Below are positions 1 to 64,000 of a stretch of 64,000 nt of DNA, one piece after another. Source of the stretch: Bdellovibrionia bacterium (lineage in GTDB: Bacteria; Bdellovibrionota; Bdellovibrionia; Bdellovibrionales; JAGQZY01). The translations under genes and the position numbers were made by a program. The stretch lies in the NCBI GenBank assembly GCA_030427805.1, contig JAUICP010000002.1:620001-684000 (forward strand), written 5' to 3'. Positions within the stretch are counted from its first letter, which is position 1, and each line of letters starts with the position of its first letter. The notes under the pieces are model-generated. The model searched no databases and was not told where the DNA came from. It saw nothing but the letters and a program-made list of their open reading frames with translations.

Positions 1-974
1 CTGGCGGCGAAGAGGACGGCGAAAAAGACCTCTCTACCGAAAAAGTGGCTTTTAACAAGTTATCTGAAGACCAGCAAAGAATTGTCATCGAGACCTATAA
101 ACTGGCTAAGAACCTTTACATCAAAGGAAATTTTCAACTGGCAGCAACTCAATTAGAGAAGTTACATCGAATCATTGATAACTATGAAGAATCTCAACAA
201 ATAGCTAAATTCTGTCAAAGTTCAATCGACATGCAGCTTGAACAAGATCGAATCAAAGAGATGCGTGAACGAGAACGACTGATGAAGATGAAAGTACAAA
301 GTATCATTGCAAATTGCCAAGAGATGGCCATGAGTACAGATGATATTGAAGCTATTAAATCGTGCCTAGCCCCGGCTCGCGAAAACGATCCATCAAATCC
401 TGCGATTGATTCAATCTTAACTGAAGTTCAAATGCGTCAGGATGCAAAAGAAGAGGAAGCCAAAAGAAAGGCCCGCCATCGTGCTCGAGTACAAAAGGGA
501 CGCGTTCTCTTTCAGACCGCGGAAGCTCTTAAGGACGAAAAGAAATGGCTCAAGGCTATCGACGCCTACGAAAAACATATTTCGTCGGCCTATCCAGATC
601 CTGACAAACTGAAACAGAAGTCTCAAAGGTCTATCGCCTCGATTGAAACGAATATGAATAAGGCTCTTGGCAAAGTAATGCAAGCGGCGCAGGATCTCTA
701 CTCCCAAGGGAACCTCGCGAATGCCATCAATGAAGCTAAGAAAACTTTGGTAATGAATCCGAACTACTACGAAGCCGTGAGTTTTATAGAGAAAGTTAAG
801 AAGGAACTCAATTCTCAACTGAGAAACATTTATACCGACTCCGTCCTTGAGGAACGTTTCGGTAACATCGATGCCGCCAAAGAGAAGTGGCGAAAAATTA
901 AGAGCCTCGATATTAAAACTGGCGAATACTACAACAAGGCAAAACGAAAGCTCAAGCAATATGGGGAGGCTTAA
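1..974 (+). CDS. TPR-containing protein, 5' end missing
   Basis: The reading frame is open to the window edge, so the gene starts upstream; an internal GTG at 45 has no ribosome-binding site and is probably not the start. The visible part is mostly charged helix, with low-complexity Lys/Glu/Arg stretches. Two regions look like tetratricopeptide repeats: one near the start (KNLYIKGNFQLAATQLEKL) and one near the C-terminus (AQDLYSQGNLANAINEAKK followed by NPNYYEA). TPRs are protein-interaction scaffolds. The stop overlaps the next start by one base (TAATG), so it is translationally coupled to the PP2C-like protein. Any N-terminal domain, such as FHA, would lie outside the window and cannot be assessed. 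Confidence 0.75.
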   Translation, partial: GGEEDGEKDLSTEKVAFNKLSEDQQRIVIETYKLAKNLYIKGNFQLAATQLEKLHRIIDNYEESQQIAKFCQSSIDMQLEQDRIKEMRERERLMKMKVQSIIANCQEMAMSTDDIEAIKSCLAPARENDPSNPAIDSILTEVQMRQDAKEEEAKRKARHRARVQKGRVLFQTAEALKDEKKWLKAIDAYEKHISSAYPDPDKLKQKSQRSIASIETNMNKALGKVMQAAQDLYSQGNLANAINEAKKTLVMNPNYYEAVSFIEKVKKELNSQLRNIYTDSVLEERFGNIDAAKEKWRKIKSLDIKTGEYYNKAKRKLKQYGEA

Positions 975-1654
975 TGAATTTTGATAGCCGATCCTACGGC
1001 GGGAAATACTTTAGACCCTCACCAGATATCCACCAAGACGAGGGCCTGCCACTACTGATTATCAGTACTCCTTGGGGAGCTTCTAATGGCTCGCAAAAGG
1101 TCTTTGATCGCATGCTCGAGTATTTGCAGCTGGCACAAAAAGACGAAGAAATTACTTCGCCTTTTCCGAGACAAACCTGCTTAGGTTCTGTTGCTAATAA
1201 TCTACGGATCGCCACCCTTCTTGCCAACGCAGCTCTGTATAAAGAAGAAAACCAAACTGAGTACTCTTCAGGAGCCGAACTCTTTGCCTGTTATAAAGAA
1301 GATAACGAGTTTACCTGGATTCAAGTCGGACAACCCAACATCGTTCTCTGTCGAGAAGGTGAAACACCAATGCCTCTTGGTTCCTTTCCAGACTTGGTAC
1401 TCGACTTCGAAAGGCAAGAGACTCGACTCTCACCTTTACCATCTAACCTTATTGGGATTGAAAATAGCTTGAACCTCAACATAAGTTCCTTTCGTCCAAA
1501 TAAGGGGGATAAAATCTTATTAATAAGTCGGTCTCGGGTACCGGGGACTTTGTTTAGTTTAGAAAACAAAGATATTAATCTGGACCTTGTAAGCCGTACC
1601 TTAGCTAAGGACCGAGAAGACCAGCCTTTTTGGTTAGGCCTTATCGAGATATAA
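974..1654 (+). CDS. divergent PP2C-like protein, probably catalytically inactive
   Basis: A 226-residue soluble protein without signal peptide or membrane segment. Its order of elements follows the PP2C phosphatase fold: an early strand then Gly-Ala (LPLLIISTPWGA) where PP2C has VADGMGG, a helix then IQVGQPNIVL where PP2C has VGDSRAYL, and GDKILLISRSRV where PP2C has GDxLLLCSDGL. All metal-binding Asp positions visible in the genuine PP2C at 38025-38759 are replaced here. It is coupled to the upstream TPR gene, with an internal GGGGAGG ribosome-binding site. I infer a pseudophosphatase that binds a partner or phosphoprotein; the family match is by motif order only and could be wrong. Confidence 0.5.
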   Translation: MNFDSRSYGGKYFRPSPDIHQDEGLPLLIISTPWGASNGSQKVFDRMLEYLQLAQKDEEITSPFPRQTCLGSVANNLRIATLLANAALYKEENQTEYSSGAELFACYKEDNEFTWIQVGQPNIVLCREGETPMPLGSFPDLVLDFERQETRLSPLPSNLIGIENSLNLNISSFRPNKGDKILLISRSRVPGTLFSLENKDINLDLVSRTLAKDREDQPFWLGLIEI

Positions 1655-1679
1655 TGAATGAGTTAGGAGACTTGCATAT

Positions 1680-2468
1680 ATGCAAAACGCAGTAGCTAAA
1701 GACACGACATACGAATGGGGACTCAGTCACGGTCCCGTTCAATCTCCCCGCTTTGGGAACCATGTTGAAGTGAATCCTCTCGGCCAAGAAAAGGTTTGCT
1801 CATTTGACTGCCCTTACTGCAATCTTGGCCCTTCTTATATGCGAATGAATCAGATCAAAAAAGAATATGAATTTCCTAGCATCGCCGAAATAGAAGAAAG
1901 CACTCGAATGACATTGAGAGCTGCTCGAGCCAACAATGAAAATTTGAATACAATTTTGGTGTCTGGGAACGGAGATCCTAGTCTCTATCCCAACTTAGCT
2001 GAATTGTACGATATGTTGTCGAATGTGAGAGATGATATTTATCCGGATGCATCTATTGAAATACTCACTAATGGAGCAAAAATCGATACACGCAAATCCA
2101 TTGATGCCATGAACAAGTTTGAAAAGATTCACATCAAATTGGATGCTGGTAGCGACAAAGTACTTAAGCAAATTAATACGCCCCTAGTTCGCACAACGAT
2201 CTCACAAATCGTGTCGACCGCTAGGAAGCTAGAAAATGTGGTCATTCAAAGTCTCTTTGTCCAAGGGATTATGGATAATACCACTGACAGCGAAGTCGAA
2301 GAGTGGGTTGAGTCGATTAGTTTGGTCGAACCAAAAGAGGTTCATATCTACACTCTTCAACAGGACCCTCAGGTGCCTGGCATAAAAAAGGCCGATGAAA
2401 ATCGACTTTATTTTATCTCTTCGATTCTTGAGCGTAAAAAGAAGATCAAAACCCTCGTTGTTCCCTAG
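1680..2468 (+). CDS. radical SAM protein
   Basis: A 262-residue protein with the radical SAM cluster motif CX3CX2C at residues 40-47 (CSFDCPYC), followed by NLGP. Further on are a Gly-rich SAM-contact strand (ILVSGNGDPSLYP) and a later strand (IEILTNGA). The compact size, the early cluster and the motif context resemble the COG0731 group of Fe-S oxidoreductases, related to the core of wybutosine-synthesis enzymes; the substrate is unknown. The ATG has AGGAG upstream. It lies 25 bp after the PP2C-like gene on the same strand and may share its transcript. It ends 47 bp before a convergent gene. Confidence 0.8.
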   Translation: MQNAVAKDTTYEWGLSHGPVQSPRFGNHVEVNPLGQEKVCSFDCPYCNLGPSYMRMNQIKKEYEFPSIAEIEESTRMTLRAARANNENLNTILVSGNGDPSLYPNLAELYDMLSNVRDDIYPDASIEILTNGAKIDTRKSIDAMNKFEKIHIKLDAGSDKVLKQINTPLVRTTISQIVSTARKLENVVIQSLFVQGIMDNTTDSEVEEWVESISLVEPKEVHIYTLQQDPQVPGIKKADENRLYFISSILERKKKIKTLVVP

Positions 2469-2515
2469 GAATTATTTTTCAGAAAATGAAGGCTGAGCTC
2501 GATCTGTTCAGTCCT

Positions 2516-4351
2516 TCAATGAAAATTTCGCAACACTCTTCTCGCAACTATTTTCATATATCTAGAGTTTTCAGGTAACCTCAAATAAAGCTCTGTCAGA
2601 TTCGGTTCGGACGGTTGCTCTAAAGGTAGATCCCAGTTGAGTTCATTAACATAGTTTAGTTCATAAATTTTCAAACCGAGCATGTAGGATTCAAACTGCC
2701 TTAAAAAGCGTTCACGAAACAGGTCTACATCGGCGGGATTAGCATAGACCCAATTGAGAAGGGCAATAAATAAAAGGTCATCGCATTCTCTAAGACGAGG
2801 TACTTCGATGGACTCACGACTACTGAAATATTTATTACAACCCTTTTTAAACGGCTGAACTCGAAGTGACAAATTCCTTCGACCCACATAGGACCAGAGT
2901 TTGTTTTTATACATTCGTCCCATCTTTAAAAGCTGTTCCCAATTATTGTCTCGTAAAGCTTGTCTCGCTGACCAGGCCGCCAACTGATAATCTTTTGGAT
3001 CTAACTCTGTTAGAAACTCCAGCTCTTCGAGAGCCGGGAAACTGACATCTCTTCGGCCCCATAACCCCTTAGTGACTCTTACCTTGCGTTCAAAATTTGA
3101 AGTTAAACCCGAGTACTTCTTTTTATCTTCTGTGGGAATAATTTTATCCAAACTCACTTTCAGTTCGGTAAAGCGACTTTCTGACTCAGGAATCGGCGAA
3201 CTTTCAAGGCGATCCGTAAGCGTGTTATAAATTTTAATGGGCTTATCAAATACGTAAAGGAGATGCCCCTTACGAATACTCATCCGTGGCGACCCTATGC
3301 CAGTCCACACCGGCCAATGGGATGAAACCATGATTGGTCTGTTTTCTTTCCAAGTGGCTTCAGGACCCTGAAGAACATCGAGGAGAGAAACAATTTCGAG
3401 TTGAGAACTCACCGGTCGATAGGGGCGGCCCTCCAAAATTTCAAAAAGCGTTACACCGACATCGACCAAACTGACATTTCGATCCACTTTCCAATTAAAA
3501 GGTCCGTCGCGGGTTTTACGTGCGGGCTTAATAAATAGAGCCACATGGGTTCGATCACTAAAGATATTGACTTGAGCTAACTCCCCAATCCTCGGTGATT
3601 CAATTCTTGAATTCAAACCGACGAGAACAATATGGGTTTTATCCCACTTCTTTCTTCGCTTGAGCTCAGAAACGAGATCGGCAATGGATTCATCAATCTC
3701 TTGAAGCTGGGCCTGTGGAGAGCTTTCGCGCACAACGCCTAGCTTGTTCGTAGTGGGCGTTTGCTCAAACTGAACATCGGGTAAATAGATCATGCTAAAA
3801 AAGCTTTGCGAGCCCGTTAAACTATCGAGCCAAGAAGTGAAGCGCTTAAAGTTTTCTGAAACCGGGCGATAGAGACTCTTTAAATTGGGCCGAATTCGGT
3901 CATCGAAATGTTGAAAACCCTGGTGAAAACCTGATTTTCTGAAAACAGGAGGTCCCCCCGAAAAGAAAGAAGTCGCAAAGTTTTGATAAAAAGCCACTTC
4001 TCCTAGGGTCTGCAAACCGCTTTTGAGGTAATAACTCCCATTTGCATAGACCTTGTGCTCTCGCGGGTATTTTGCCGTTAGGAGAGAGGCTAAACTAGGG
4101 ACACTCATTGGCGAGGGACTATAGGCATGGCTAAATCGAACCGCTTCGTTACAAAAAGCTTCAAAACCACCCTTAATTTGATCGGCGTTAACATTACTAC
4201 AAGTAATATCCTCAAAACCGAGCCCCTCTACCGCAATCACTAAGACAGATGGTCTAGCTTTCTTGAGAAAGGTACATGCCGATTGCGTCATACAGAGCAT
4301 GAGAAGCAAGAGAAAATATTTTAATTTTTTTCCAGTCTTGGAAAGCTTCAA
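2516..4351 (-). CDS. sulfatase/alkaline-phosphatase-superfamily lipoprotein
   Basis: I place the start at the TTG at 4351 because it yields a proper signal (MKLSKTGKKLKYFLLLLMLC) ending in a lipobox-like QSAC; an ATG at 4447 would prepend 32 odd residues and run over the divergent exbB start. The protein is then 611 residues. VLVIAVEGLGFEDI, SMSVPSLASLLTAKYP-like segments and a later HIVLVGLNSR match the order of the sulfatase fold. However, the usual first metal Asp is Glu, and the nucleophile motif C/S-X-P-X-R reads SVPSL. It may be a lipoprotein with altered or lost hydrolase activity. The C-terminal 200 residues are unassigned. Confidence 0.65.
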   Translation of the reverse strand: MKLSKTGKKLKYFLLLLMLCMTQSACTFLKKARPSVLVIAVEGLGFEDITCSNVNADQIKGGFEAFCNEAVRFSHAYSPSPMSVPSLASLLTAKYPREHKVYANGSYYLKSGLQTLGEVAFYQNFATSFFSGGPPVFRKSGFHQGFQHFDDRIRPNLKSLYRPVSENFKRFTSWLDSLTGSQSFFSMIYLPDVQFEQTPTTNKLGVVRESSPQAQLQEIDESIADLVSELKRRKKWDKTHIVLVGLNSRIESPRIGELAQVNIFSDRTHVALFIKPARKTRDGPFNWKVDRNVSLVDVGVTLFEILEGRPYRPVSSQLEIVSLLDVLQGPEATWKENRPIMVSSHWPVWTGIGSPRMSIRKGHLLYVFDKPIKIYNTLTDRLESSPIPESESRFTELKVSLDKIIPTEDKKKYSGLTSNFERKVRVTKGLWGRRDVSFPALEELEFLTELDPKDYQLAAWSARQALRDNNWEQLLKMGRMYKNKLWSYVGRRNLSLRVQPFKKGCNKYFSSRESIEVPRLRECDDLLFIALLNWVYANPADVDLFRERFLRQFESYMLGLKIYELNYVNELNWDLPLEQPSEPNLTELYLRLPENSRYMKIVARRVLRNFH

Positions 4352-4424
4352 TGCCTTGACCTCGTTCGCGCTAGGTAGCGATAATTTATAATTGTAAAAC
4401 TGCGGTGCAAAGGAGCCAATCGTT

Positions 4425-5063
4425 ATGATGGAAAAATTTTTCGCCATTTCACAAACAGGAGCTGATGTTATTTTGTGGCTTTTAGTCCTGCTCAGTGTGA
4501 TCAGTCTTGCACTTATTTTTGAACGCTTTTTTACTCTTAAAAAAGTTAAATCAAATAGTGCCAGAGTACAAAATAGAATTCGAGATATTCTTCAAACTTA
4601 TAACTTAGATGAGGTCGACGACCTCAGTAAAGATAGAGATTCCCTCGAAGGAAGGGCTCTCAGCTACGGATTAAGACATGCCAAATCAAATGGCGCTAAG
4701 GGTCTTGAGGAGATTTTTAATTCATTTACTCTCGTCGAAAGACCAGCATTAGAACGTAATTTAAATTTTTTAGCCACTATTGGCTCGAACGCTCCTTATC
4801 TCGGACTTCTTGGTACCGTTTTAGGAATCATGAAAGCCTTTAACGATTTGGCAATCTCACCGGGCACGGGTAATGAAGCGGTCATGGCTGGAATTGCCCA
4901 CGCCCTTGTAGCAACAGCCATTGGACTTCTCGTTGCCATTCCTGCAGTTATAGCTTTTAACACCTTTTCAAAGCAGGTGAGAACTGTTCTCCAGAACATA
5001 GATGCTACCAAAGAATTGTGCCTGGCCTATGCAAAGCGCACTGGAGGCCCGAATGGCCAGTAA
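4425..5063 (+). CDS. MotA/TolQ/ExbB family proton channel
   Basis: A 212-residue inner-membrane protein with the ExbB/TolQ layout: one membrane segment near residues 13-32, a cytoplasmic helical region, then two segments around residues 120-145 and 160-182. The conserved NAPYLGLLGTVLGIMKAF and the later Ala/Val-rich ALVATAIGLLVAIPA are typical. These proteins form the proton channel that drives a periplasm-spanning partner. AGGAG lies nine bases upstream of the ATG, and a TATAAT-like box sits at 4387-4392. It overlaps the exbD-like gene. A TonB-like protein at 38940-39863 and a TonB-dependent receptor at 30259-32319 are possible partners, but a Tol or gliding-type role is equally possible. 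Confidence 0.9.
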   Translation: MMEKFFAISQTGADVILWLLVLLSVISLALIFERFFTLKKVKSNSARVQNRIRDILQTYNLDEVDDLSKDRDSLEGRALSYGLRHAKSNGAKGLEEIFNSFTLVERPALERNLNFLATIGSNAPYLGLLGTVLGIMKAFNDLAISPGTGNEAVMAGIAHALVATAIGLLVAIPAVIAFNTFSKQVRTVLQNIDATKELCLAYAKRTGGPNGQ

Positions 5064-5466
5064 AACCGACGGGACCAATTACGATGAACCAATAGCAGAA
5101 ATGAATGTCATCCCGCTTGTGGATGTCATTCTCGTCGTACTTATTATTTTCATGGTAACAGCTCCCTTGGTTATGAAGCCCACGATCGACATTAACCTAC
5201 CCAAAGCGGCTAGTGGCGAAGAATCAACGCAAAGTTCTCTTATTAATGTCAGCATAACACCAACTGGCGATTTACTCTTTAATGGTCAACCCTCTAGTGT
5301 TAATGAGATTAATGAACGGGCAAAAGCTCTTGTCGCCGAAAACCCAGATATTCCTGCTATTTTACTGGCTGATAAGACGGTGACCTTAGAAATTCTTACT
5401 CAAGTTGTGGATGCGGTTAAAACCGCGGGAGTAAAGAAAGTCGCCTTCAGCATCGAAAAGAAGTAA
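5053..5466 (+). CDS. ExbD/TolR family protein
   Basis: A 137-residue protein with a short cytoplasmic N-terminus, one membrane segment beginning at the family motif MNVIPLVDVILVVLIIFMV, and a periplasmic domain ending in KVAFSIEKK. Asp24 in the membrane segment is the residue expected to relay protons with ExbB. I chose the ATG at 5053, with GGAGG just upstream inside the preceding gene, over a longer frame starting at 5002. The genes overlap by 11 bp, so translation is probably coupled. It forms the channel/stator with the 4425-5063 product. It stops four bases before the convergent lipB stop. Confidence 0.9.
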   Translation: MASKTDGTNYDEPIAEMNVIPLVDVILVVLIIFMVTAPLVMKPTIDINLPKAASGEESTQSSLINVSITPTGDLLFNGQPSSVNEINERAKALVAENPDIPAILLADKTVTLEILTQVVDAVKTAGVKKVAFSIEKK

Positions 5467-5470
5467 AATT

Positions 5471-6133
5471 CTATTTTGGCTCTAAATAGTCTTTGAGACG
5501 CAATTTCATAAATTCCGAAAACTGCTCTCGAGAAACAGCATACCCTAAAATACTCTCAACATCAGTCATAGTTTCACTTTGAAAGCCACAAGGATTCAGG
5601 CCCTTGAATGCATTGGGATCGTGCTCAAGATTAATTGCGATACCGTGGTAGGAAATCCACTTACGTACTGCTATTCCGATGGACGCTAGCTTTTTATCTT
5701 CATACCAAACTCCAGTGGCGTCGACTTCTTCATCTTCACCAACGGGAATTGCTTTGGCCTGACCCCCAGTTTTTATTCCAAACTCCTTGAGGGCTAAACA
5801 AGTGGTTTCTTCAAGAGTTCGCATCAAACCATGAAGATCTTTTGCCTTCAAATTTTTTCGCTCGATACTAAGATCAATGATTGGGTAAATAACTAATTGA
5901 GAAGGACCGTGGTAGGTCGCCCGCCCGCCGCGAGAGACTGCCAGCACCTCCCCTTGCCAATTAAAAATATCATCCTCTTTTGTCGCCCGCCCCTTAGTGA
6001 TCGTCGGAGGGTGAGAACAAAAGACAATGGTGTCCCTACGCTGACTAGCGACGAGTTCATCGACGTATTGTAATTGCTTTTTGGCAGCCTCTGGATAGGC
6101 GATCAGCCCCCAGTCCTCAAAAATTAAAGACAT
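5471..6133 (-). CDS. lipB: octanoyl-[acyl-carrier-protein]:protein N-octanoyltransferase LipB
   Basis: A 220-residue cytoplasmic enzyme that moves octanoate from acyl carrier protein to lipoyl domains, the first step of lipoate synthesis. The signature RGGRATYHGP is at residues 68-77. A lysine matching the catalytic Lys (DKKLAS, residue 148) and the acyl-accepting Cys182 in LNPCGFQ are present. Length is normal for LipB. It works with LipA (12152-13114), which inserts the sulfurs, and the likely acceptor is the E2 protein at 10722-12035. It stands alone on this strand next to exbD, with no other lipoate gene immediately adjacent. Confidence 0.95.
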   Translation of the reverse strand: MSLIFEDWGLIAYPEAAKKQLQYVDELVASQRRDTIVFCSHPPTITKGRATKEDDIFNWQGEVLAVSRGGRATYHGPSQLVIYPIIDLSIERKNLKAKDLHGLMRTLEETTCLALKEFGIKTGGQAKAIPVGEDEEVDATGVWYEDKKLASIGIAVRKWISYHGIAINLEHDPNAFKGLNPCGFQSETMTDVESILGYAVSREQFSEFMKLRLKDYLEPK

Positions 6134-6171
6134 AGCCTGTATATAGAGTTTTATAAGAAGTCCGACAAGGA

Positions 6172-7011
6172 CTAATTACTCAAACAGGCGCTGATGGCTT
6201 GCTTTAGTTCTGAGTGAGCTTCAATAAGTGTCCCGTAATTACCGCCGACAGTACCTTCTTCTCGGTCATAGGCGCAGCCTCCGTGGGTGTGAATCCCAAT
6301 GACTTTTCCGGTAGCCTCATCGACGATGGCGGAACCAGAATCCCCTCCCCGGGTATTTGCGAGATGAACGACGAAGGCGTTTTGCGGGTCGACCCCAGTA
6401 AGACTTCCTTGTGCTGTTTTTAAGCTTCCATTGTGCTGGCGAACACGACTACTTCCATAACCGCTCACCCGGAGATTCATACCCTCTACAGGAATACCTT
6501 GTTGTAATTGAAAGTAACCATAGCGGTGCCCGGGAAGCGCCCCAGTAATCGAGTTGGGTTTTAAAGAAGCGACCGTCCAATCGTTGCCAAAACCGGCTTC
6601 TTTATATCCAAAAACCAAGTGAGCTTGGTACTGATCCACCGGGTTGGCATCTTCAAAACGACCCGTACTCGTAGAAATAGGCGCATCGAATTCAATCACG
6701 CCCAGGTGCTTTTTGCAGTGACCGGCAGTAAGAATACATTTTGGAGAAATCAAAAATCCCGTACAACCACGACTCGTGCGAAGGCTCTTTCTGATGCGTG
6801 CAATTCGTATATCTCTATATAATTGTCTCTCGTCCCTTTGCGTACATATTGCCTGGGTTTCAAATTCATCGGGAGCTTCCGAAATAAACCCAAGACTTTT
6901 GAGTATCCCACTCTTTGAGAGTTTGCCTTCCTCAACCTGCGAAGACTGGGGTGCTGTATGACTTGTTATCGTGAAAAGTAAAACGACGAGTATTAGAATA
7001 ATTTTTTCCAT
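6172..7011 (-). CDS. secreted trypsin-like serine protease
   Basis: A 279-residue protein with an N-terminal signal peptide (MEKIILILVVLLFTITSHTA). The chymotrypsin-fold triad is visible: His98 in LTAGHC, Asp144 in GNDWTVASL, and Ser225 in GGDSGSAIV. Cysteines beside the His and near the C-terminus suggest disulfides. A propeptide of about 50-60 residues probably lies between the signal and the mature domain. The HTHGGC stretch after the Ser helps form the substrate pocket, but the cleavage preference is uncertain. The family includes V8/glutamyl-type and trypsin-type enzymes used extracellularly. It is monocistronic, downstream of a 327-bp non-coding stretch. Confidence 0.85.
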   Translation of the reverse strand: MEKIILILVVLLFTITSHTAPQSSQVEEGKLSKSGILKSLGFISEAPDEFETQAICTQRDERQLYRDIRIARIRKSLRTSRGCTGFLISPKCILTAGHCKKHLGVIEFDAPISTSTGRFEDANPVDQYQAHLVFGYKEAGFGNDWTVASLKPNSITGALPGHRYGYFQLQQGIPVEGMNLRVSGYGSSRVRQHNGSLKTAQGSLTGVDPQNAFVVHLANTRGGDSGSAIVDEATGKVIGIHTHGGCAYDREEGTVGGNYGTLIEAHSELKQAISACLSN

Positions 7012-7338
7012 GTCCTATTAAAGCAAAGATTCCGATGATCGGCCAGAAGGGGCCACAGTAGCTGGACATAGGGATGTTAATTCAATGCAGATATTAGAAT
7101 AAACAAAATCAATCTAGGCTTTTGCACTACTACTTTCGTCCACACTCGAATTCAAATCTCAAACTGAAAATTTATAAAAAAGGAGACTTTAAAGGATCAT
7201 TTTAATAGGAACGAGCATTAATAGAACAAACTTTACCCACTTTGGTAAAGCTTTCTTTATTTACCTAAGCCACCGCTTATTTCATCACTGTATAAGACCG
7301 ATTTATAGACTGAATTAACGAAACAAGGGGAACGGGAC
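7012..7338. other. intergenic region between divergent genes
   Basis: No gene is visible in this 327-bp stretch. It must hold the promoters of the protease (leftward) and the lipoprotein at 7339 (rightward). One clear feature is a hairpin at 7231-7250 with a 7-bp stem (CTTTACC / GGTAAAG) and a 6-base loop, followed by a pyrimidine-rich run. It lies about 90 bases before the lipoprotein start and could be a leader hairpin or weak terminator. An AAAAAAGGAG motif near 7178 is followed by a very short frame only. Confidence 0.4.
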
Positions 7339-8520
7339 GTGTCTGCAATACAAAAATTAATTCTTATACTCAGTCTTTTTTCGGTCGGTTTTATCGGCTG
7401 CTCACAAGAAAACACAGATGATGAAGAAGGTAGCATAACATCGGTTATTATTACAGGTGTCAGTGAGGCCAATTCTAAACTCACAGCCACCGCCGATATG
7501 ATTAGCTCTTCCGCCGGAAGTTCTAGTGTTGGAACATTGTCGACGAATCTCGACTCGGTTTGGAATACGGCCAATGGGGTCGGTGCACTCAGCAACACCG
7601 GACAAGAAACACTTAAAGAGTGGATCGGTAATATGTTTGACCCGACATTTGTTAACACGAACGATGCAAAAGTAACCTTTGCTGGTCGTATTACTAATGC
7701 CCTCGATGTTCTTTGCATCCTTGGAGCCGCAGGTCTTACCACCGACGGCACGGGTCTTCCTGAGGATGGAAACCATACATTCACAATCACAGCGGCCATG
7801 CTGACGGCCTGTGGAAATACTGAAACATCACTGATCGACGCAGAAATTAGCTTAACAGCGACGACTCTCGCCAATACGACAATCTATGATAAATCCTTTT
7901 CTGTGGACCTTCCTGGAGCGGCCAATGACGCCTGCCCTTTTATCTTTCAAGTCAAAGCCAATTCCAGCGTCGTTAATATCGCGACAGCCGAAGATCAAAA
8001 CTGTGATGGGCGCGATCTAGCTTCCGCATCAGTCATTCGTTACGACATCACAAATCAAACCATGCGCTTTCGTTACATTTCTCAAGCCTTCAGTGGCGGT
8101 GCCTCGGGTTTTGAATTCTACCGCGGGTATTTAAACGAAGCTTCTGATGAGGCCTATGTTCTCGGCTTTTACGGCGGAGATAGCAACCCTGCCGGAGGAA
8201 GTTCAGCCAACCTCGATGGTTACATTGGTTTTTCAGCAGCCGGTCGCCCATCTGCTGGGGGAACCGTTGCAGTCAGTGCTGCCGTTGATAATCAACCGGG
8301 AATCGCCGACGATGTCTACAATGGCTGTGTCGATTCAAGTAACGGTGACGTAACCTCAACAACTGATACTCTTAATTGTACCCTCGGTGGCGGTGCTGAT
8401 ATGACTGGATCATTCAGTGAAATCACCGATGCCTACGATGCCAACAATGCCCGCTCTGATATTTATGACATCGACGCTACAACTGACGTCGATTTCACCG
8501 ACGACACCGATATGTTCTAA
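7339..8520 (+). CDS. lipoprotein of unknown function
   Basis: A 393-residue protein starting at GTG with a purine-rich site upstream. The signal ends in a lipobox (VGFIGC, Cys21), so the mature protein should be lipid-anchored. The mature part is rich in Asp, Thr, Ser, Ala and Gly, has few Lys/Arg and contains spaced Cys that could pair (LCILG, TACGN, DACPF, QNCDG, NGCVD, LNCTL). This is typical of extracellular beta-rich proteins. The very acidic C-terminus repeats Asp-Thr/Asp-Asp. I recognise no family. It is followed by a terminator shared with the convergent lipoprotein at 8577-9038. Confidence 0.7.
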   Translation: MSAIQKLILILSLFSVGFIGCSQENTDDEEGSITSVIITGVSEANSKLTATADMISSSAGSSSVGTLSTNLDSVWNTANGVGALSNTGQETLKEWIGNMFDPTFVNTNDAKVTFAGRITNALDVLCILGAAGLTTDGTGLPEDGNHTFTITAAMLTACGNTETSLIDAEISLTATTLANTTIYDKSFSVDLPGAANDACPFIFQVKANSSVVNIATAEDQNCDGRDLASASVIRYDITNQTMRFRYISQAFSGGASGFEFYRGYLNEASDEAYVLGFYGGDSNPAGGSSANLDGYIGFSAAGRPSAGGTVAVSAAVDNQPGIADDVYNGCVDSSNGDVTSTTDTLNCTLGGGADMTGSFSEITDAYDANNARSDIYDIDATTDVDFTDDTDMF

Positions 8521-8551
8521 AGCCTGAAAAAATAATTTGAAGAGAACTGAT

Positions 8552-8578
8552 AAAGGGACCTTGAGGGGGCCCTTTTTT
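8552..8578. terminator. rho-independent terminator between convergent lipoprotein genes
   Basis: A stem of AAGGG pairing with CCCTT, extended by CC/GG across one mismatch, with a run of six T on the plus strand. It serves the rightward lipoprotein gene. The T-run overlaps the TAA stop of the leftward gene (8577-8579), so the two genes share these bases. Confidence 0.75.
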
Positions 8579-9038
8579 AGTACTTGTTGGCATCCACAAT
8601 ATAGATATCAAAAATATCTTGATCGTTGTTAAGACCATTATGCAATACAAGGGACTCACTCATGTGGGCCATAATCACGATGATATCCCGATCTTGAACT
8701 GCCGGGTCTGAAAAATAGATTTTAGCGAGATCCAAAATTTCCTGAGCATCATAAGCTGGCATATTCGGGTCCGAACCGTCGGCACCTGGAATCCCGTCAG
8801 TTGTATCGATGAAAAAGGTAAAGCAAGCCGGTTCAGCCTTGTTAGTTAAATCAATGGTGTCGCGACAGGGCTCAACAATATTGTTAAATTCTTCGGGAGT
8901 AAGTGCTCTGGCTGGCGAAACTAAAAGTCCATCCGACGCAAGAGCCTTGGCCTTAACTCCATCGCCGCAAGAGCAGAGAAAAGCCAATGTCCCAATACTA
9001 AACATTATTAAAATGAGTGATTTTAAAATTCTCATCAT
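8577..9038 (-). CDS. small lipoprotein of unknown function
   Basis: I choose the ATG at 9038 (153 residues), since GAGG sits at the right distance upstream; a GTG at 9050 would add four residues. The signal peptide (MMRILKSLILIMFSIGTLAF) is followed by a lipobox-like LCSC. The mature protein is acidic, with two cysteines (EPCRD and PACFTF) that could pair, then segments with Asp-rich turns (GIPGADGSDPNMPAYDA). Near the end, DRDIIVIMAHMSE and DIFDIYIVDANKY are probable strands. No family is recognised. It sits convergent to another lipoprotein and shares its terminator. Confidence 0.65.
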   Translation of the reverse strand: MMRILKSLILIMFSIGTLAFLCSCGDGVKAKALASDGLLVSPARALTPEEFNNIVEPCRDTIDLTNKAEPACFTFFIDTTDGIPGADGSDPNMPAYDAQEILDLAKIYFSDPAVQDRDIIVIMAHMSESLVLHNGLNNDQDIFDIYIVDANKY

Positions 9039-9171
9039 CCTGTGCCTCACCCATATTTAGAGCAAATACGGTTCCAGACAAATGCTCCAGATTTGCCTAT
9101 AAGGGCAATAAAACGCCTAATTTATAGTGAGTGTTAGGATCATGACAAAATCTTAGAGTTTCAGATTTAGA

Positions 9172-9200
9172 CAAAAAAAAACCACTCAAGGTGGGTTTAT
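9172..9200 (-). terminator. terminator after the E3 gene
   Basis: Read leftwards, the stem AACCCAC pairs with GTGGTT across one bulged base and is followed by nine T. It lies about 55 bp beyond the lpd stop and is the likely end of the lipA-E2-E3 transcript. A second perfect 7-bp hairpin sits between it and the gene at 9218-9239. Confidence 0.65.
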
Positions 9201-9217
9201 CAAAATCGAACTTTAAT

Positions 9218-9239
9218 GAGCCTCCCAATAGAGAGGCTC
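9218..9239. other. hairpin in the 3' untranslated region of lpd
   Basis: A perfect 7-bp inverted repeat (GAGCCTC / GAGGCTC) with an 8-base loop lies 15 bp beyond the lpd stop codon. It lacks a T-run on the minus strand, so it is more likely an RNA-stabilising stem than a terminator. Confidence 0.5.
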
Positions 9240-9253
9240 TAATACTGACAGAA

Positions 9254-10711
9254 TTAAGCTCTAGCGCCACTACCATTGCGTTTTGTGGCTGAACCTAGGG
9301 GCTTTTGAATAATGTGAATAGCATGACCGAGAGTAGCCTCAGCAGCTTCCATCATCGTTTCACCCAGTGTTGGATGAGGATGAATTGAAAGGGCGATGTC
9401 TTCAAGCCTCGCACCCATTTCGATGGCGAGGACCGCCTCAGAAATAAGGTTAGAAGCCTCCGGTCCAACGATATGAACTCCGAGTAAGACATGGGTCTTA
9501 GCATCGGCAATCATTTTCACAAAGCCATCGGTTTCCATCATCGAAACAGCCTTACCGTTGGCCCCAAAAGGAAACTTCGCAACTTTTAAATCGCTGTGAC
9601 CATTAGCCTTGCATTCAGCCTCAGTCCATCCAGCACTGGCAATTTCCGGATCAACGAAAATGACAGCGGGAACGGTCTTGGCATCGTAAACACGATTCTT
9701 TCCGGCTATCACTTCTGCCACCAAAACTCCCTCGTGGGAAGCTTTATGGGCAAGCATGGGTTGGCCGGCGATATCTCCAATGGCAAAAATATTGGGAATA
9801 TTAGTGCGTCGTTGTTCGTTCACCTTAACAAAACCGCGTTCATCAATTGCAAGGCCAATCCCTTTAAGATTCGCTTGATCAGAATTTGGCTTACGACCAA
9901 CAGTCACAAGAATTTTATCTGTTTTAATCTTTTCTTCTTTGCCACCCTTTTCAAAAGTCACCTCTAGGCTCTTACCCGACTTTTTAAAGGACTTCGCTTT
10001 TGCTCCGAAGTGAAGATTAACTCCAGACTTTTTCAATTTTCTTTGTACGACTTGAATACATTCAGGGTCAGCCATACCTGTGAGCAAACCATCTTGAGCT
10101 TCGAGAACATGTACCTCAGCACCAAATTTTTGCATGAACGAGCTAATCTCTAAACCGATATAACCACCACCAATAACGACCATCTTTTTTGGCACTTCAT
10201 CTTGCGCCAACGCACCCGTCGATGACAGAACATCTTTTTCGTCAAACTTAAAACCCGGAATTTCAATGGGTCGAGAGCCCGTAGCCACAACAAAATATTT
10301 CGTGGTTAACGTTTCGGTTCCCTTAGAGGATTTGACTTCGATTGAAGTCGTCGTCTTAAATGTTGCATCACCTTGAACGATGGTGACTTTATTACCTTTT
10401 AGAAGTTGATTCACTCCACCCGACATTTTGTCGCAAACGCCTTGCTTCCACTTTTGCATTTGCTCCATGTCCACATCGACATCACCCTTTACTTTGATTC
10501 CCATTTCTTTGGAATCATGTTCAAGTTTGTGCAGAAAATGGGCGGCACCAATCATGGCTTTTGAAGGAATACACCCAACATTTAGGCAAACACCTCCTAC
10601 TTTTTCTCGCTCGATTACGGCCGTTTTAAAACCCAATTGGGCCGAACGAATAGCAGCGACATAACCACCGGGACCAGAACCAACAACAATAACGTCATAA
10701 GATTGTGACAT
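9254..10711 (-). CDS. lpdA: dihydrolipoyl dehydrogenase (E3)
   Basis: A 485-residue flavoenzyme that reoxidises dihydrolipoyl groups with NAD+. It has the FAD-binding GSGPGGYVAA at residues 11-20, the redox-active disulfide Cys42/Cys47 in GGVCLNVGCIPSK, a central NAD-binding GGGYIGLE, the second FAD motif (IFAIGDIAG) and the C-terminal catalytic HPHPTLGE. All key residues are present. It starts 10 bp after the E2 stop, so it is in one transcript with E2 and probably lipA. It serves as E3 for the adjacent E2 and possibly for other 2-oxoacid dehydrogenases or glycine cleavage. Confidence 0.95.
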   Translation of the reverse strand: MSQSYDVIVVGSGPGGYVAAIRSAQLGFKTAVIEREKVGGVCLNVGCIPSKAMIGAAHFLHKLEHDSKEMGIKVKGDVDVDMEQMQKWKQGVCDKMSGGVNQLLKGNKVTIVQGDATFKTTTSIEVKSSKGTETLTTKYFVVATGSRPIEIPGFKFDEKDVLSSTGALAQDEVPKKMVVIGGGYIGLEISSFMQKFGAEVHVLEAQDGLLTGMADPECIQVVQRKLKKSGVNLHFGAKAKSFKKSGKSLEVTFEKGGKEEKIKTDKILVTVGRKPNSDQANLKGIGLAIDERGFVKVNEQRRTNIPNIFAIGDIAGQPMLAHKASHEGVLVAEVIAGKNRVYDAKTVPAVIFVDPEIASAGWTEAECKANGHSDLKVAKFPFGANGKAVSMMETDGFVKMIADAKTHVLLGVHIVGPEASNLISEAVLAIEMGARLEDIALSIHPHPTLGETMMEAAEATLGHAIHIIQKPLGSATKRNGSGARA

Positions 10712-10721
10712 TTAAAAACTC

Positions 10722-12035
10722 CTACATCATATCCATCATAAGTACGCCAGGATTCTCCATGCGCTTAATGAACGCAGCGAGGAATCGAGCCGCAACGGCA
10801 CCATCAATGAGTCTGTGATCACAAGTCACCGTATAATTCATAAAGCTAGCCACATCGAGCTCACCGTCTTTAACGATCGGACGCTCTTGGATTTTATACA
10901 TCCCAAAAATCGCGACTTCAGGGTGATTAATAATTGGCGTGGCGTAGTTTCCGCCAACACTTCCAATATTAGTGATTGTGAAAGTCGCTCCACGCATTTC
11001 ATCAAGTGCGAGTTTTCCATCACGGGCTCGTGTAGCGAGATCAACAATTTCTTGCGAAAGCTGTAAAATGGTTTTTTGATCAGCGTCTTTGATAACTGGT
11101 ACCAATAATCCATTTGGAGTATCGGCCGCAAAACCGACATTGAAATACTTTTTGTAAACGATTTCCTGGGCGGCATCGTCAATACTAGCATTGAACATTG
11201 GGAACTCGCGAACCGTCGCAATAAGTGCCTTCATTACGAATGGAAGGTAAGTAATTTTAGTTCCGTACTGCTCAGCCAAAGGCTTCAAAGTTTTACGAAG
11301 CTCGATAAGATCTGTAATATTGGCCTCGTCCATTAAAGTAAAATGAGGAATCACATGTTTTGCCATCTGCATGTTTTCGGCAATCTTCTTGCGAATTCCT
11401 TTAAGAGCAACGCGCTCCTCAACAGCTCCACCAGGACTCTGATAAGCAGGACGAGGGATTCCAGGTGACTGCAATGTTGGCGCTGCCGTGGTTGCAGATG
11501 TACTTCCGGTTTTTGATTTCGCAAGAACGTCGTCGCGAGTCACTCGCCCCGCAAGCCCGGTTCCAGAAATTTGATTAATATCAACACTCAGCTCTCGGGC
11601 CAATCGACGAGTCGCCGGAGTCGCAAGAACTTTAATATCCGCAGCCGGTGGATAAACATCCATTCCGGTGCCGCTTGTTTGTGGAGTAGAAGTCGCAGCA
11701 GCCATAGGTTGCGGCGGACTCGCTGGCGCCTGTGCGGCCGGCGCAGGCTCAGATTTTTCTTCTTTTGTTGGTGCCGGCGTCGTCGCTCCAGCAGCATCGG
11801 TATCGATGACCATCATTACCGATTCAACTTCGATAACATCACCAGAATTAAATTTGAGTTCCAGGACTTTTCCGCCCGTCGGAGCCGGAACCTCAACAGT
11901 GGCTTTATCAGTCATAAGTTCGGCAATGGCTTGATCTGCTTCAATGGTATCTCCTACCTGAACTAACCAATCGACGAGTTCACCTTCAGTTACACCCTCT
12001 CCAATTTCAGGCAATTTAATATCTTGTTTGGCCAC
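10722..12035 (-). CDS. 2-oxoacid dehydrogenase complex E2 (dihydrolipoyl acyltransferase)
   Basis: A 437-residue protein with one lipoyl domain (residues 1-78, lipoylated Lys44 in MTDKATVEV), an Ala/Pro/Thr-rich linker, a peripheral-subunit-binding domain around 133-175 (VLATPATRRLARELSVDI) and a catalytic domain ending in DHRLIDG, with His407 and Asp411 as the active-site pair. It lies between lipA and E3. The homodimeric E1 at 40014-42803 is the only E1 in the window and is likely but not certain to be its partner. Many AceF proteins that pair with homodimeric E1 carry several lipoyl domains, whereas this one has a single domain. A branched-chain specificity cannot be excluded. Confidence 0.88.
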   Translation of the reverse strand: MAKQDIKLPEIGEGVTEGELVDWLVQVGDTIEADQAIAELMTDKATVEVPAPTGGKVLELKFNSGDVIEVESVMMVIDTDAAGATTPAPTKEEKSEPAPAAQAPASPPQPMAAATSTPQTSGTGMDVYPPAADIKVLATPATRRLARELSVDINQISGTGLAGRVTRDDVLAKSKTGSTSATTAAPTLQSPGIPRPAYQSPGGAVEERVALKGIRKKIAENMQMAKHVIPHFTLMDEANITDLIELRKTLKPLAEQYGTKITYLPFVMKALIATVREFPMFNASIDDAAQEIVYKKYFNVGFAADTPNGLLVPVIKDADQKTILQLSQEIVDLATRARDGKLALDEMRGATFTITNIGSVGGNYATPIINHPEVAIFGMYKIQERPIVKDGELDVASFMNYTVTCDHRLIDGAVAARFLAAFIKRMENPGVLMMDMM

Positions 12036-12151
12036 ATCTGCCTCCAGTTTGCTTACTGTTATTCAATCAAATAATTCCAAAGGAATAGTTTCTTTTAAAA
12101 CGAAAGCCCATCTTATCGGGGCTATCAAATACATCCAATACTTAATTCAAT

Positions 12152-13114
12152 TTACTGGGCTTCTCTTCGTTGTTTTTCGATCATACCCTTCATAAAAAAT
12201 TCTGCAGCCTTATAAGAGCTGCGAACCAATGGACCGCTTGCACAATAGAGAAAGCCCATCTCTTTTGCTGTGTCTTCCCATTTTTGAAACTTCTCGGGTG
12301 TAAGGTATTCTTCAATCTGTAAACGACGACCTTTTGGTTTTAGGTATTGACCAAAAGTAATGACGTCGCAGTCAATTTTTCGCAAATCTTCCATGGTTTT
12401 TAAAATTTCGTCGTCGGTTTCGCCCAAGCCCAACATCAATGAGGTTTTTGTATAGCGAGAAGGATCAAATTCTTTCACCCACTTTAGAACATCCATGGAT
12501 TGTTGGTAATTGGCGCGCGGATCGCGAACCTTTCGCTGCAAGCGCTCAACTGTTTCAAGGTTGTGGGCAAAAACATCGGGTTTCGCCGCAGCTAAGTGCT
12601 CAACCAATTCTTTGTTTCCGCGAAAATCCGGAGTTAAAACTTCGATAATGAGATCTGGATCGTTTTCTTTGATAACTTTAATCGTTTCAGCAAAGTGACC
12701 CGACCCCTGATCTTCAAGATCATCACGATTCACAGATGTAATCACGACGTATTCGAGATCCATTTGTCCGATGGCCCAACCCACTTTTTGTGGTTCATCC
12801 TGATCGAGCCACCCTTTGGGATTACCGGTCTTAACGGCACAGAAACGACAGCCACGGGTACAAACCTCACCCATGAGCATAAACGTTGCGGTTCCACCGG
12901 CCCAGCACTCACCCATATTCGGGCATTGGGCCTCTTGGCAAACCGTGGCTAAATTTAATTTTCCCAGCATTTCTTTGATCCGCAAATAATTGGGACCGGT
13001 TGGTGCTTTTACCTTAAGCCACTTCGGCTTGGCCAAGCCCTTGTCTTGAGATGCTGGTTTTCTGTCTGAGCCCTCCTGGGAGCCCGTGCCAGAACGCATT
13101 AAAGTCTTATCCAT
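12152..13114 (-). CDS. lipA: lipoyl synthase LipA
   Basis: A 320-residue radical SAM enzyme that inserts two sulfurs into octanoyl groups. Both cluster motifs are intact: the auxiliary cluster CX4CX5C (Cys59, Cys64, Cys70) and the radical SAM CX3CX2C (Cys85, Cys89, Cys92). The conserved RSSY lies near the C-terminus. The N-terminal 30 residues are polar and variable. It is the first gene of a leftward group lipA-E2-E3, with 116 bp before E2, so the modifying enzyme and its substrate are co-located. LipB, which supplies the octanoyl substrate, is 6 kb away. Confidence 0.96.
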   Translation of the reverse strand: MDKTLMRSGTGSQEGSDRKPASQDKGLAKPKWLKVKAPTGPNYLRIKEMLGKLNLATVCQEAQCPNMGECWAGGTATFMLMGEVCTRGCRFCAVKTGNPKGWLDQDEPQKVGWAIGQMDLEYVVITSVNRDDLEDQGSGHFAETIKVIKENDPDLIIEVLTPDFRGNKELVEHLAAAKPDVFAHNLETVERLQRKVRDPRANYQQSMDVLKWVKEFDPSRYTKTSLMLGLGETDDEILKTMEDLRKIDCDVITFGQYLKPKGRRLQIEEYLTPEKFQKWEDTAKEMGFLYCASGPLVRSSYKAAEFFMKGMIEKQRREAQ

Positions 13115-13379
13115 GGCCTCTTTTTAGTGGTTTTAGGCCCAGAACTCAAGGTTTATTCCCCCGTCAAATGCTCGCCTTTTTTCTAGGTTTTCACTTTCAC
13201 AAATTAACGAACAGGTCTGCTCTATCTAAAACTATAACATATTGGTATTACTAGGTTTAAACTAAACAATGAGCGGATTAGAAGGGTCTTCTGAAGGGAG
13301 AGCTGCAGATCCTAGTAATTGCACTGGACTAATTCCTGAAAAATTAAGTTAATTATGTCTAAACTGAGGAGCCAAATCC

Positions 13380-13976
13380 GTGTTTAAAGTCATTAATTGG
13401 AAGGGTCTTGCCTTTCAAATTCTAATTATCCTACTTGCCATTGAGGTCCTTGCGATGAAGCCCTACCGCCCAGAAGTCATGAAATTCGAAGCCCCCGAGC
13501 TTGGACTCGAACTCCAACTTCCCATCGAAGGCGATCCAAAGCTTATCAAAAAAGAGGGCGTGTTTCTGTGGAAGAAAACAGAAACAACTCAGTGGAAAGA
13601 CTTCGAAGGCGAAAAGCATCCAGCTCGAGTTCTGTTCTTTCCAGAAATTGAAAAAATTGTTTTTCTCGGTGGACTCGGCGACCCTGGTGTGGACCTAGGA
13701 CAAATTTCCATAACCGACTTTAGCGGAAAGATTCTTAAAGTCCTCAATGCCAAGGACTCGATTACAAATTTAGAGGATATGGTACGAGAGTTTCGCCGAA
13801 AACCCAACTTCCCTTGGATGACGGGCTTGCTGATCAAAGATAAGAACACACTTGTTGTGGATATTTGCAATCAAGAGCGCATTGAACTCAATGTTGAGAA
13901 GATGAGTCTGGTAAAATCGACTTACCAAAAGGGTGAAACCCAACTCAATATCGGTGGCATGACCTACGACGAATAA
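13380..13976 (+). CDS. secreted or membrane-anchored protein of unknown function
   Basis: A 198-residue protein starting at GTG with GGAG about ten bases upstream. An N-terminal hydrophobic segment (LAFQILIILLAIEVLA) ends in a plausible signal peptidase site before MKPYRPEV, so the rest is periplasmic. The mature part alternates strands and turns (VFLWKKTETTQWKDF, KIVFLGGLGDPG, NTLVVDICNQERIELNV) and could be beta-rich. There is a single Cys. I recognise no family. It is divergent from lipA across 265 bp and convergent with the Cys-repeat protein at 14030-15469. Confidence 0.65.
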   Translation: MFKVINWKGLAFQILIILLAIEVLAMKPYRPEVMKFEAPELGLELQLPIEGDPKLIKKEGVFLWKKTETTQWKDFEGEKHPARVLFFPEIEKIVFLGGLGDPGVDLGQISITDFSGKILKVLNAKDSITNLEDMVREFRRKPNFPWMTGLLIKDKNTLVVDICNQERIELNVEKMSLVKSTYQKGETQLNIGGMTYDE

Positions 13977-14029
13977 TAACTATTGAGACCTTTTAAATTT
14001 ACATTGGTAATAAAACTTCGATCCTAGCC

Positions 14030-15469
14030 TTAGTTGTTTCTTCCGCCGGCGAGAATCCACAAACGAACCTGCTCAATAAGATCGGCATCGGCAAGATTTC
14101 CCGCTTGGGGCATTGGGTTGGCAGTATCGGTCATCCTTTGATAAATTAGACTATTCGTATCACTTCCCGGCATAATTCTTTGAGCGACGGTATTGTACTG
14201 ATCAAAGTTAAGACCACCACGAGCGCGACCATTTCGATGACAGGCCCGGCAGTTGTTTCTAAATACTCCGCCGTTTCCGGCAAGCTCAGAAAAATCATAG
14301 GCCGTAAACAAAGCATCTTTAAGACATCCATCGGCATTGGCCAAGCCATCGGTAGTGATACACTGATCAATATCGGCTTGGGTGAGTCCATTAAAGGTGA
14401 CAAAGCCATTTGAACTTAAACAATTCATGATTCCTGCCTGACCATTAATGCGATCACACATTTCAAGGTCAGCACGGGCCAAAGAAGTCTCGAGAAAATT
14501 CTTAGTGCGCAAACAACTTGCAAGTGCCGCTAGTCCGTCCTCTTCAACACAGGTACTAACATCAGTTTGCTCAAGAGTTGTGGTAAATCCGTTTCGTCTC
14601 AGACACGAGGCTAGTGAATCAAGACCTTGGGAGCTGATGCACGAATCAATATGTTCTTGATGGGCTGTACGCGGCACGCGCTCGCCACGGGCTAGACAGG
14701 TGCGAACGTTAAAAACTCCGTCAGAATCAATACAGTTTTCAATTTGGGCCGCAGCCGTCGCCGAAATACTCACGCGGTTGCGAACACAATCAGGTACATC
14801 AGCATCGTCTCCAACGACAGCTTTACAATAATCCACGTCATATTGAATAAGCGCATTCCTTTGCTGACTTAAAATTCCCGCTGTCCGCAAGCAGGACTCT
14901 AACTGATTAAAATTCCCACCAGCAAGACAGGTGTCGATTTCCGATTGAAATGTTGATACATCACTGAGAATTTCTTCGCCAAAACTTTGGGTTAATCCGC
15001 GATTCGCAATACAATTGGCAATACCTTCGCTCGAACTGTCCTGGCAGTCATTAAGGTCAATTTGTGAAAACTCTCGGTATCCAAAAACCAAAAATCCTTT
15101 TCTATAAAGGCAGTTCGCCATGGCAAACTGCTCTTTACCAACAGAGGTGCTACAAGCCTTTAAATCTAAACTCGAAAGTCCCTCAGGTAGAGAGTCATTG
15201 GCTATAATACAGTTTCTGATTTCCAGTTCGTCATCTTGGGCCAGACAGGTTTTGAAAACAGAATAGGTCATTGGTTTTTGCGGCCCCGTCGGCATTGGCT
15301 CATCAAATGGAATACCACCACTATTATCTTCTTTACCGCCGTTTCCTTCTGAAGAGAATGGATCTGAACTAGAAATGGGCTTAAAGCGGCCATTACAATT
15401 TTGATAGAACATCAAATTAAGAGTTAACAGCGAGACAATAACGACAACATAAACGTGAGACGATTTCAT
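14030..15469 (-). CDS. Cys-pair repeat lipoprotein with C-terminal c-type haem domain
   Basis: I place the start at the ATG at 15469 (479 residues), which has AAAGG just upstream and begins a clean signal peptide ending in FYQNC (Cys25). Ten repeats follow, mostly 30-32 residues and up to 39 early on. Each has a Cys pair, usually CX11C, within a pattern like D-X2-C-X4-GL-X2-L-X2-CL-X3-GF. Pairs are at 75/87, 106/120, 142/153, 181/193, 215/228, 246/258, 277/289, 307/319, 338/350 and 370/382. The end has a haem motif CRACH (407-411) and a candidate axial Met453 in MPQAG, then WILAGG, as in small planctomycete-type cytochrome c domains. The repeat family is not known to me. Confidence 0.75.
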   Translation of the reverse strand: MKSSHVYVVVIVSLLTLNLMFYQNCNGRFKPISSSDPFSSEGNGGKEDNSGGIPFDEPMPTGPQKPMTYSVFKTCLAQDDELEIRNCIIANDSLPEGLSSLDLKACSTSVGKEQFAMANCLYRKGFLVFGYREFSQIDLNDCQDSSSEGIANCIANRGLTQSFGEEILSDVSTFQSEIDTCLAGGNFNQLESCLRTAGILSQQRNALIQYDVDYCKAVVGDDADVPDCVRNRVSISATAAAQIENCIDSDGVFNVRTCLARGERVPRTAHQEHIDSCISSQGLDSLASCLRRNGFTTTLEQTDVSTCVEEDGLAALASCLRTKNFLETSLARADLEMCDRINGQAGIMNCLSSNGFVTFNGLTQADIDQCITTDGLANADGCLKDALFTAYDFSELAGNGGVFRNNCRACHRNGRARGGLNFDQYNTVAQRIMPGSDTNSLIYQRMTDTANPMPQAGNLADADLIEQVRLWILAGGRNN

Positions 15470-15814
15470 ATACCTTTTCCCCATGGTCAAAAGACCCCGT
15501 GTACCACCCTCATCTAAAGCGAATGTCGTACCAAAAACCGAGCTCGATCTCAGCATGAGATCTTTGCCGCAAGCCCCTAAGCTACTGAAATTATGAACGA
15601 TAACTGGTCACCAAAAAGTCCAATTTTTTTGTCTATCTTCAAAACATAAAAAACATTTACAAAAGCCCGAAATTAACCAAAGCTTAGACACCTCGATTAT
15701 TGGGCGGGGCTTCTTTGACCGTTTAGTCTTGATACACTCACTATTTTGTGAAAACTCTCTTTAATACTTCAAAATTATTTGCTCCTTAACGGGGCATTAG
15801 AGTGGGAGCGATGA

Positions 15815-16564
15815 ATGGAATTTAATCCACCTTTAAAATCAGGACAGTTTTTAAAACGCTATAAACGTTTTTTTGCCGACATCGAAAAAGACGGCGAAGT
15901 CATAACAGCCCATTGCCCCAATACGGGTAGCATGAAGGGATTAAAGGAACAACCAACCGAATGTCGCTTTTCTGTTAACGACGACCCTAAGAGAAAACTC
16001 AAGGCCACTCTAGAAATGATTAAAACTGAAACCTCGTGGGTGGGGGTGAACACTGCTCTTCCCAATAAGCTCGTCTATGAACTCTGGGCTTCGGGTCAAG
16101 TGAAGCACTGGAAGCCGTTTGATCGCGCTCAAGCCGAAGTAAAGATCTCTGATAAGTCGCGAATCGACCTCGTGCTCTGGCAAGAAGCTAAAGCTCCCGA
16201 CATAAAAAAACTCTCCCATAAAATTATAGAAAAAGATGAGTTTCCAATGCACATGATCGAAGTGAAGAATGTGACTCTCGCCGAAGGAAAAACGGCAATG
16301 TTTCCGGACGCGGTCACCGAGCGTGGACAAAAACACATCATCGAACTTATGGAACTCATGGATCGCGGTTACACGTGCGAGTTTGTATTTACGGTTCAAC
16401 GGGAAGATTGCACAAGCTTTACTCCTGCTGCAGACATCGACCCAGAGTACGCGCGCCTTTTAAAAGAGGCCCACAAGAAAGGTTTAATAATCTCTGCCTT
16501 CCCCTGCAAACTGACAGAATCCTCCATCGAACTCATCCCCAAGTCGCTTCCCATTAAGTTTTAG
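15815..16564 (+). CDS. sfsA: DNA/RNA nuclease SfsA family protein
   Basis: A 249-residue protein with the SfsA signature: FLKRYKRFFADI near the N-terminus, the invariant HCPNTGSMKGL, and acidic/Lys motifs of a PD-(D/E)XK-like nuclease core (RIDLVLW, then MIEVKNVTL and FPDAVTERGQKH). SfsA was first described for sugar-fermentation stimulation and is now grouped with nucleases. GGGAG lies seven bases upstream of the ATG. The gene is solitary and ends at a strong bidirectional terminator. An insertion of about ten residues (KAPDIKKLSHK) sits in the middle of the domain. Confidence 0.92.
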   Translation: MEFNPPLKSGQFLKRYKRFFADIEKDGEVITAHCPNTGSMKGLKEQPTECRFSVNDDPKRKLKATLEMIKTETSWVGVNTALPNKLVYELWASGQVKHWKPFDRAQAEVKISDKSRIDLVLWQEAKAPDIKKLSHKIIEKDEFPMHMIEVKNVTLAEGKTAMFPDAVTERGQKHIIELMELMDRGYTCEFVFTVQREDCTSFTPAADIDPEYARLLKEAHKKGLIISAFPCKLTESSIELIPKSLPIKF

Positions 16565-16570
16565 GCAAAA

Positions 16571-16595
16571 AAAAGCCCTCACTTTGAGGGCTTTT
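16571..16595. terminator. bidirectional rho-independent terminator
   Basis: A perfect 11-bp stem (AAAAGCCCTCA / TGAGGGCTTTT) with a 3-base loop, flanked by an A-run on the left and T on the right. It lies between the convergent sfsA and DsbA-like genes and should end both transcripts. Confidence 0.9.
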
Positions 16596-16625
16596 GCGCT
16601 AGATTTTATGAAAATTACTTCTGAA

Positions 16626-17426
16626 CTATTTTTTCGCCAAATGACGATCAATAATTTTCTTAAACTCTGAAAGTGGGTAAGCACCCTTAAGAGAAACACC
16701 ATTGATTAAGTATCCAGGAGTTCCCGTAAAACCAAACTTATTGGCCTCTTGCTTATCAGCTTGAATCAACTCTTCGACAGAGTCTTTCTTGAGGTCAGCT
16801 TTCAACTTACTCATGTTGATTCCACCAATTTTCTTAACCCATCTATCCATTACGGCAGCGGCTTCGTCATCGGAACCAACTTGTAAATCTCTTTGCCCAG
16901 CAAAAGTCATATTCTTGAACTCATAAGCTTTTTCTGCACTTTGCTTAGAAATTGCAATCATGTACATAGAAGCTAAACGGGCTCGAGGGTGAATCTGATC
17001 AATTGGAAAGTGTTTGAATACTAATCGAACTTTATCACCGTACTCTTCCATAATCTGATTTACTGTATCGCTTCCCTTGCGGCAGAACGGACACTGAAAA
17101 TCAGAGTATTCAACGATTGTAATAGGAGCGTCTTTGTTTCCTTTGATAGCACGATCCGCTTGAATCTCTGGCTTCTTAGGATTGGCAAATTCTGCCTCAC
17201 GCTTTTTAGATTCCTCCTCAACCATTTTTTGTTCTTTTTGCTCGCGAGCCATTCGAGCTGCTTTATTAACAGTCTCTAAAAATTGCTCGGGATTTTTCTC
17301 AATGGCAGAAAAGAGAATGTCTGGATTCTCTTCGATTACTTTTTTAATTTGTGCAGGATTGGGAGCACAGGCAACTGTCAGTAGGAATGAAAGCGCTAAC
17401 ACAGTTGTTAGAATAAGGTTCTTCAA
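16626..17426 (-). CDS. DsbA-like thiol:disulfide oxidoreductase lipoprotein
   Basis: A 266-residue protein. The signal peptide ends in LTVAC, with Cys20 as the lipid-modified residue. Residues 22-90 form a charged helical stalk with two similar segments (VIEENPDILFSAIEKNPEQFLE). The thioredoxin-fold domain follows, with the active site CPFC at residues 112-115 and the cis-proline motif GTPGYLINGV. The helical insertion between them is as in DsbA. It probably oxidises or isomerises disulfides in exported proteins, while tethered by its lipid. This fits the many Cys-rich exported proteins in the window, such as the one at 14030-15469. Confidence 0.9.
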   Translation of the reverse strand: MKNLILTTVLALSFLLTVACAPNPAQIKKVIEENPDILFSAIEKNPEQFLETVNKAARMAREQKEQKMVEEESKKREAEFANPKKPEIQADRAIKGNKDAPITIVEYSDFQCPFCRKGSDTVNQIMEEYGDKVRLVFKHFPIDQIHPRARLASMYMIAISKQSAEKAYEFKNMTFAGQRDLQVGSDDEAAAVMDRWVKKIGGINMSKLKADLKKDSVEELIQADKQEANKFGFTGTPGYLINGVSLKGAYPLSEFKKIIDRHLAKK

Positions 17427-17627
17427 GGCTTGCCTCCGAATAATGGTAAATATTTCTAATAATTGACAAATAATAGCCCGATTCTCGCTATCGAGGCCAG
17501 GTTTTTAATAAGAATAATAGCAAAATTGGTGCATAGCGAGGGGGCATTTTGTAAAAAAAAGATTACATAGGCCTTTCACTTGTCTGTTCTTTCCCACCAT
17601 GGTCTTTGGTCTCCAGTGAGGTGGGTT

Positions 17628-18272
17628 GTGAGAAAATACCTATTTATATTCCTATTTATGCAAACGAGTTTTGCTGCTCAGGCGTCAATAAACTCGACAT
17701 CTGACCAGCTGATTTCGGTGAACGCTTATAAAATGCAGCGCGACCTTGATAAGTCCCTTGAAAAGATTCGCGACATCCGTCAGGAAACCTATTCGGACGG
17801 CTACAACGACGCAGAAAGTTTGGCTGTCGAAAGCGAAGGCAATGATCAATCTATTGAGTTGCTCGAAGGGGAATTGACCAAGGTACTGGCACGACCCGAT
17901 ATCGATCATGCGCGAAACAATCTTTCTAATACTATTAGAAATGAACTTAAAAATTACTCAGCTTTCGAGCCCGTTCTTGCACGAATCGCAGGTCGAGCCG
18001 TTGGAAAATTAAAAAACCAGGGCCTCCCCTTGATCGAGAGAATCACAGCTCTTGAGATTCTAGATAATATCCTGGCCGAATACCGCCCTGAATCTAAAAC
18101 CAACGCGAAAGTTAAAACCATTTTTACGCAAATCTACAAGGCTGATATTCAAATCGATGAGGATTTAAAGGATCAACGTGCCCTCCTTTTAATGGTCGAA
18201 AGAGTTTCACCATCAGAGAATGCACGCATCATTCTCGGCCTCGAAAAGAAGAGCTCAGGGTGGTTTTGGTAA
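17628..18272 (+). CDS. secreted helical protein of unknown function
   Basis: I choose the GTG at 17628 because GAGG lies six bases upstream and the product (214 residues) starts with a signal peptide (MRKYLFIFLFMQTSFAAQA). A longer frame from a TTG at 17580 would bury that signal. The mature protein is mainly charged helix (MQRDLDKSLEKIRDIRQE, SIELLEGELTKVLARPDI, RAVGKLKNQGLPLIERITALE), contains no Cys, and ends in SSGWFW. No domain is recognised. The next gene, 70 bp downstream on the same strand, encodes a membrane-anchored protein and may be cotranscribed. Confidence 0.6.
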   Translation: MRKYLFIFLFMQTSFAAQASINSTSDQLISVNAYKMQRDLDKSLEKIRDIRQETYSDGYNDAESLAVESEGNDQSIELLEGELTKVLARPDIDHARNNLSNTIRNELKNYSAFEPVLARIAGRAVGKLKNQGLPLIERITALEILDNILAEYRPESKTNAKVKTIFTQIYKADIQIDEDLKDQRALLLMVERVSPSENARIILGLEKKSSGWFW

Positions 18273-18342
18273 TCAGGCCCATAGCCTAGCTGCCTCCATT
18301 TTTAGACTCAGCTAGGCCCTCGAGATTCCCGATAAGACATTG

Positions 18343-18840
18343 ATGAACTGGGAATCGAGACTGAATAGCCAAATGATAATTTTGACGGGCCTCATTGTAG
18401 CCGGCCTCTTCGTCATAAATGCCTTCTTCTTACTGACTCCCCCTAATACCCAAATGGAACAAAAGCTGAGCGAAAGAAAGCGAAGCCCCGCTGCGGTCGA
18501 AGGCCAAAAGAAAATTCTTGAGAGCCCTGGTAGCAAGAGGGTGACTCGAATCCAAGAATTTCAATTAAACTGCTTTGACAATACTGAGATCTTTGTAGAA
18601 AGAGCCATTCGCCAGATCCAACTGACCATAGGCCACTGCCAATCCGTACCTTCAGAAACACCGAGTATTCAGCTAGTGAATGTTAATAACAACTTCACCG
18701 CCAGCATCTTTTCTCTCAGCCAGAATCGATATAAGACGGATCTGATTCAATTGAAACCCGGGTACAACGAAATCGTTATTCGAAGTCAAACTCTCGATGG
18801 CAAGCAGTCGTTATCTCGCCTCTTTGTAAAAAGAAAATAA
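18343..18840 (+). CDS. membrane-anchored protein with Ig-like periplasmic domain
   Basis: A 165-residue protein with one N-terminal membrane segment (MIILTGLIVAGLFVINAFFLL) and a periplasmic part. A TTG at 18340 directly precedes the ATG and is an equally possible start. After a charged linker, the C-terminal 100 residues look like a small Ig-like beta sandwich: NNNFTASIFSLS, then TDLIQLKPGYNEIVIRSQ and SLSRLFVKRK, a pattern seen in bacterial Ig-like domains that end L-X-G-X-N-X-I. Two cysteines (NCFD and GHCQS) may pair. Function is unknown. The stop is followed immediately by an A-run and a hairpin with a CGGGGA loop. Confidence 0.6.
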   Translation: MNWESRLNSQMIILTGLIVAGLFVINAFFLLTPPNTQMEQKLSERKRSPAAVEGQKKILESPGSKRVTRIQEFQLNCFDNTEIFVERAIRQIQLTIGHCQSVPSETPSIQLVNVNNNFTASIFSLSQNRYKTDLIQLKPGYNEIVIRSQTLDGKQSLSRLFVKRK

Positions 18841-18916
18841 AAAAAAACCAGAGCCGGGGAGCTCTGGCTTCCGAGAAGAAAACTTCTCTGAACGTTGGTT
18901 TCGGGGGGGAGGGGGG
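18841..18916 (+). ncRNA. structured 3' region or small RNA with CGGGGA hairpin loop
   Basis: Directly after a stop codon come seven A, a hairpin (18848-18867) with a perfect 7-bp stem CCAGAGC / GCTCTGG and hexaloop CGGGGA, a second hairpin (18873-18888, GAGAAG / CTTCTC, loop AAAA), and an unpaired tract with seven G, A, six G (18903-18916). There is no T-run, so it is not an ordinary plus-strand terminator. The loop matches those in the array at 29821-29922, and the preceding A-rich GTAAAAA stretch is similar too. It may be a CsrA/RsmA-type binding region or the 3' end of the upstream mRNA. This is inference. Confidence 0.35.
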
Positions 18917-19155
18917 TTGTTGCCTTTATGTAAGAGCAATCATAGGACCAATTAGAATCCCTTTAGATTTGATTTGAAGTCAGTGCCAAAGCCTTTTGAC
19001 AACTTTCGCCGGCACTTTGTCAGCTCACTTAACACCTGTCAGCACTCTCTAGATATGTAAAAACCCTTTACAATTTCAATGAACGAAGAGTTTCAAATCG
19101 GCCAAATTTGAATTCGTGCTTGAAAACTCGGCAGATTAATAGTGAAAAGAAAGAG

Positions 19156-19668
19156 ATGAAAAAGCGAGTAATCAAATACTATCCAGGAAAACTCAACCAA
19201 GTGGTCACCATGGGGGGAGCCACTATTATATCGGTCTATCTCTTTTTCAATTACCTGGCTCTGAGTGATCATGGCCTACTCGAGCCCTTGGAAATGACAA
19301 ACATGACGGCCTTTCTCGTGGGCGCCATGGCCTGTATGTCTTTAGTGGCCTTTTATTACTTTATCTACTTCTTACTCGTGCGGCTAGAAACCGACCACAA
19401 AGGGGTTTACGAGGTTCACCCTCTTTTCGGTAAAAAGTCAGTCCTCTTTGCAGACATAAAGAAGTTTGCTGTGGTTTCTAATCGAGGCCTTCACCACCGC
19501 CTTCGAGTCATCGACCGAGACGGCAGAAGAATGAACCTACTCTTTAATAGAGGCGCTCTTTACGAAGACCTTATCGAAAGTATGAAGAATTACGGCATCA
19601 AAGAGTCCCAAGATGAGGGACGCCTCTTGCCCCCACCCTATTCGGATGAGCCTGAGTCACTATTTTAA
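19156..19668 (+). CDS. two-helix membrane protein with PH-like domain
   Basis: I choose the ATG at 19156 (170 residues). A longer frame from a TTG at 19108 adds a polar stretch of 16 residues. Two membrane segments (VVTMGGATIISVYLFFNYLAL and AFLVGAMACMSLVAFYYFIYF) are followed by a cytoplasmic domain with short strands (KGVYEVHPLFGKKSVLFADIKKFAVVS, HHRLRVIDRDGRRMNLLF). The arrangement resembles bacterial PH-like (bPH) membrane proteins, but the match is weak. The C-terminus is acidic and Pro-rich (LLPPPYSDEPE). No operon partner is evident. Confidence 0.6.
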   Translation: MKKRVIKYYPGKLNQVVTMGGATIISVYLFFNYLALSDHGLLEPLEMTNMTAFLVGAMACMSLVAFYYFIYFLLVRLETDHKGVYEVHPLFGKKSVLFADIKKFAVVSNRGLHHRLRVIDRDGRRMNLLFNRGALYEDLIESMKNYGIKESQDEGRLLPPPYSDEPESLF

Positions 19669-19696
19669 GAGGCCGCTTCTAACTTTTTTACTGATA

Positions 19697-20119
19697 TTAC
19701 TGCTCAAATCGACAAGTCACACTAGCTACGATAAACAAAGCTCTAAAAGTTCTAATTGCTGAGCCGTTATCTGAAACTCGAACCACATTGAAGAGTCTAT
19801 TTCCATATCGCTCCCTGGTCGAATCAATTTCCTCCATATCGAGCATTCGACAAAAACCGACAGAGCTATTTTCCTGAAATGCATCCCAGCTTAAATAAAA
19901 CGATCTAATGTCTTCCCTATATTTTTGAACCTCTAGTTCAAGTCTAGGGTGCAAAAAAGTCACGCTGCCATCGACATTTTCATGAATCTCTGTGTAGCTA
20001 ACAATATCAGGGAGCGAAGACAAAACTGCATTTAGAGCTGTGTTCTCTTCAACATCTATGATTTGAGCCTGAGCCAGGGAACTAAATAAAAATAAAATAA
20101 TTAAAAAAAACTGATTCAT
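19697..20119 (-). CDS. small secreted protein of unknown function
   Basis: The ATG at 20119 has a very strong ribosome-binding site (AAGGAGGT) at good spacing and gives a 140-residue protein. The signal peptide is MNQFFLIILFLFSSLAQAQ. An ATG further upstream (20182) would add 21 residues that break this signal. The mature part has two cysteines (GFCRML and VTCRF) likely to form a disulfide, and strand-like segments (GSVTFLHPRLELEVQKY, IRTFRALFIVASVTC). No family is recognised. It lies between convergent and tandem genes of unknown role. Confidence 0.65.
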   Translation of the reverse strand: MNQFFLIILFLFSSLAQAQIIDVEENTALNAVLSSLPDIVSYTEIHENVDGSVTFLHPRLELEVQKYREDIRSFYLSWDAFQENSSVGFCRMLDMEEIDSTRERYGNRLFNVVRVSDNGSAIRTFRALFIVASVTCRFEQ

Positions 20120-20306
20120 TTCAAGACCTCCTTGAGAAGATTCTCCGCCCAGATACGAAGATACCCAAAAGAGATGAAACAAAAAAGGGAGTTTAAATTA
20201 ATTTATAAGCATTTTGTTAACTAAATTATTAACATGCTTAAGTATTTAATTTTATTAGGGATTTTCAACGAGTTTCGCCATTAAACACCGGTCATTTTCA
20301 AGAAGA

Positions 20307-21122
20307 TTAATAGCTCCAGCTGAGACCTGCCAGAATCAGCCTCTCGCGATCGCTTTCACCGGTACCATTGGTGTAGGTAGAACCAGTCAATGAAGCCCCT
20401 AGGTTGGGCGCTATACCCTGGCTTGCGGTGATCCGCCATATGCCATCGATATTCTTATAAAGCGTTTCTACGTAGGTTTTTGAGGCGACGCGCTTGCCGA
20501 GGACAATAATTTCATCTTTGAGACCGTCTTCTCCGAATTCGAGAACGATTTTGGAATCGACCCAGGGGTTCTCCCCTTTGACCTCAAGATAATTACCACT
20601 CAAAGAGTATTTAGCTGAAAGTTTAAAGCTCTTCCCAACCTTAACATCAACTTTACTCACACGTTCTTTCAACTCGTAAACGGGCTTCATGCTTGGACTA
20701 TTTTTAAAGTAGTTGTCCGCATGGTATTCAACGACTCTTCGAACAACGTAGTCGCCAAATTTTCTTTCTTCGTCGACTTCTTCTTGAAAACTTCGCGAAC
20801 GCCCCAGTTCATAACTGTAAAATGTGATGGGAGCCGGAAGGTTGTGAATCTGATCGATTGTCGAAAATCCAAAGCGCTCTTCATAGCGATCGCGAAGTTC
20901 TTTTGTCAGTTTGGTATCGAAGATCACGTCTTTAACGGGTCCATCTTTTTTTTCTGGGTTGGGGACGATGACCATTTCTTCCATGGCCTGGCCCTTTTCA
21001 GAGTATACATCGAAGGTATAACCCTCTCGAGGACCATAAAAGTCCCCCGGCAGCCTTGTTCGAGCAGAAGCAAGCTGGGTGGTACCGATGAGAATGGCTA
21101 AGATGGGCACTAAAACTCTCAT
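20307..21122 (-). CDS. exported protein, probably outer-membrane associated
   Basis: The ATG at 21122, with AGAGGT just upstream, gives 271 residues with a signal peptide (MRVLVPILAILIGTTQLASA). An upstream in-frame start at 21254 would add 44 residues of non-signal sequence. The mature protein is rich in alternating charged and aromatic residues (FKLSAKYSLSGNYLEVKG, IVLEFGEDGLKDEIIVLG). It ends ERLILAGLSWSY, with the alternating hydrophobic pattern and terminal Tyr of outer-membrane proteins. It is probably beta-rich, but I recognise no family. No neighbour suggests a role. Confidence 0.6.
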   Translation of the reverse strand: MRVLVPILAILIGTTQLASARTRLPGDFYGPREGYTFDVYSEKGQAMEEMVIVPNPEKKDGPVKDVIFDTKLTKELRDRYEERFGFSTIDQIHNLPAPITFYSYELGRSRSFQEEVDEERKFGDYVVRRVVEYHADNYFKNSPSMKPVYELKERVSKVDVKVGKSFKLSAKYSLSGNYLEVKGENPWVDSKIVLEFGEDGLKDEIIVLGKRVASKTYVETLYKNIDGIWRITASQGIAPNLGASLTGSTYTNGTGESDRERLILAGLSWSY

Positions 21123-21300
21123 ACCTCTATTGTAATGCAAGGCACAGGCCTTGGAAAATATTTGTAAACACCTGAAATCACTTAATTTACAAATGTGAAT
21201 TATTATTGCATTGTCTAAGGTATGGAGACTTTGCCATGAGGTGTCCCACCTCATTTTTGCTGTTTTGGCGCTCCATACGTGTTAGCCAAGGAGAAACTTT

Positions 21301-21960
21301 TTGAATAATGTAAGTGGAATGATGGGATCAATAGAACATTTCGACTTAAAAGCTCGCAGTGACCTCCATATAGCGAGAAAAATCTGGCATGCCACCGGCA
21401 TTTCAATCATGGTTCTCGTCCACGCGACCCAGCCCATCGAAGTCAGCTGGCTTGCCTTAGGCCTTTTCGCGCTTCTTATTGTACCCGGCGATGTCATTCG
21501 ACAGTACAACTCAAAGGTCAACTTTTGGGCCCATAAACTCTTCGGACCCGTTATGCGAAAGTCTGAAAGCAAGAGAATCTCAGGCTCTTCTTTTCTTGTC
21601 CTCGGAGCCGCTTTAAATCTTTTATTTTTTGAATCAGATATAATTAATTTATCACTGTTATTTCTTGCCTTCGGCGATCCCATTGCCAGCTACTTTGGAA
21701 TTCGCTTTGGCCGAGAAAAGCTCGCGAACGGAAAAACTCTGCAAGGCTTCTTAGCCGCGCTGGTGGTCTGCTCGATCATTGTCGGTATCTATTGTTATTC
21801 GGCAAACATATTGGTCGACCGACTTTGGATTGTTATTCCTGTTGGTGGAATAATTGGAGCCCTTTCGGAACTCATTACCATAAAGAACTTGGACGATAAC
21901 CTCAGTTTTCCGGTGCTCAGTTCTTTAGGCCTGAGCCTTATGTTTTATCTCTTCTCTTAG
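21301..21960 (+). CDS. polyprenol/diacylglycerol kinase-like membrane protein
   Basis: A 219-residue membrane protein starting at TTG with AAGGAGA seven bases upstream. It has the marks of the dolichol kinase / CTP-dependent diacylglycerol kinase family: ARKIWHATG near the N-terminus, then LAFGDPIASYFGIRFGR, GKTLQGFLAALVVC and SELITIKNLDDNLSFPV. In this family the GDP/Gly-Lys-Thr segments bind nucleotide and the last Asp-Asp-Asn motif is catalytic. The likely reaction is phosphorylation of an isoprenoid alcohol or diacylglycerol. It precedes pssA by 52 bp on the same strand, consistent with a lipid-metabolism operon. Confidence 0.8.
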   Translation: MNNVSGMMGSIEHFDLKARSDLHIARKIWHATGISIMVLVHATQPIEVSWLALGLFALLIVPGDVIRQYNSKVNFWAHKLFGPVMRKSESKRISGSSFLVLGAALNLLFFESDIINLSLLFLAFGDPIASYFGIRFGREKLANGKTLQGFLAALVVCSIIVGIYCYSANILVDRLWIVIPVGGIIGALSELITIKNLDDNLSFPVLSSLGLSLMFYLFS

Positions 21961-22012
21961 TAGAGAGATTTTGCTTCGTCTCGTGGGCTTTGATAGTCTT
22001 AAAGGATAGAGA

Positions 22013-22816
22013 ATGGAACCTATGGCCGAATCAAAACAAAATTTGAAGCCCGTCGAGAAAGCGGGAAAACGTATTCGCGACAAAGTCGGAATTACGATCT
22101 ATATTCTGCCGAACTTACTCACCACAGGAAACATGTTCTTTGGCTTCTTTGCCATTATTTACGCCATTCGAGGAGAGTATCTCTGGGCCAGTTATGCGAT
22201 TGTTTCTGCCGCTGTTTTCGATTTGCTCGATGGCCGAGTGGCTCGCATGACTCGCACAACAAGCGATTTCGGCGCTCAATATGACTCCCTCAGTGATCTT
22301 GTCAGTTTTGGGATGGCTCCGGGCCTCCTTCTCTACCTCTGGGCCTTGCAACCCTTTGGACGAATCGGCTGGCTCGCCAGCTTTGTCTATGTCGCCTGTG
22401 GCGCCCTGAGACTAGCGCGATTCAATGTCCAGCAGGCCACTGTTGAGAAGGCCTATTTTCAAGGGCTCCCGAGCCCCATGGCAGCGGGTATCGTCGCAAG
22501 TTCGGTCCTTGCTTTTACCGATCTCAAGCTCGAGGCCGGACGAAATTATATTCTCCTGGGCATGACCCTCCTTCTGGCTTTTGTCATGGTCTCCAATTTT
22601 CGTTACCGCAGCTTTAAAGACATCGACTTTAAACGCAAAATGCCCTTCCACTTTCTCGTTCTTGGGGTCATCATCTTGATCGTCGTAGCGATCAGACCCG
22701 AGGTTATGCTTTTTGTACTATTTTTGAGTTATGCTGTACTTGGCGCGATTTTTGGGTTACTTAGATTAGGTCGACCCGTTCGACAGAAAATTCGCCGCGA
22801 CAGTGATGAAGATTAA
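22013..22816 (+). CDS. pssA: CDP-diacylglycerol--serine O-phosphatidyltransferase
   Basis: A 267-residue inner-membrane enzyme of the CDP-alcohol phosphatidyltransferase family. The catalytic motif DGX2ARX8GX3DX3D is complete (Asp73, Gly74, Ala77, Arg78, Gly87, Asp91, Asp95). Several membrane helices surround it, with YILPNLLTTGNMFFGFFAI upstream. The length and the PNLLTTGN motif fit the type II PssA that makes phosphatidylserine, precursor of phosphatidylethanolamine, rather than PgsA. An in-frame ATG nine bases downstream is a possible alternative start. It follows the lipid-kinase-like gene on the same strand. Confidence 0.9.
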   Translation: MEPMAESKQNLKPVEKAGKRIRDKVGITIYILPNLLTTGNMFFGFFAIIYAIRGEYLWASYAIVSAAVFDLLDGRVARMTRTTSDFGAQYDSLSDLVSFGMAPGLLLYLWALQPFGRIGWLASFVYVACGALRLARFNVQQATVEKAYFQGLPSPMAAGIVASSVLAFTDLKLEAGRNYILLGMTLLLAFVMVSNFRYRSFKDIDFKRKMPFHFLVLGVIILIVVAIRPEVMLFVLFLSYAVLGAIFGLLRLGRPVRQKIRRDSDED

Positions 22817-22928
22817 TTCTTAGCTCGAGTCCTCTAGAAGGCCCTATCAAAGCCTCAGACAAAGACTAAGTCCATGAGCTCAAGGCCATCCACTTTGCTG
22901 ATCAAGGCACTCAGTTGGAGCTTTTCCT

Positions 22929-23948
22929 ATGAAAGATTTAAAAATTGGTATTGTCGGTGCTACTGGAGTTGTTGGAGAAACCTTCGTTTACCTTCTTCAA
23001 GAATTCAATATTCCCGTAGCCGAACTTCGTCCTTTTGCCAGTGAGAGTTCACTCGGTAAAAAAATCACCTGTTTTGACGAGAAGTATCCCTGCCAAGTTT
23101 TAAAACCGGGCTGTTTTGAAGGTCTCGATGTGGTTTTCTTTTCTTCGGGCGATCCGATCAGCAAGGAATGGGCACCTCAAGCGGTTAGAGAAGGGGCCTT
23201 TGCCATCGATAATTCGGCAGCATTTCGCATGGATGACAACACTCTTCTCTGTGTTCCCGAAGTCAATGGCGATCAACTTCCAAAGGCTGGTGATGCACCG
23301 GCAATTATAGCAAATCCTAATTGCTCAACCATTCAATTGGTTGTCGCACTGAAACCATTGGCTGAAAAATATGGCCTTAAAAGTGTTCGCGTAGCCAGCT
23401 ACCAATCAGTGAGTGGCGCTGGAAGAGACGGACTTGACGATCTTCTCGAACAATCAAGGCAAGTCCTCAACGGTAAAGAAGTCACAGCTGGTAAAACTTT
23501 CGATCAACAAATTGCCTTTAATGCCATTCCTCAAATCGGCAGCCTTAGAGATGACGGCTTTTGCTCAGAAGAGTTTAAAATCATGAATGAGTCGAAAAAG
23601 ATTCTCTCGCTCCCCGACTTACCGATCTCAGCTTTCACAGTGAGAATCCCATCAATTAACGGTCACTCTGAAGCTGTTTGGTTTGAGCTCAATCAAAGTG
23701 TGGCAACTGAGGACATCGCAAATCTTTTACAATCCTCAAACGGAATTGAAGTGATCTCCGAACAGGATCCGCAAAAGTACCCGATGAATGTCACAGCATC
23801 TGGCCAGAACCCAGTTTATATCGGTAAGTTACGTCAAGATCCCGCTTTTGATAATTCATTCCAGATGTGGGTGGTTGCCGATAATTTGCGAAAAGGTGCG
23901 GCCCTGAATGGTTTGCAAATAGCTCAAGCTATTTTTGACAGGCTTTAG
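22929..23948 (+). CDS. asd: aspartate-semialdehyde dehydrogenase
   Basis: A 339-residue NADP-dependent enzyme reducing aspartyl phosphate to aspartate semialdehyde, feeding lysine, diaminopimelate, threonine and methionine synthesis. The nucleotide-binding GATGVVGETF is at residues 10-19, the catalytic Cys132 sits in NPNCSTIQLV, and the substrate-binding region has SYQSVSGAG followed later by RIPSINGHSEAVW, holding the catalytic His. The length is normal. The 112-bp upstream gap holds no gene. The downstream gene begins 43 bp later within a hairpin. Confidence 0.95.
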   Translation: MKDLKIGIVGATGVVGETFVYLLQEFNIPVAELRPFASESSLGKKITCFDEKYPCQVLKPGCFEGLDVVFFSSGDPISKEWAPQAVREGAFAIDNSAAFRMDDNTLLCVPEVNGDQLPKAGDAPAIIANPNCSTIQLVVALKPLAEKYGLKSVRVASYQSVSGAGRDGLDDLLEQSRQVLNGKEVTAGKTFDQQIAFNAIPQIGSLRDDGFCSEEFKIMNESKKILSLPDLPISAFTVRIPSINGHSEAVWFELNQSVATEDIANLLQSSNGIEVISEQDPQKYPMNVTASGQNPVYIGKLRQDPAFDNSFQMWVVADNLRKGAALNGLQIAQAIFDRL

Positions 23949-23964
23949 AATTTCATGAGAAAAT

Positions 23965-23997
23965 CTTCAGAGTTAGGACCGGGAGGCCACTCTGAAG
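23965..23997 (+). promoter_or_regulatory. hairpin enclosing ribosome-binding site and start codon
   Basis: A perfect 9-bp inverted repeat (CTTCAGAGT at 23965-23973, ACTCTGAAG at 23989-23997) encloses a 15-base loop. The loop carries the ribosome-binding site GGGAGG (23981-23986), and the 3' arm contains the probable CTG start codon (23992-23994) of the next gene. If it forms in mRNA, initiation would depend on opening it. There is no T-run, so it is not a terminator. A translational switch or a protein/sRNA target are possible; this is inference. Confidence 0.45.
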
Positions 23998-26268
23998 CTA
24001 ATCCTTAGCAAAATTATCTTAATTCTTTTGCTCATACCTTTGTCTAGTGGTGCGACGGTAACCGTATCCGATGTCGATGGGGCTTCTGCAACCCTTGGTG
24101 TTAATTCTGCCGATGACGAAGATTCGGTAATCATCTTTGGCGGAACAGCGGGAGACGATGACGTCGGTGGTTGCGTCGACAAAGATAATAACAAAACCTG
24201 TAACAACTGTATCGACGGAACTTTAGCCGGCACCGTTCGCGATATGAATGCCTGTAATCGCACGCGAATTTATGACGGTTTGATTTTAGATATTCGACTC
24301 AGTTCTGACTCTAAAACGGGTGATGTCATTATTACGGACTCCGACGGAGATCTTAAAATCAATTCGGTTAACAGCCCGACAATTAGCAGCGCTGGCGACT
24401 CAGTAACTCTCAATGTCCGCTGGCTGCAAATTTGTTCGGCCATGGGTCTCACAAGCTGTGAAGACTCGGCAACGGCAACATTTCGAATCGGGGTTGATGC
24501 TGATAACGATGATCAACTCGACTCTAGCGACGACGATTTCATTTCTATTAGTGTTCGTGTGCAAAAAGACATTGGACAACAGGCCGGTAGTGAGATCAGT
24601 GAACACTCTGATTGCACAACGGCAGCGACCAGTGCTGGACTCTGTAATTTTTCAGTCGTACCTGGTGATGGAAAGGTTTTTATTCGTGACCTTGAGGCTC
24701 CCGATGGCTTCCCTGCTACGAGTAATAACATTACTTTCAATCGAATTTTATTCTTGTGTACGGATGGCAACACTACTTTTGATGTCGCTGCCTTCGATAA
24801 CATTACGCCACTTTCGGTTTGTGGAGAGCTCGAAATCGAGGAAGAATCCAACGGCTCCTTTGTTCTTTCAAGTGAAGTCATCGAAGGATTAGAAAACGAT
24901 CGAGCTTACTATTTTAAAATCGCTTCGGTCGATCAAGCGGGAAATATCGGCTATTTTACTCCGGGCGATCGAAGCCTCGATACGACTTGTATTGATGGTG
25001 GAACAACCTGCCACTTTGCCATTCCGGGCGAAGTCTTAGGAGTACTCACCGGCGACAATGCTTGCTTTATCTCAACAGCTGCTTTTGGTAGTTCAATGCA
25101 CGCAAAAGTTAATAGTTTTAGAAAATTCCGTGATCGTTTTATGTTAACCAATCGACTTGGCAGCATCCTTGTCGACTATTATTACCAAAAAGGTCCTCGC
25201 GCAGCCCGGTTTATTGGCGCCAGCACATTTAGAAAGTCAGTGGCTCGCATATTACTTTGGCCAGCCTGGCTTTTTGCCGAACTTAGTCTTCAATATGGTT
25301 TACTCACGGCCATCTTCTTTGCACTTTCACTCTTAATCATTGGCCTCTCTATGCTCAAAATTCTTTTCAAAAAACTCCGTAAGCAGCACGCACAAATCAT
25401 TGCCCTTATTTTTATCATTGGCTTTAGCCCCGTGATCAAAGCTCAAGATTACGAGGACGATTCAATTGATCGAAGTTTGGCTTTGACAAATGCCGAAGCT
25501 GACGAGTCTTCGGAGCCTATTCAAAAGGAACCTCCCTACCCCAACAGCCAAGAGCGCGAATACGAAATCACTGAGAAGATGAACAATAAAAAGGGTAAAA
25601 AACCTTTAAGCCTCACTCCCGTCGTAAAGGCCGATGGTAGTTATCAATACGAAATAGAAGAGTCCCCACTTGAAGGCTCGTTCGCATTTCATGTCGGTAT
25701 TTTTGGTCCTCTCGATATCACAAACCCTGTCAATGGATTCACCTTCGAAGATATTTATGGCGAACAACCGGGCCCGGTTTTATTTTTTGATTACGATTGG
25801 AATTTGTTTCGCGGCCTAGGTCATTTAAATTTACGCCTCACTACTGGGGCCTACATTGCCCAAGGTAAAGGGCGCTTCGCCGACCCCGCGCGGGCGGCCG
25901 AAGAACCACTCGAACAATTTACTTTTGTCCTTTTGCCCAACTCACTGACCGTTCAATACAAATTTCAATACTCTGACACTCAGTTTTTTGTGCCCTATAT
26001 TGAGGGTGGAGCTGGCTACTTTACCTTTGCAGAATTTAGAGACGACAATGTCGGGCCCAAGTTTGGTGCTTCGGCAGTGACGATTGCAGGCGGTGGCTTA
26101 CAAATCCTCCTCGACGGCATCGAACCTCGATATGCAGCCCAGTTAGATCGCCACTACGGCGTCAACCACACTTGGTTTCTCGCCGAATTCAAGGCGATCA
26201 TTGGCCTCGATAACGAATTCGATTTCACATCAGCCCTCATCAACATCGGCTTCCTCGTCGAATACTAG
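23992..26268 (+). CDS. CFI-box surface protein fused to an internal-signal outer-membrane domain
   Basis: An in-frame stop at 23974 limits the start. A CTG at 23992, five bases after GGGAGG, gives a full signal peptide (MKLILSKIILILLLIPLSSG); the next candidate (TTG, 24028) lacks a ribosome site and half the signal. The product has 758 residues. Residues 20-355 are Asp/Thr-rich, Cys-containing extracellular sequence. At 358 is a CFI-box (CFISTAAFGSS) with the usual following segment, then a membrane helix (about 438-456), a basic stretch (KKLRKQ) and a second signal-like segment ending near Ala484. The last 200 residues look like a beta-barrel domain ending INIGFLVEY. It reads like two exported proteins joined. 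Confidence 0.7.
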   Translation: MKLILSKIILILLLIPLSSGATVTVSDVDGASATLGVNSADDEDSVIIFGGTAGDDDVGGCVDKDNNKTCNNCIDGTLAGTVRDMNACNRTRIYDGLILDIRLSSDSKTGDVIITDSDGDLKINSVNSPTISSAGDSVTLNVRWLQICSAMGLTSCEDSATATFRIGVDADNDDQLDSSDDDFISISVRVQKDIGQQAGSEISEHSDCTTAATSAGLCNFSVVPGDGKVFIRDLEAPDGFPATSNNITFNRILFLCTDGNTTFDVAAFDNITPLSVCGELEIEEESNGSFVLSSEVIEGLENDRAYYFKIASVDQAGNIGYFTPGDRSLDTTCIDGGTTCHFAIPGEVLGVLTGDNACFISTAAFGSSMHAKVNSFRKFRDRFMLTNRLGSILVDYYYQKGPRAARFIGASTFRKSVARILLWPAWLFAELSLQYGLLTAIFFALSLLIIGLSMLKILFKKLRKQHAQIIALIFIIGFSPVIKAQDYEDDSIDRSLALTNAEADESSEPIQKEPPYPNSQEREYEITEKMNNKKGKKPLSLTPVVKADGSYQYEIEESPLEGSFAFHVGIFGPLDITNPVNGFTFEDIYGEQPGPVLFFDYDWNLFRGLGHLNLRLTTGAYIAQGKGRFADPARAAEEPLEQFTFVLLPNSLTVQYKFQYSDTQFFVPYIEGGAGYFTFAEFRDDNVGPKFGASAVTIAGGGLQILLDGIEPRYAAQLDRHYGVNHTWFLAEFKAIIGLDNEFDFTSALINIGFLVEY

Positions 26269-26278
26269 TTCGAAACTT

Positions 26279-27481
26279 CTACCTTTTCCAGCGGGAGGAT
26301 TTGGCGTAAATCTCAATTGATTTGCGAATTTCTTTGAAATGCATGGGGATGCGAATATAGGGAATTCGGCTGATATTCAGCTTTTCAATCTGTTGAGTTT
26401 CTTTCTCTAAATCGTGCTCTATTTTTAAATGTAAGGACTCACTTGCTTTATTCCACTCCATCAACGGCAAGAAGGCTTCTAATCCACAGGTCTTAAGCCA
26501 TTGAACAAAGAATTTATTTTCCCGCTGCAGATGGGAGGTAAAGTCAGTTTCCAGCATTTTGGGACTCGCAAAGAAATACTTATTGGCGATAATGGGTTGG
26601 TACCCACTGGGCAAAACTGAACAAATTCCCATTTGCTTATTGAGAACCTCAGCAAAGGATTTCGGAAGCTCCTTAAAAAACACAGAGTGAATCATTGAGA
26701 GACTGTAAAACCGGCTCCTCCTAAACTTCTGGATTTGGTCACGATCCAGAGCCTCAAAGCCTTTCAGAGGATAGGTTCGCTGAAGCTGCCCCTCGATCAA
26801 CATGAGGTCCGCAGCGATCATCATTGCAAAAACCGAAGTCGAGTGGACAGCGAGCCGAATCGCCTTCCTCAGGAGCCCATAGGCCTTTTCCACCTCATTT
26901 TTTTGAAAATGCTGAGCCAATCGCACACTGAGCAGGTTTCGAAATTCGAAAAATTTCGAAACCTGGAGTTCTTCCAATTTCTCAATTTGTTGCATGTAAT
27001 TTTGGTCTTTTAAGGCCCCCAACGCCTTTTTTGCTCGATCACTCGCAAAAAGATTCCAATGGTCAAAATCATGGATTTTATCGAGCCAGGAAATATCAAT
27101 ATCAGCCCATTCTGGGTAGGTTATAAAATTGAGGAGCTGCCCTTCCGAAGACGTCGAAAGCCTTTCTCGATCAACAATATCGAGAATCCGCTTAAGACCT
27201 TTATCCGGGACCTCTTCTGCTGGCAGAAAGCCAACATAGGCTTCTATGTAGGGCTGAAAGTTTGCCTTCCAGGGACTTTTCTCAAAGTGGGGAAGTTGTG
27301 ACAATTCAACAAGATCCTCCAGGACCTCTAACCTCTTTTCAGCCAAATCAGTCATCTTCTCTTTGATTTCCGGAATGGAGTGTTTGGCAATAATCATTTG
27401 AGAAAAGATTGGAATAATCCCAAAGGAGAAAAGAAGTACTATGACGAGAATTGTGATGATAATTCTAAGAAGGATTTTCAA
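26279..27481 (-). CDS. single-pass membrane protein, uncharacterised family (copy 1)
   Basis: A 400-residue protein starting at TTG with GAGAGG at good spacing. One membrane segment (IIITILVIVLLFSFGIIPIF) precedes a large helical domain. It is clearly related to the product of 47292-48530: shared landmarks are DISWLDKIHDFDHWN against DLDWVKEVLDYDHWN, a Gly/Cys segment (MGICSVLPSGYQP), WLKTCGLEAF against WFKICDLEAF, and a final IPYIRI. I do not recognise the family. The upstream region contains three copies of an 11-bp palindrome. The basic C-terminus (SSRWKR) is absent from the other copy. Confidence 0.65.
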   Translation of the reverse strand: MKILLRIIITILVIVLLFSFGIIPIFSQMIIAKHSIPEIKEKMTDLAEKRLEVLEDLVELSQLPHFEKSPWKANFQPYIEAYVGFLPAEEVPDKGLKRILDIVDRERLSTSSEGQLLNFITYPEWADIDISWLDKIHDFDHWNLFASDRAKKALGALKDQNYMQQIEKLEELQVSKFFEFRNLLSVRLAQHFQKNEVEKAYGLLRKAIRLAVHSTSVFAMMIAADLMLIEGQLQRTYPLKGFEALDRDQIQKFRRSRFYSLSMIHSVFFKELPKSFAEVLNKQMGICSVLPSGYQPIIANKYFFASPKMLETDFTSHLQRENKFFVQWLKTCGLEAFLPLMEWNKASESLHLKIEHDLEKETQQIEKLNISRIPYIRIPMHFKEIRKSIEIYAKSSRWKR

Positions 27482-27509
27482 AGCTCAGCCTCTCGATTCG
27501 GAGATATTT

Positions 27510-27603
27510 TTGTCTGACAATAATGCAAACGAGACCATAGTAAAAAATCGAGTCTTTGTCAGACAACCCATTTTTCAAAGGCGCGACTTCATTTGTCAGA
27601 CAA
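27510..27603. promoter_or_regulatory. three copies of the palindrome TTGTCWGACAA
   Basis: Perfect 5-1-5 palindromes (TTGTC, A or T, GACAA) lie at 27510-27520, 27556-27566 and 27593-27603, centred 34, 80 and 117 bp upstream of the leftward gene's start. The first falls between a possible leftward -35 (TTGCAT on the minus strand, 27523-27528) and a weak -10 (TATCTC, 27501-27506). Together with the copy at 27719-27729, they look like binding sites for a dimeric regulator. No candidate regulator gene is adjacent. Confidence 0.6.
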
Positions 27604-27676
27604 TTTCACAAAACTGAGGAGTTTTTTGCTAAACAATCTCACTTTTAACGATAACGAATTGTCTTACATTGGCTCA

Positions 27677-27690
27677 CAGACCAGGGTCTG
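27677..27690. repeat. inverted repeat CAGACC-AG-GGTCTG
   Basis: A perfect 6-2-6 inverted repeat lies between the third and fourth copies of the TTGTCWGACAA palindrome. It shares the CAGAC half-sequence with them and may be a variant site for the same protein, or chance. It is about 60 bp upstream of truA. Confidence 0.3.
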
Positions 27691-27718
27691 GGGTGATTCG
27701 ACAAATATCCATTGAATT

Positions 27719-27729
27719 TTGTCAGACAA
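27719..27729. promoter_or_regulatory. TTGTCAGACAA palindrome upstream of truA
   Basis: The fourth perfect copy of the palindrome, identical to those at 27556 and 27593, ends 18 bp before the truA ATG. A partial copy (TTGTCTTACAT) is at 27659-27669. A bound protein here would overlap the truA promoter or transcription start. Confidence 0.55.
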
Positions 27730-27747
27730 TCGACAATAAATCTTCCC

Positions 27748-28536
27748 ATGTCTTTGAAACCCCGATACCGACTTACACTTGCCTACGACGGAACTGATTT
27801 TTTCGGCTGGCAAAAACAAAACAAGCCCGATCAGCCCAGCATCCAGTCCGAACTCGAAGAAGCTCTGGGCAAAATCTTCAATGAAAAAATCCAGGTCATC
27901 GGTTCTGGACGTACGGATCGGGGAGTTCACGCTAAGGCTCAGGTTTGCCACTTCAACTCACCTCTGAGACTCATGTCTAGCTTCGATCTCCCCTATAAAC
28001 TCAATGAATTGACGGCTCCTGGAATATGCGTGCACAGGATTCAAACCTGTCCACCCCGTTTTCACGCTCAACTTTGGGCAAAAAAGAAGACCTACGACTA
28101 CTTCATCGATCCCCGTAAAAGGCCCGATGCCTTCAATCTCAGGTACTCTTGGCACTATCCCTATCGCCTGGACTTAGAAGAGCTAAATAAAATGGCGGAG
28201 CTCATTACCGGAAAGATGGATTTTAAGAGCTTTCAATCTAAGGGAACGCCAACTCCGACTACGGTGAGAACGATTCTCAATTGCAAATGGGAGGAACTTG
28301 AGGATGGACGTCTTCGCTTCCGAATCGAAGGCGATGGCTTTCTCAAACAAATGGTGAGAAACATCGTTGGTACGATGATTGGCTTCCAAAAAGATGAAAT
28401 CGCACCCGAAAAGATAACTGAGGTCATCGAAGCCCAAGATCGACAGAAAGCAGGAGGGACTGCCCCAGGCCACGGCCTTTTTATGGACCACGTTGACTAT
28501 GGCCCAGATACTGACGGGCTGTGTAAGGAGTTTTAA
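27748..28536 (+). CDS. truA: tRNA pseudouridine(38-40) synthase TruA
   Basis: A 262-residue enzyme making pseudouridine at positions 38-40 of the tRNA anticodon arm. The N-terminal RYRLTLAYDGTDFFGWQ, the catalytic Asp57 in GSGRTDRGVHA and the later FLKQMVRNIVGTM are characteristic. I use the ATG at 27748; a longer frame from a TTG at 27712 adds residues not found in the family. There is no obvious ribosome-binding site before the ATG. The upstream region carries the palindrome cluster, which is unusual for this housekeeping gene. Confidence 0.93.
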   Translation: MSLKPRYRLTLAYDGTDFFGWQKQNKPDQPSIQSELEEALGKIFNEKIQVIGSGRTDRGVHAKAQVCHFNSPLRLMSSFDLPYKLNELTAPGICVHRIQTCPPRFHAQLWAKKKTYDYFIDPRKRPDAFNLRYSWHYPYRLDLEELNKMAELITGKMDFKSFQSKGTPTPTTVRTILNCKWEELEDGRLRFRIEGDGFLKQMVRNIVGTMIGFQKDEIAPEKITEVIEAQDRQKAGGTAPGHGLFMDHVDYGPDTDGLCKEF

Positions 28537-28728
28537 GGGCTCTCAGGGCCTTTGTGAGCCTCCCTCGGTGAAGCCCTCACCCCTTCTCATAAAACACAAC
28601 TGCTAACAGGTGGTTAATACTCTAAACTCCTATTATTATTAGATTTTTATTTAACTACCCAGATTTATTGAGCTTTGCTCGACCCACTTCGAAAATTAGA
28701 AAATAAGCCTATAAAAAACACCTAACTA

Positions 28729-28757
28729 TTGACAATAAGTGACGAAGCCAGTACAAA
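28729..28757 (+). promoter_or_regulatory. vegetative-type promoter of rplM-rpsI
   Basis: TTGACA (28729-28734), a 17-bp spacer and TACAAA (28752-28757) lie about 50 bp before rplM. The same arrangement (TTGACA-17-TACAAC) precedes aceE at 39946-39974, which supports both as sigma-70-type promoters. The rest of the 269-bp gap after truA is AT-rich, apart from a GGCTC/GAGCC hairpin just after the truA stop. Confidence 0.65.
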
Positions 28758-28805
28758 CCAACGTCTTGCTAAAGTTTTAAGCTCTATTTGATATTGGAGA
28801 TATCA

Positions 28806-29237
28806 ATGAAAACATGGTCTGCAAAAGAAGGCGAAATTAATCCGAACTGGTACGTAGTTGATGCCGAAGGTAAAAACCTTGGTCGCCTATCAACTCAAAT
28901 CGCCACTGTATTACGCGGCAAACACCGCCCCACTTTCACGCCTCACATGGATACTGGTGATTTCGTCGTTGTTATCAACGCTGATAAGATCACGATGACT
29001 GGAAATAAATGGGATGACATGAAGTACTACCGTCGTTCTCGTTGGTTTGGTTCTTTGAAAGAAACAACTGCTCGTGAAATGCTCGATAAAGATCCTTCTT
29101 TCATCATCAGAGATAGTGTTCGCGGAATGCTTCCGAAGAACCGTCTTGGTCGTAAAATTATTAAAAAATTAAAAGTATATGCTGGTCCTAACCATCCACA
29201 CGATGCTCAGAGACCTGAAGCTCTTAAGGTAAACTAA
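28806..29237 (+). CDS. rplM: 50S ribosomal protein L13
   Basis: A 143-residue ribosomal protein beginning MKTWSAKEG, with WYVVDAEGKNLGRLSTQIA, RPTFTPHMDTGDFVVVINA, the GNKWDDMKYYRRS segment and a C-terminal KLKVYAGPNHPHDAQRPE, all typical of L13. The ATG at 28806 has GGAG upstream; an in-frame TTG 18 bases earlier is unlikely. L13 is an early-assembly large-subunit protein. It forms the usual operon with rpsI, 12 bp downstream. Confidence 0.97.
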   Translation: MKTWSAKEGEINPNWYVVDAEGKNLGRLSTQIATVLRGKHRPTFTPHMDTGDFVVVINADKITMTGNKWDDMKYYRRSRWFGSLKETTAREMLDKDPSFIIRDSVRGMLPKNRLGRKIIKKLKVYAGPNHPHDAQRPEALKVN

Positions 29238-29249
29238 GGAAGAGATTGA

Positions 29250-29645
29250 ATGGCTGAAGAAAAAGTATTCTACGCAACAGGACGCCGAAAAACCTCTACT
29301 GCCCGTGTATTTTTAAAGCCGGGTAGCGGAAAGATCGAAATCAACGGTAAGACAAGTGACAACTACCTTAGTCGCCCGTCTTCTAGAGCAACAATTGAGC
29401 AACCTTTCCAAGCAATTTCACAAAACGGAAAGTTCGACTGCTACATTACTGTAAAAGGTGGTGGTGAGTCTGGACAAGCCGGTGCTATTCGCCACGGAAT
29501 TTCTAGAGCTCTTACAATCTTCGACGAAGAGAACAGAAAAGCTCTTAAGAAAGTCGGATACCTGACTCGTGACTCTCGTATGGTTGAACGTAAGAAATAC
29601 GGTCTCCACAAAGCACGTCGTAAGTCACAATTCTCTAAGCGTTAA
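29250..29645 (+). CDS. rpsI: 30S ribosomal protein S9
   Basis: A 131-residue ribosomal protein with [18 protein letters not shown] at the N-terminus, [19 protein letters not shown] in the middle and the basic C-terminal tail ending KSQFSKR that reaches towards P-site tRNA. It follows rplM in the conserved order and is followed by a strong terminator. Codon use differs visibly from neighbours (for example CGT for Arg), as expected for a highly expressed gene. Confidence 0.97.
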
Positions 29646-29674
29646 TCGCAAGAGTATTAAAATTTGTTTTTATC

Positions 29675-29702
29675 AAGCCAGGTTTCACACCTGGCTTTTT
29701 TT
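29675..29702 (+). terminator. rho-independent terminator of rplM-rpsI
   Basis: A perfect 9-bp stem (AAGCCAGGT / ACCTGGCTT) with a 5-base loop is followed by a run of T. It lies 30 bp after the rpsI stop and separates the ribosomal operon from the hairpin array downstream. Confidence 0.92.
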
Positions 29703-29798
29703 ATGCCCAATGGAATTCGATGGGGACCGCTCTGTCATCAAAACCTCTAAAATGAATAGGTTTATAGCAATTCTGTAAGTTCATTCTTTTAATTAAAA

Positions 29799-29933
29799 GG
29801 GAGGAGGTAAAAAAGAAGAAACCCTGGCGGGAACCAGGGTCTCCGGGTATTGGGTATAGGTAGGGACGACTCTTCGGGGAAAGAGTCACAGGTCGGGGAA
29901 CCTGAACATCGGGGGGACGATGATACTTTTATA
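29799..29933 (+). ncRNA. candidate CsrB/RsmZ-like small RNA (tandem GGGGA-loop hairpins)
   Basis: Four consecutive perfect hairpins have six-base loops. H1 is 29821-29840 (ACCCTGG, loop CGGGAA), H2 29868-29887 (GACTCTT, loop CGGGGA), H3 29889-29904 (CAGGT, loop CGGGGA) and H4 29907-29922 (CATCG, loop GGGGGA). Between H1 and H2 are several unpaired GGG/GGGA tracts. Just upstream, GGGAGGAGGT (29799-29808) matches the anti-Shine-Dalgarno but no start codon follows. Repeated stems displaying GGA are the hallmark of RNAs that sequester CsrA/RsmA. H4 is followed by ATACTTTTATATA, a weak terminator tail. No promoter is obvious and no csrA is in the window. Confidence 0.5.
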
Positions 29934-30203
29934 TATAGCAAGGGCCAGACCAGCCCAGAACAGCTTTAAATAGGCGTATGCGGAGATTTAATGTGTATAG
30001 TTACTGCTAGGGTGTGACAGTTTATCAGTCGTCACTATTCTGTAGATTGCGAACTCATTTGATAGGCTTCGAACTGCTGTACATTTGTTAGGAATCTAAC
30101 ATTTGTTTCAAAGTGAGACTTCACGCTCAACCGCAAGAGAGCCGTTCTTAAATCAAACAAGAGAAGAGTATTCCTCAAATCAAATTTAAACCTGAAATCA
30201 AAA
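29934..30203. other. non-coding stretch after the hairpin array
   Basis: About 270 bp without a convincing reading frame. It contains GGGCCAGACCAGCCC near 29942, a weak stem, and AT-rich sequence with short repeats of CATTTGTTAGGAATCTAACATTTG type near 30083 (a small inverted repeat, GTTAG / CTAAC). It could include the tail of a longer RNA from the hairpin array. No tRNA fold was seen. Confidence 0.3.
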
Positions 30204-30225
30204 AAGGCGAGCTCTCGCTCGCCTT
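30204..30225 (-). terminator. terminator of the TonB-dependent receptor gene
   Basis: A 9-bp perfect stem (AAGGCGAGC / GCTCGCCTT) with a 4-base loop, preceded on the plus strand by an A-run that becomes a T-run leftwards. It lies 33 bp beyond the receptor stop codon. Confidence 0.88.
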
Positions 30226-30258
30226 ATATTCTTCAGATTACCAAAAGGTACTTGGTAA

Positions 30259-32319
30259 CTAGAACTTCTGATCGACCGTCAAGCCGACGAATCGACCGGG
30301 TTGTGGAGCAGTCGCTTGCAACCAACCCTCTGGCCCCTCTCCAAAAGGAGAAGCGTGCTCGTACTTCTCGTCGAGAAGATTTCGTGCAAATAGAGTTAGA
30401 GAGCCATCTTTCCATAGATCTTTGTAATGAATAGAAAGGTCGACAAGGAAGTGTCCATCGATCTTCCCAATTCCATTGGCAGCGGTTGCATCAAGAAAGC
30501 TAATTTCATCAGACCAACGGAGTCTTGTATCGAAGCTCAATTGATCCATCTTATAGTTAGCTCCCGCAGAAATCTTGCTCTGAGCTACCTTGTTAAGATC
30601 CTCGCCGCCATCCTGTTCTGCATTAAGATAAGAATAGTAAAGATAGGCCGTGATATTATCCTGCTGATAATCAAATTCTAGTTCAAAACCAGAAGTCTTT
30701 GGCTCACCTTGGTTTACGTTACTACTCCATCCACCATTGTTTTCTGGGCGAATCAGGTTCTTAATGTTGTTCATATATGAATTAAGAGAAACATTAAGGT
30801 TTTTAGTAAGAAGATATGAAAAGTTCAATTGTATCGTTTGCAACTCTTCTGGTTCTAGAGCTGGGTTCGGGAAATATCCAAAGGTACCCGCACTCCAATG
30901 TTCAAATGCGAGGTAACGCGAGGGCTTGATGTAAGCTTGACCATATAAAAGCTTAGCAACAAATTTATCATCAGGAGTGTAAACCACACCCGCGCGAGGT
31001 GTAAAGACTCCGAGATAATCTGAGTTATAATCGTAACGAACACCGACATTGAACTGCCACTGATCAGAAGCTGCATAATTAGCTTCAGTGTATACTCCAA
31101 CCTCAGTATAAGGTCTTACACCAAAATTCAGAGTTTGGTTTCTATACTCAACCGGGATGTTTGTATCGTTGGGATAAGTAATTGAATCCACGAGATCGTC
31201 TCTATTATAAGGCGTCGATAAATTATTTCCCTTTGCAAATGCACTTACCGACTCCGCTCTAAGACCGGATACCAATTTATATTTATCAGTTGGCTTCCAC
31301 TCTAATCGCTCCTCTAGAAACATAGCCGTATTTTTTCCATACTTATAAGCAAGAGGAATGAAACTTTGATAGTAAAAAACTGAGTTTGGATCGATCTCAT
31401 AATCCTCATAACCCAGCAATGAGTCTAAAGTCCAATTACTACCTTTTAAAGTGTGCTCTAGATAAATTTTGTTTTGCTTCTGATTCCAAACATAAGCTGG
31501 ATCGTAATGAAAAAGGGTCGGAGTGGTGGATTGTCCACCCGGCTCATTGGCATTTTGATGGTAGAAAGTAACCTTAGCTTCTCCAATATTAGTCACCCAG
31601 TGAACTTCGAAATCATTAACTGGCTGTTCAAATCCTAAGCCAAGAGTATTGTAAGTATCAAAAGCCTCAAAATCCGTGGGGTCAAATCCCTTACTATAAA
31701 AACGGCGATAGGAAATCATTGAGTTCACTTTGTCATTAAACTCATGACCAACTACGACTCCGGCATCTATTGTCTCTGGATCGCCGTAACTGATATTCAC
31801 AGCTCCCATTTTTCCGTCTTTTTTGTAATCTTCGAAACTCTTAGAAATTACATTCACAATACCCGCATAGGCATCGGCACCGTAGTGAACCGCTCCCGGC
31901 CCATAAACGATTTCGATTCGTTTTACATTAAACAAAGGAATGTTATTTCCGAGAACGAAACGCTCACCAGTGATCGCATTCAGTCGTTTACCATCTTTAA
32001 GAAACAGAAGTTTATTGGCACCGAGAAGACCACGATTCATCGCAAGCGTTCTCACCTCACCCGTTAACTCTTCGGACACATCAAAACCAGGAAGATCGCG
32101 AAAAATATCTTTAAGATCTCGATATCCTCTTTCTTTGATTTGGCTCTCTGTAATGACCCGAACCGTTGCTGGAGTTTTTCTCAGACTCTCTTCCGACTTC
32201 GAAGCTGTTGTCACCGTCACATCAAGAAATTGTGTAAGATCCATATTATCAACATCAATGTCTTGAGCTTGGGCCTGAAAACAAAACAGCATTGCAAACA
32301 AAATAGTTAGTGATTTCAT
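30259..32319 (-). CDS. TonB-dependent outer-membrane receptor
   Basis: A 686-residue protein. I start it at the ATG at 32319, with AGAGGA six bases upstream, giving a signal peptide (MKSLTILFAMLFCFQAQAQ). Near the mature N-terminus LTQFLDVTVTTASKSEES is a TonB-box-like stretch. The plug domain follows (PATVRVITESQIKERGYRDL, then LPGFDV, and later RIEIVYGPGAVHYGADAYAGIVNVIS), then a 22-strand-type barrel ending with aromatic-terminated strands (GRFVGLTVDQKF). Such receptors import iron complexes, cobalamin or other ligands using TonB energy. The ligand cannot be told from sequence. It has its own terminator and no transport gene alongside. Confidence 0.9.
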   Translation of the reverse strand: MKSLTILFAMLFCFQAQAQDIDVDNMDLTQFLDVTVTTASKSEESLRKTPATVRVITESQIKERGYRDLKDIFRDLPGFDVSEELTGEVRTLAMNRGLLGANKLLFLKDGKRLNAITGERFVLGNNIPLFNVKRIEIVYGPGAVHYGADAYAGIVNVISKSFEDYKKDGKMGAVNISYGDPETIDAGVVVGHEFNDKVNSMISYRRFYSKGFDPTDFEAFDTYNTLGLGFEQPVNDFEVHWVTNIGEAKVTFYHQNANEPGGQSTTPTLFHYDPAYVWNQKQNKIYLEHTLKGSNWTLDSLLGYEDYEIDPNSVFYYQSFIPLAYKYGKNTAMFLEERLEWKPTDKYKLVSGLRAESVSAFAKGNNLSTPYNRDDLVDSITYPNDTNIPVEYRNQTLNFGVRPYTEVGVYTEANYAASDQWQFNVGVRYDYNSDYLGVFTPRAGVVYTPDDKFVAKLLYGQAYIKPSRYLAFEHWSAGTFGYFPNPALEPEELQTIQLNFSYLLTKNLNVSLNSYMNNIKNLIRPENNGGWSSNVNQGEPKTSGFELEFDYQQDNITAYLYYSYLNAEQDGGEDLNKVAQSKISAGANYKMDQLSFDTRLRWSDEISFLDATAANGIGKIDGHFLVDLSIHYKDLWKDGSLTLFARNLLDEKYEHASPFGEGPEGWLQATAPQPGRFVGLTVDQKF

Positions 32320-32451
32320 AGGGTTCCTCTCAAAAATGTATACCATCACTCTGACTCAAATTGAGACGATCAACAACTTCTATTGAAACCAAACAGGACT
32401 TTAGACCAAGGGCTGATAGAGACTTAACTTAAACTCTCAGAGGGACAATAT

Positions 32452-32910
32452 TTACTTGCTCAATTGAGCTTCGACACAAGAGAAATATCGATTATTGAGG
32501 ACGTCAATCTCCCACTGACCCTCTTCTTCGACTTGCTTTAGAAGTTCGACTTTTCCTTCAGAGTTAATTTTGACATCCTTTTCAACATCGATAAGCAATT
32601 CGACTTCCTTCGAACCCTTTGCTGAAAAAAAAGGCACGTAAAAACTCTGGATATGAATCTGATCCGTAATCACTTCAGGAAATAAAGACGCCTGGGTCAT
32701 AAACGAAACACTCAAATTTTTAAGATAAAAATTAACTTTGTCAGAACTATTGATCCATGTCGTCCAGCGCATGATTCCCAATGAGTTGATCAAACGATTT
32801 TGCGAAAAATCCACATGGACGGTATCAATTTCTGTGAGGCTTGGAAGAGCAGTTTGCTCATTTAAAACTTCTGGTGCCTCGTAGGAGAGCTCATTATTTT
32901 TTTCAGACAT
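32452..32910 (-). CDS. STAS-like cytoplasmic protein
   Basis: A 152-residue soluble protein. The segment DTVHVDFSQNRLINSLGIMRWTTWINSS followed by VNFYLKNLSVSFMTQASLFPEV resembles STAS-type regulatory domains that carry an N-S-X-G-I/V motif at the phosphorylation loop (here NSLGI, with Ser present). The part after it (QIHIQSFYVPFFSAKGSKEVELLIDVE) resembles the extension of a STAS-like group in Gram-negatives, where Cys pairs are often seen; here Phe and Ala stand instead. Probably a signalling or partner-binding protein. It is 80 bp downstream of the VWA gene on the same strand. Confidence 0.5.
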   Translation of the reverse strand: MSEKNNELSYEAPEVLNEQTALPSLTEIDTVHVDFSQNRLINSLGIMRWTTWINSSDKVNFYLKNLSVSFMTQASLFPEVITDQIHIQSFYVPFFSAKGSKEVELLIDVEKDVKINSEGKVELLKQVEEEGQWEIDVLNNRYFSCVEAQLSK

Positions 32911-32990
32911 AGATGTAATTATTTTTTAAAAAGAACGAGGGATCAACCTATTTCTAGGAGGATCCCTCATTTATAAATTTAAGCCCTGTT

Positions 32991-35225
32991 CTATTTCTTT
33001 ATAGATTTGGCCTTTCGAATGAGCTTAATAAACTCATCTCGATAGCCTTTGTCGTCCTTACCTTGACCTTCGATAGCCCATTCCAAAACATTGTCGAAGT
33101 TGGCGGTTCCAGAGTGCTTAGAGTCCCGAAGCAGCATTCCAAAACCAGCTACTGCCGCAGCAAACTTAAAGTCTGGTTTTGCTCTTTCGAAGTTGGTCAC
33201 CTCAGACTTAAAAGGGAACTCCAGCAACTCACTCTTCGAAGCATCTGGCTTTTTGTAGCGCAACTTAAGCGTTAACCACTCATCAGATGCCTTAGCTTCG
33301 GGCTTTTTGGCCGCTGGCTTTTGGTACTTAAGGGAATCTACAGATCCAGGAACCGATTGCCCAGCAGGGATGATTTCATAAAGCGCTGTCACTCTGTGGC
33401 CTGCACCCAACTCACCGGCATCTTTCTTATCGTTGTTGAAGTCTTCCTTGGCAAGCATGCGATTTTCGTAGCCAATCAAACGATAACCCGCAACCTTACC
33501 AGGATTGAATTCGATCTGTAACTTTACATCCTTCGCGATCGTGACAAGAGTTCCACCCATCTCTTCAACAAGCACTTTCTTAGCTTCTTTAGTTGTATCG
33601 ATGTAGGCGTAGTTACCATTACCTTTATTAGCGAGTTTTTCCATTTTATTGTCTTTATAGTTACCCATGCCGAAGCCAAGTACCGATAAGAACACACCAG
33701 TCTTTGCCTTCTTTTGAATGAGGTCGACAAGACTTCCTTCGCTACTGACTCCGACATTAAAGTCTCCGTCAGTGGCAAGAATCACTCGATTCACACCTTC
33801 TTTAATGAAGTTCTCTTTGGCCACTTTATAGGCGAGCTCAATTCCAGCTCCACCATTAGTCGAACCACCGGCCTGAAGCTTGTCGAGGGCTTTTAATATA
33901 TCCTCTTTCTTTTCTCCACTCGTCGACGGAAGAACTAAACCTGAATTTCCGGCATATACGACAATTGCGATTTTATCTTTTTCTGTAAGATTATCGATCA
34001 AGAGTCGCATGGCTTTTTTAACGAGGGGAAGCTTGTTGCCGTAATTCATTGAACCAGAAACATCGAGTAAGAATACCAAGTTGCTCCCCTTATCATTCCA
34101 CTGAATTTCTTTTCCTTTCAGTCCAACGCGAAGAAGGTAGTTACTTTCATTCCAAGGAGCTTTAACAAGGTCCATAGATGTTGAGAATGGGGCTTTCCCT
34201 TTAGGTGCATCGTAATCATAGCTGAAGTAGTTAATCATTTCTTCAATACGAACCGAATCCTTAGGCGGCATCTGGCCACTATTGAGGAACCTTCGCATGT
34301 TCGCATAGGAGGCAGTATCAACATCAATTGAGAACGTTGATAGCGGATGGTCGAGTACCTTCTTAAAATCATTTTCAGTAATCGTGCTGTACTCTTCAGC
34401 ATTCATTTCAGAATCGTCCAGCGAAGGCTCAGGCATGGGCGACGTCGGCGGAAGAATATGTCTTCCGGTGCCACCTATTCCGAAGCCTCGACCACCTGTA
34501 TTCATTCGTTTTCTCTTGGCAAGATAAGTCCGCCCAGGAGCACCTTGAGTTCGCCCAATTGCCACCGACTCGCGCTTTTCCGCGGGACTTACTTTTGAAG
34601 CAACCATATCCATTGGCTTAGCTGGCGGTCGACCCGGTCCCGCATCTTGTTCCGATTCGGCGACCTTATTGAGACCGGCAATGGGAGCCACCTTACGATC
34701 TTTCTTAACTAGAGTAATTGCGTCTGGTTTTTGCACGGTTCCGTTAACTGTTTGCTGATCAAAGTCAATTTTCTTGGTTTCCGTTCCGGTCGGTTGGTTG
34801 TTGGCAATCTCATCTCTGTTAGCGATTGTTTCCTTAATCTCTTGCTGGCGAATAACACCTTCATTAAATCCACTCATAATATGTTGGTTCATAACGATTA
34901 CACCTGCCACCGAAGCCGCAGCAAGGGCCGGAACACCAATCATTAGGGACTTCTTATAACGCTGCCAAAAGCCTAAAACTTTTACCTCTTCAGCCTGTGC
35001 CTCGGACCGAACTTGATCCGTTTTATTCACCTCGATATTAACAGGCTCATAAACCTCTTTCTTAAATTCTGAACTCAACATTTCTGTCATTTCGCGAACA
35101 GCTTGAACGGCTTTTTGCAATTCTTCGCTATTGTTCAGTTCTTTTTCAAAAGAGATTCGATCCTGTTCAGACAATTCATTTAATACGTATGCTGTAATTC
35201 TATAATCAGTTAAACCTGGTCTCAT
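32991..35225 (-). CDS. VWA-domain membrane protein paired with an ECF sigma factor
   Basis: A 744-residue protein. Residues 1-55 (ITAYVLNELSEQDRISFEKEL) resemble the cytoplasmic anti-sigma module but lack zinc-binding Cys/His. One membrane helix (about 93-113) follows, then a periplasmic linker with a Pro/Gly-rich tract (246-270). The YfbK-like part has an N-terminal segment (STFSIDVDTASYANMRRFL) and a von Willebrand A domain with intact MIDAS residues Asp388, Ser390 and Ser392 in DVSGSM, and a C-terminal region like that of YfbK-type proteins. Its start overlaps the sigma factor stop by one base. I infer that it senses something in the periplasm and controls the sigma factor. Confidence 0.8.
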   Translation of the reverse strand: MRPGLTDYRITAYVLNELSEQDRISFEKELNNSEELQKAVQAVREMTEMLSSEFKKEVYEPVNIEVNKTDQVRSEAQAEEVKVLGFWQRYKKSLMIGVPALAAASVAGVIVMNQHIMSGFNEGVIRQQEIKETIANRDEIANNQPTGTETKKIDFDQQTVNGTVQKPDAITLVKKDRKVAPIAGLNKVAESEQDAGPGRPPAKPMDMVASKVSPAEKRESVAIGRTQGAPGRTYLAKRKRMNTGGRGFGIGGTGRHILPPTSPMPEPSLDDSEMNAEEYSTITENDFKKVLDHPLSTFSIDVDTASYANMRRFLNSGQMPPKDSVRIEEMINYFSYDYDAPKGKAPFSTSMDLVKAPWNESNYLLRVGLKGKEIQWNDKGSNLVFLLDVSGSMNYGNKLPLVKKAMRLLIDNLTEKDKIAIVVYAGNSGLVLPSTSGEKKEDILKALDKLQAGGSTNGGAGIELAYKVAKENFIKEGVNRVILATDGDFNVGVSSEGSLVDLIQKKAKTGVFLSVLGFGMGNYKDNKMEKLANKGNGNYAYIDTTKEAKKVLVEEMGGTLVTIAKDVKLQIEFNPGKVAGYRLIGYENRMLAKEDFNNDKKDAGELGAGHRVTALYEIIPAGQSVPGSVDSLKYQKPAAKKPEAKASDEWLTLKLRYKKPDASKSELLEFPFKSEVTNFERAKPDFKFAAAVAGFGMLLRDSKHSGTANFDNVLEWAIEGQGKDDKGYRDEFIKLIRKAKSIKK

Positions 35226-35749
35226 TAGTGACCTCCTTGAATGGCGAGTGACTCTCTTAACTTCAAAACACCTTGGTGGATGAGCACACCCACGTGATTA
35301 ACGGTGCATCCGGTAATTTCACTAATTTCTTTGTAAGAGAGATCTTCTTGAAACTTGAGTCGTAAAACTTCTCTATGTTTCGATGGTAAGTTTTCAATTT
35401 TCTTTAGAATGTTTTTCTGAGCTTCCTCTTTTTCCATAACTACAGAGGGCAGCTCATTTGGACATTCAATGGATTCCTGGTCGCCTTCGTTAAAGTGACT
35501 CATACGGTTTTCCTTTCGCAAATAATCAATACACGAATTGCGACAGGACTTAAAAAGCCAGACTTTGACTGCTGAATCATGAATTTGATCTTGATGCTTC
35601 CAAAAACTTAAGAAAACATCTTGAACAACTTCTCGCGAGACTTCCAAACTGTGCACGATACTGACGGCATAGCGGGTCAGTGAATTTTGGTGCGTCTCTA
35701 CTAGCTTCTGAAAAATCTGCGCCCCTTCGGGCTTTTCAAGTGTCGCCAT
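35225..35749 (-). CDS. RNA polymerase ECF-type sigma factor
   Basis: A 174-residue protein with region 2 (SLTRYAVSIVHSLEVSREVVQDVFLSFWKHQ, then VWLFKSCRNSCIDYLRKE) and region 4 (LPSKHREVLRLKFQEDLSYKEISEITGCTVNHVGVLIHQGVLKLRE). This is the standard extracytoplasmic-function layout without region 3. It is the first gene of a pair with the VWA protein at 32991-35225, overlapping by one base, so the two are made together. The upstream 340 bp carries its promoter. The target genes are unknown. Confidence 0.93.
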   Translation of the reverse strand: MATLEKPEGAQIFQKLVETHQNSLTRYAVSIVHSLEVSREVVQDVFLSFWKHQDQIHDSAVKVWLFKSCRNSCIDYLRKENRMSHFNEGDQESIECPNELPSVVMEKEEAQKNILKKIENLPSKHREVLRLKFQEDLSYKEISEITGCTVNHVGVLIHQGVLKLRESLAIQGGH

Positions 35750-35974
35750 TGCGTTACCTCGTTTGCTGTAAAAACGTGCGAAAGGAGGTTTTATTACAAC
35801 ATTTTTAATTTAATTTTGTGAGCGCTAAGTGATTGAAATGACGGGACTAAAGCTTAGGTTTTCAAATCTGTAAACGGCCTTTTACAAAGGAGTTCTACAC
35901 TCGGGTTAAAAGAGAACGTTTTGTTTTAAGACAATATTTTACGAGAAAACTTCTATTGAAAAACACTGGGCAAA

Positions 35975-36001
35975 AAAAGCTCAGTTAAAAACTGAGCTTT
36001 T
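35975..36001. terminator. bidirectional-looking terminator
   Basis: A 10-11 bp stem (AAAGCTCAGT / ACTGAGCTTT) with a 5-base loop and A- and T-runs on either side. It most likely ends the leftward transcript of the gene at 36092-36895. Confidence 0.85.
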
Positions 36002-36024
36002 CTATTTTTTTTCAATTTATCTTA

Positions 36025-36048
36025 ATGTAAGTTCGCATGTAAGTTCGC
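36025..36048. repeat. perfect tandem duplication of a 12-mer
   Basis: ATGTAAGTTCGC occurs twice with no gap. It lies in the 3' untranslated region of the leftward gene at 36092. It may be a replication slippage product or a pair of protein-binding half-sites spaced about one helical turn. Confidence 0.5.
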
Positions 36049-36091
36049 TATATAAATCGATGAAGTCTCATTGAAACGAACTCGATCAATA

Positions 36092-36895
36092 TTATTTACC
36101 TTTTTTCTTCATTTCTTCCATTTGTTTTTTCAGCTTTTCCATCATTGCTGGATCCATGCCCTTATTAGGATTAAAAACAGGCATAACAAATTTCTTGTAA
36201 CCTTTTGGTGGTTGAAATTGAGAGGATTGGTAGGAACGGGACTCTATTTTGGCTAGGGTCATTACTGAAGTCTCTTTATTATTTAAGAAACGAACCCATA
36301 TTGGATAGGCTGTTCCTCCCACTAATTTTTTAAACTCATCCATAGAGGGCATGGACTTATCTTTGGGCATGTACTTTTCCATACGATTATTGAAGTTTGT
36401 CATGATTCGGTCAAAGGACTTCAGATCAGACTTCGAAAGGCCAAGATCAGACATTTTTGCCAAACAAGACTCTGACACAGCCTTCTTTCCCTCCATAACC
36501 TTAAACATCATACATTTCTTGCCTAATTTTTTAGACGGGCCAATCTTTTTAAAGCTATATTTAGTTTTCGAATTTTGTTTATTGCCCATAAACCTTTGGG
36601 CATTTCTCATCATCTCAGCCATGTCCATATAGGTTTTCTGACTGGGAATCACCTGCAACATCTGACCTTCGCGGTTCATCAACATATAGGAACCTGCAGC
36701 GGGATTCTTCTTGCCCGGCTGACCCGTTGCCATTCCGTAGACTTTCATGCCGTACTTAGAAACATCCATTTTAATTTTAGACTTATGGGTTTTGCCCTCA
36801 GCCTTAGCCGTGATTTCCTGTTCGAGGTAAACGCCAGCGTGAACGGTAAACGAAAACAAACTGATGAGTGCCGTGAGCACTAGTGTATTTTTCAT
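36092..36895 (-). CDS. exported protein, DUF4412-like
   Basis: A 267-residue protein with a signal peptide (MKNTLVLTALISLFSFTVHA). The mature part begins with strand-rich sequence (GVYLEQEITAKAEGKTHKSKIKMDVSKYGMKVYG), followed by a stretch like DUF4412 proteins, where a beta sheet reports a stored value (LMNREGQMLQVIPSQKTYMDM). Two cysteines (KKCMMF and ESCLAK) may form a disulfide. The C-terminus is a Met/Lys-rich helix (MDPAMMEKLKKQMEEMKKKGK). The DUF match is from memory and weak. It is 25 bp downstream of the M23 peptidase gene and may be cotranscribed. Confidence 0.6.
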   Translation of the reverse strand: MKNTLVLTALISLFSFTVHAGVYLEQEITAKAEGKTHKSKIKMDVSKYGMKVYGMATGQPGKKNPAAGSYMLMNREGQMLQVIPSQKTYMDMAEMMRNAQRFMGNKQNSKTKYSFKKIGPSKKLGKKCMMFKVMEGKKAVSESCLAKMSDLGLSKSDLKSFDRIMTNFNNRMEKYMPKDKSMPSMDEFKKLVGGTAYPIWVRFLNNKETSVMTLAKIESRSYQSSQFQPPKGYKKFVMPVFNPNKGMDPAMMEKLKKQMEEMKKKGK

Positions 36896-36920
36896 AATGC
36901 AAATCTCTTTTTAAGTTTAA

Positions 36921-37925
36921 TTAAAATTCGATAATGTAATTATCGGGATCGACAGGTACGTTTTCAACACGCACCTCGTAGTGAAGGTGAGGACCTGTTG
37001 ACCGACCTGTGTTTCCTACCGCTGAAATGATATCCCAACGTTTCACCTTTTGGCCAACTTTTACAAATAACTGAGAGTTATGACCATAGCGAGTCACAAC
37101 ACCGAAACCATGATCGATAGAAACGAGACGCCCGTAACCTGGATCGTATCCAGCAAAAGAAACAACTCCATCAGCCGGAGCGTAAACTGGCGTTCCAGGA
37201 GCAGCTGCCATATCTAAACCATTGTGCATCACCGGACGATTCGAAAACGGCGAAATTCTGTATCCAAATTTAGAGGTAATCCAACCGCGAACAGGCTTAA
37301 TATTTGGAGTGGCATTAATTCTACTTTCTTTTTGCTCAAGTCGTTGCCAAAGGCGAAGAACATCCCGCTCTCTAAGTTGCGTATCTCGAACCGCCTGATC
37401 GATACGAATAGCTAAAGAAGCATAATCTCTTTGCCCAGAGACCGAAAGCTCCCCTTTTGTCGCATTAACCGGTGGCTTCTCTATAAATATAGAGTCTTGT
37501 TGTTGCAAAGCTGCCGCTGGAGCTCTCTCATCGACATCGACATTAAGGCTATTTAAATCCTCTTTCGTCTTTACTCCGGGGCCCATGGCTAATTTCAAAG
37601 TACGATTTGGATCAGCCGATTTCGTAATAAGTTTCAGTTTTGTCGTGTTAACTTTGGTTCGCTCGAGTGCCTTTTCTAGGGCGTTAAGCTTACCTTCGAC
37701 CACTCGAAATTGTTGGTGAAGAAGCTTATTCTCAGCTCGTAGCTGTTTATTTTCAATAGATTGGGCAAGGAGACCAAAATAATCGACGACCATGGCAGAA
37801 AGCACGAGTAGGGCTACTGCTCCCAAAAAACTAAAAGCGCGCAACCACGTCGTAGAAACGACAAACTTACGGGTCGCTCCCTTTCGATTACTCACTAATA
37901 AAATGGTCATCTTCTTTTTGTCCAA
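36921..37925 (-). CDS. M23-family (LytM-type) peptidase, membrane-anchored
   Basis: A 334-residue protein. A cytoplasmic basic N-terminus leads into one membrane helix (residues 30-50), then a coiled coil (about 55-100), a linker and a C-terminal LytM domain. Zinc ligands and catalytic residues are present: His234 and Asp238 in HNGLD, and His313 and His315 in GPHLHYEV. It should therefore be an active peptidoglycan endopeptidase or remodelling factor at the periplasmic face. The coiled-coil-plus-LytM layout resembles proteins used in division or cell-shape control. It is upstream of the DUF4412-like gene. Confidence 0.92.
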   Translation of the reverse strand: MDKKKMTILLVSNRKGATRKFVVSTTWLRAFSFLGAVALLVLSAMVVDYFGLLAQSIENKQLRAENKLLHQQFRVVEGKLNALEKALERTKVNTTKLKLITKSADPNRTLKLAMGPGVKTKEDLNSLNVDVDERAPAAALQQQDSIFIEKPPVNATKGELSVSGQRDYASLAIRIDQAVRDTQLRERDVLRLWQRLEQKESRINATPNIKPVRGWITSKFGYRISPFSNRPVMHNGLDMAAAPGTPVYAPADGVVSFAGYDPGYGRLVSIDHGFGVVTRYGHNSQLFVKVGQKVKRWDIISAVGNTGRSTGPHLHYEVRVENVPVDPDNYIIEF

Positions 37926-38024
37926 AACTTAGCTTCCACCTAAATTTTATATCTCAACCAAATTCTTGCTATACTTTGTACCTTAGATAAGTGGTCGAAT
38001 TGCGTCAAACATAAACCGACTCAA

Positions 38025-38759
38025 CTAAGGTTTTGAATAAAGTACCATACACGTAATGTTATCATCCCCACCGGACTCTTTTGCCTCTTCTATCGCTCTA
38101 GGCACAATTTCAGCCGGATGAAGCTCTTGACACATTTTGTTAATCCTCTGATCAGAGACAAGTCCACTCAAACCATCGGAACACATAAGGACCATCTCGC
38201 CCTCTTGGAGATTGCGTTCGATAATATCGCACTCCACATCGCGCTCAAAACCCACACTTCGAGTTATTACATTTCGAGCTACAAAATTATCAATATTTTC
38301 CTCGCTGATCAGCCCCAGCTTCAGCTGCTCATTGACCAGCGAATGGTCTTCGGTAATTTGCCACAGGTAGGGATCAGAAAAAAGATAGGCCCGCGAGTCC
38401 CCAACGTTTCCAATATACAAAGTATCCTTGTGCATGAAAGCCACAACCAAAGTGGTCCCCATCCCTCGGAGCTCAGGATTTTCAACATTACTTTTATCAA
38501 AAATGGCATTACTGGCTTGCTTGTAGGCTTCGTTGATTAAGGTCTTTGGAGAAATGTTTTTACCCATTTCAGTGTAGTAGCGAGCAAAGACATCGCGAAC
38601 GGTTTCGACCGCCATCTTAGAGGCCATGTCTCCCCCGCGGTGACCGCCCATCCCGTCGGCTACCATGTACAAACCGAGTTCACGATCCACGAGGAAGGCA
38701 TCCTCATTTCGCTCTCGCTTCATACCGATATCAGTCTGACACCAAACTTCTAAACCCAT
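38025..38759 (-). CDS. PP2C-type serine/threonine protein phosphatase
   Basis: A 244-residue phosphatase with all PP2C motifs: RERNEDAF near the N-terminus, ADGMGGH (Asp35, Gly36), GMGTTLV, GNVGDSRAYL, CSDGLSGLV and the final GGDDNITCMV. The metal-binding aspartates are intact, so it should be an active Mg/Mn-dependent phosphatase reversing Ser/Thr kinase signalling. It is monocistronic and divergent from the TonB-like gene. It is a useful contrast to the degenerate PP2C-like protein at 974-1654. Confidence 0.95.
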   Translation of the reverse strand: MGLEVWCQTDIGMKRERNEDAFLVDRELGLYMVADGMGGHRGGDMASKMAVETVRDVFARYYTEMGKNISPKTLINEAYKQASNAIFDKSNVENPELRGMGTTLVVAFMHKDTLYIGNVGDSRAYLFSDPYLWQITEDHSLVNEQLKLGLISEENIDNFVARNVITRSVGFERDVECDIIERNLQEGEMVLMCSDGLSGLVSDQRINKMCQELHPAEIVPRAIEEAKESGGDDNITCMVLYSKP

Positions 38760-38815
38760 AGTCTACAGTTTAACCAAGCAAAATCAGGTAACCAAGCAAA
38801 AACTCAAAGGATTTC

Positions 38816-38837
38816 ACCGGACAGGACGCTTTCCGGT
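38816..38837. other. inverted repeat in the region before the TonB-like gene
   Basis: A 6-bp perfect inverted repeat (ACCGGA / TCCGGT) with a 10-base loop that contains AGGA. It sits between the divergent PP2C and TonB-like genes. It could be an operator or leader hairpin; the evidence is weak. Confidence 0.25.
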
Positions 38838-38939
38838 CACTAGTCCGATAAAAGTCGAAGTCGTCCGAAAAATCACTCTGGACCCGCTTCCAGCCTCAAT
38901 TCTGGCGCGAAAATACCGATACATCTCTAAAGGACTTTT

Positions 38940-39863
38940 ATGAACAAGAATAGACTCTTTATCACAGCTATTATTCTTTCTATTGCACTTCACTTGCTTA
39001 CGTCCTTTGGTCTATTTCTCGCTGAATACAACCCGCCCAAGGTACAAGAAGACCCCTTTAAAAACGCTGTCGAACTTGTAGACGCTGAGACCTTGAAAAA
39101 ACTCCTCAAAGATTCAGGCGGCCAAATCGTTGAACAAAACGAAAAGGCCCTCAACGACGAAATCCCCGAGGATGCTAAATTTCTCAGCAAAAACAACCAA
39201 AAGGTTGTCCAAGAGACGAAGGCCGCTAAATCTGGAAAGTACAAAAACACCAATGACCAGCACACGGGACCAAAACCAACCTCGCAAAAGCAAATGGTTC
39301 AGGTCAAACCTCCGCAGCAAATCAAACCCAATAAGGGTAAGACATTTACCACACAAAAGAATTCACCAGTGGCTTTGCCTAAGCTGGTCGACCTCAAGCC
39401 GAGCTTTAAGCCCGGAGAGACCTTTACTCAGCACCAGCCAAAAATTCAAAATGCCGGTGGTGCGGGACCGAGCCAAACGGATGACTATCTCAAGGATGTG
39501 AAAACTGGCTTGCAAACCCTTTTAAGTACTAGGGAATTCGTCTATTACTCCTACTACTCGCGAATCAAAAACAAGCTTCGCCAGTACTGGGAACCCATGA
39601 TCAAAGAGAAGATTACCCGACTCTTGCGTTCAGGCCGAAGTATTGCTTCGAGCTCTAACCGGGTCACTAATCTCGTCATTACCCTCGATCAGAAGGGTCA
39701 CCTGGTGAAGGTTCAGGTGGTCGGTGAGTCTGGAGTTCGAGACTTAGACGATGCTGCCATCGAGGCTTTTGAAGAGGCAGCTCCTTTTCCGAACCCGCCC
39801 AAAGGGATTGTCGAACAAGACGGTACCATAAAAATTCGTTGGGACTTTATCCTCGAGGCCTAA
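38940..39863 (+). CDS. TonB-family energy transducer
   Basis: A 307-residue protein with a short basic N-terminus, one membrane segment (LFITAIILSIALHLLTSFGLFLA), a long Lys/Pro/Gln-rich periplasmic linker and a C-terminal TonB domain (LVITLDQKGHLVKVQVVGESGVRDLDDAAIEAFEEAAPFPNPPKG). TonB proteins carry energy from ExbB/ExbD to the outer membrane. The only ExbB/ExbD here is at 4425-5466 and a TonB-dependent receptor is at 30259-32319, so the three parts are unlinked. It has AAGGA before the ATG. A role other than nutrient uptake, such as envelope integrity, is possible. Confidence 0.88.
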   Translation: MNKNRLFITAIILSIALHLLTSFGLFLAEYNPPKVQEDPFKNAVELVDAETLKKLLKDSGGQIVEQNEKALNDEIPEDAKFLSKNNQKVVQETKAAKSGKYKNTNDQHTGPKPTSQKQMVQVKPPQQIKPNKGKTFTTQKNSPVALPKLVDLKPSFKPGETFTQHQPKIQNAGGAGPSQTDDYLKDVKTGLQTLLSTREFVYYSYYSRIKNKLRQYWEPMIKEKITRLLRSGRSIASSSNRVTNLVITLDQKGHLVKVQVVGESGVRDLDDAAIEAFEEAAPFPNPPKGIVEQDGTIKIRWDFILEA

Positions 39864-39945
39864 ATCCCTGTAATTACTCTCTCAGGACCTGATTTAAGTT
39901 TAGTTTTTTTCAATAATTTCAGATATTTACCCTACCCTCGTCATA

Positions 39946-39974
39946 TTGACAAGAAGGGGGCGGCAGGCTACAAC
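39946..39974 (+). promoter_or_regulatory. promoter of aceE
   Basis: TTGACA (39946-39951), a 17-bp spacer and TACAAC (39969-39974). It lies 39 bp before the preferred aceE start codon and matches the layout of the rplM promoter. Confidence 0.65.
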
Positions 39975-40013
39975 CTAATAGTTTAATGCTGGATGATAAC
40001 AAGGATAAAGAAC

Positions 40014-42803
40014 GTGAATAAGAAACTACCTTCTCGCGAAGTACTCGATCGCATTTGTGGCCGCGTCCACTACCTAGCGACGCAAATGATTTATCAAGCC
40101 AATATCAGAAAAGATAAAGCCAAGGGTGACCCAAAAGTTGGTGGTCATCCATCGGCTTCTACCAGTGCTCTTCACATTCTTGGCGCTCTTCACTTGGTTT
40201 CAAAAACCGGTTTTGATTTTTTCTCAAACAAACCCCACGCTTCTCCGGCTGACCACTCCTACAACTACCTACTCGACTTGTTGTTAGACGAAAATGGCGA
40301 GCCCCTTTCTACGGAGCTCAAAAATAAAGCGATGATGGGACTTCGCGCTTATCCCAGTGATGATATGCCTTATACCTTCCAGTCCTACCATTCTGCATAC
40401 GACCCCGATCACCACGGCTTTTTGCCCTCTGGTACAGTTGGAATTCCACCTGTTAACGTCGGTTACATGGCCCATGCTTACCGCTTGGCTAAAGAACATG
40501 GTTATGAAGTCCCTGAAGCTCACTTTTGGGCTTTGATTGGAGACTCCGAATTTCGCGAAGGTTCTGTCTTTGAAGCGACTCCTGACTTTGCCGAGAGAGA
40601 AATTGGAAATCTCACTTGGATTGTTGATTACAACCGTCAATCTCTCGATGGCCACCGTATTACCAACAAGACAATCATGGGTGGAACCGATAACGAGCGG
40701 ATTGAAAGAACCATGGCAGCCAACGGCTGGGACGTGATTCAAGTTCGCCACGGTAAGAAGCGCCAAGCCCTTTTCGAGAGAAAGGGTGGGAAGGCCTTTA
40801 AAAAATGGCTCGAAGACGATCTTGAAGACTATGAATTACAAGCTCTTCTCCTCGTTCAGGATATGAAGGAGTTGAAGAAAGGAATTACCGAGGCACACCC
40901 TAACTTAAAAGAGTTTTTAAGTGATGTTAGTGATGCCGAACTTTTTGTGGCCCTTCGCGATCTCGGTGGTAACGACATCGAACGAATGGTTGAAGCCCTT
41001 GAAGAGTCTAAAAAGAATCCGCGTAAACCTTGTATTATCATCGCCCATACTGTGAAAGGTTGGGGTCTGAAAATGGCGGCTCAGCAGGGGAACCACTCTT
41101 CACTTCCAACTGGAGCCGAAGTTGACGAGCTCCGCGAAAACCAAGGGATTGGCGAAGAACTCTTTGCTGGCTTTGATGCAAAATCTGAAGAAGGAAAATT
41201 CCTAAAGAAACGCGGCGATGAACTTCTCAAAAATATTAATGATATGAATGCCCTTAGAGACCGAAATAAAGAAAAGTTTCTAGCAGAGCAAGAAAGCCTC
41301 GGCGAAATTCCTCATACTTTTGATGTTAACACTAAAATGGCCAGCTACCCCCACACACAGTGGATGCTCGGACAGTGTACTGCAAAGCTCACTCGAATCG
41401 CCAATACGTCTCTTGATGAATCTAACCTTGAAGAAAAACAAAAGCCATTGGATGACTTTGAAAAAGCCTGGAAGAAACCGGCCGAACTTCTTATCTCTAT
41501 GGCTCCTGACGTGGGTACGAGCACAAACCTCAACCCGGCTATGGATGGAAAAATCTTTGGTGCTACAGCCGTCGAAGAGTGGGAAGACGAACTTGATGTC
41601 CGCGACACAAAACTCCCTGACCTGGTTCCTGGTGAAGATGCTTCAGATCGATTTCTCAGATTTGAAATTGCCGAGTGTAATGTGATGTCGTGTATGGGCT
41701 CCTATGGAATGCTTCGCGAATTCCTCGGTATTCCTATTCTTCCACTGATGACGGTTTATGACTTTTTTATCAAGCGAGCTCACGATCAGTTCTTTTACAA
41801 CTTGTACTGGAAATCGAGCTTTATTCTTGTAGGTACACCTTCTGGAGTGACTCTTTCTCCTGAGGGCGCGCAGCACGGTTGGAAGTCGGACTTTCAAATT
41901 CCCAATCAAATAACGTGGGAACCCTTCTTCTGCGCCGAAATGGACTGGATTTTAGCCGATGCCATTCGCCGCCATCACACCTACGATAATGTGGGTCGAA
42001 ATGGAGTTGTCATCCGTGGAGTGACTCGTGGGATTGACCAGAAAATGCTAATGAAGTTTCTAAAAACTCAAAAGCGTTTCAAACAAGGTGTCGATGAATC
42101 AACTCTTCTACACGCAAAGGCTCAAGCTGTTGAAGGGGCGACTGATGAGTCTACACTTGCAAGCCTTTCTGAGGAGCAAATCCTCGAGCAAATTCGCAAC
42201 GAGGTTCTCTCGGGCGCTTACTATTTAATAGACTACCGTGGTTACGCCGGTTACGAGCCTGGTGATAATGTTGTAAATATCTTCGCCATGGGTGCCATGT
42301 GTACCGAGGCTATTCAGGCTTCTGAGGAACTCCTGCAAAAAGGTATTTATGCCAACGTGATCGTCGTTACTTCTTCTGATTTAATTGCTGGTAACTTGGC
42401 CCACGAAAATGACTACAGCTACCTTCGGAACTACTTATCAGTTACAGGTGAACTCTTTATTCAACCAAATATGAATGGCAGTACGAGCGCCGGTGAAATG
42501 GCAACGGTCGCCGGAAGACGCGTTCCTATTGTGAGCGTTCACGATGGTGAGCCTGGCCTTCTCGATAACTTGGGTTCTATTATTGGTGTTCGCCACGAGT
42601 CTCTCGCTGTACGCAAACACTCAAAATGTGGACGACCAGACGATGTCTACGCTTTCCACAAGATTAACCACGAAGCTGTTGTCGAGGCCTGTGGAAAAGT
42701 CTTAAGTGAAACCGCTCTTGAAAACGTGAAGATCTCCAAACGAGTCCTCTCTGAAGTCGATCAACATCACTTACAAACCGATTGGCGCAATTTCTGGAGC
42801 TAA
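40014..42803 (+). CDS. aceE: pyruvate dehydrogenase E1, homodimeric type
   Basis: I start at the GTG at 40014, where AAGGA lies eight bases upstream, giving 929 residues; an ATG at 39993 is possible. This is the large single-chain E1 that decarboxylates pyruvate with thiamine diphosphate and acetylates lipoyl-E2. The cofactor motif is ALIGDSEFREGS followed by NLTWIVDYNRQSLDG. Other marks are GGHPSAS and HGFLPSGTVGIPPVN near the N-terminus, QQGNHSSLP, SSFILVGTPSGVTLSPEGAQHG and a Glu-rich central region typical of AceE. It is alone between a TonB-like gene and secreted-protein genes; the E2 and E3 genes are 27 kb away. Confidence 0.93.
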   Translation: MNKKLPSREVLDRICGRVHYLATQMIYQANIRKDKAKGDPKVGGHPSASTSALHILGALHLVSKTGFDFFSNKPHASPADHSYNYLLDLLLDENGEPLSTELKNKAMMGLRAYPSDDMPYTFQSYHSAYDPDHHGFLPSGTVGIPPVNVGYMAHAYRLAKEHGYEVPEAHFWALIGDSEFREGSVFEATPDFAEREIGNLTWIVDYNRQSLDGHRITNKTIMGGTDNERIERTMAANGWDVIQVRHGKKRQALFERKGGKAFKKWLEDDLEDYELQALLLVQDMKELKKGITEAHPNLKEFLSDVSDAELFVALRDLGGNDIERMVEALEESKKNPRKPCIIIAHTVKGWGLKMAAQQGNHSSLPTGAEVDELRENQGIGEELFAGFDAKSEEGKFLKKRGDELLKNINDMNALRDRNKEKFLAEQESLGEIPHTFDVNTKMASYPHTQWMLGQCTAKLTRIANTSLDESNLEEKQKPLDDFEKAWKKPAELLISMAPDVGTSTNLNPAMDGKIFGATAVEEWEDELDVRDTKLPDLVPGEDASDRFLRFEIAECNVMSCMGSYGMLREFLGIPILPLMTVYDFFIKRAHDQFFYNLYWKSSFILVGTPSGVTLSPEGAQHGWKSDFQIPNQITWEPFFCAEMDWILADAIRRHHTYDNVGRNGVVIRGVTRGIDQKMLMKFLKTQKRFKQGVDESTLLHAKAQAVEGATDESTLASLSEEQILEQIRNEVLSGAYYLIDYRGYAGYEPGDNVVNIFAMGAMCTEAIQASEELLQKGIYANVIVVTSSDLIAGNLAHENDYSYLRNYLSVTGELFIQPNMNGSTSAGEMATVAGRRVPIVSVHDGEPGLLDNLGSIIGVRHESLAVRKHSKCGRPDDVYAFHKINHEAVVEACGKVLSETALENVKISKRVLSEVDQHHLQTDWRNFWS

Positions 42804-42834
42804 AATCCTCCCCTAAATATTTTAAAGAAATGAC

Positions 42835-42859
42835 AACCCACCCTCACGGTGGGTTTTTT
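42835..42859 (+). terminator. rho-independent terminator of aceE
   Basis: A perfect 8-bp stem (AACCCACC / GGTGGGTT) with a 5-base loop, followed by a T-run to 42859. It lies 31 bp after the aceE stop. Confidence 0.9.
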
Positions 42860-42898
42860 ATTTTCATTTTCCTCTGAGAATTCGGCCGCTTATCCTTC

Positions 42899-42914
42899 TA
42901 TCCGTTTTTATAAG
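42899..42914 (+). promoter_or_regulatory. shared motif TATCCGTTTTTATAAG, copy 1
   Basis: A 16-bp sequence found identically at 44117-44132, in both cases upstream of a secreted or lipoprotein gene. It is followed after 26 bp by CTAGAT (42941-42946) and then AAGGGAA (42952-42958). The repeated order and spacing suggest a common promoter or activator-binding region. Confidence 0.5.
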
Positions 42915-42991
42915 CCTAGCATTTCTCGATATTTTTTAATCTAGATTCAACAAGGGAATCATAGGGATTTTAAAAACCTGGGAGGAAAGAA

Positions 42992-43366
42992 ATGAAAATG
43001 AAAAACTTTTTTAATCTAATGGGGACAATTGCATTACTAATTACCATGGGTGCTATTGAGGCACAGGCAACTTGCCAAGTCTATATCGACAAACCTGTAC
43101 CCTGCAAAGGAAGCCCTCTTCCACTGCGCACTACATTTAACGATGGCGATGGACTCGCCAAGGTCAGTCCAAAGCGCTGTATAGCCCGAGCCTACGAATA
43201 TCACGCCTACTGTGGGTACACGAACAAAGTGGGTGTCTACACCTACTTTCACAATGGAGTTAATTATTCGACAGCAGCAGGAAACTGGGGTGACTCTAAA
43301 TACAATGCGATTTTTGCCATTGATAAAAATAATAACTTTATTCACCTCGGCACTCACATTCGATAA
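42992..43366 (+). CDS. small secreted Cys-containing protein
   Basis: A 124-residue protein with a signal peptide (MKMKNFFNLMGTIALLITMG) ending before or near AQA-TCQVY. The mature protein has four cysteines (TCQVY, PCKGS, KRCIA, YCGYT), enough for two disulfides, and many aromatic residues (YTYFHNGVNYSTAAGNWGDSKYNAIF). The ribosome site is GGGAGGAAAG. No family is recognised. It is followed 13 bp later by a lipoprotein gene, probably in one transcript, and has a promoter motif shared with the gene at 44203. Confidence 0.65.
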   Translation: MKMKNFFNLMGTIALLITMGAIEAQATCQVYIDKPVPCKGSPLPLRTTFNDGDGLAKVSPKRCIARAYEYHAYCGYTNKVGVYTYFHNGVNYSTAAGNWGDSKYNAIFAIDKNNNFIHLGTHIR

Positions 43367-43379
43367 CTAGGAGAGCACA

Positions 43380-43928
43380 ATGAAAAAACTATTAAAAAAC
43401 CTACTACTACTTTGTGTACTGACTTTACTTTCTGCTTGCGGCTCTCAATTTGAACTCAACAAAAGCGCTCTTCCGGGCCAGACAGTAAGTGCTCAGGACC
43501 AAATCGGACAAGGTGACTTTAGTGTCGACGCGAGCCAGATGTTTAAAATCGAAGATCTCGAAAGTCTCAGTGACGAAGAACTCATCGCCAATCACATTGG
43601 AAGACTAAAAGCACTCCTTGAACGATTAAAAGAACTCGATGAAGTTCCAGCTCCCGAAGGTGTTGAGATCGATAAAGACAAACTCATCGCCGATATTGAA
43701 GCGCGAATCGAAAGGCTCGAATCCGATGAGGAGTTTGCTAAAGAAGTGGCCGATCGAATTCGGCAAGCCATTGAGCGCATCAAAGAAATGCAAGAAAACG
43801 GTGAGCTTCCTGAGCCCGAGAATGTACCCACTAAGTGCGAAATGCTGAAGAGGATTCTCGATAGCGGAAAGTTACCGGCAGAGATTCAAGAAAAAGAAGA
43901 ACAAAGATACGCAGACACCTGCGAATAG
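43380..43928 (+). CDS. charged helical lipoprotein
   Basis: A 182-residue protein with a signal peptide ending in the canonical lipobox LLSAC (Cys20). After a short linker the mature part is strongly charged and helical, with heptad-like Leu spacing (LKALLERLKEL, IEARIERLESDEEFAKEVADRIRQAIERIKEM), so a coiled coil is likely. The C-terminal 35 residues have two cysteines (TKCEML and DTCE). No family is recognised. The ribosome-binding site is GGAG. It lies in tandem with the gene before it. Confidence 0.7.
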   Translation: MKKLLKNLLLLCVLTLLSACGSQFELNKSALPGQTVSAQDQIGQGDFSVDASQMFKIEDLESLSDEELIANHIGRLKALLERLKELDEVPAPEGVEIDKDKLIADIEARIERLESDEEFAKEVADRIRQAIERIKEMQENGELPEPENVPTKCEMLKRILDSGKLPAEIQEKEEQRYADTCE

Positions 43929-44116
43929 AAGGTAAATCGAACCATAGTCTGTAATTCACCTAATCCACGGATGCCTGAGTTCCCCCTTAAACTCAGGCAT
44001 CCAATTTTCAACTTGAAATCTTCTTTTGAGAATTGCAATTAACCCTAAAAATTCAGTAATTCTCAACTCCAATACAAGACCGGTTCGACGGCTCAAAATG
44101 AGAAGACTTAGCTTTA

Positions 44117-44132
44117 TATCCGTTTTTATAAG
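44117..44132 (+). promoter_or_regulatory. shared motif TATCCGTTTTTATAAG, copy 2
   Basis: This copy is identical to the one at 42899-42914. CTAGAT follows at 44160-44165 and AAGGGAA at 44170-44176, the same order at nearly the same spacing. It lies about 70 bp before the lipoprotein start. Confidence 0.5.
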
Positions 44133-44202
44133 GCAAGATCTGGCCTCTTAAACTTTAAACTAGATACATAAGGGAAATAATAATTTAATAAAGGTTGTGG
44201 GG

Positions 44203-45048
44203 ATGAAAACTAAAATTAACTTAATTAGTCTAATTTTCTTAAGCGGGATTTTACTATTCGGCTATACCAATTGCGAAGAACTTGAAGGAACAAAAACTTC
44301 AAGTTCCGTTGATAGCAGCAACCAACTCTCCAACGGAGAGGGTTATAGCGGAGTCCAATACAACAGCTTTGATACGCTCAATAATTGCTTTACGAGCATT
44401 ATGGAGCCAGTGTCTACAGTTACAATAATCGGCGGAGTACCTCACCTCACTCGAGAGAATTGCCACGACATTACGCCCAGACCCATTAGTGAATCTATCA
44501 TTGCCGATCACAACAATGAAGTGGCCCTGTATGAAGAACTCCTTTTTGATCGTGCCGACTTTAGCGCTTCAGAGATTCTCTGCCGAGGGGATAGAATAGA
44601 CGACAGTACGGACAACAGAGAGGTCGCTGACGTGCAAATTAGAAGGGACAACGGCCAATTCTTTGCCAATATCAAGCTTGGGCTTTACGATGCAATCAGC
44701 GGACAACTATTAAATGCCGCGCAAACCGACAATTATGAGTTTCAAAAGAGAATTACTAATCAAAGCAATGGAATCACCATCATCAACTATGCACCAAAAG
44801 CGGGAACTGACTCAGAGGCCAACTATCACATGGCTGTAAGGCAGGATCCTAATGATGGCAAACTCTACTCCATCGTCAGTCAGGCTGTGCAATTGGCTCC
44901 TGGTGAAACACCTCCGTCCGTCGAATCGCTTCTCACGATCGAAATGATGGAGTGTTATATGCACGAAGAATTCCCTGGGTCGGGTGGCACCACTGTTAAT
45001 CAACCCACAGGAAACGGTCCTCGCCCGACACCGCCCCAAGCACCCTAA
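44203..45048 (+). CDS. lipoprotein with Tyr-Thr-Asn-Cys signal
   Basis: I choose the ATG at 44203 (281 residues); an in-frame GTG six bases earlier is possible. The signal (MKTKINLISLIFLSGILLFG) ends in GYTNC, a non-standard lipobox with Asn before the Cys. The mature part has cysteines at NCFTS, NCHDI, LCRGD and ECYMH and appears beta-rich and secreted. It ends in a Gly/Pro-rich tail (GTTVNQPTGNGPRPTPPQ). No family is recognised. It shares an upstream motif with the secreted gene at 42992. A bidirectional terminator follows. Confidence 0.65.
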   Translation: MKTKINLISLIFLSGILLFGYTNCEELEGTKTSSSVDSSNQLSNGEGYSGVQYNSFDTLNNCFTSIMEPVSTVTIIGGVPHLTRENCHDITPRPISESIIADHNNEVALYEELLFDRADFSASEILCRGDRIDDSTDNREVADVQIRRDNGQFFANIKLGLYDAISGQLLNAAQTDNYEFQKRITNQSNGITIINYAPKAGTDSEANYHMAVRQDPNDGKLYSIVSQAVQLAPGETPPSVESLLTIEMMECYMHEEFPGSGGTTVNQPTGNGPRPTPPQAP

Positions 45049-45075
45049 AGGAATTCTATTCTGTTTAAGCAAAAA

Positions 45076-45101
45076 AAAGGTGAGCCCATAAGCTCACCTT
45101 T
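45076..45101. terminator. bidirectional terminator
   Basis: A perfect 10-bp stem (AAAGGTGAGC / GCTCACCTTT) with a 6-base loop, with an A-run on the left and a short T-run on the right. It separates the convergent genes at 44203 and 45126. Confidence 0.88.
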
Positions 45102-45125
45102 CTAAACTTCCAATAATAATCAATT

Positions 45126-45992
45126 TTAGATATCGATCGGACCTCTTGCTTCATCAATCATGACTTGCTCATCTTCGTCGATGTAATGAGGCCTAAAATC
45201 CGGCTTAATATTATTATTCAACTCACCTTCTTGGTATACCTTGATAGGTTCGTCACCAGGGTTTCCACCATCAAGAGCGTCTGGGTGATCCCACAAGACC
45301 TTTTGTAGATCTTCTTCTGGTAAATCGTGAATAGTATTAACTGTTCGACCTTTGAGCATATCTTCGAACATCCACACAAGAGTCGAATTCGTACTGATAT
45401 AGGCAACCTTACCTGACTTACAGGCGTTAGTTACTTCTGATAATATGCGAGATCGATTTTTGCGATTGTAGCTAGATGTGGCGCGAAGAGGTTGCCAATA
45501 GGCCGCCATACCGCTCTTCTTACCAGAAAGGAAACTGCCATACTTATCAATAAGGCGTTTTGCCATCTTAACACCGCAATTTATATTGTTAATGGCATCG
45601 TATAAATCGACTTTACCACAACCATAGGCACCGCGAAGAACCGGGTTAATCTGATAAAGACCGATATTCTTTCCACCATTAAAGTTGACCCAGTTTCGGG
45701 GGCCATGAAGACTTTCTTTCCAGGCTAAAGAAACAAAAAGCTGATGCCAAAAGACTTCTCTTTTTGCATTACTACTTTTATAGCCGGGACAGAGTTGATC
45801 GATTTGGCTTTCGTGGTGATCAACAAAGTCAGATCTGTAGACATCATGGATAAGATGCTTGAGCTGATTATCCCAAGATTTTCTCCAAGTGCCTTTTACG
45901 AGTCGGCCCGTGTACTTTGCTTGTGCCGCTTCAGTCATATAGACGAAAGAGACGAATACGAACAGGCTTAAGATATAAGTTTTGAGTTTCAT
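45126..45992 (-). CDS. lytic transglycosylase (SLT-like) family protein
   Basis: A 288-residue protein with a signal peptide (MKLKTYILSLFVFVSFVYMTEAAQA). The catalytic region has LFVSLAWKESLHGPRNWVNFNGGKNIGLYQINP, where the Glu of KES is the likely general acid and GLYQIN is the substrate-binding motif of SLT-type enzymes. Further on, CGVKMAKRLIDKYG and GMAAYWQPLR complete the lysozyme-like fold. It probably cleaves peptidoglycan glycan strands, either for remodelling or on other cells. The C-terminal 60 residues are acidic and unassigned. Three cysteines in the domain may stabilise it. Confidence 0.78.
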   Translation of the reverse strand: MKLKTYILSLFVFVSFVYMTEAAQAKYTGRLVKGTWRKSWDNQLKHLIHDVYRSDFVDHHESQIDQLCPGYKSSNAKREVFWHQLFVSLAWKESLHGPRNWVNFNGGKNIGLYQINPVLRGAYGCGKVDLYDAINNINCGVKMAKRLIDKYGSFLSGKKSGMAAYWQPLRATSSYNRKNRSRILSEVTNACKSGKVAYISTNSTLVWMFEDMLKGRTVNTIHDLPEEDLQKVLWDHPDALDGGNPGDEPIKVYQEGELNNNIKPDFRPHYIDEDEQVMIDEARGPIDI

Positions 45993-46476
45993 AATGTACC
46001 CCCTGAATCAACCTGCAACCCTTCTAGAAATTTATCGAAAATTTTTGAAGTGCAAAAAACGGCCAATTACTTTCTTACTTTGACAAAATGTGCCGTGACG
46101 TTAATGGGTACTGAAATGCCAATGGAAACATAAACGAAATGTAAAAAGAAGATCTGCGCACTTCGCCAATATTCACATTCCTCTAGACAAATTTAGAAGT
46201 GACAAAGCTCGCAGCGCCATGAAAATTCTATAGACCCATCAAAACCAATATTTGGAGCCATCCAATTGAGTTTTGACTCATTTTGAAACGTCGATTTTAT
46301 AGGTGGATGAATACGATTTTTTGCCCTGAGCACATCAACGAGAGCGCTTGATAAAAACGTCTCATTATAAACCGCCCTTTGAGTTTTCATTTCGAATTCA
46401 CGGTTTTGACCGATAATTCTCCGGGCACAAGTTTGCACTATAAAGGAGCAAGGGTCTGAGTGAAAGGATTTCAGCA
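45993..46476. other. intergenic region with a doubtful small reading frame
   Basis: This stretch lies between the divergent transglycosylase and the secreted gene at 46477. A leftward 94-residue frame (46193-46477) starts within it, but it has no clear ribosome-binding site or recognisable motif and overlaps the expected promoter region, so I do not call it a gene. Nothing else is clear. Confidence 0.3.
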
Positions 46477-47295
46477 ATGATTAGAGGAATAAGTTTTTTA
46501 GTGATCACATTATGTTTAACACAAATTGGATTAGCCAATGATGAGGCTATCTGCTCTGCAGCTAGGGCCAATCTCGATTCCGCCTATGAAGAAATTGAAG
46601 GCAAATTGATGGAATTGGAAAACACATTTTACGGGAATATGTCGCCAGAATTTATTAATAGACTTCAAGATCTACAAGCCCGAGGCTGTGAAACTGATCT
46701 TCGCGAGGAACAAGTCTATAGAGAATACCTTCAACTGCAAAGAGAATTTAGCGATGAAATTCGTCAGTCATCAAGCCGAATGCAAGCCAGTCAATTCAAT
46801 GTTGATATGGAAACCTATAGCCCAAATATCAATCGCACTCAAGAAGACGAAAGACGTCTTGAAGAGGCAATGAACAGCGACAATCCAATTGATGGAGTTT
46901 GGATATCGGGCATTAGTACCATTAAAATTACTAGAACTGTTGAATACAATGGAGCTAATATTTCTATTTCTCGAATCATAGATCCTTGTGTTAGCAATCG
47001 ACTAAGAATTGATGTTGAAACTAATAATAATTTTTATACAGGAAACAATGCCACAATGGACGAAGTCATAACTTCCAAAGAAGAAATGACCAAACTTCTG
47101 CCAAGATCTTGTGACCCCAATGCGGTCGACTTTGGCGATTTGGCCGGATTTCTACCTGAAGGTCCCAGCCTCGAAAACGCCGTCCAGGCGTCTCGAATTT
47201 TTGAACTATCTGGAATCACTAGTGGGTCAGCAGCAGCGAGCGGAAATGGCGGAAAGGTCATCGCCCTCCCCAGTTTTACGCTCGATGATATTTAA
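46477..47295 (+). CDS. secreted protein of unknown function
   Basis: A 272-residue protein with a signal peptide (MIRGISFLVITLCLTQIGLA) and AAAGGA eight bases before the ATG. The first 110 mature residues are helical and coiled-coil-like (NLDSAYEEIEGKLMELENTF, EQVYREYLQLQREFSDEIRQSS). The second half has strand-like segments (GVWISGISTIKITRTVEYNG, ISISRIIDPCVSNRLRIDVE) with paired cysteines (ICSAA, GCETD, PCVSN, SCDPN). No family is recognised. Its stop overlaps the stop of the convergent gene at 47292-48530 by four bases. Confidence 0.65.
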   Translation: MIRGISFLVITLCLTQIGLANDEAICSAARANLDSAYEEIEGKLMELENTFYGNMSPEFINRLQDLQARGCETDLREEQVYREYLQLQREFSDEIRQSSSRMQASQFNVDMETYSPNINRTQEDERRLEEAMNSDNPIDGVWISGISTIKITRTVEYNGANISISRIIDPCVSNRLRIDVETNNNFYTGNNATMDEVITSKEEMTKLLPRSCDPNAVDFGDLAGFLPEGPSLENAVQASRIFELSGITSGSAAASGNGGKVIALPSFTLDDI

Positions 47296-48530
47296 TTATC
47301 CACGTCTTTATGGTCCTCACTATAGAGTTTCATAAAGTTTGGGGCAGAGATTGTGTATAAAATCATGCCTGTAACTGCTCTGATATAAGGAAGCTTCCCT
47401 TTATTAAAGCTTAAGGGAGCTTCCTTTAGATTTTGACCCAAAGGCACTTGAGAAAAGTCTCGACTGAACCACGGCATACTTCCCGGTGGACTATAACTCA
47501 ACCATGAATCGAATGCTTCTAAGTCACAGATTTTGAACCATTCTTTTTTACGTTTAATTTCAAGATCCATAGAATCTCTCAAATTAAATTCCAAGGGAAA
47601 CTGCCCGCCTAAGAGATCACTATAGAACAAATCACCCGTAATAAATTCAAAAACACCACCGCAGGCATTTGTGCCCGGTTTAATATGACGAACAATATTT
47701 TGCGGAAGGGGCTCTGAAGAAAATCGTCGAAATACTGCGGGCCAGGAGTAACTGGATCGCTTTAACCTTTTGATAAAATCCTCCGGAATTTTTTCTACAG
47801 AGTTTAATTTAAAGTGGTCTACCAAAGAATTTCTTAGGTTCATATTACTTACAACCATCATCTGGCCCACTAAGCTGGAAGAATTGAAAAATACAAAACT
47901 AAGATGGTCGACGAGTTTAAAGGCAGCCTCCGTATTTGATTTCGCGATTTGTTTGAAGGCGTAAAGAATCGACACAAACTGCATTTCTTCAAAATTAGGA
48001 ATGGGCAGTCGAGACCAATACTCAAGTCTTTTTAAGTTGTTCTTTTTCGAGTAGGCCTGAATCCCTAAGAATGTCGCCTTATTGTAGGTAAGATTATTCC
48101 AATGGTCGTAATCCAAAACCTCTTTGACCCAATCAAGATCGATTCGCGAAAACTCTTTATCTTTAAGAATCTCACCCCAGTTCTCAGGCTTTTTAATCTT
48201 GCCAAGGAATTTTTCTTTTAAGGACTCATACTCATCTGGCACTCCAGGCCCCATCCCCGTGTTGGAAGTCAAAACTCCCATTCTTTTTAAATAAAATTCT
48301 TCCAGATTTCTTTCGCGCTTTGAGAGGAACTGAAAGTGAGGACTCTTTTCTAGGTATTCTAAATCTTCGACAAAATTTTCCAGATACATGTCGACATAAT
48401 TATGGGACTTCTCTATTTCAGGATAGTAGTAAAAACGACAAACGAGGTAAGTCGAAACAGCAATAATCAACCACAGTACGAAAAATCCGCCGATACTCGA
48501 TATCAATGCTCTTTTAAAAAATTTTGACAT
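47292..48530 (-). CDS. single-pass membrane protein, uncharacterised family (copy 2)
   Basis: A 412-residue protein with one N-terminal membrane segment (residues 12-32) and a large helical periplasmic part. It is a divergent paralogue of the product of 26279-27481, sharing DLDWVKEVLDYDHWN, WFKICDLEAF and LPYIRA. Cys positions in the C-terminal half (NACGG, ICDLE) match those of copy 1. Function is unknown. It follows the O-methyltransferase gene by eight bases on the same strand, so the two are probably cotranscribed. The palindrome sites seen upstream of copy 1 are absent here. Confidence 0.65.
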   Translation of the reverse strand: MSKFFKRALISSIGGFFVLWLIIAVSTYLVCRFYYYPEIEKSHNYVDMYLENFVEDLEYLEKSPHFQFLSKRERNLEEFYLKRMGVLTSNTGMGPGVPDEYESLKEKFLGKIKKPENWGEILKDKEFSRIDLDWVKEVLDYDHWNNLTYNKATFLGIQAYSKKNNLKRLEYWSRLPIPNFEEMQFVSILYAFKQIAKSNTEAAFKLVDHLSFVFFNSSSLVGQMMVVSNMNLRNSLVDHFKLNSVEKIPEDFIKRLKRSSYSWPAVFRRFSSEPLPQNIVRHIKPGTNACGGVFEFITGDLFYSDLLGGQFPLEFNLRDSMDLEIKRKKEWFKICDLEAFDSWLSYSPPGSMPWFSRDFSQVPLGQNLKEAPLSFNKGKLPYIRAVTGMILYTISAPNFMKLYSEDHKDVDN

Positions 48531-48538
48531 TACAATTC

Positions 48539-49237
48539 CTAGTTTATTTTTTGTGCGATCGACAAACCTTCAGGAGTTGGCAGCATAAAACTCCGAAAGT
48601 TCTGCCTCTCTGACAGACGCTCATTAAACTCTTTCATTTTCTTCCAGGGGTTTTTAGGGGCTTTATCTCCTGGCTCTCCAAGCCAGACACTGCCAAATAA
48701 AAAAGTATTATCGGCAACAATCCATCCACCTGGGGTCAGATTATTCATGCTCCAATCAAGATAATCGAGATAACCACCTTTATTGGCATCGATAAAAACG
48801 AGATTAAATGGACCCTCGGATTCTATACTCTGCAAAATGGGGTTCGCTTCACCTAAAAAGGAAACCAAACTCTTACCGCCCGACAAATTGTAACTTCGAA
48901 AATGATCCCCATTCTTTTCAGAAGTGCCCAACTTCGAAAAATATTCGTTAGCCACTTCATAATGGTCTTTCTGCTTCTCAATTGTTTTTACCTGTAGGCC
49001 CTCCGTGTTGGCATCCAAAAGCCAGTGGGTTGAAAATCCGTATTGAGTTCCTACTTCTACAATTTTTTTGACGCCCGTAACTTCGACAAAAAACCTGAGG
49101 AAGGCTCCCTCAGCGGCACTGACGTTTATTCCCCACTTTCCATCATCGAGAAGTCGCTTTTCGAGCTCGTCAATAAAAGGAGGCTGATGACTTACCTTTG
49201 ATTTTAAATATTTTTCTTGTTCAGAAACTGGACGCAT
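48539..49237 (-). CDS. class I SAM-dependent O-methyltransferase
   Basis: I place the start at the ATG at 49237, with AAAGGA six bases upstream, giving 232 residues; an ATG six codons earlier (49255) is possible. It has the O-methyltransferase (COMT-like) fold: VKKIVEVGTQYGFSTHWLLDA for SAM binding, VKTIEKQKDHYEVANEYF after strand 2, FNLVFIDANKGGYLDYLDW with the metal-binding Asp region, and GGWIVADNTFLFG. The family methylates catechols, flavonoids or small phenolics with a divalent metal; the substrate here is unknown. It lies upstream of the copy-2 membrane gene. Confidence 0.85.
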   Translation of the reverse strand: MRPVSEQEKYLKSKVSHQPPFIDELEKRLLDDGKWGINVSAAEGAFLRFFVEVTGVKKIVEVGTQYGFSTHWLLDANTEGLQVKTIEKQKDHYEVANEYFSKLGTSEKNGDHFRSYNLSGGKSLVSFLGEANPILQSIESEGPFNLVFIDANKGGYLDYLDWSMNNLTPGGWIVADNTFLFGSVWLGEPGDKAPKNPWKKMKEFNERLSERQNFRSFMLPTPEGLSIAQKIN

Positions 49238-49282
49238 GGCTTTTCCTTTGCCCATAGTCTATCAATTTTTTATTCTATTCCC

Positions 49283-49924
49283 ATGAAAAAACTAATTATC
49301 TTTGATTTAGATGGAACTCTCGTTGACTCAGCACCCGGAATTGTAGCAGCCGCACAAGAAATGCTTAAAGCTCATAATTATCCAGATATTTCTGCCGAAA
49401 AAATCGTTTCCGCCATTGGCCACGGTCTGAGGCCCTTCCTTGTTCAACTCTTTCCAGAACTACAAGACGACGAAAATAAAATCGACACCCTCGAACAGAC
49501 CTATCGCGAAATATACAAAAGTAAATATCTCCTTCAAACAAAAGAATTTGACCACGTTTATGGATTTCTAAAAGATTGCTCCCATACAATTTCCATCGTC
49601 ACCAATAAGAATGAGGCCTACGCTCGCCTCACGGTAGAGAACCTCCCGATTGGCGAACTTCCATGGCTCGATATTGTCGGCGCTGACACCTTTAGCGAGA
49701 GAAAGCCCCATCCGATGCCCTTACTTGAAACGATTAAAAAGGCGCAAATCGAGCCCGATCAGACCCTGATGGTTGGCGACGGACTCCCCGATGTTCACGC
49801 CGCTCGCGATGCGGGGGTAAAAATGATTGCAGTGGACTACGGATACACCTCTCCAGAACGCCTGATTTCCGAGGGAGCTAAGGGCCCCATCTCCACCTTG
49901 GCGGAGCTCGAAGCCTGGCTCTAG
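49283..49924 (+). CDS. HAD-family hydrolase (phosphoglycolate phosphatase-like)
   Basis: A 213-residue enzyme. The ATG at 49283 starts MKKLIIFDLDGTLVDS, with the catalytic Asp8 and Asp10 (motif I). Motif II is SIVTNKNE, motif III is the Lys in SERKPHP, and motif IV is MVGDGLPDVHAARDAG. The helical cap domain follows motif I, as in subfamily I phosphatases such as Gph. The specific substrate cannot be told. A longer frame from 49217 adds an unlikely N-terminus. It is divergent from the O-methyltransferase gene, with 45 bp between starts. Confidence 0.9.
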   Translation: MKKLIIFDLDGTLVDSAPGIVAAAQEMLKAHNYPDISAEKIVSAIGHGLRPFLVQLFPELQDDENKIDTLEQTYREIYKSKYLLQTKEFDHVYGFLKDCSHTISIVTNKNEAYARLTVENLPIGELPWLDIVGADTFSERKPHPMPLLETIKKAQIEPDQTLMVGDGLPDVHAARDAGVKMIAVDYGYTSPERLISEGAKGPISTLAELEAWL

Positions 49925-50089
49925 AAATTTGAATTTATTTATTTATTACAATTATTTAGGAAGTTCCCTGCAGCTTTTTGATGCACCTATTAAAAGCTCT
50001 GAAATCGTCTCTCGACTTTGACATTTATAGATAGGTCACCTAAACCCTGATCTGGGATTTTTTAGGTTTATTTAGAAGGGGAAACGGCA

Positions 50090-51850
50090 ATGTTAAAAAA
50101 AATCAGCTTGGTGGGAATGTTAATATTTACCCTCCTTTTTACTTTGCATTGTACAAAGAAGACTGATCCGACAGACGACACGATTAATGCGGTCCTTGTG
50201 GCCAATGTAAAGGGTTTGGATCCAATTCAAACTAACGACCTTTACTCACATCTCGTCGTTCGACAAATTTACGAAGGCTTAATGAGCTATCACTATCTCA
50301 AGCGCCCAATGGAGCTTCAACCACAGCTTGCTGATGGCATGCCTAAGGTTTCAAAAGATGGTCTCACTCATACTTTTAAAATTAAAAAGGGAGTGGTCTT
50401 CCACGATGACCCTGCTTTTGCCAATGGAAAAGGTCGAGAAGTTGTAGCTGAAGACTTTATCTACAGCTGGAAACGACTGGCCGACCCTAAAAACCGCTCG
50501 ACGGGCTATTGGATCTTCGATGGTAAAATCAAAGGTCTCAATGAATGGGCTGCGGCCGTCGGCGAAGGAAAAGCTGATTACGCGGCACCTGTAGAAGGAC
50601 TTCAAGCTCCGGACAGCCATACTCTAGTTATTCAGTTGAATGAACCTTACTACCAACTTCACTACGTACTCGCCATGGGTTTTGCCTCCGTGGTTGCCAA
50701 AGAAGTTGTTGATAAGTACGGCGAAGAGTTTCTAAATCACCCTGTGGGCACAGGACCCTTTCGCTTTAAAAACTGGGTTCGAGGCCAAAAGATCGAACTC
50801 GTAAGAAACGAAAAATTTCGCAATGAAGTCTACCCTAGCGAAGGCGCTCCCGGTGATAAAGAAGCCGGCTTTCTCGCCGATGCCGGCAAAAAAGTTCCTT
50901 TGGCGAGCAAGCTCGTTTTCACTGAACTCACAGAGGATCAACCCCGTTGGTTGAACTTCATGAAAGGGAATTTCGATTTCTTGAATATTCCAAAAGATAA
51001 CTTCAGTACGGCGATTGAAAATCGACAACTAACAAAAGACATGAAAGCCAAGGGAATTAAGATCCGGTTTACAAAAGAGCCTGACATTACCTACATTGCT
51101 TTCAACAACACCCACCCCATCCTTAAGAATAAGAAAGTCAGACAAGCCATGGGTCTCGCCTATGACACTAAAACGTCTTTAGACCTTTTTTATAACAATT
51201 TGGGAATTCCCGCTCAGAGTCCAATTCCACCAAATATTGATGGATACGACCCGGATCTTAAGAATCCAAATACTCAATTTGATATCGAAAAAGCGAAGAA
51301 GCTGATGGCAGAAGCTGGGTATCCAGAAGGAAAAGGCTTTCCCGAAATCACTTACGATACATTGAGTACTACGACCTCCCGTCAAATGGGTGAGTTTCTC
51401 CAGAACTCTATGAAGAAAATCGGCATCAATATCAAGGTTCGATCTAATACCTGGCCACAATTCCAACAAAAAATTAAAACAAAGCAAACAGAGCTTTGGG
51501 GAATTGCCTGGTCAGCGGACTACCCTGATGCGCAAAACTTTTTGCAACTCTTCTACTCTAAAAACCATCCTCCGGGGCCAAATGAGTCACTCTTTTCAAA
51601 TGCTGATTTTGACAAGCTCTATGAGGAAGCTTTGTTAATGCCTCCTGGAGCTAAAAGAACATCTCACTATAAGAAGATGACTAAGATACTCGTTGAAGAA
51701 ATGCCGTGGATTTACAATATTCACCGTGAACTTCCACGAATTTATCACGGTTGGCTAAAAAACTATAAAGAGAACAGCTTGAATCACGATTTCTTTAAGT
51801 TTTTAAGAGTCGACGCAAAAGAGAGAGCTAAAGTAAAAGCCACTCTCTAA
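50090..51850 (+). CDS. peptide ABC transporter substrate-binding lipoprotein
   Basis: A 586-residue SBP family 5 protein. The signal ends in LLFTLHC (Cys21), which has His before the Cys, an atypical lipobox. The mature domain shows the family order: ADGMPKVSKDGLTHTFKIKKGVVFHDD, GTGPFRFKNWVRGQKIELVRNE, KVRQAMGLAYD, and GIAWSADYPDAQNFLQLFYS near the C-terminus. It captures peptides or similar ligands and delivers them to the permeases encoded downstream (51983-53820). Two hairpins follow its stop, which may keep its mRNA at a higher level than the permease part. Confidence 0.92.
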   Translation: MLKKISLVGMLIFTLLFTLHCTKKTDPTDDTINAVLVANVKGLDPIQTNDLYSHLVVRQIYEGLMSYHYLKRPMELQPQLADGMPKVSKDGLTHTFKIKKGVVFHDDPAFANGKGREVVAEDFIYSWKRLADPKNRSTGYWIFDGKIKGLNEWAAAVGEGKADYAAPVEGLQAPDSHTLVIQLNEPYYQLHYVLAMGFASVVAKEVVDKYGEEFLNHPVGTGPFRFKNWVRGQKIELVRNEKFRNEVYPSEGAPGDKEAGFLADAGKKVPLASKLVFTELTEDQPRWLNFMKGNFDFLNIPKDNFSTAIENRQLTKDMKAKGIKIRFTKEPDITYIAFNNTHPILKNKKVRQAMGLAYDTKTSLDLFYNNLGIPAQSPIPPNIDGYDPDLKNPNTQFDIEKAKKLMAEAGYPEGKGFPEITYDTLSTTTSRQMGEFLQNSMKKIGINIKVRSNTWPQFQQKIKTKQTELWGIAWSADYPDAQNFLQLFYSKNHPPGPNESLFSNADFDKLYEEALLMPPGAKRTSHYKKMTKILVEEMPWIYNIHRELPRIYHGWLKNYKENSLNHDFFKFLRVDAKERAKVKATL

Positions 51851-51866
51851 GTTATAAGTCTTTCTT

Positions 51867-51893
51867 AATCCTAGGTTTTAAGAACCTAGGATT
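51867..51893 (+). terminator. intra-operon terminator-like hairpin after the binding-protein gene
   Basis: A perfect 11-bp stem (AATCCTAGGTT / AACCTAGGATT) with a 5-base loop and only a few T following. It lies 16 bp after the stop. It could attenuate the permease genes or protect the binding-protein mRNA. Confidence 0.6.
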
Positions 51894-51945
51894 TTCACCT
51901 AAGTACCTTCATCATAAGATTTTTCATCTAGAGCTTTGTTAAAGA

Positions 51946-51963
51946 AGGGGCGCTTCCGCCCCT
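51946..51963 (+). other. GC-rich hairpin before oppB-like gene
   Basis: A perfect 7-bp stem (AGGGGCG / CGCCCCT) with loop CTTC, ending eight bases before the AGGAG ribosome site. No T-run follows. It may stabilise or modulate translation of the downstream message. Confidence 0.5.
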
Positions 51964-51982
51964 CGTTTCAAGGAGAACTACA

Positions 51983-52918
51983 ATTTTTGCCTATACACTG
52001 AGACGTCTACTACAAATGATTCCTATTTTGTTTGGAGTAACGATCATTACTTTTGTTTTATTTAACGTTGTTATTGATGACCCCGCTGTACTTCTCGCTG
52101 GTAAAAGTGCGTCTCCAGAGAGGCTCCAACAAATCCGAGCAGAACTGGGCACGGACCAACCTCTTTACGTTCAATACTTAACCTCTGTGAAACAAATTTT
52201 TACTTTTGATTTTGGTCGTTCATGGTCTTCAAAACAAAGTGTGAGCGAAACTATTTTGGCAGGCCTGAGCCCCTCTCTGACATTGACTGTTCCCGCATTC
52301 ATCATCTCGATTCTACTATCGATTTGCTTAGCCCTGGGCACAGCGTATTTTAGGGGGACCGCCGTTGATAAGTTTGCAACAGTCATGGCATTGGCCTTAA
52401 TGAGTATTAGCTCTCTTGTTTATATCATGGTCTTTCAGTATACATTTGCTTTTAATTTAGGTGTTTTTCCTATTTCAGGATGGGATCAGTCTTGGACTGA
52501 TCGCTGGCAGTACGTACAACTCCCGTGGATGATTTGGATTGTCCTTTCTCTGGGGCCCAATCTTTTAGTGTACCGCACAGCTATTCTCGATGAGTACTTT
52601 CAGGATTACGTGCGCACGGCACGAGCTAAGGGTTTGGCAGAAGGAGTTGTTCTCTTTAAACACGTTCTTAAGAATGCCCTTATTCCAATTATCACAATCG
52701 TCGTTGTTCAAATGCCTTTTCTAATTACTGGAAGCTTACTTCTGGAGGCCTTCTTTGGTATTCCAGGTCTCGGCGGACTTCTTTACCAAGCAATTAATAA
52801 CTCTGACTTTCCTGTCATTAGAGCCATGGTCGTTATTGGTACCCTACTTTATATGACATTTAATTTACTGGCTGACCTGGCCTACGCCGTGGTTAATCCG
52901 AGAGTGAGGTTAAGCTAA
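51983..52918 (+). CDS. ABC transporter permease, OppB/DppB type
   Basis: The start is best placed at an ATT codon (51983), where AGGAG lies seven bases upstream, giving the family's usual N-terminus (MFAYTLRRLLQMIPILFGV, 311 residues). The ATG at 52016 would remove that segment and lies far from the ribosome site. Six membrane segments are expected, and the EAA loop is present (DYVRTARAKGLAEGVVLFKHVLKNALIP). It pairs with the 52918-53820 permease to form the transport channel. The next start overlaps its stop (TAATG). Confidence 0.9.
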   Translation: MFAYTLRRLLQMIPILFGVTIITFVLFNVVIDDPAVLLAGKSASPERLQQIRAELGTDQPLYVQYLTSVKQIFTFDFGRSWSSKQSVSETILAGLSPSLTLTVPAFIISILLSICLALGTAYFRGTAVDKFATVMALALMSISSLVYIMVFQYTFAFNLGVFPISGWDQSWTDRWQYVQLPWMIWIVLSLGPNLLVYRTAILDEYFQDYVRTARAKGLAEGVVLFKHVLKNALIPIITIVVVQMPFLITGSLLLEAFFGIPGLGGLLYQAINNSDFPVIRAMVVIGTLLYMTFNLLADLAYAVVNPRVRLS

Positions 52919-53820
52919 TGACAACTCAAGCAGCTACTAGTGCCAGCCAAATTCCTAAAAAGAAAAGTGCGAACTCGTTGTGGAGAGATGCCTACCGTCG
53001 AATTTTAGCCAATCGAATTGCCCTGGCCTCGATGGTCGTAATTATCGTTTATGTACTGATGGCTTTATTGGCCCAGTTTGGATTAATTGCTACTGATTAC
53101 AATCTCACGAACACCGATTTGAAATGGCTTTCTCCGAGCTCCGAATACCTTTTTGGAACTGATATTTTTGGACGCTCAGTCCTTCATCGCGCTATTCACG
53201 GAAGTGTTATCGCCGTTACCGTTGGTTTTTTTGCCGCCCTTATCGCTCTATTTATTGGAGTGACCATGGGAGCTCTCGCTGGTTACTTTGGCGGGTGGGT
53301 TGATGATAGTATTACTTGGCTCTACACCACCATTGATTCGATTCCCTATATTCTTTTAATGGCCTCTTTTCAGTTTGCTTTGGGCCAGGGACTTTCTAAT
53401 TTGTTTTTTGCCCTCGGCCTAACGAGCTGGGTCACTTTGTGCCGTCTTGTTCGAGCTGAGTTTTTAAAACAAAAGCAAAAAGAATATGTGGAGTCAGCTC
53501 GTTCTCTTGGTGCCAGTCATTTTCGAAGAATATTTCTCCACATTCTCCCCAACGTCATGCACCTTGGACTTATTCAGTTTGGACTCATCTTTGTTTCAGC
53601 AATTAAGATCGAAGTCATTTTGAGTTTCCTTGGCCTTGGGGTTGAGGCCGGAGTTCCCTCTTGGGGAATTATGATTAACGAAGCTAAACAAGAGCTAAAT
53701 CGCGGTTATTGGTGGAATTTGGGTGCTGCCACTGTTTTCATGTTTGGCCTAGTTCTCGCAGTGAACCTTTTCAACGATGCTCTCCGGGATGCCCTCGATC
53801 CAAAACTGAAAAACAAGTAA
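52918..53820 (+). CDS. ABC transporter permease, OppC/DppC type
   Basis: A 300-residue membrane protein. An N-terminal cytoplasmic part leads to a first membrane segment (IALASMVVIIVYVLMALLAQF), then LFGTDIFGRSVLHRAIHGS, typical of OppC/DppC. The EAA loop is EYVESARSLGASHFRRIFLHILPN. It forms the channel with the preceding permease and should use the ATPase encoded at 55965-57695, which is 2.1 kb away across two unrelated genes. The stop codon lies inside the stem of a terminator. Confidence 0.93.
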   Translation: MTTQAATSASQIPKKKSANSLWRDAYRRILANRIALASMVVIIVYVLMALLAQFGLIATDYNLTNTDLKWLSPSSEYLFGTDIFGRSVLHRAIHGSVIAVTVGFFAALIALFIGVTMGALAGYFGGWVDDSITWLYTTIDSIPYILLMASFQFALGQGLSNLFFALGLTSWVTLCRLVRAEFLKQKQKEYVESARSLGASHFRRIFLHILPNVMHLGLIQFGLIFVSAIKIEVILSFLGLGVEAGVPSWGIMINEAKQELNRGYWWNLGAATVFMFGLVLAVNLFNDALRDALDPKLKNK

Positions 53821-53839
53821 ACTTCGGTTTACTTGTTTT
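53810..53839 (+). terminator. terminator overlapping the oppC-like stop codon
   Basis: A perfect 13-bp stem (AAAACAAGTAAAC / GTTTACTTGTTTT) with the stable loop TTCG. Its 5' arm encodes the last residues (KNK) and the TAA of the permease gene. It ends the oppABC transcript before the AraC gene. Confidence 0.88.
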
Positions 53840-53871
53840 CTCGCCGAGTCTTTATAGGGGCAAGTTTGTTT

Positions 53872-54780
53872 ATGAGCCACTTAGAAAAAATAAAGACTGC
53901 CATCGAAAATATCGAAGAAAATCTCCAAAACGAATTATCGGTGGCCCAAGTTGCAGATCAAAGTGGTCTTTCGCGCTGGGAGTTTCAACGGGTCTTCAAA
54001 GCACTCACTCATCACTCCATCGGCGATTACATCCGCAAAAGGAGACTGACTTTAGCCGCCGAAAAGCTCCTCGAAACGGAAGAGCGAATCATCGATATTG
54101 CGATTGAGTTTCAGTTTTCCTCCCAAGAAGCATTTACCAGAGCCTTTAAAAAGTTGTTTAAAATGAGCCCCGGTGAATATCGAAATCAAAAAATCGATCT
54201 TCGCAGTCAAAAACGTGTAAAGATATCAGAAGATATGCTCGACCACCTCTCTCAAGGATCTATTGAAGAGCCCGAAATTTTGGATTGGCCCGCATTCAAT
54301 TTAGTCGGACTCGTAACAAAAATTCACAACCACCTCGATCCAGATAGCGACTATCACGAGAGCCTCATTCCATTTTGGCAGAGTTTTTTGCAATTAGAAA
54401 AACGTCTTTTCAAGGACACGGCAAAACGCTTTTTCGGTCTTGCATTTACACAAACCTATTCCCTCGAAGAGGATGACTTAACTTACTTGGCCGGTGTCGA
54501 AGTAAAAAGTGAAGTAGAAGCCAAAGAATTCATCGATCAGGAGCCTTCACTCAAGTTTTTTGAGTTTCCGCAAAAATCTTTCGCTCGATTCCGCAAAAAA
54601 GGAGCCGCCAAAGAAACCGCCTATGTGGCTAATTACATTTATAGCAGTTGGCTGCCCAACTCCCCCTACCTAAGAGATGAGACTGGCAATGATTTCGAAA
54701 TCTTTGATAGTCGCTATAAAATAGGAGAGGATTCCTCAATCTCCGATTATTTTTTGCCCATCAAATCTAGAGAAAAGTAA
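53872..54780 (+). CDS. AraC-family regulator with GyrI-like effector domain
   Basis: I start at the ATG at 53872 (302 residues), although the AGGGG upstream is about 11 bases away. Two helix-turn-helix motifs form the N-terminal DNA-binding domain (SVAQVADQSGLSRWEFQRVFKAL and IIDIAIEFQFSSQEAFTRAFKKLF with the family MSPGEYR). The C-terminal 180 residues resemble the GyrI-like effector-binding domain of Rob/MerR-type regulators (WPAFNLVGLVTKIH). The order, HTH first, is as in Rob. It sits inside the ABC importer locus, between oppABC and the ATPase gene, and may respond to an imported compound. Confidence 0.88.
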   Translation: MSHLEKIKTAIENIEENLQNELSVAQVADQSGLSRWEFQRVFKALTHHSIGDYIRKRRLTLAAEKLLETEERIIDIAIEFQFSSQEAFTRAFKKLFKMSPGEYRNQKIDLRSQKRVKISEDMLDHLSQGSIEEPEILDWPAFNLVGLVTKIHNHLDPDSDYHESLIPFWQSFLQLEKRLFKDTAKRFFGLAFTQTYSLEEDDLTYLAGVEVKSEVEAKEFIDQEPSLKFFEFPQKSFARFRKKGAAKETAYVANYIYSSWLPNSPYLRDETGNDFEIFDSRYKIGEDSSISDYFLPIKSREK

Positions 54781-54883
54781 TAAATTTTTGAGATTTCGCA
54801 CAAACGATCAAAACTGAGGACATTGACACCCCTATATTGAAGACGAATTATAAACCTATGATTGATTGGGTATGGGAGATCCT

Positions 54884-55828
54884 ATGAAAATATTTCGAAT
54901 TATTCTTTTGTCTCTGGTAATGAGTATTCCAGTTTTTGCTGAAGAACCAACTGAAGAATACCACGGTAGCACTTTCTTACATATTTGGGATGAAGTTCAA
55001 TCCGACCCCTATGAACTTCCACAGATTAAAGTGAATTACCTTTCACTCTTCGAGCGTTTTCAAAACAAGATTCTCGCCAATGCCAAAAGAACCATTGCCG
55101 ACGAAAATGATTTGATGGAAGAAACTGTGAAACTAGCCCACCCCAACGGAATCTGTCTCGCTGGTACATGGCAAATGACAGAAGACAGCCCGTACACTGG
55201 ATATTTTAAAAATGGCAGCGAGGCCCTCTTTATCGGTCGAGCCTCCACAGCACTTAACGCCACGAAACGCGGAAAAAATCGCGCCATGGCCTTGGCCGGT
55301 AAACTCTTTCCAACTCTCAACCCAACTCGTCTTGTGAAAACCGCTAACTTTTTCGTGGTCGATGACCTCGGTGGAACCAAAGCTGAAAATTGGACCGGCG
55401 TTGAAATGACCAATGAACCCAAGGTTTCTCCTACGGTCGAAGTCCTGAAGCACCTTTGGTATACAATTAAGCTCGCTTTGACCTTTAAAAAGGCCGACAG
55501 CAATCCCGGAATTCGTCAGGTATACAATATTGCAGAGCTGGGCGAGAACGAGCCTGAGCAAGCCATTACACCCCAGTGGATCATGATCAAGGCAGCCCCA
55601 GGGCAAAACATTGATGTCGAAGATTTTCGCGATGAGCTGCGAGTCGAGAATCAGGGTGGAGAAATTATTCTCGAAGTCCACGCAGGTAGCAAAAAAGACT
55701 CATCTGGTAAAATTCACGTTCAAAGACTCGGATCTATAAAAATTACCGAGTCCGTGGTCTCAAAGACCTGTGATAAGCGACTCCACTTCAACCATCCCCG
55801 ATGGCGCTCTGATCTGCGTCATGAATAA
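54884..55828 (+). CDS. secreted protein with catalase-like domain
   Basis: I start at the ATG at 54884 (314 residues), six bases after GGGAG. A signal peptide (MKIFRIILLSLVMSIPVFA) follows. The segment HPNGICLAGTWQMTEDSPYTGYFKNGSEALFIGRASTAL, then RAMALAGKLFPT and TANFFVVDDL, resembles the order of catalase core motifs, where the active-site His, a later Arg-Phe-Ser and an Asn-Thr-Pro-Phe-Phe stretch occur. The match is partial; the usual haem-ligand Tyr region is not evident. It may bind haem or act on peroxide in the periplasm. The placement between importer genes is unexplained. Confidence in the family is low. Confidence 0.45.
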   Translation: MKIFRIILLSLVMSIPVFAEEPTEEYHGSTFLHIWDEVQSDPYELPQIKVNYLSLFERFQNKILANAKRTIADENDLMEETVKLAHPNGICLAGTWQMTEDSPYTGYFKNGSEALFIGRASTALNATKRGKNRAMALAGKLFPTLNPTRLVKTANFFVVDDLGGTKAENWTGVEMTNEPKVSPTVEVLKHLWYTIKLALTFKKADSNPGIRQVYNIAELGENEPEQAITPQWIMIKAAPGQNIDVEDFRDELRVENQGGEIILEVHAGSKKDSSGKIHVQRLGSIKITESVVSKTCDKRLHFNHPRWRSDLRHE

Positions 55829-55964
55829 TCTTCATTGAAGCCTTGAGACTTGCCCCAGAATCACCTCCCGTTGTAAAAAAACTGACAGATTCTGGGGTTT
55901 TAACGCGCCACGAACCTCATTTTAATTGAGAATTCTGGGCAGCTTTAATAGAAGATTGAGTGAT

Positions 55965-57695
55965 ATGAGTGATTCGATTGTTCAAGTAAAAGATTTGTGG
56001 GTTGAGTTTAAAACGGATGAAGGCACTGTCCAAGCGGTTAAAGGTGCTACTTACGATATCCCTCGCGGAAAAACCGTGGGTCTCGTTGGTGAATCTGGCT
56101 CTGGTAAAAGTGTTTCCTCTCTTGCGATGATGGGTTTAATCCCACAGCCTCCGGGAATTATAAAACAAGGTGAGATTCTCTTTGAAGGTGAAGACCTTCT
56201 CAAGAAAACCGAATCAGAGATGAGAAAGGTTCGCGGAAACGACATCTCCATGATCTTCCAAGAACCAATGACCTCACTCAACCCTGTGTTTACCGTAGGT
56301 GATCAAATTGGTGAAACTTTAAGACTGCACCAAAAACTGAATAAAAAAGAAGCCGACGAGAAAGCTCTCGACCTTCTCGACAAAGTTGGTATCCCCAACC
56401 CAAGTCAGAGAATAAAGTCCTACCCCCACGAAATGTCGGGTGGTCAAAGACAAAGAGTTATGATCGCAATGGCCATCGCTTGCGAACCAAAACTTCTTAT
56501 TGCCGATGAGCCAACCACGGCTCTCGATGTTACGATTCAAAAGCAAATTCTCGAACTCTTGGCCAAACTCCAAGAGGATTTTAATATGTCCATGCTCTTC
56601 ATCACGCACGATCTCGCCCTCATTGGTGATATCGCCGATGATGTCATCGTGATGTACAAAGGTGATATCGTTGAGCGTGGCAAGTGTTCAAAAATTTTCC
56701 AGAATGCCAATCATCCTTATACGAGAGGGCTTATCGCCTGTCGCCCTCCTCTAGAGCACATCCCTCAGAGACTTCCCATGGTCAGTGACTTCATGGATGA
56801 AACCGGTAAAGAGAAGTCTTTTGATAACTCAAAAGTTCAAGATCGAATCATTAGACCTCTCGGAGATTCCGAAGTGTTGATGGAAATGAAAGATATTAAA
56901 AAGCATTTTCCGATTCGCGGTGGAATTTTCGGAACGGTCAAAGACCATGTTAAGGCCGTTGATGGAGTGAGCCTCAATGTATACAAAGGCAGAACCCTAG
57001 GACTCGTTGGTGAGTCTGGTTGCGGTAAAACAACTCTTGGACGAACCGTCTTACGCTTGATTGAACCGACTGAAGGACAGATCATCTACAACGGCGAAGA
57101 CATTACAAATTATGACAAAACACAAATGAGAGAAATGCGTAAGAAGATGCAGATCATCTTTCAAGATCCTTATGCTTCTTTGAATCCGCGGATGACAGTG
57201 GGGTCTTCGATCATGGAGCCGATGGTTATCCATAATCTTGGCAGTTCACGATCAGAGCGTCAGGATATGGCCGCTGATCTCATGAAGCGAGTGGATCTTG
57301 AGCCGTTTCACCTCAATCGCTATCCCCATGAATTCTCAGGGGGACAGAGGCAGCGGATTTGTATCGCTCGAGCATTGGCAGTTAAGCCTGACTTTATTAT
57401 TTGTGATGAGTCCGTATCTGCTCTCGACGTTTCAGTTCAAGCCCAAGTGCTCAACCTATTACTCGACTTGCAAGATGAGTTTAATCTCACTTACATTTTT
57501 ATTTCTCATGATCTTGCCGTAGTGAAGTTTATTTCTGATGAGCTTGCTGTTATGAACGGTGGTAAGGTTGTTGAGCTTGCTGACTCACGGTCGATTTACG
57601 AAAACCCGCAAGAAGATTATACCAAGAAGCTTCTTGAGGCGATTCCCAAGGGAATACCCAAGGAATTAGCCGGCCTCGCCGAACGCAAGCAATAG
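55965..57695 (+). CDS. ABC transporter ATP-binding protein, OppD-OppF fusion
   Basis: A 576-residue protein with two ATPase domains in tandem, as in GsiA/YejF-type fusions. Domain 1 has Walker A GESGSGKS (residues 42-49) and signature [15 protein letters not shown]; domain 2 has Walker A GESGCGKT, Walker B region [11 protein letters not shown] and signature [15 protein letters not shown]. It powers uptake of peptides or similar ligands by the permeases at 51983-53820. I start at the ATG at 55965; an upstream frame from 55926 has a poor N-terminus. A terminator follows at 57715-57746. It is separated from the permease genes by the AraC and catalase-like genes. Confidence 0.93.
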
Positions 57696-57714
57696 TTTTT
57701 AAAAAACATTGAAT

Positions 57715-57746
57715 AAAAAAAGCCTCACTCTGATGAGGCTTTTTTT
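57715..57746. terminator. bidirectional terminator that encodes the kinase C-terminus
   Basis: A stem of GCCTCA / TGAGGC extended by A-run and T-run pairing, with loop CTCTGA. Read leftwards it codes the last residues of the histidine kinase (KKASSE) and contains its TGA stop at 57725-57727. It ends the ATPase transcript rightwards. Confidence 0.88.
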
Positions 57747-58918
57747 ATGCCTTCATGATGAGCCAGAGAAATAACAAATGAAGTATTTGTCGAAGAGTCG
57801 TCGTAATAAAAACGTCCCCCCATGTCTTCTACGATTCCTTTAGAAATCGATAAGCCCAGGCCTGTTCCCTTTTGCGGCTCTTTGGTAGTAAAGAAGGGAT
57901 TAAAGACTTTCTTTCTTAGTTTAGGAGCTATACCCTCGCCCGAATCAGTCACTCGAATAATTTTTCGTCCCTTCGCCTCAACGGCTCCTATCTTAATCCA
58001 CTTTCTATCTTGATCCGTTAAGGCATCAATTGAGTTATTTAATAAATTCAATAGTACTTGCGAGAGCAGAACACCTCGAGCGTGAATGGTGAACCCTTGA
58101 GGGATATCAAACACAAGTTTAATTCCCAGAGAATTGAGCCTTAACTTTGTAAACTCCATGGTTTCTTCTAAAAGGTCCTCTAATAAGATCTCTTCAAACG
58201 GATCGTCAGTTCCTTCACGGGCAAAAGTTCTGAGTCCCCTTATTATTTGCACGACACGATCTATGGTTTTATCGGTCTTCTCAAGGTAACCATTGATTTG
58301 ATCTCTCACTTGAGAATCAGATAGATTGGCCTTTTTATTCTCAATGTTTTTTCTGATTCCCTGAATACACATCTTAATTATTGAAAGCGGATTATTTATT
58401 TCGTGGGCAATACCACCAGCCATGTCACTCAACGATGACAAACGAGCCGCCTCCAGGCTTCTCGATTTTTCGATCTCAAGTTGTTTTTCGATATCTAAAG
58501 TCTCACGCTCATCGAGGCCAATACTAATGACTTCATTTTCAGATATTACAATTTTCCAGGCGCGCATATGATGAACCTCACCATCAATCAAAAAACTTTC
58601 ATAGGCTTCAGAGGGTCCTAAGTTTTCTTTAATAAGCATCTGATCTGTCTGAATTAAGCTATCTGTGAAATCTCTATGAGAGTGAAGCTCCCTTTGATTC
58701 TTACCGACGACCTCATGAAGTTCTTTGCGCAAATAATCGAGGTAGGATTGATTGGCGAAGCTGATGGTGCCCTCTTGATCTTGAGAGTAATTTTTAACAA
58801 GAACTGGCAATGGAAAATTCTCGAAGATCTTCAATAGGACCGCATGGTCCGGGTTCGGGTTAGAAAATACTTTTGCGAGGCTCTCTGAAAGCTTGCCCAT
58901 GCTCGGTGACTTAGCCAT
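57725..58918 (-). CDS. PAS-domain sensor histidine kinase, cytoplasmic
   Basis: A 397-residue kinase with no membrane segment. Residues 25-140 look like a PAS domain (FENFPLPVLVKNYSQDQEGTISFANQSYLDYL), followed by a short coiled coil and a HisKA domain with the phosphorylatable His172 in AGGIAHEINNPLSI. The ATPase domain has N, D-X-G-X-G and G-box motifs (LLNNSIDAL, DSGEGIAP, KGTGLGLSISKGIVEDMGG). It probably phosphorylates the response regulator encoded 98 bp upstream on the same strand (59017-59529). The input signal is unknown. Confidence 0.93.
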   Translation of the reverse strand: MAKSPSMGKLSESLAKVFSNPNPDHAVLLKIFENFPLPVLVKNYSQDQEGTISFANQSYLDYLRKELHEVVGKNQRELHSHRDFTDSLIQTDQMLIKENLGPSEAYESFLIDGEVHHMRAWKIVISENEVISIGLDERETLDIEKQLEIEKSRSLEAARLSSLSDMAGGIAHEINNPLSIIKMCIQGIRKNIENKKANLSDSQVRDQINGYLEKTDKTIDRVVQIIRGLRTFAREGTDDPFEEILLEDLLEETMEFTKLRLNSLGIKLVFDIPQGFTIHARGVLLSQVLLNLLNNSIDALTDQDRKWIKIGAVEAKGRKIIRVTDSGEGIAPKLRKKVFNPFFTTKEPQKGTGLGLSISKGIVEDMGGRFYYDDSSTNTSFVISLAHHEGIKKASSE

Positions 58919-59016
58919 GATTAATTATCTAATGGCAATGCCTAGACCACCACTAAGACCCGAAAAAGAGTTCATTTTTTACGGAATCTAAAGCTATTTG
59001 TATCGTAATGAAGCGC

Positions 59017-59529
59017 TTATTTATCTTTGTCTTTATCGTTGAGTTTCAAAAGGGTGCCAACAGTTTTCTTGATTTGATCCACATCAAAAGGCTTTTTAAT
59101 GTAATCGTCAGCTCCGACCTCAAACCCTCTTTTTACATCAAGTTCACTCGTTTTTCCCGAAACAAAAACAAGGGGAATTTGCTTGAGCTCGTTGTGCTCT
59201 TTTAAAAGTTTTGCGAGCTCATAACCATTGATCCAAGGAAGACCAATATCTAATATAATTAAATCAATAGGACTATCATCAAGAACATCTGATAACTGAG
59301 TTCCATCTGCAGCCGAAAGAACTCGATAACCTTCGGACTCAAAGATGCGACGAAGAGCACTTCGCATAGTTTCATCATCTTCTATGATCAACAGGGTATG
59401 GGATTGTTCCTTTTGCCTCAACTGACGAAACTCTGCTAAATCGACGACACCTTCTTTGGTAATTCGGTCCCGCGTGATTTTCTCGATTTTCTTAACCAGA
59501 TCCTTGGTATTTATGCTGTCCTTGGACAT
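59017..59529 (-). CDS. single-domain response regulator
   Basis: A 170-residue protein with a receiver domain and no output domain. The acidic pocket is Glu50-Asp51-Asp52, the phosphoacceptor is Asp94 in LIILDIGLP, the switch Ser is Ser124, and the Lys146 lies in KKPF. The N-terminal 40 residues form a separate charged helix (TKDLVKKIEKITRDRITKEGVVDLAEF) of unknown role. The C-terminus ends in alternating Asp/Lys. It probably receives phosphate from the kinase at 57725-58918 and acts by protein contact. It lies 19 bp downstream of trxB. Confidence 0.93.
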   Translation of the reverse strand: MSKDSINTKDLVKKIEKITRDRITKEGVVDLAEFRQLRQKEQSHTLLIIEDDETMRSALRRIFESEGYRVLSAADGTQLSDVLDDSPIDLIILDIGLPWINGYELAKLLKEHNELKQIPLVFVSGKTSELDVKRGFEVGADDYIKKPFDVDQIKKTVGTLLKLNDKDKDK

Positions 59530-59548
59530 GAAACTTCCTTACTCAGTT

Positions 59549-60490
59549 TTAGTGACCTTGAGATTCAAGCCATCGTTCACAATCGATTGCAGCCATACAA
59601 CCCGTTCCAGCTGCTGTGACTGCTTGGCGATAAACACTGTCAGCAACATCACCAGCAGCAAAGACTCCTTCAACGGAAGTATAGGTCGATTTGTCTTTAG
59701 TAATAAGATAACCCACATCGTCCATTTCTAGAAGTCCTTTAAAGACATCTGTATTCGGCTTATGGCCAATAGCAACAAAAAGTCCCTCTAATTTCTTTTC
59801 GTAACTCTCACCAGACTGGAGGTTTTTGAGACGAAGAGCTTCGACCTGATTTTCTCCGAGAATCTCATCGACTACAGTATTCCACAAAACCTCGATTTTA
59901 GGATTGTTCATGGCTCGATCTGCCATAATTTTTGAAGCCCTAAAGCTCTCTCTACGGTGAACGATATATACTTTTGAGGCAAAACGAGTCAGAAAGTTAG
60001 CCTCTTCCATAGCTGAGTCACCACCACCTACGATCGCGACTTCCACATCTTTAAAAAAGGCACCATCGCAAGTTGCACAGGCAGAAACTCCCCTTCCGAT
60101 CATTTCGGTTTCTCTTTCAAGACCAAGGTATTTAGCGCTAGCACCTGTAGAAACAATAATTGAATGGGATTGATAAAGATCATCGCCCACCCAAACCTTA
60201 AAAGGTCGTGATGAGAAGTCCACTTTACTAACATTCTTGGTGATAAAACGGGTTCCAAATCGCGAGGCTTGTTCACGGGTGATTTGCATCAGCTCTGGTC
60301 CCATCACTCCCTTTGGAAAACCGGGAAAATTCTCAACATCCGTCGTTGTCATCAACTGTCCACCGGCCTCTTCGCCTTCAATACATAAAGGACTCAGATT
60401 GGCTCGGCTCGTATAAATTGCTGACGTAAGACCCGCAGGCCCGGAACCGATAATTATGACATTTTCTATTTTCTGCGATGGCTGAGACAT
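59549..60490 (-). CDS. trxB: thioredoxin reductase
   Basis: A 313-residue flavoenzyme. The ATG at 60490 has GGAGGG upstream and gives the normal length; an earlier frame would add 34 residues into the neighbouring SDR gene. FAD-binding GSGPAG is at residues 15-20, the redox disulfide is Cys138/Cys141 in ACATC, and the NADPH-binding GGGDSAMEEA and second FAD motif (GVFAAGDVAD) are present. It reduces thioredoxin for disulfide repair and ribonucleotide reduction. It lies 19 bp after the SDR gene and 19 bp before the response regulator gene, so these are likely one transcript. Confidence 0.95.
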   Translation of the reverse strand: MSQPSQKIENVIIIGSGPAGLTSAIYTSRANLSPLCIEGEEAGGQLMTTTDVENFPGFPKGVMGPELMQITREQASRFGTRFITKNVSKVDFSSRPFKVWVGDDLYQSHSIIVSTGASAKYLGLERETEMIGRGVSACATCDGAFFKDVEVAIVGGGDSAMEEANFLTRFASKVYIVHRRESFRASKIMADRAMNNPKIEVLWNTVVDEILGENQVEALRLKNLQSGESYEKKLEGLFVAIGHKPNTDVFKGLLEMDDVGYLITKDKSTYTSVEGVFAAGDVADSVYRQAVTAAGTGCMAAIDCERWLESQGH

Positions 60491-60509
60491 TTTCCCTCCA
60501 GGATTCCTC

Positions 60510-61178
60510 TTAAGGTTTCCATATATAATGCTTGTTACCCGAAGGGTCCAGCATCCATTGGAAGAGTTTCTCGCCGACCTTATCTGGCGCAAAAATTTGA
60601 GCAGACTCTCTGACCTTGGCGTTTTTCGGAAGGAGATCCGTATCCATATAGCTGGGACTAAAAAGCCTCAAATCCAAATGAGGGCTCTCTCCTTGAATGC
60701 TTTTAATTAAGCCAAACATTCCATGTTTTGAAGCAGCGTAACTAGAGGCCATGGGATCCGGTTTATCCTCGGCGACCTGGGAACCCACGTAGATAAACTG
60801 GCGCAGCCTGTCATCATTAAGGGCCCAGTGCAGAAGCCGTGCGGGACTTAAAAAGTTAAGTTCAAAGGCCCATTGGTGATCCTTGAACGCCTTCTTCGAA
60901 AAAGCCCCATAGGGACCTCCTCCCGCCGCGTATAGGATTCTAATTGGGCTCGATCCCAAATGATTTTTAAACTCTGAAAATTTCTCTTCAAACAAGGGGC
61001 CCTGAGCGAGGTCCCAGGAGAAATGCTTTTGATTGGCTTCAAGCTCTCCCCTTTTTCGAGAAATCGAAAGGGGTACAAAGCGACCGGAAGTCTCTTTCTC
61101 ACAGAGTTTTAGCAAAGAAAGGCCCAGGCCTCGACTTCCACCAAATATCAACCATTGCTCTTGAATTGCTTCATCCAT
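60510..61178 (-). CDS. short-chain dehydrogenase/reductase
   Basis: A 222-residue oxidoreductase. The start at 61178 is preferred over 61214, where 12 residues would be added. The nucleotide-binding motif is FGGSRGLGLSLL near the N-terminus, with a later YAAGGGPYGAF strand and loop, NFLSPARL, and the catalytic Tyr-X3-Lys in YAASK. It probably uses NAD(P) to oxidise or reduce an alcohol or ketone; the substrate is unknown. It is divergent from the ferredoxin gene, 53 bp apart, and leads the trxB transcript. Confidence 0.85.
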   Translation of the reverse strand: MDEAIQEQWLIFGGSRGLGLSLLKLCEKETSGRFVPLSISRKRGELEANQKHFSWDLAQGPLFEEKFSEFKNHLGSSPIRILYAAGGGPYGAFSKKAFKDHQWAFELNFLSPARLLHWALNDDRLRQFIYVGSQVAEDKPDPMASSYAASKHGMFGLIKSIQGESPHLDLRLFSPSYMDTDLLPKNAKVRESAQIFAPDKVGEKLFQWMLDPSGNKHYIWKP

Positions 61179-61231
61179 GAAAGCTAAACTAGTCGAAGAA
61201 TCGAATAATCTCAATTTTTCTAAGTCATTTT

Positions 61232-61516
61232 ATGCCAATACTATCCTTCGTTGACGGGACTGAAATTGAAGTTCCTAAAAATAAGAATTTAATGAAAGCC
61301 GTCCAAAACGCTGGACGACCGGTAGCCAATTCCTGTGAGTTCGATGGAGTCTGTGGGCATTGTGTTTTACAAATCCTCGAAGGCCAAGAAAACCTTAGCC
61401 AACCCGGTGAGAAAGAAATGACTCTGGCCAAAAAAGAGGGATTAAAGGCTGATCAAAGGGTCAGTTGCCTTTGCCGAATTCTCGGAGATCTTCGGGTTGA
61501 TGCTCCCTATTGGTAA
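61232..61516 (+). CDS. 2Fe-2S ferredoxin
   Basis: A 94-residue electron carrier. Cluster ligands Cys35, Cys41, Cys44 and Cys79 fit the adrenodoxin/plant-type pattern CX5CX2C plus a distal Cys; Cys81 is an additional cysteine next to the last ligand. The N-terminus (MPILSFVDGTEIEVPKNKNLM) and GDLRVDAPYW at the end are as in this fold. It should transfer electrons between a reductase and an oxygenase or synthase; the partner is not in the immediate neighbourhood. It is divergent from the SDR gene. Confidence 0.92.
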   Translation: MPILSFVDGTEIEVPKNKNLMKAVQNAGRPVANSCEFDGVCGHCVLQILEGQENLSQPGEKEMTLAKKEGLKADQRVSCLCRILGDLRVDAPYW

Positions 61517-61575
61517 TAGGAGCTGGCAACGAAATTGCTTATCTAAGCACCCATTAACAAATTAAGGGGGAAGCT

Positions 61576-62967
61576 ATGATTAGTATCGAACGATTTTTTG
61601 TCGCTGGGTTCGCAATCTTATTTTTGAGTGCCTGTGGAGAAAACGGGGCCGAAGACAAAAATCAAAAACTAGAAATCATTGAAAATAAAACTAAAGAAAT
61701 TGAGGTGATAGCAAACTCGCTTTTTAATTCACCAGAAATTAATATTAATCAAAAAATAGAAATTCTACAAAACCCCTCGAACCCTTGGCGAAGTTTCGAA
61801 ATAAAATCACAGTGTTCTAAAGGGCCCCACCGCTTTAAAGAAGTAAAAACAAAGTTCAATTCCCAACAAAGTCCTCTTCTAGCCGAAACCCTTCCTCTAG
61901 AAGAAATACTAAAACCAACAGTAAAAGAAAGTAAGATCAGTTGCTTTTTTAAACTCAAACTCAATTTACGCAATCGGGACAGTGTCATCTTTGATTTTGG
62001 AGAAAAAGACATCGTCGGTACCAATCACTTTTATCAATTTAATATCACCGATGAATCTTTTAGTAACTCTCTAGGTGACAATAATTTAACTCTCTTAAGT
62101 CAAAATTCCACCCATTATCGCATTAAAGGACTACCCGGAGTTTCTGGCCAAACACAACTTCTCTGTGACGATGGAGTCCAATCTCTTGAAGTTGATCAAA
62201 TCAATAACTTTAATCTCTCTGAACTGATCAACAAAGGCCGACAATACGCTAATAAACCCTTCTACTGTCGAATTTATGCCTTAGCAAAAACCGGAGAGAA
62301 ATATTTTAGCAGAAAATTTAGACTCCTCTATCCCATTGAAAAAAAGAAAACTTTATCTTTCGAACTCACTCACCAATTCGATGAAGATACCGGTGTGGGC
62401 AACCTCTTTCTGTCAATTTCAACGAAAGATCCTCTCTCTTCTAAATCCTTAGTCCACCTAAAAGGCCTCAATGACTTTCAGGTCTCAACCAACGAACTGA
62501 TTTATCTTGTCGACGCTCCACTCGGAAAACAATTTGTCTACTCAAACGAAAACACAGCAAATTTAATGTCCGTCTATGTCGATGGAAAAATCGTCGAGCA
62601 GCCTTCGGATCAGTTGTCTTTCGAAAACAATGTGAAATTTGATTTTCGCTTTCATTCAGATTGCCAAGGAGTTGCAGTGATGAAGAAAGGTTTCGCCGCC
62701 GGGCCTATCCCCATGCAGATATTTTCGGGTATTCAAGTCAATTTCTTAAGTAAGATTTTGACCTGGCAGAGCTACCTAACCAACTCAGAAGAGCCACTTC
62801 TACTCGATACGCCTTTGGAATTCAGCATTCAAGATCGGTTGCAAAATTCAATTTACAGAGATCTCTTTCCTGATGATGACGTTCAGTTCTCTCGAATGTT
62901 TGGAACTCGGCCTGAGTACAAACATCCCATAAAAACGAATTACGTTGATCGTAAAATTTGCCAATAA
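61576..62967 (+). CDS. lipoprotein of unknown function
   Basis: A 463-residue protein with a signal peptide and lipobox (ILFLSAC, Cys20). The mature part alternates predicted strands and short helices with several cysteines (QCSKG, SCFFK, LCDDG, YCRIY, DCQGV, ICQ), probably forming disulfides. No domain is recognised; it has features of an exported binding protein. A ribosome site (AAGGGGGAAG) precedes the ATG. It is convergent with trmB, whose stop is six bases away, leaving almost no 3' untranslated region. Confidence 0.7.
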   Translation: MISIERFFVAGFAILFLSACGENGAEDKNQKLEIIENKTKEIEVIANSLFNSPEININQKIEILQNPSNPWRSFEIKSQCSKGPHRFKEVKTKFNSQQSPLLAETLPLEEILKPTVKESKISCFFKLKLNLRNRDSVIFDFGEKDIVGTNHFYQFNITDESFSNSLGDNNLTLLSQNSTHYRIKGLPGVSGQTQLLCDDGVQSLEVDQINNFNLSELINKGRQYANKPFYCRIYALAKTGEKYFSRKFRLLYPIEKKKTLSFELTHQFDEDTGVGNLFLSISTKDPLSSKSLVHLKGLNDFQVSTNELIYLVDAPLGKQFVYSNENTANLMSVYVDGKIVEQPSDQLSFENNVKFDFRFHSDCQGVAVMKKGFAAGPIPMQIFSGIQVNFLSKILTWQSYLTNSEEPLLLDTPLEFSIQDRLQNSIYRDLFPDDDVQFSRMFGTRPEYKHPIKTNYVDRKICQ

Positions 62968-62972
62968 TCTCG

Positions 62973-63662
62973 CTAGATTTTAACAAGACGGACGTAATTA
63001 ATAGGAATCCCCTTAGACACAAATATTTTTTCAAAGTGGGTCAAAAAACTATGATCCACTTCACTACTGGCATGAAGGTCTTCCGTTTGGTAATCTATTT
63101 TATACTTTGATTTTTCAAAACGTTCCATAGCCCACTCAAAATAAGAATAGGAATCCGTTTTAAATTCTAAAAAACTACCTTCACGCTGGATTGCAAAGAT
63201 TTTGTCCAAAAAGTCTTCCTGAATGAGTCTGTTTTTAAAATGCCTCTTCTTGGGCCAAGGGTCCGGAAAATGAATAAAGACATTATCAATTTCCTCATTA
63301 GAAAAAACCGTTTCAATTTCATTGGCGTGGAATCGCAACATTCGACAATGAGTCGAATCGTCATTGAGAGCCCTTTTAATAGACTGAATAAGAGGTTTAT
63401 ACTTTATTTCCATGCCCAAAAACCCCCGTTCCGGATGGGCCTTGGCTCTATGGGCAAAGTGATAACCGTTTCCAGTACCGATTTCTAAATCGATGGGGTA
63501 GCTATCGGATTCTGCAAAAACCTCTTCTCGCCATCTTCCTTTAAAGCCGGGTACTCTACTTTCATCAAAGGCATAGTCGCTGAGCTCATTTAATAGAGCA
63601 TCAATGTACTTATTGGGCTTTGGAACATCAGCTGTTTTGGTTATTTTCTTATGAGAACGCAT
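62973..63662 (-). CDS. trmB: tRNA (guanine-N7-)-methyltransferase
   Basis: A 229-residue methyltransferase that forms m7G46 in tRNA. The SAM-binding motif is IDLEIGTGNGYHFA, followed by FLGMEIKYKPL, and the signature HFPDPWPKKRHFKNRLI is diagnostic of TrmB. The C-terminal segment ends in VRLVKI. The N-terminus is basic. It is convergent with the lipoprotein gene and has its own upstream region, about 110 bp before the divergent gamma-glutamyltransferase gene. Confidence 0.94.
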   Translation of the reverse strand: MRSHKKITKTADVPKPNKYIDALLNELSDYAFDESRVPGFKGRWREEVFAESDSYPIDLEIGTGNGYHFAHRAKAHPERGFLGMEIKYKPLIQSIKRALNDDSTHCRMLRFHANEIETVFSNEEIDNVFIHFPDPWPKKRHFKNRLIQEDFLDKIFAIQREGSFLEFKTDSYSYFEWAMERFEKSKYKIDYQTEDLHASSEVDHSFLTHFEKIFVSKGIPINYVRLVKI

Positions 63663-63771
63663 AGAGGCTTCCTAACTGAAAATGCGACAATCCGCAACAG
63701 TCCCGCCAATGATTGCATTTTTTTTGGAATCCGTATCTGATAGTAAGTATTCGAATTATAAAGGATTTTCA

Positions 63772-64000
63772 ATGATGCGAAAGATTCACATTTTTACAGT
63801 TCTCCTAATAACCACTTTCACACTCCAGTCCGGAGCAGTTCCCTTTGAAGGCTCAAAAATCCTGATGACCTCTCCTAATCCATTTGCCGTTGAAGCCGGA
63901 GAGGAAATTGCTCGCAAAGGCGGAAATGTGGTGGACGTGGCCGTGGCCATTGGCCTTACTCTGGCCGTAACTAACCCCTACAATGCAAGCTTTGGCGGCG
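63772..64000 (+). CDS. ggt: gamma-glutamyltransferase, truncated by the window end
   Basis: The frame is open past the window end. The start ATG (63772, or 63775) follows AAGGA by about seven bases. A signal peptide (MMRKIHIFTVLLITTFTLQSG) is followed by MTSPNPFAVEAGEEIARKGGNVVDVAVAIGLTLAV and then NASFGG. This matches the N-terminus of gamma-glutamyltranspeptidases, where the stretch A-S-X-A-G-X-X-I/L-X-X-G-G-N-A-V-D is conserved. Such enzymes transfer the glutamyl group of glutathione in the periplasm. The catalytic Thr and small subunit are outside the window. Confidence 0.8.
   Translation, partial: MMRKIHIFTVLLITTFTLQSGAVPFEGSKILMTSPNPFAVEAGEEIARKGGNVVDVAVAIGLTLAVTNPYNASFGG

Follow-up and report, generated by a model that had tools for sequence, protein, structure and literature searches.

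What protein uses the short palindromes clustered between a membrane-protein gene and truA in this Bdellovibrionia bacterium, and which genes does it control? The window, that is, the whole 64-kb stretch of DNA analysed, belongs to a 4.5-Mb genome that is 98.9% complete, in which it begins on the first contig at position 620001. Within it, a divergent intergenic region of 266 bp (27482..27747) separates the minus-strand gene of a 400-aa membrane-anchored protein without a Pfam or NCBIfam match (26279..27481) from the plus-strand truA, which encodes tRNA pseudouridine synthase (27748..28536; PF01416, 3.8e-38) and has its ATG at 27748. A preliminary description of this DNA had reported four perfect copies of TTGTCWGACAA in the region and attributed them to a dimeric regulator of the membrane gene, truA or both. 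The four copies are indeed present, starting exactly at 27510, 27556, 27593 and 27719.

Site 1 (TTGTCTGACAA, 27510..27520) lies 28 bp upstream of the start of the membrane gene. Sites 2 (27556..27566), 3 (27593..27603) and 4 (27719..27729) all read TTGTCAGACAA, and site 4 is located 18 bp before the truA ATG. The centres of the sites are irregularly spaced, at 46, 37 and 126 bp; the step from site 3 to site 4 corresponds to 12.0 helical turns, and the other two to 4.4 and 3.5 turns. Two weaker copies accompany them. The partial copy at 27659, already reported, is real (TTGTCTTACAT, 27659..27669, two mismatches), and an additional imperfect copy, TTGCTAAACAA, absent from the preliminary description, occupies 27626..27636 and fits the relaxed family motif described below. 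The 6-2-6 inverted repeat reported at 27677 is also genuine (CAGACC-AG-GGTCTG, 27677..27690), with a sequence that differs from that of the operator. No further place in the 64-kb window matches TTGTCWGACAA with at most one mismatch.

Such clustering is hardly explained by chance, as had been surmised for this locus. Shuffled windows contained a mean of 0.07 exact copies, with a maximum of one in 100 shuffles, and when the 266-bp intergenic region was shuffled 20000 times, no more than one copy ever arose. Across the genome, TTGTCWGACAA occurs six times, compared with once for a reversed control pattern: four copies form the array, one precedes the ATG of a gene for a 97-aa protein by 40 bp, and one falls within a beta-lactamase-like frame. 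The preliminary description had proposed scanning the genome for the palindrome and its downstream genes, and had named a common motif without promoter bias as evidence against its reading. The scan returned a rare motif, of which five copies occupy intergenic DNA ahead of a gene and one falls in a coding frame. Near-matches with one mismatch also exceeded the control genome-wide, with at least 78 versus at least 59, and at least 57 versus at least 28 in a second comparison, among the matches listed; no wider regulon is proposed on this basis. At the density of the rest of the genome (two copies in 4.5 Mb), the Poisson probability of four copies in 266 bp is approximately 8e-18. Apart from the shortness of the motif, nothing speaks for chance or a repeat artefact; the shuffles and the genomic background make chance untenable, and the retention of the sites in a second species, with a change that preserves the palindrome, leaves this explanation practically no probability.

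That second species is represented by the genome G001, the sole other species of the genus among the relatives returned, and the array itself was seen only in these two close species. The same six places carry the exact site in G001, including the copy in the beta-lactamase-like frame, which is found in the ortholog of that frame. Similarly, the variant WTTGTCNGACAAW (any centre base, A/T on each side), searched with zero mismatches, occurs at four places in each of the two genomes, three of them within the array and the fourth ahead of the 97-aa gene. The intergenic region differs between the species at 8 of its 266 positions, one of these being a one-base gap, compared with 51 of 234 fourfold sites in the flanking genes (23/104 in truA and 28/130 in the membrane gene; Fisher P 4e-11). 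Sites 1 to 3 are identical in the two species, and the only change in the four sites together is an A to T substitution of the central base of site 4, after which the palindrome is still perfect. The imperfect copy at 27626 is conserved, the partial copy is changed at 0 of 11 positions, and the 6-2-6 repeat is unchanged. Because the spacers between the sites are conserved too (7/222 positions changed), it is the whole intergenic region that is constrained, and not the sites alone. A structured RNA in this region was considered and rejected, as the sole hit of an Rfam scan lay far below the gathering score (E 0.74). A coding frame in the conserved region is likewise unlikely, given two single-base indels between the species. 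Overall, it is almost certain that a single DNA-binding protein docks on the four palindromes.

The array also coincides with a predicted promoter. A sigma-70-like element reading into the membrane gene on the minus strand (CTGACA-17-TATGGT, 27534..27562; a consensus match only) overlaps site 2, which includes its -35-like CTGACA; TATGGT follows at 27539-27534, and site 1 lies just downstream. In total, three promoter-like sites were found versus 0.7 expected. The proposal of a dimeric regulator is well supported by the rarity of the motif, its conservation and its promoter placement. The membrane gene is the probable regulated gene; we regard truA as a possible second target whose control by the array is on the doubtful side. 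A paralog of the membrane gene is encoded at 47490-48467 of the window (minus strand; 20% identity, E 2.5e-15) and is found in G001 too; the scan of the 64-kb window detected no exact TTGTCWGACAA near it.

The palindrome had been described as matching no recognised site, a statement that does not hold. The literature on the site and related operators led to AlkR, CrgA (PMC6422896), LhgR and RptR, and two of these regulators have footprints equal to sites found here. AlkR of Pseudomonas aeruginosa SJTD-1 (GntR/VanR, FCD subfamily) leaves the footprint ATTGTCAGACAAT, which is letter-for-letter the site upstream of the 97-aa gene (PMC12042122). LhgR of Pseudomonas putida W619 (GntR) protects TTGTCTGACAA, the sequence of array site 1, in its own promoter (PMC8206213). 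TTGTCWGACAA indeed conforms to the GntR/FCD operator type NyGTNxACNy. AlkR further acts as a dimer that binds the palindrome and represses from over the -10 region, resembling the arrangement proposed for the array; it differs in having one principal palindrome and two weak sites at alkB2, compared with four to six sites here (PMC12042122). The gene for LhgR adjoins the metabolic gene that it targets (PMC8206213), which is not the case for the 97-aa gene.

These identities would be expected if a GntR-family FCD regulator of the VanR/AlkR/LhgR type bound the sites and the 97-aa gene were just another target. However, neither domain was found in the 98.9% complete window genome: the GntR domain PF00392 gave no match, with 12 of 14 control genomes positive, and the FCD domain PF07729 gave none, with 8 of 14 positive. 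Because no such match exists in the genome, the binder is probably something else, and a GntR/FCD regulator was rejected as the likely binder. Such a regulator would also leave unexplained the related sites upstream of the homologs of the 97-aa protein, and we consider it very improbable.

A regulator gene carrying the site in its own promoter had been suggested as something to look for, and the 97-aa gene (G000:C3:226161-226451) is such a candidate. It has the sole intergenic copy outside the array, ATTGTCAGACAAT, and its proximal upstream block, site included, is identical in both species, with the stretch beyond diverged. This site could also mark the gene as a mere target of an unseen regulator, and the family to which the gene belongs bears on the matter. 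When 140 genomes of the order were searched with the single sequence, 8 gave a hit, and a profile built from these hits yielded 30 homologs, spread over 26 of the 368 phylum genomes searched. The homologs are short, in most cases begin with a basic stretch, and have in common Y-P-x-x-x-F-R and then two predicted helices with K-N and A-L-x-x-G-L. These sequences place the 97-aa protein in an undescribed family, present in the phylum, whose members are short and basic; we found no published description of the family or of the array in the literature searched. Plasmid and phage records contained no useful homolog.

Some family genes are preceded by the half-sites of the array. The pattern TTGTNNNACAA (TTGTN3ACAA) occurs 11 times within 120 bp upstream, in 8 of the 30 family genes, compared with a mean of 0.19 and a maximum of 3 in dinucleotide shuffles of the 120-bp regions, a test that is partly post hoc, the half-site pattern having been fixed after the upstream regions were viewed. 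When the two genomes that suggested the motif are left aside, nine sites remain in 6 of 28 genes, three of which (L092, L096 and L102) form a close subfamily. Spacers of 1, 2, 4, 5 and 6 gave 0, 2, 0, 0 and 0 sites. A relaxed motif (TTGTN3RCAA or TTGYN3ACAA) identified 20 sites in 14 of the 30 genes versus 0.47. As controls, TTGTN3ACAA was present within 150 bp upstream of none of 17 RHH_1 genes and none of 17 ZapA genes, and in 3 of 210 generic upstream regions, one of which is the array itself. The strict site is absent from 22 of the 30 homologs and even the relaxed site from 16, and several family genes carry other palindromes upstream. In L102, a long inverted repeat of two facing TTGTN3ACAA sites precedes the family member at 1435-1704 (minus strand). 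The only other TTGTN3ACAA in the window is a lone TTGTCGAACAA at 39808-39818.

Mainly because the operator type found in the window recurs at homologs only 23-44% identical, the near-identical G001 copy excepted, we name the 97-aa protein as the binder, and on this comparative sequence evidence it is likely to be the cognate one. The chief competitor is a different regulator (TetR, MarR, XRE or similar) that binds both the array and the site upstream of the 97-aa gene, with the 97-aa protein acting elsewhere. Many dimeric regulators bind short palindromes, and no DNA-binding domain was recognised when the 97-aa protein was searched. Moreover, among viral contigs, 23 stretches (L148-L170) contain at least two close copies of TTGTCWGACAA, one of them five in a row and one fifteen in total; no homolog of the 97-aa family was found in their available DNA, and unrelated proteins may therefore use the site. 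Such a regulator does not account for the fact that these half-sites, equally spaced, are enriched ahead of the genes for the 97-aa homologs, and we judge it fairly unlikely.

We examined whether the 97-aa protein resembles known DNA-binding folds. Two AlphaFold models (pLDDT 78 and 87) comprise an extended stretch and two helices; in the model with pLDDT 87, the helices span residues 22-40 and 52-70 after the extended stretch, and no strand is assigned in the monomer. Ribbon-helix-helix (RHH) repressors include MetJ, Arc and CopG. The 97-aa family is similar to these in its size, basic N-terminus and conserved FR[VIL] followed by two helices, and differs in its longer inter-helix loop and in having neither a profile nor a fold match. 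Comparisons with Pfam and NCBIfam gave no match of note for the family, Foldseek searches with the models gave none at E<=0.001, and a PDB sequence search, PHROGs and PADLOC returned nothing decisive. Among the 25 of 31 families listed for Pfam matches of the 30 members at E<=0.1, no RHH family was present. Profile comparison gave 11.8% against 17 RHH_1 proteins and 2.6% against ZapA. In VIA-align, ZapA (PF05164) scored Z 5.0 over 73 residues with an rmsd of 5.9; the window genome encodes its own ZapA elsewhere. A match to the MazE antitoxin, which we take to be of RHH type, reached Z 4.2-4.5 with an rmsd over 11 and was not counted. Viewed by eye, the models suggest that the fold is probably a dimerising strand plus two helices, similar to ribbon-helix-helix. 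A recognised RHH_1 regulator of the window genome was rejected as the binder, as the genome yielded no RHH_1 match.

The genomic neighbourhood of the family is rich in mobile and defence-type genes. A Resolvase gene (PF00239) adjoins 8 of the 30 family genes, divergently in seven cases and downstream in one, DUF2779 proteins adjoin five, phage integrases two and a C5 DNA methylase one. Together, these kinds of neighbour account for at least 16 of the 30 members, based on a Pfam scan of 20 neighbour proteins picked by eye, four of which had no match. The DUF2779 proteins were weakly Cas4-like in two cases scanned against PADLOC and in one in Pfam. In L081, L082, L084, L087 and L099 the homologs are divergent from DUF2779 genes, some with helicase- or methylase-like frames downstream (by eye). 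The loci that combine a homolog with DUF2779 are possibly defence modules with their own regulator. A comparable system is RptR, a small regulator that represses its own promoter via repeated palindromes and travels with defence genes (PMC12255303), features that recall those proposed for the 97-aa family. RptR differs in its 6-bp TAGCTA site, compared with TTGTCWGACAA here, and in having its operator repeats at its own operon and not at a distant locus; its subunit is described as alpha-helical, and the likeness to the 97-aa protein is one of description.

Proximity to recombinase or integrase genes, together with several copies in one place that resemble partition sites, would also be compatible with a structural or segregation role, in which the array is a centromere-like site for a partition or nucleoid protein and not an operator. 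Against this, the other intergenic copy is single and upstream of a gene, and the array spacing is irregular; we consider such a role highly unlikely. The 97-aa gene of the window genome itself adjoins metabolic-looking frames (by eye), from which it is divergent. We take these, from their gene names read by eye, to be a 2-methylcitrate operon. The non-mobile neighbours and the conservation in both species look like chromosomal residence. In the stretch L007:4162-5770 (on G000:C3), the gene of a 418-aa protein with weak Ig-like hits comes shortly after the 97-aa gene and is possibly in the same transcript.

Taken together, it is reasonably probable that the four palindromes, with one or two weaker copies (27626 and 27659), form an operator array for a homodimer of the autoregulated 97-aa protein, which would bind there and control the membrane gene. 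A dimer would sit on each TTGT-N3-ACAA palindrome. At its own gene, the protein would lower expression via the lone site that precedes the ATG by 40 bp, an arrangement that fits autorepression. At the array, it would occupy sites 1-3, which cover the promoter of the membrane gene, and most likely repress this gene, with occupied sites 1 and 2 blocking the promoter; we somewhat favour repression over activation. Through site 4, next to its start, truA may come under common regulation; this site could impede truA expression, or its role could be limited to looping, its centre being 12.0 helical turns from that of site 3.

Regarding its origin, we tentatively suggest that a mobile-type, self-regulating family was recruited to the chromosome in this genus, that an operator array was built before the membrane gene and truA, and that the GntR/FCD operator was reached by convergence. 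If this is true, a former mobile-element switch controls a housekeeping neighbourhood. To our knowledge, regulators with an assigned binding site are few in this phylum. What is new here is that a member of an undescribed family emerges as the candidate binder, and that its operator has apparently converged on that of GntR/FCD regulators. Our analysis suggests that a genome in which no GntR/FCD protein is found can still employ the 11-bp palindrome typical of such regulators, and that assigning a regulator from a motif alone can mislead. An orphan operator gains a candidate protein whose family is undescribed, and, if the 97-aa protein binds the array, this would open up the whole family, of which 30 members were found, over half of them near recombinase, integrase or defence-type genes.
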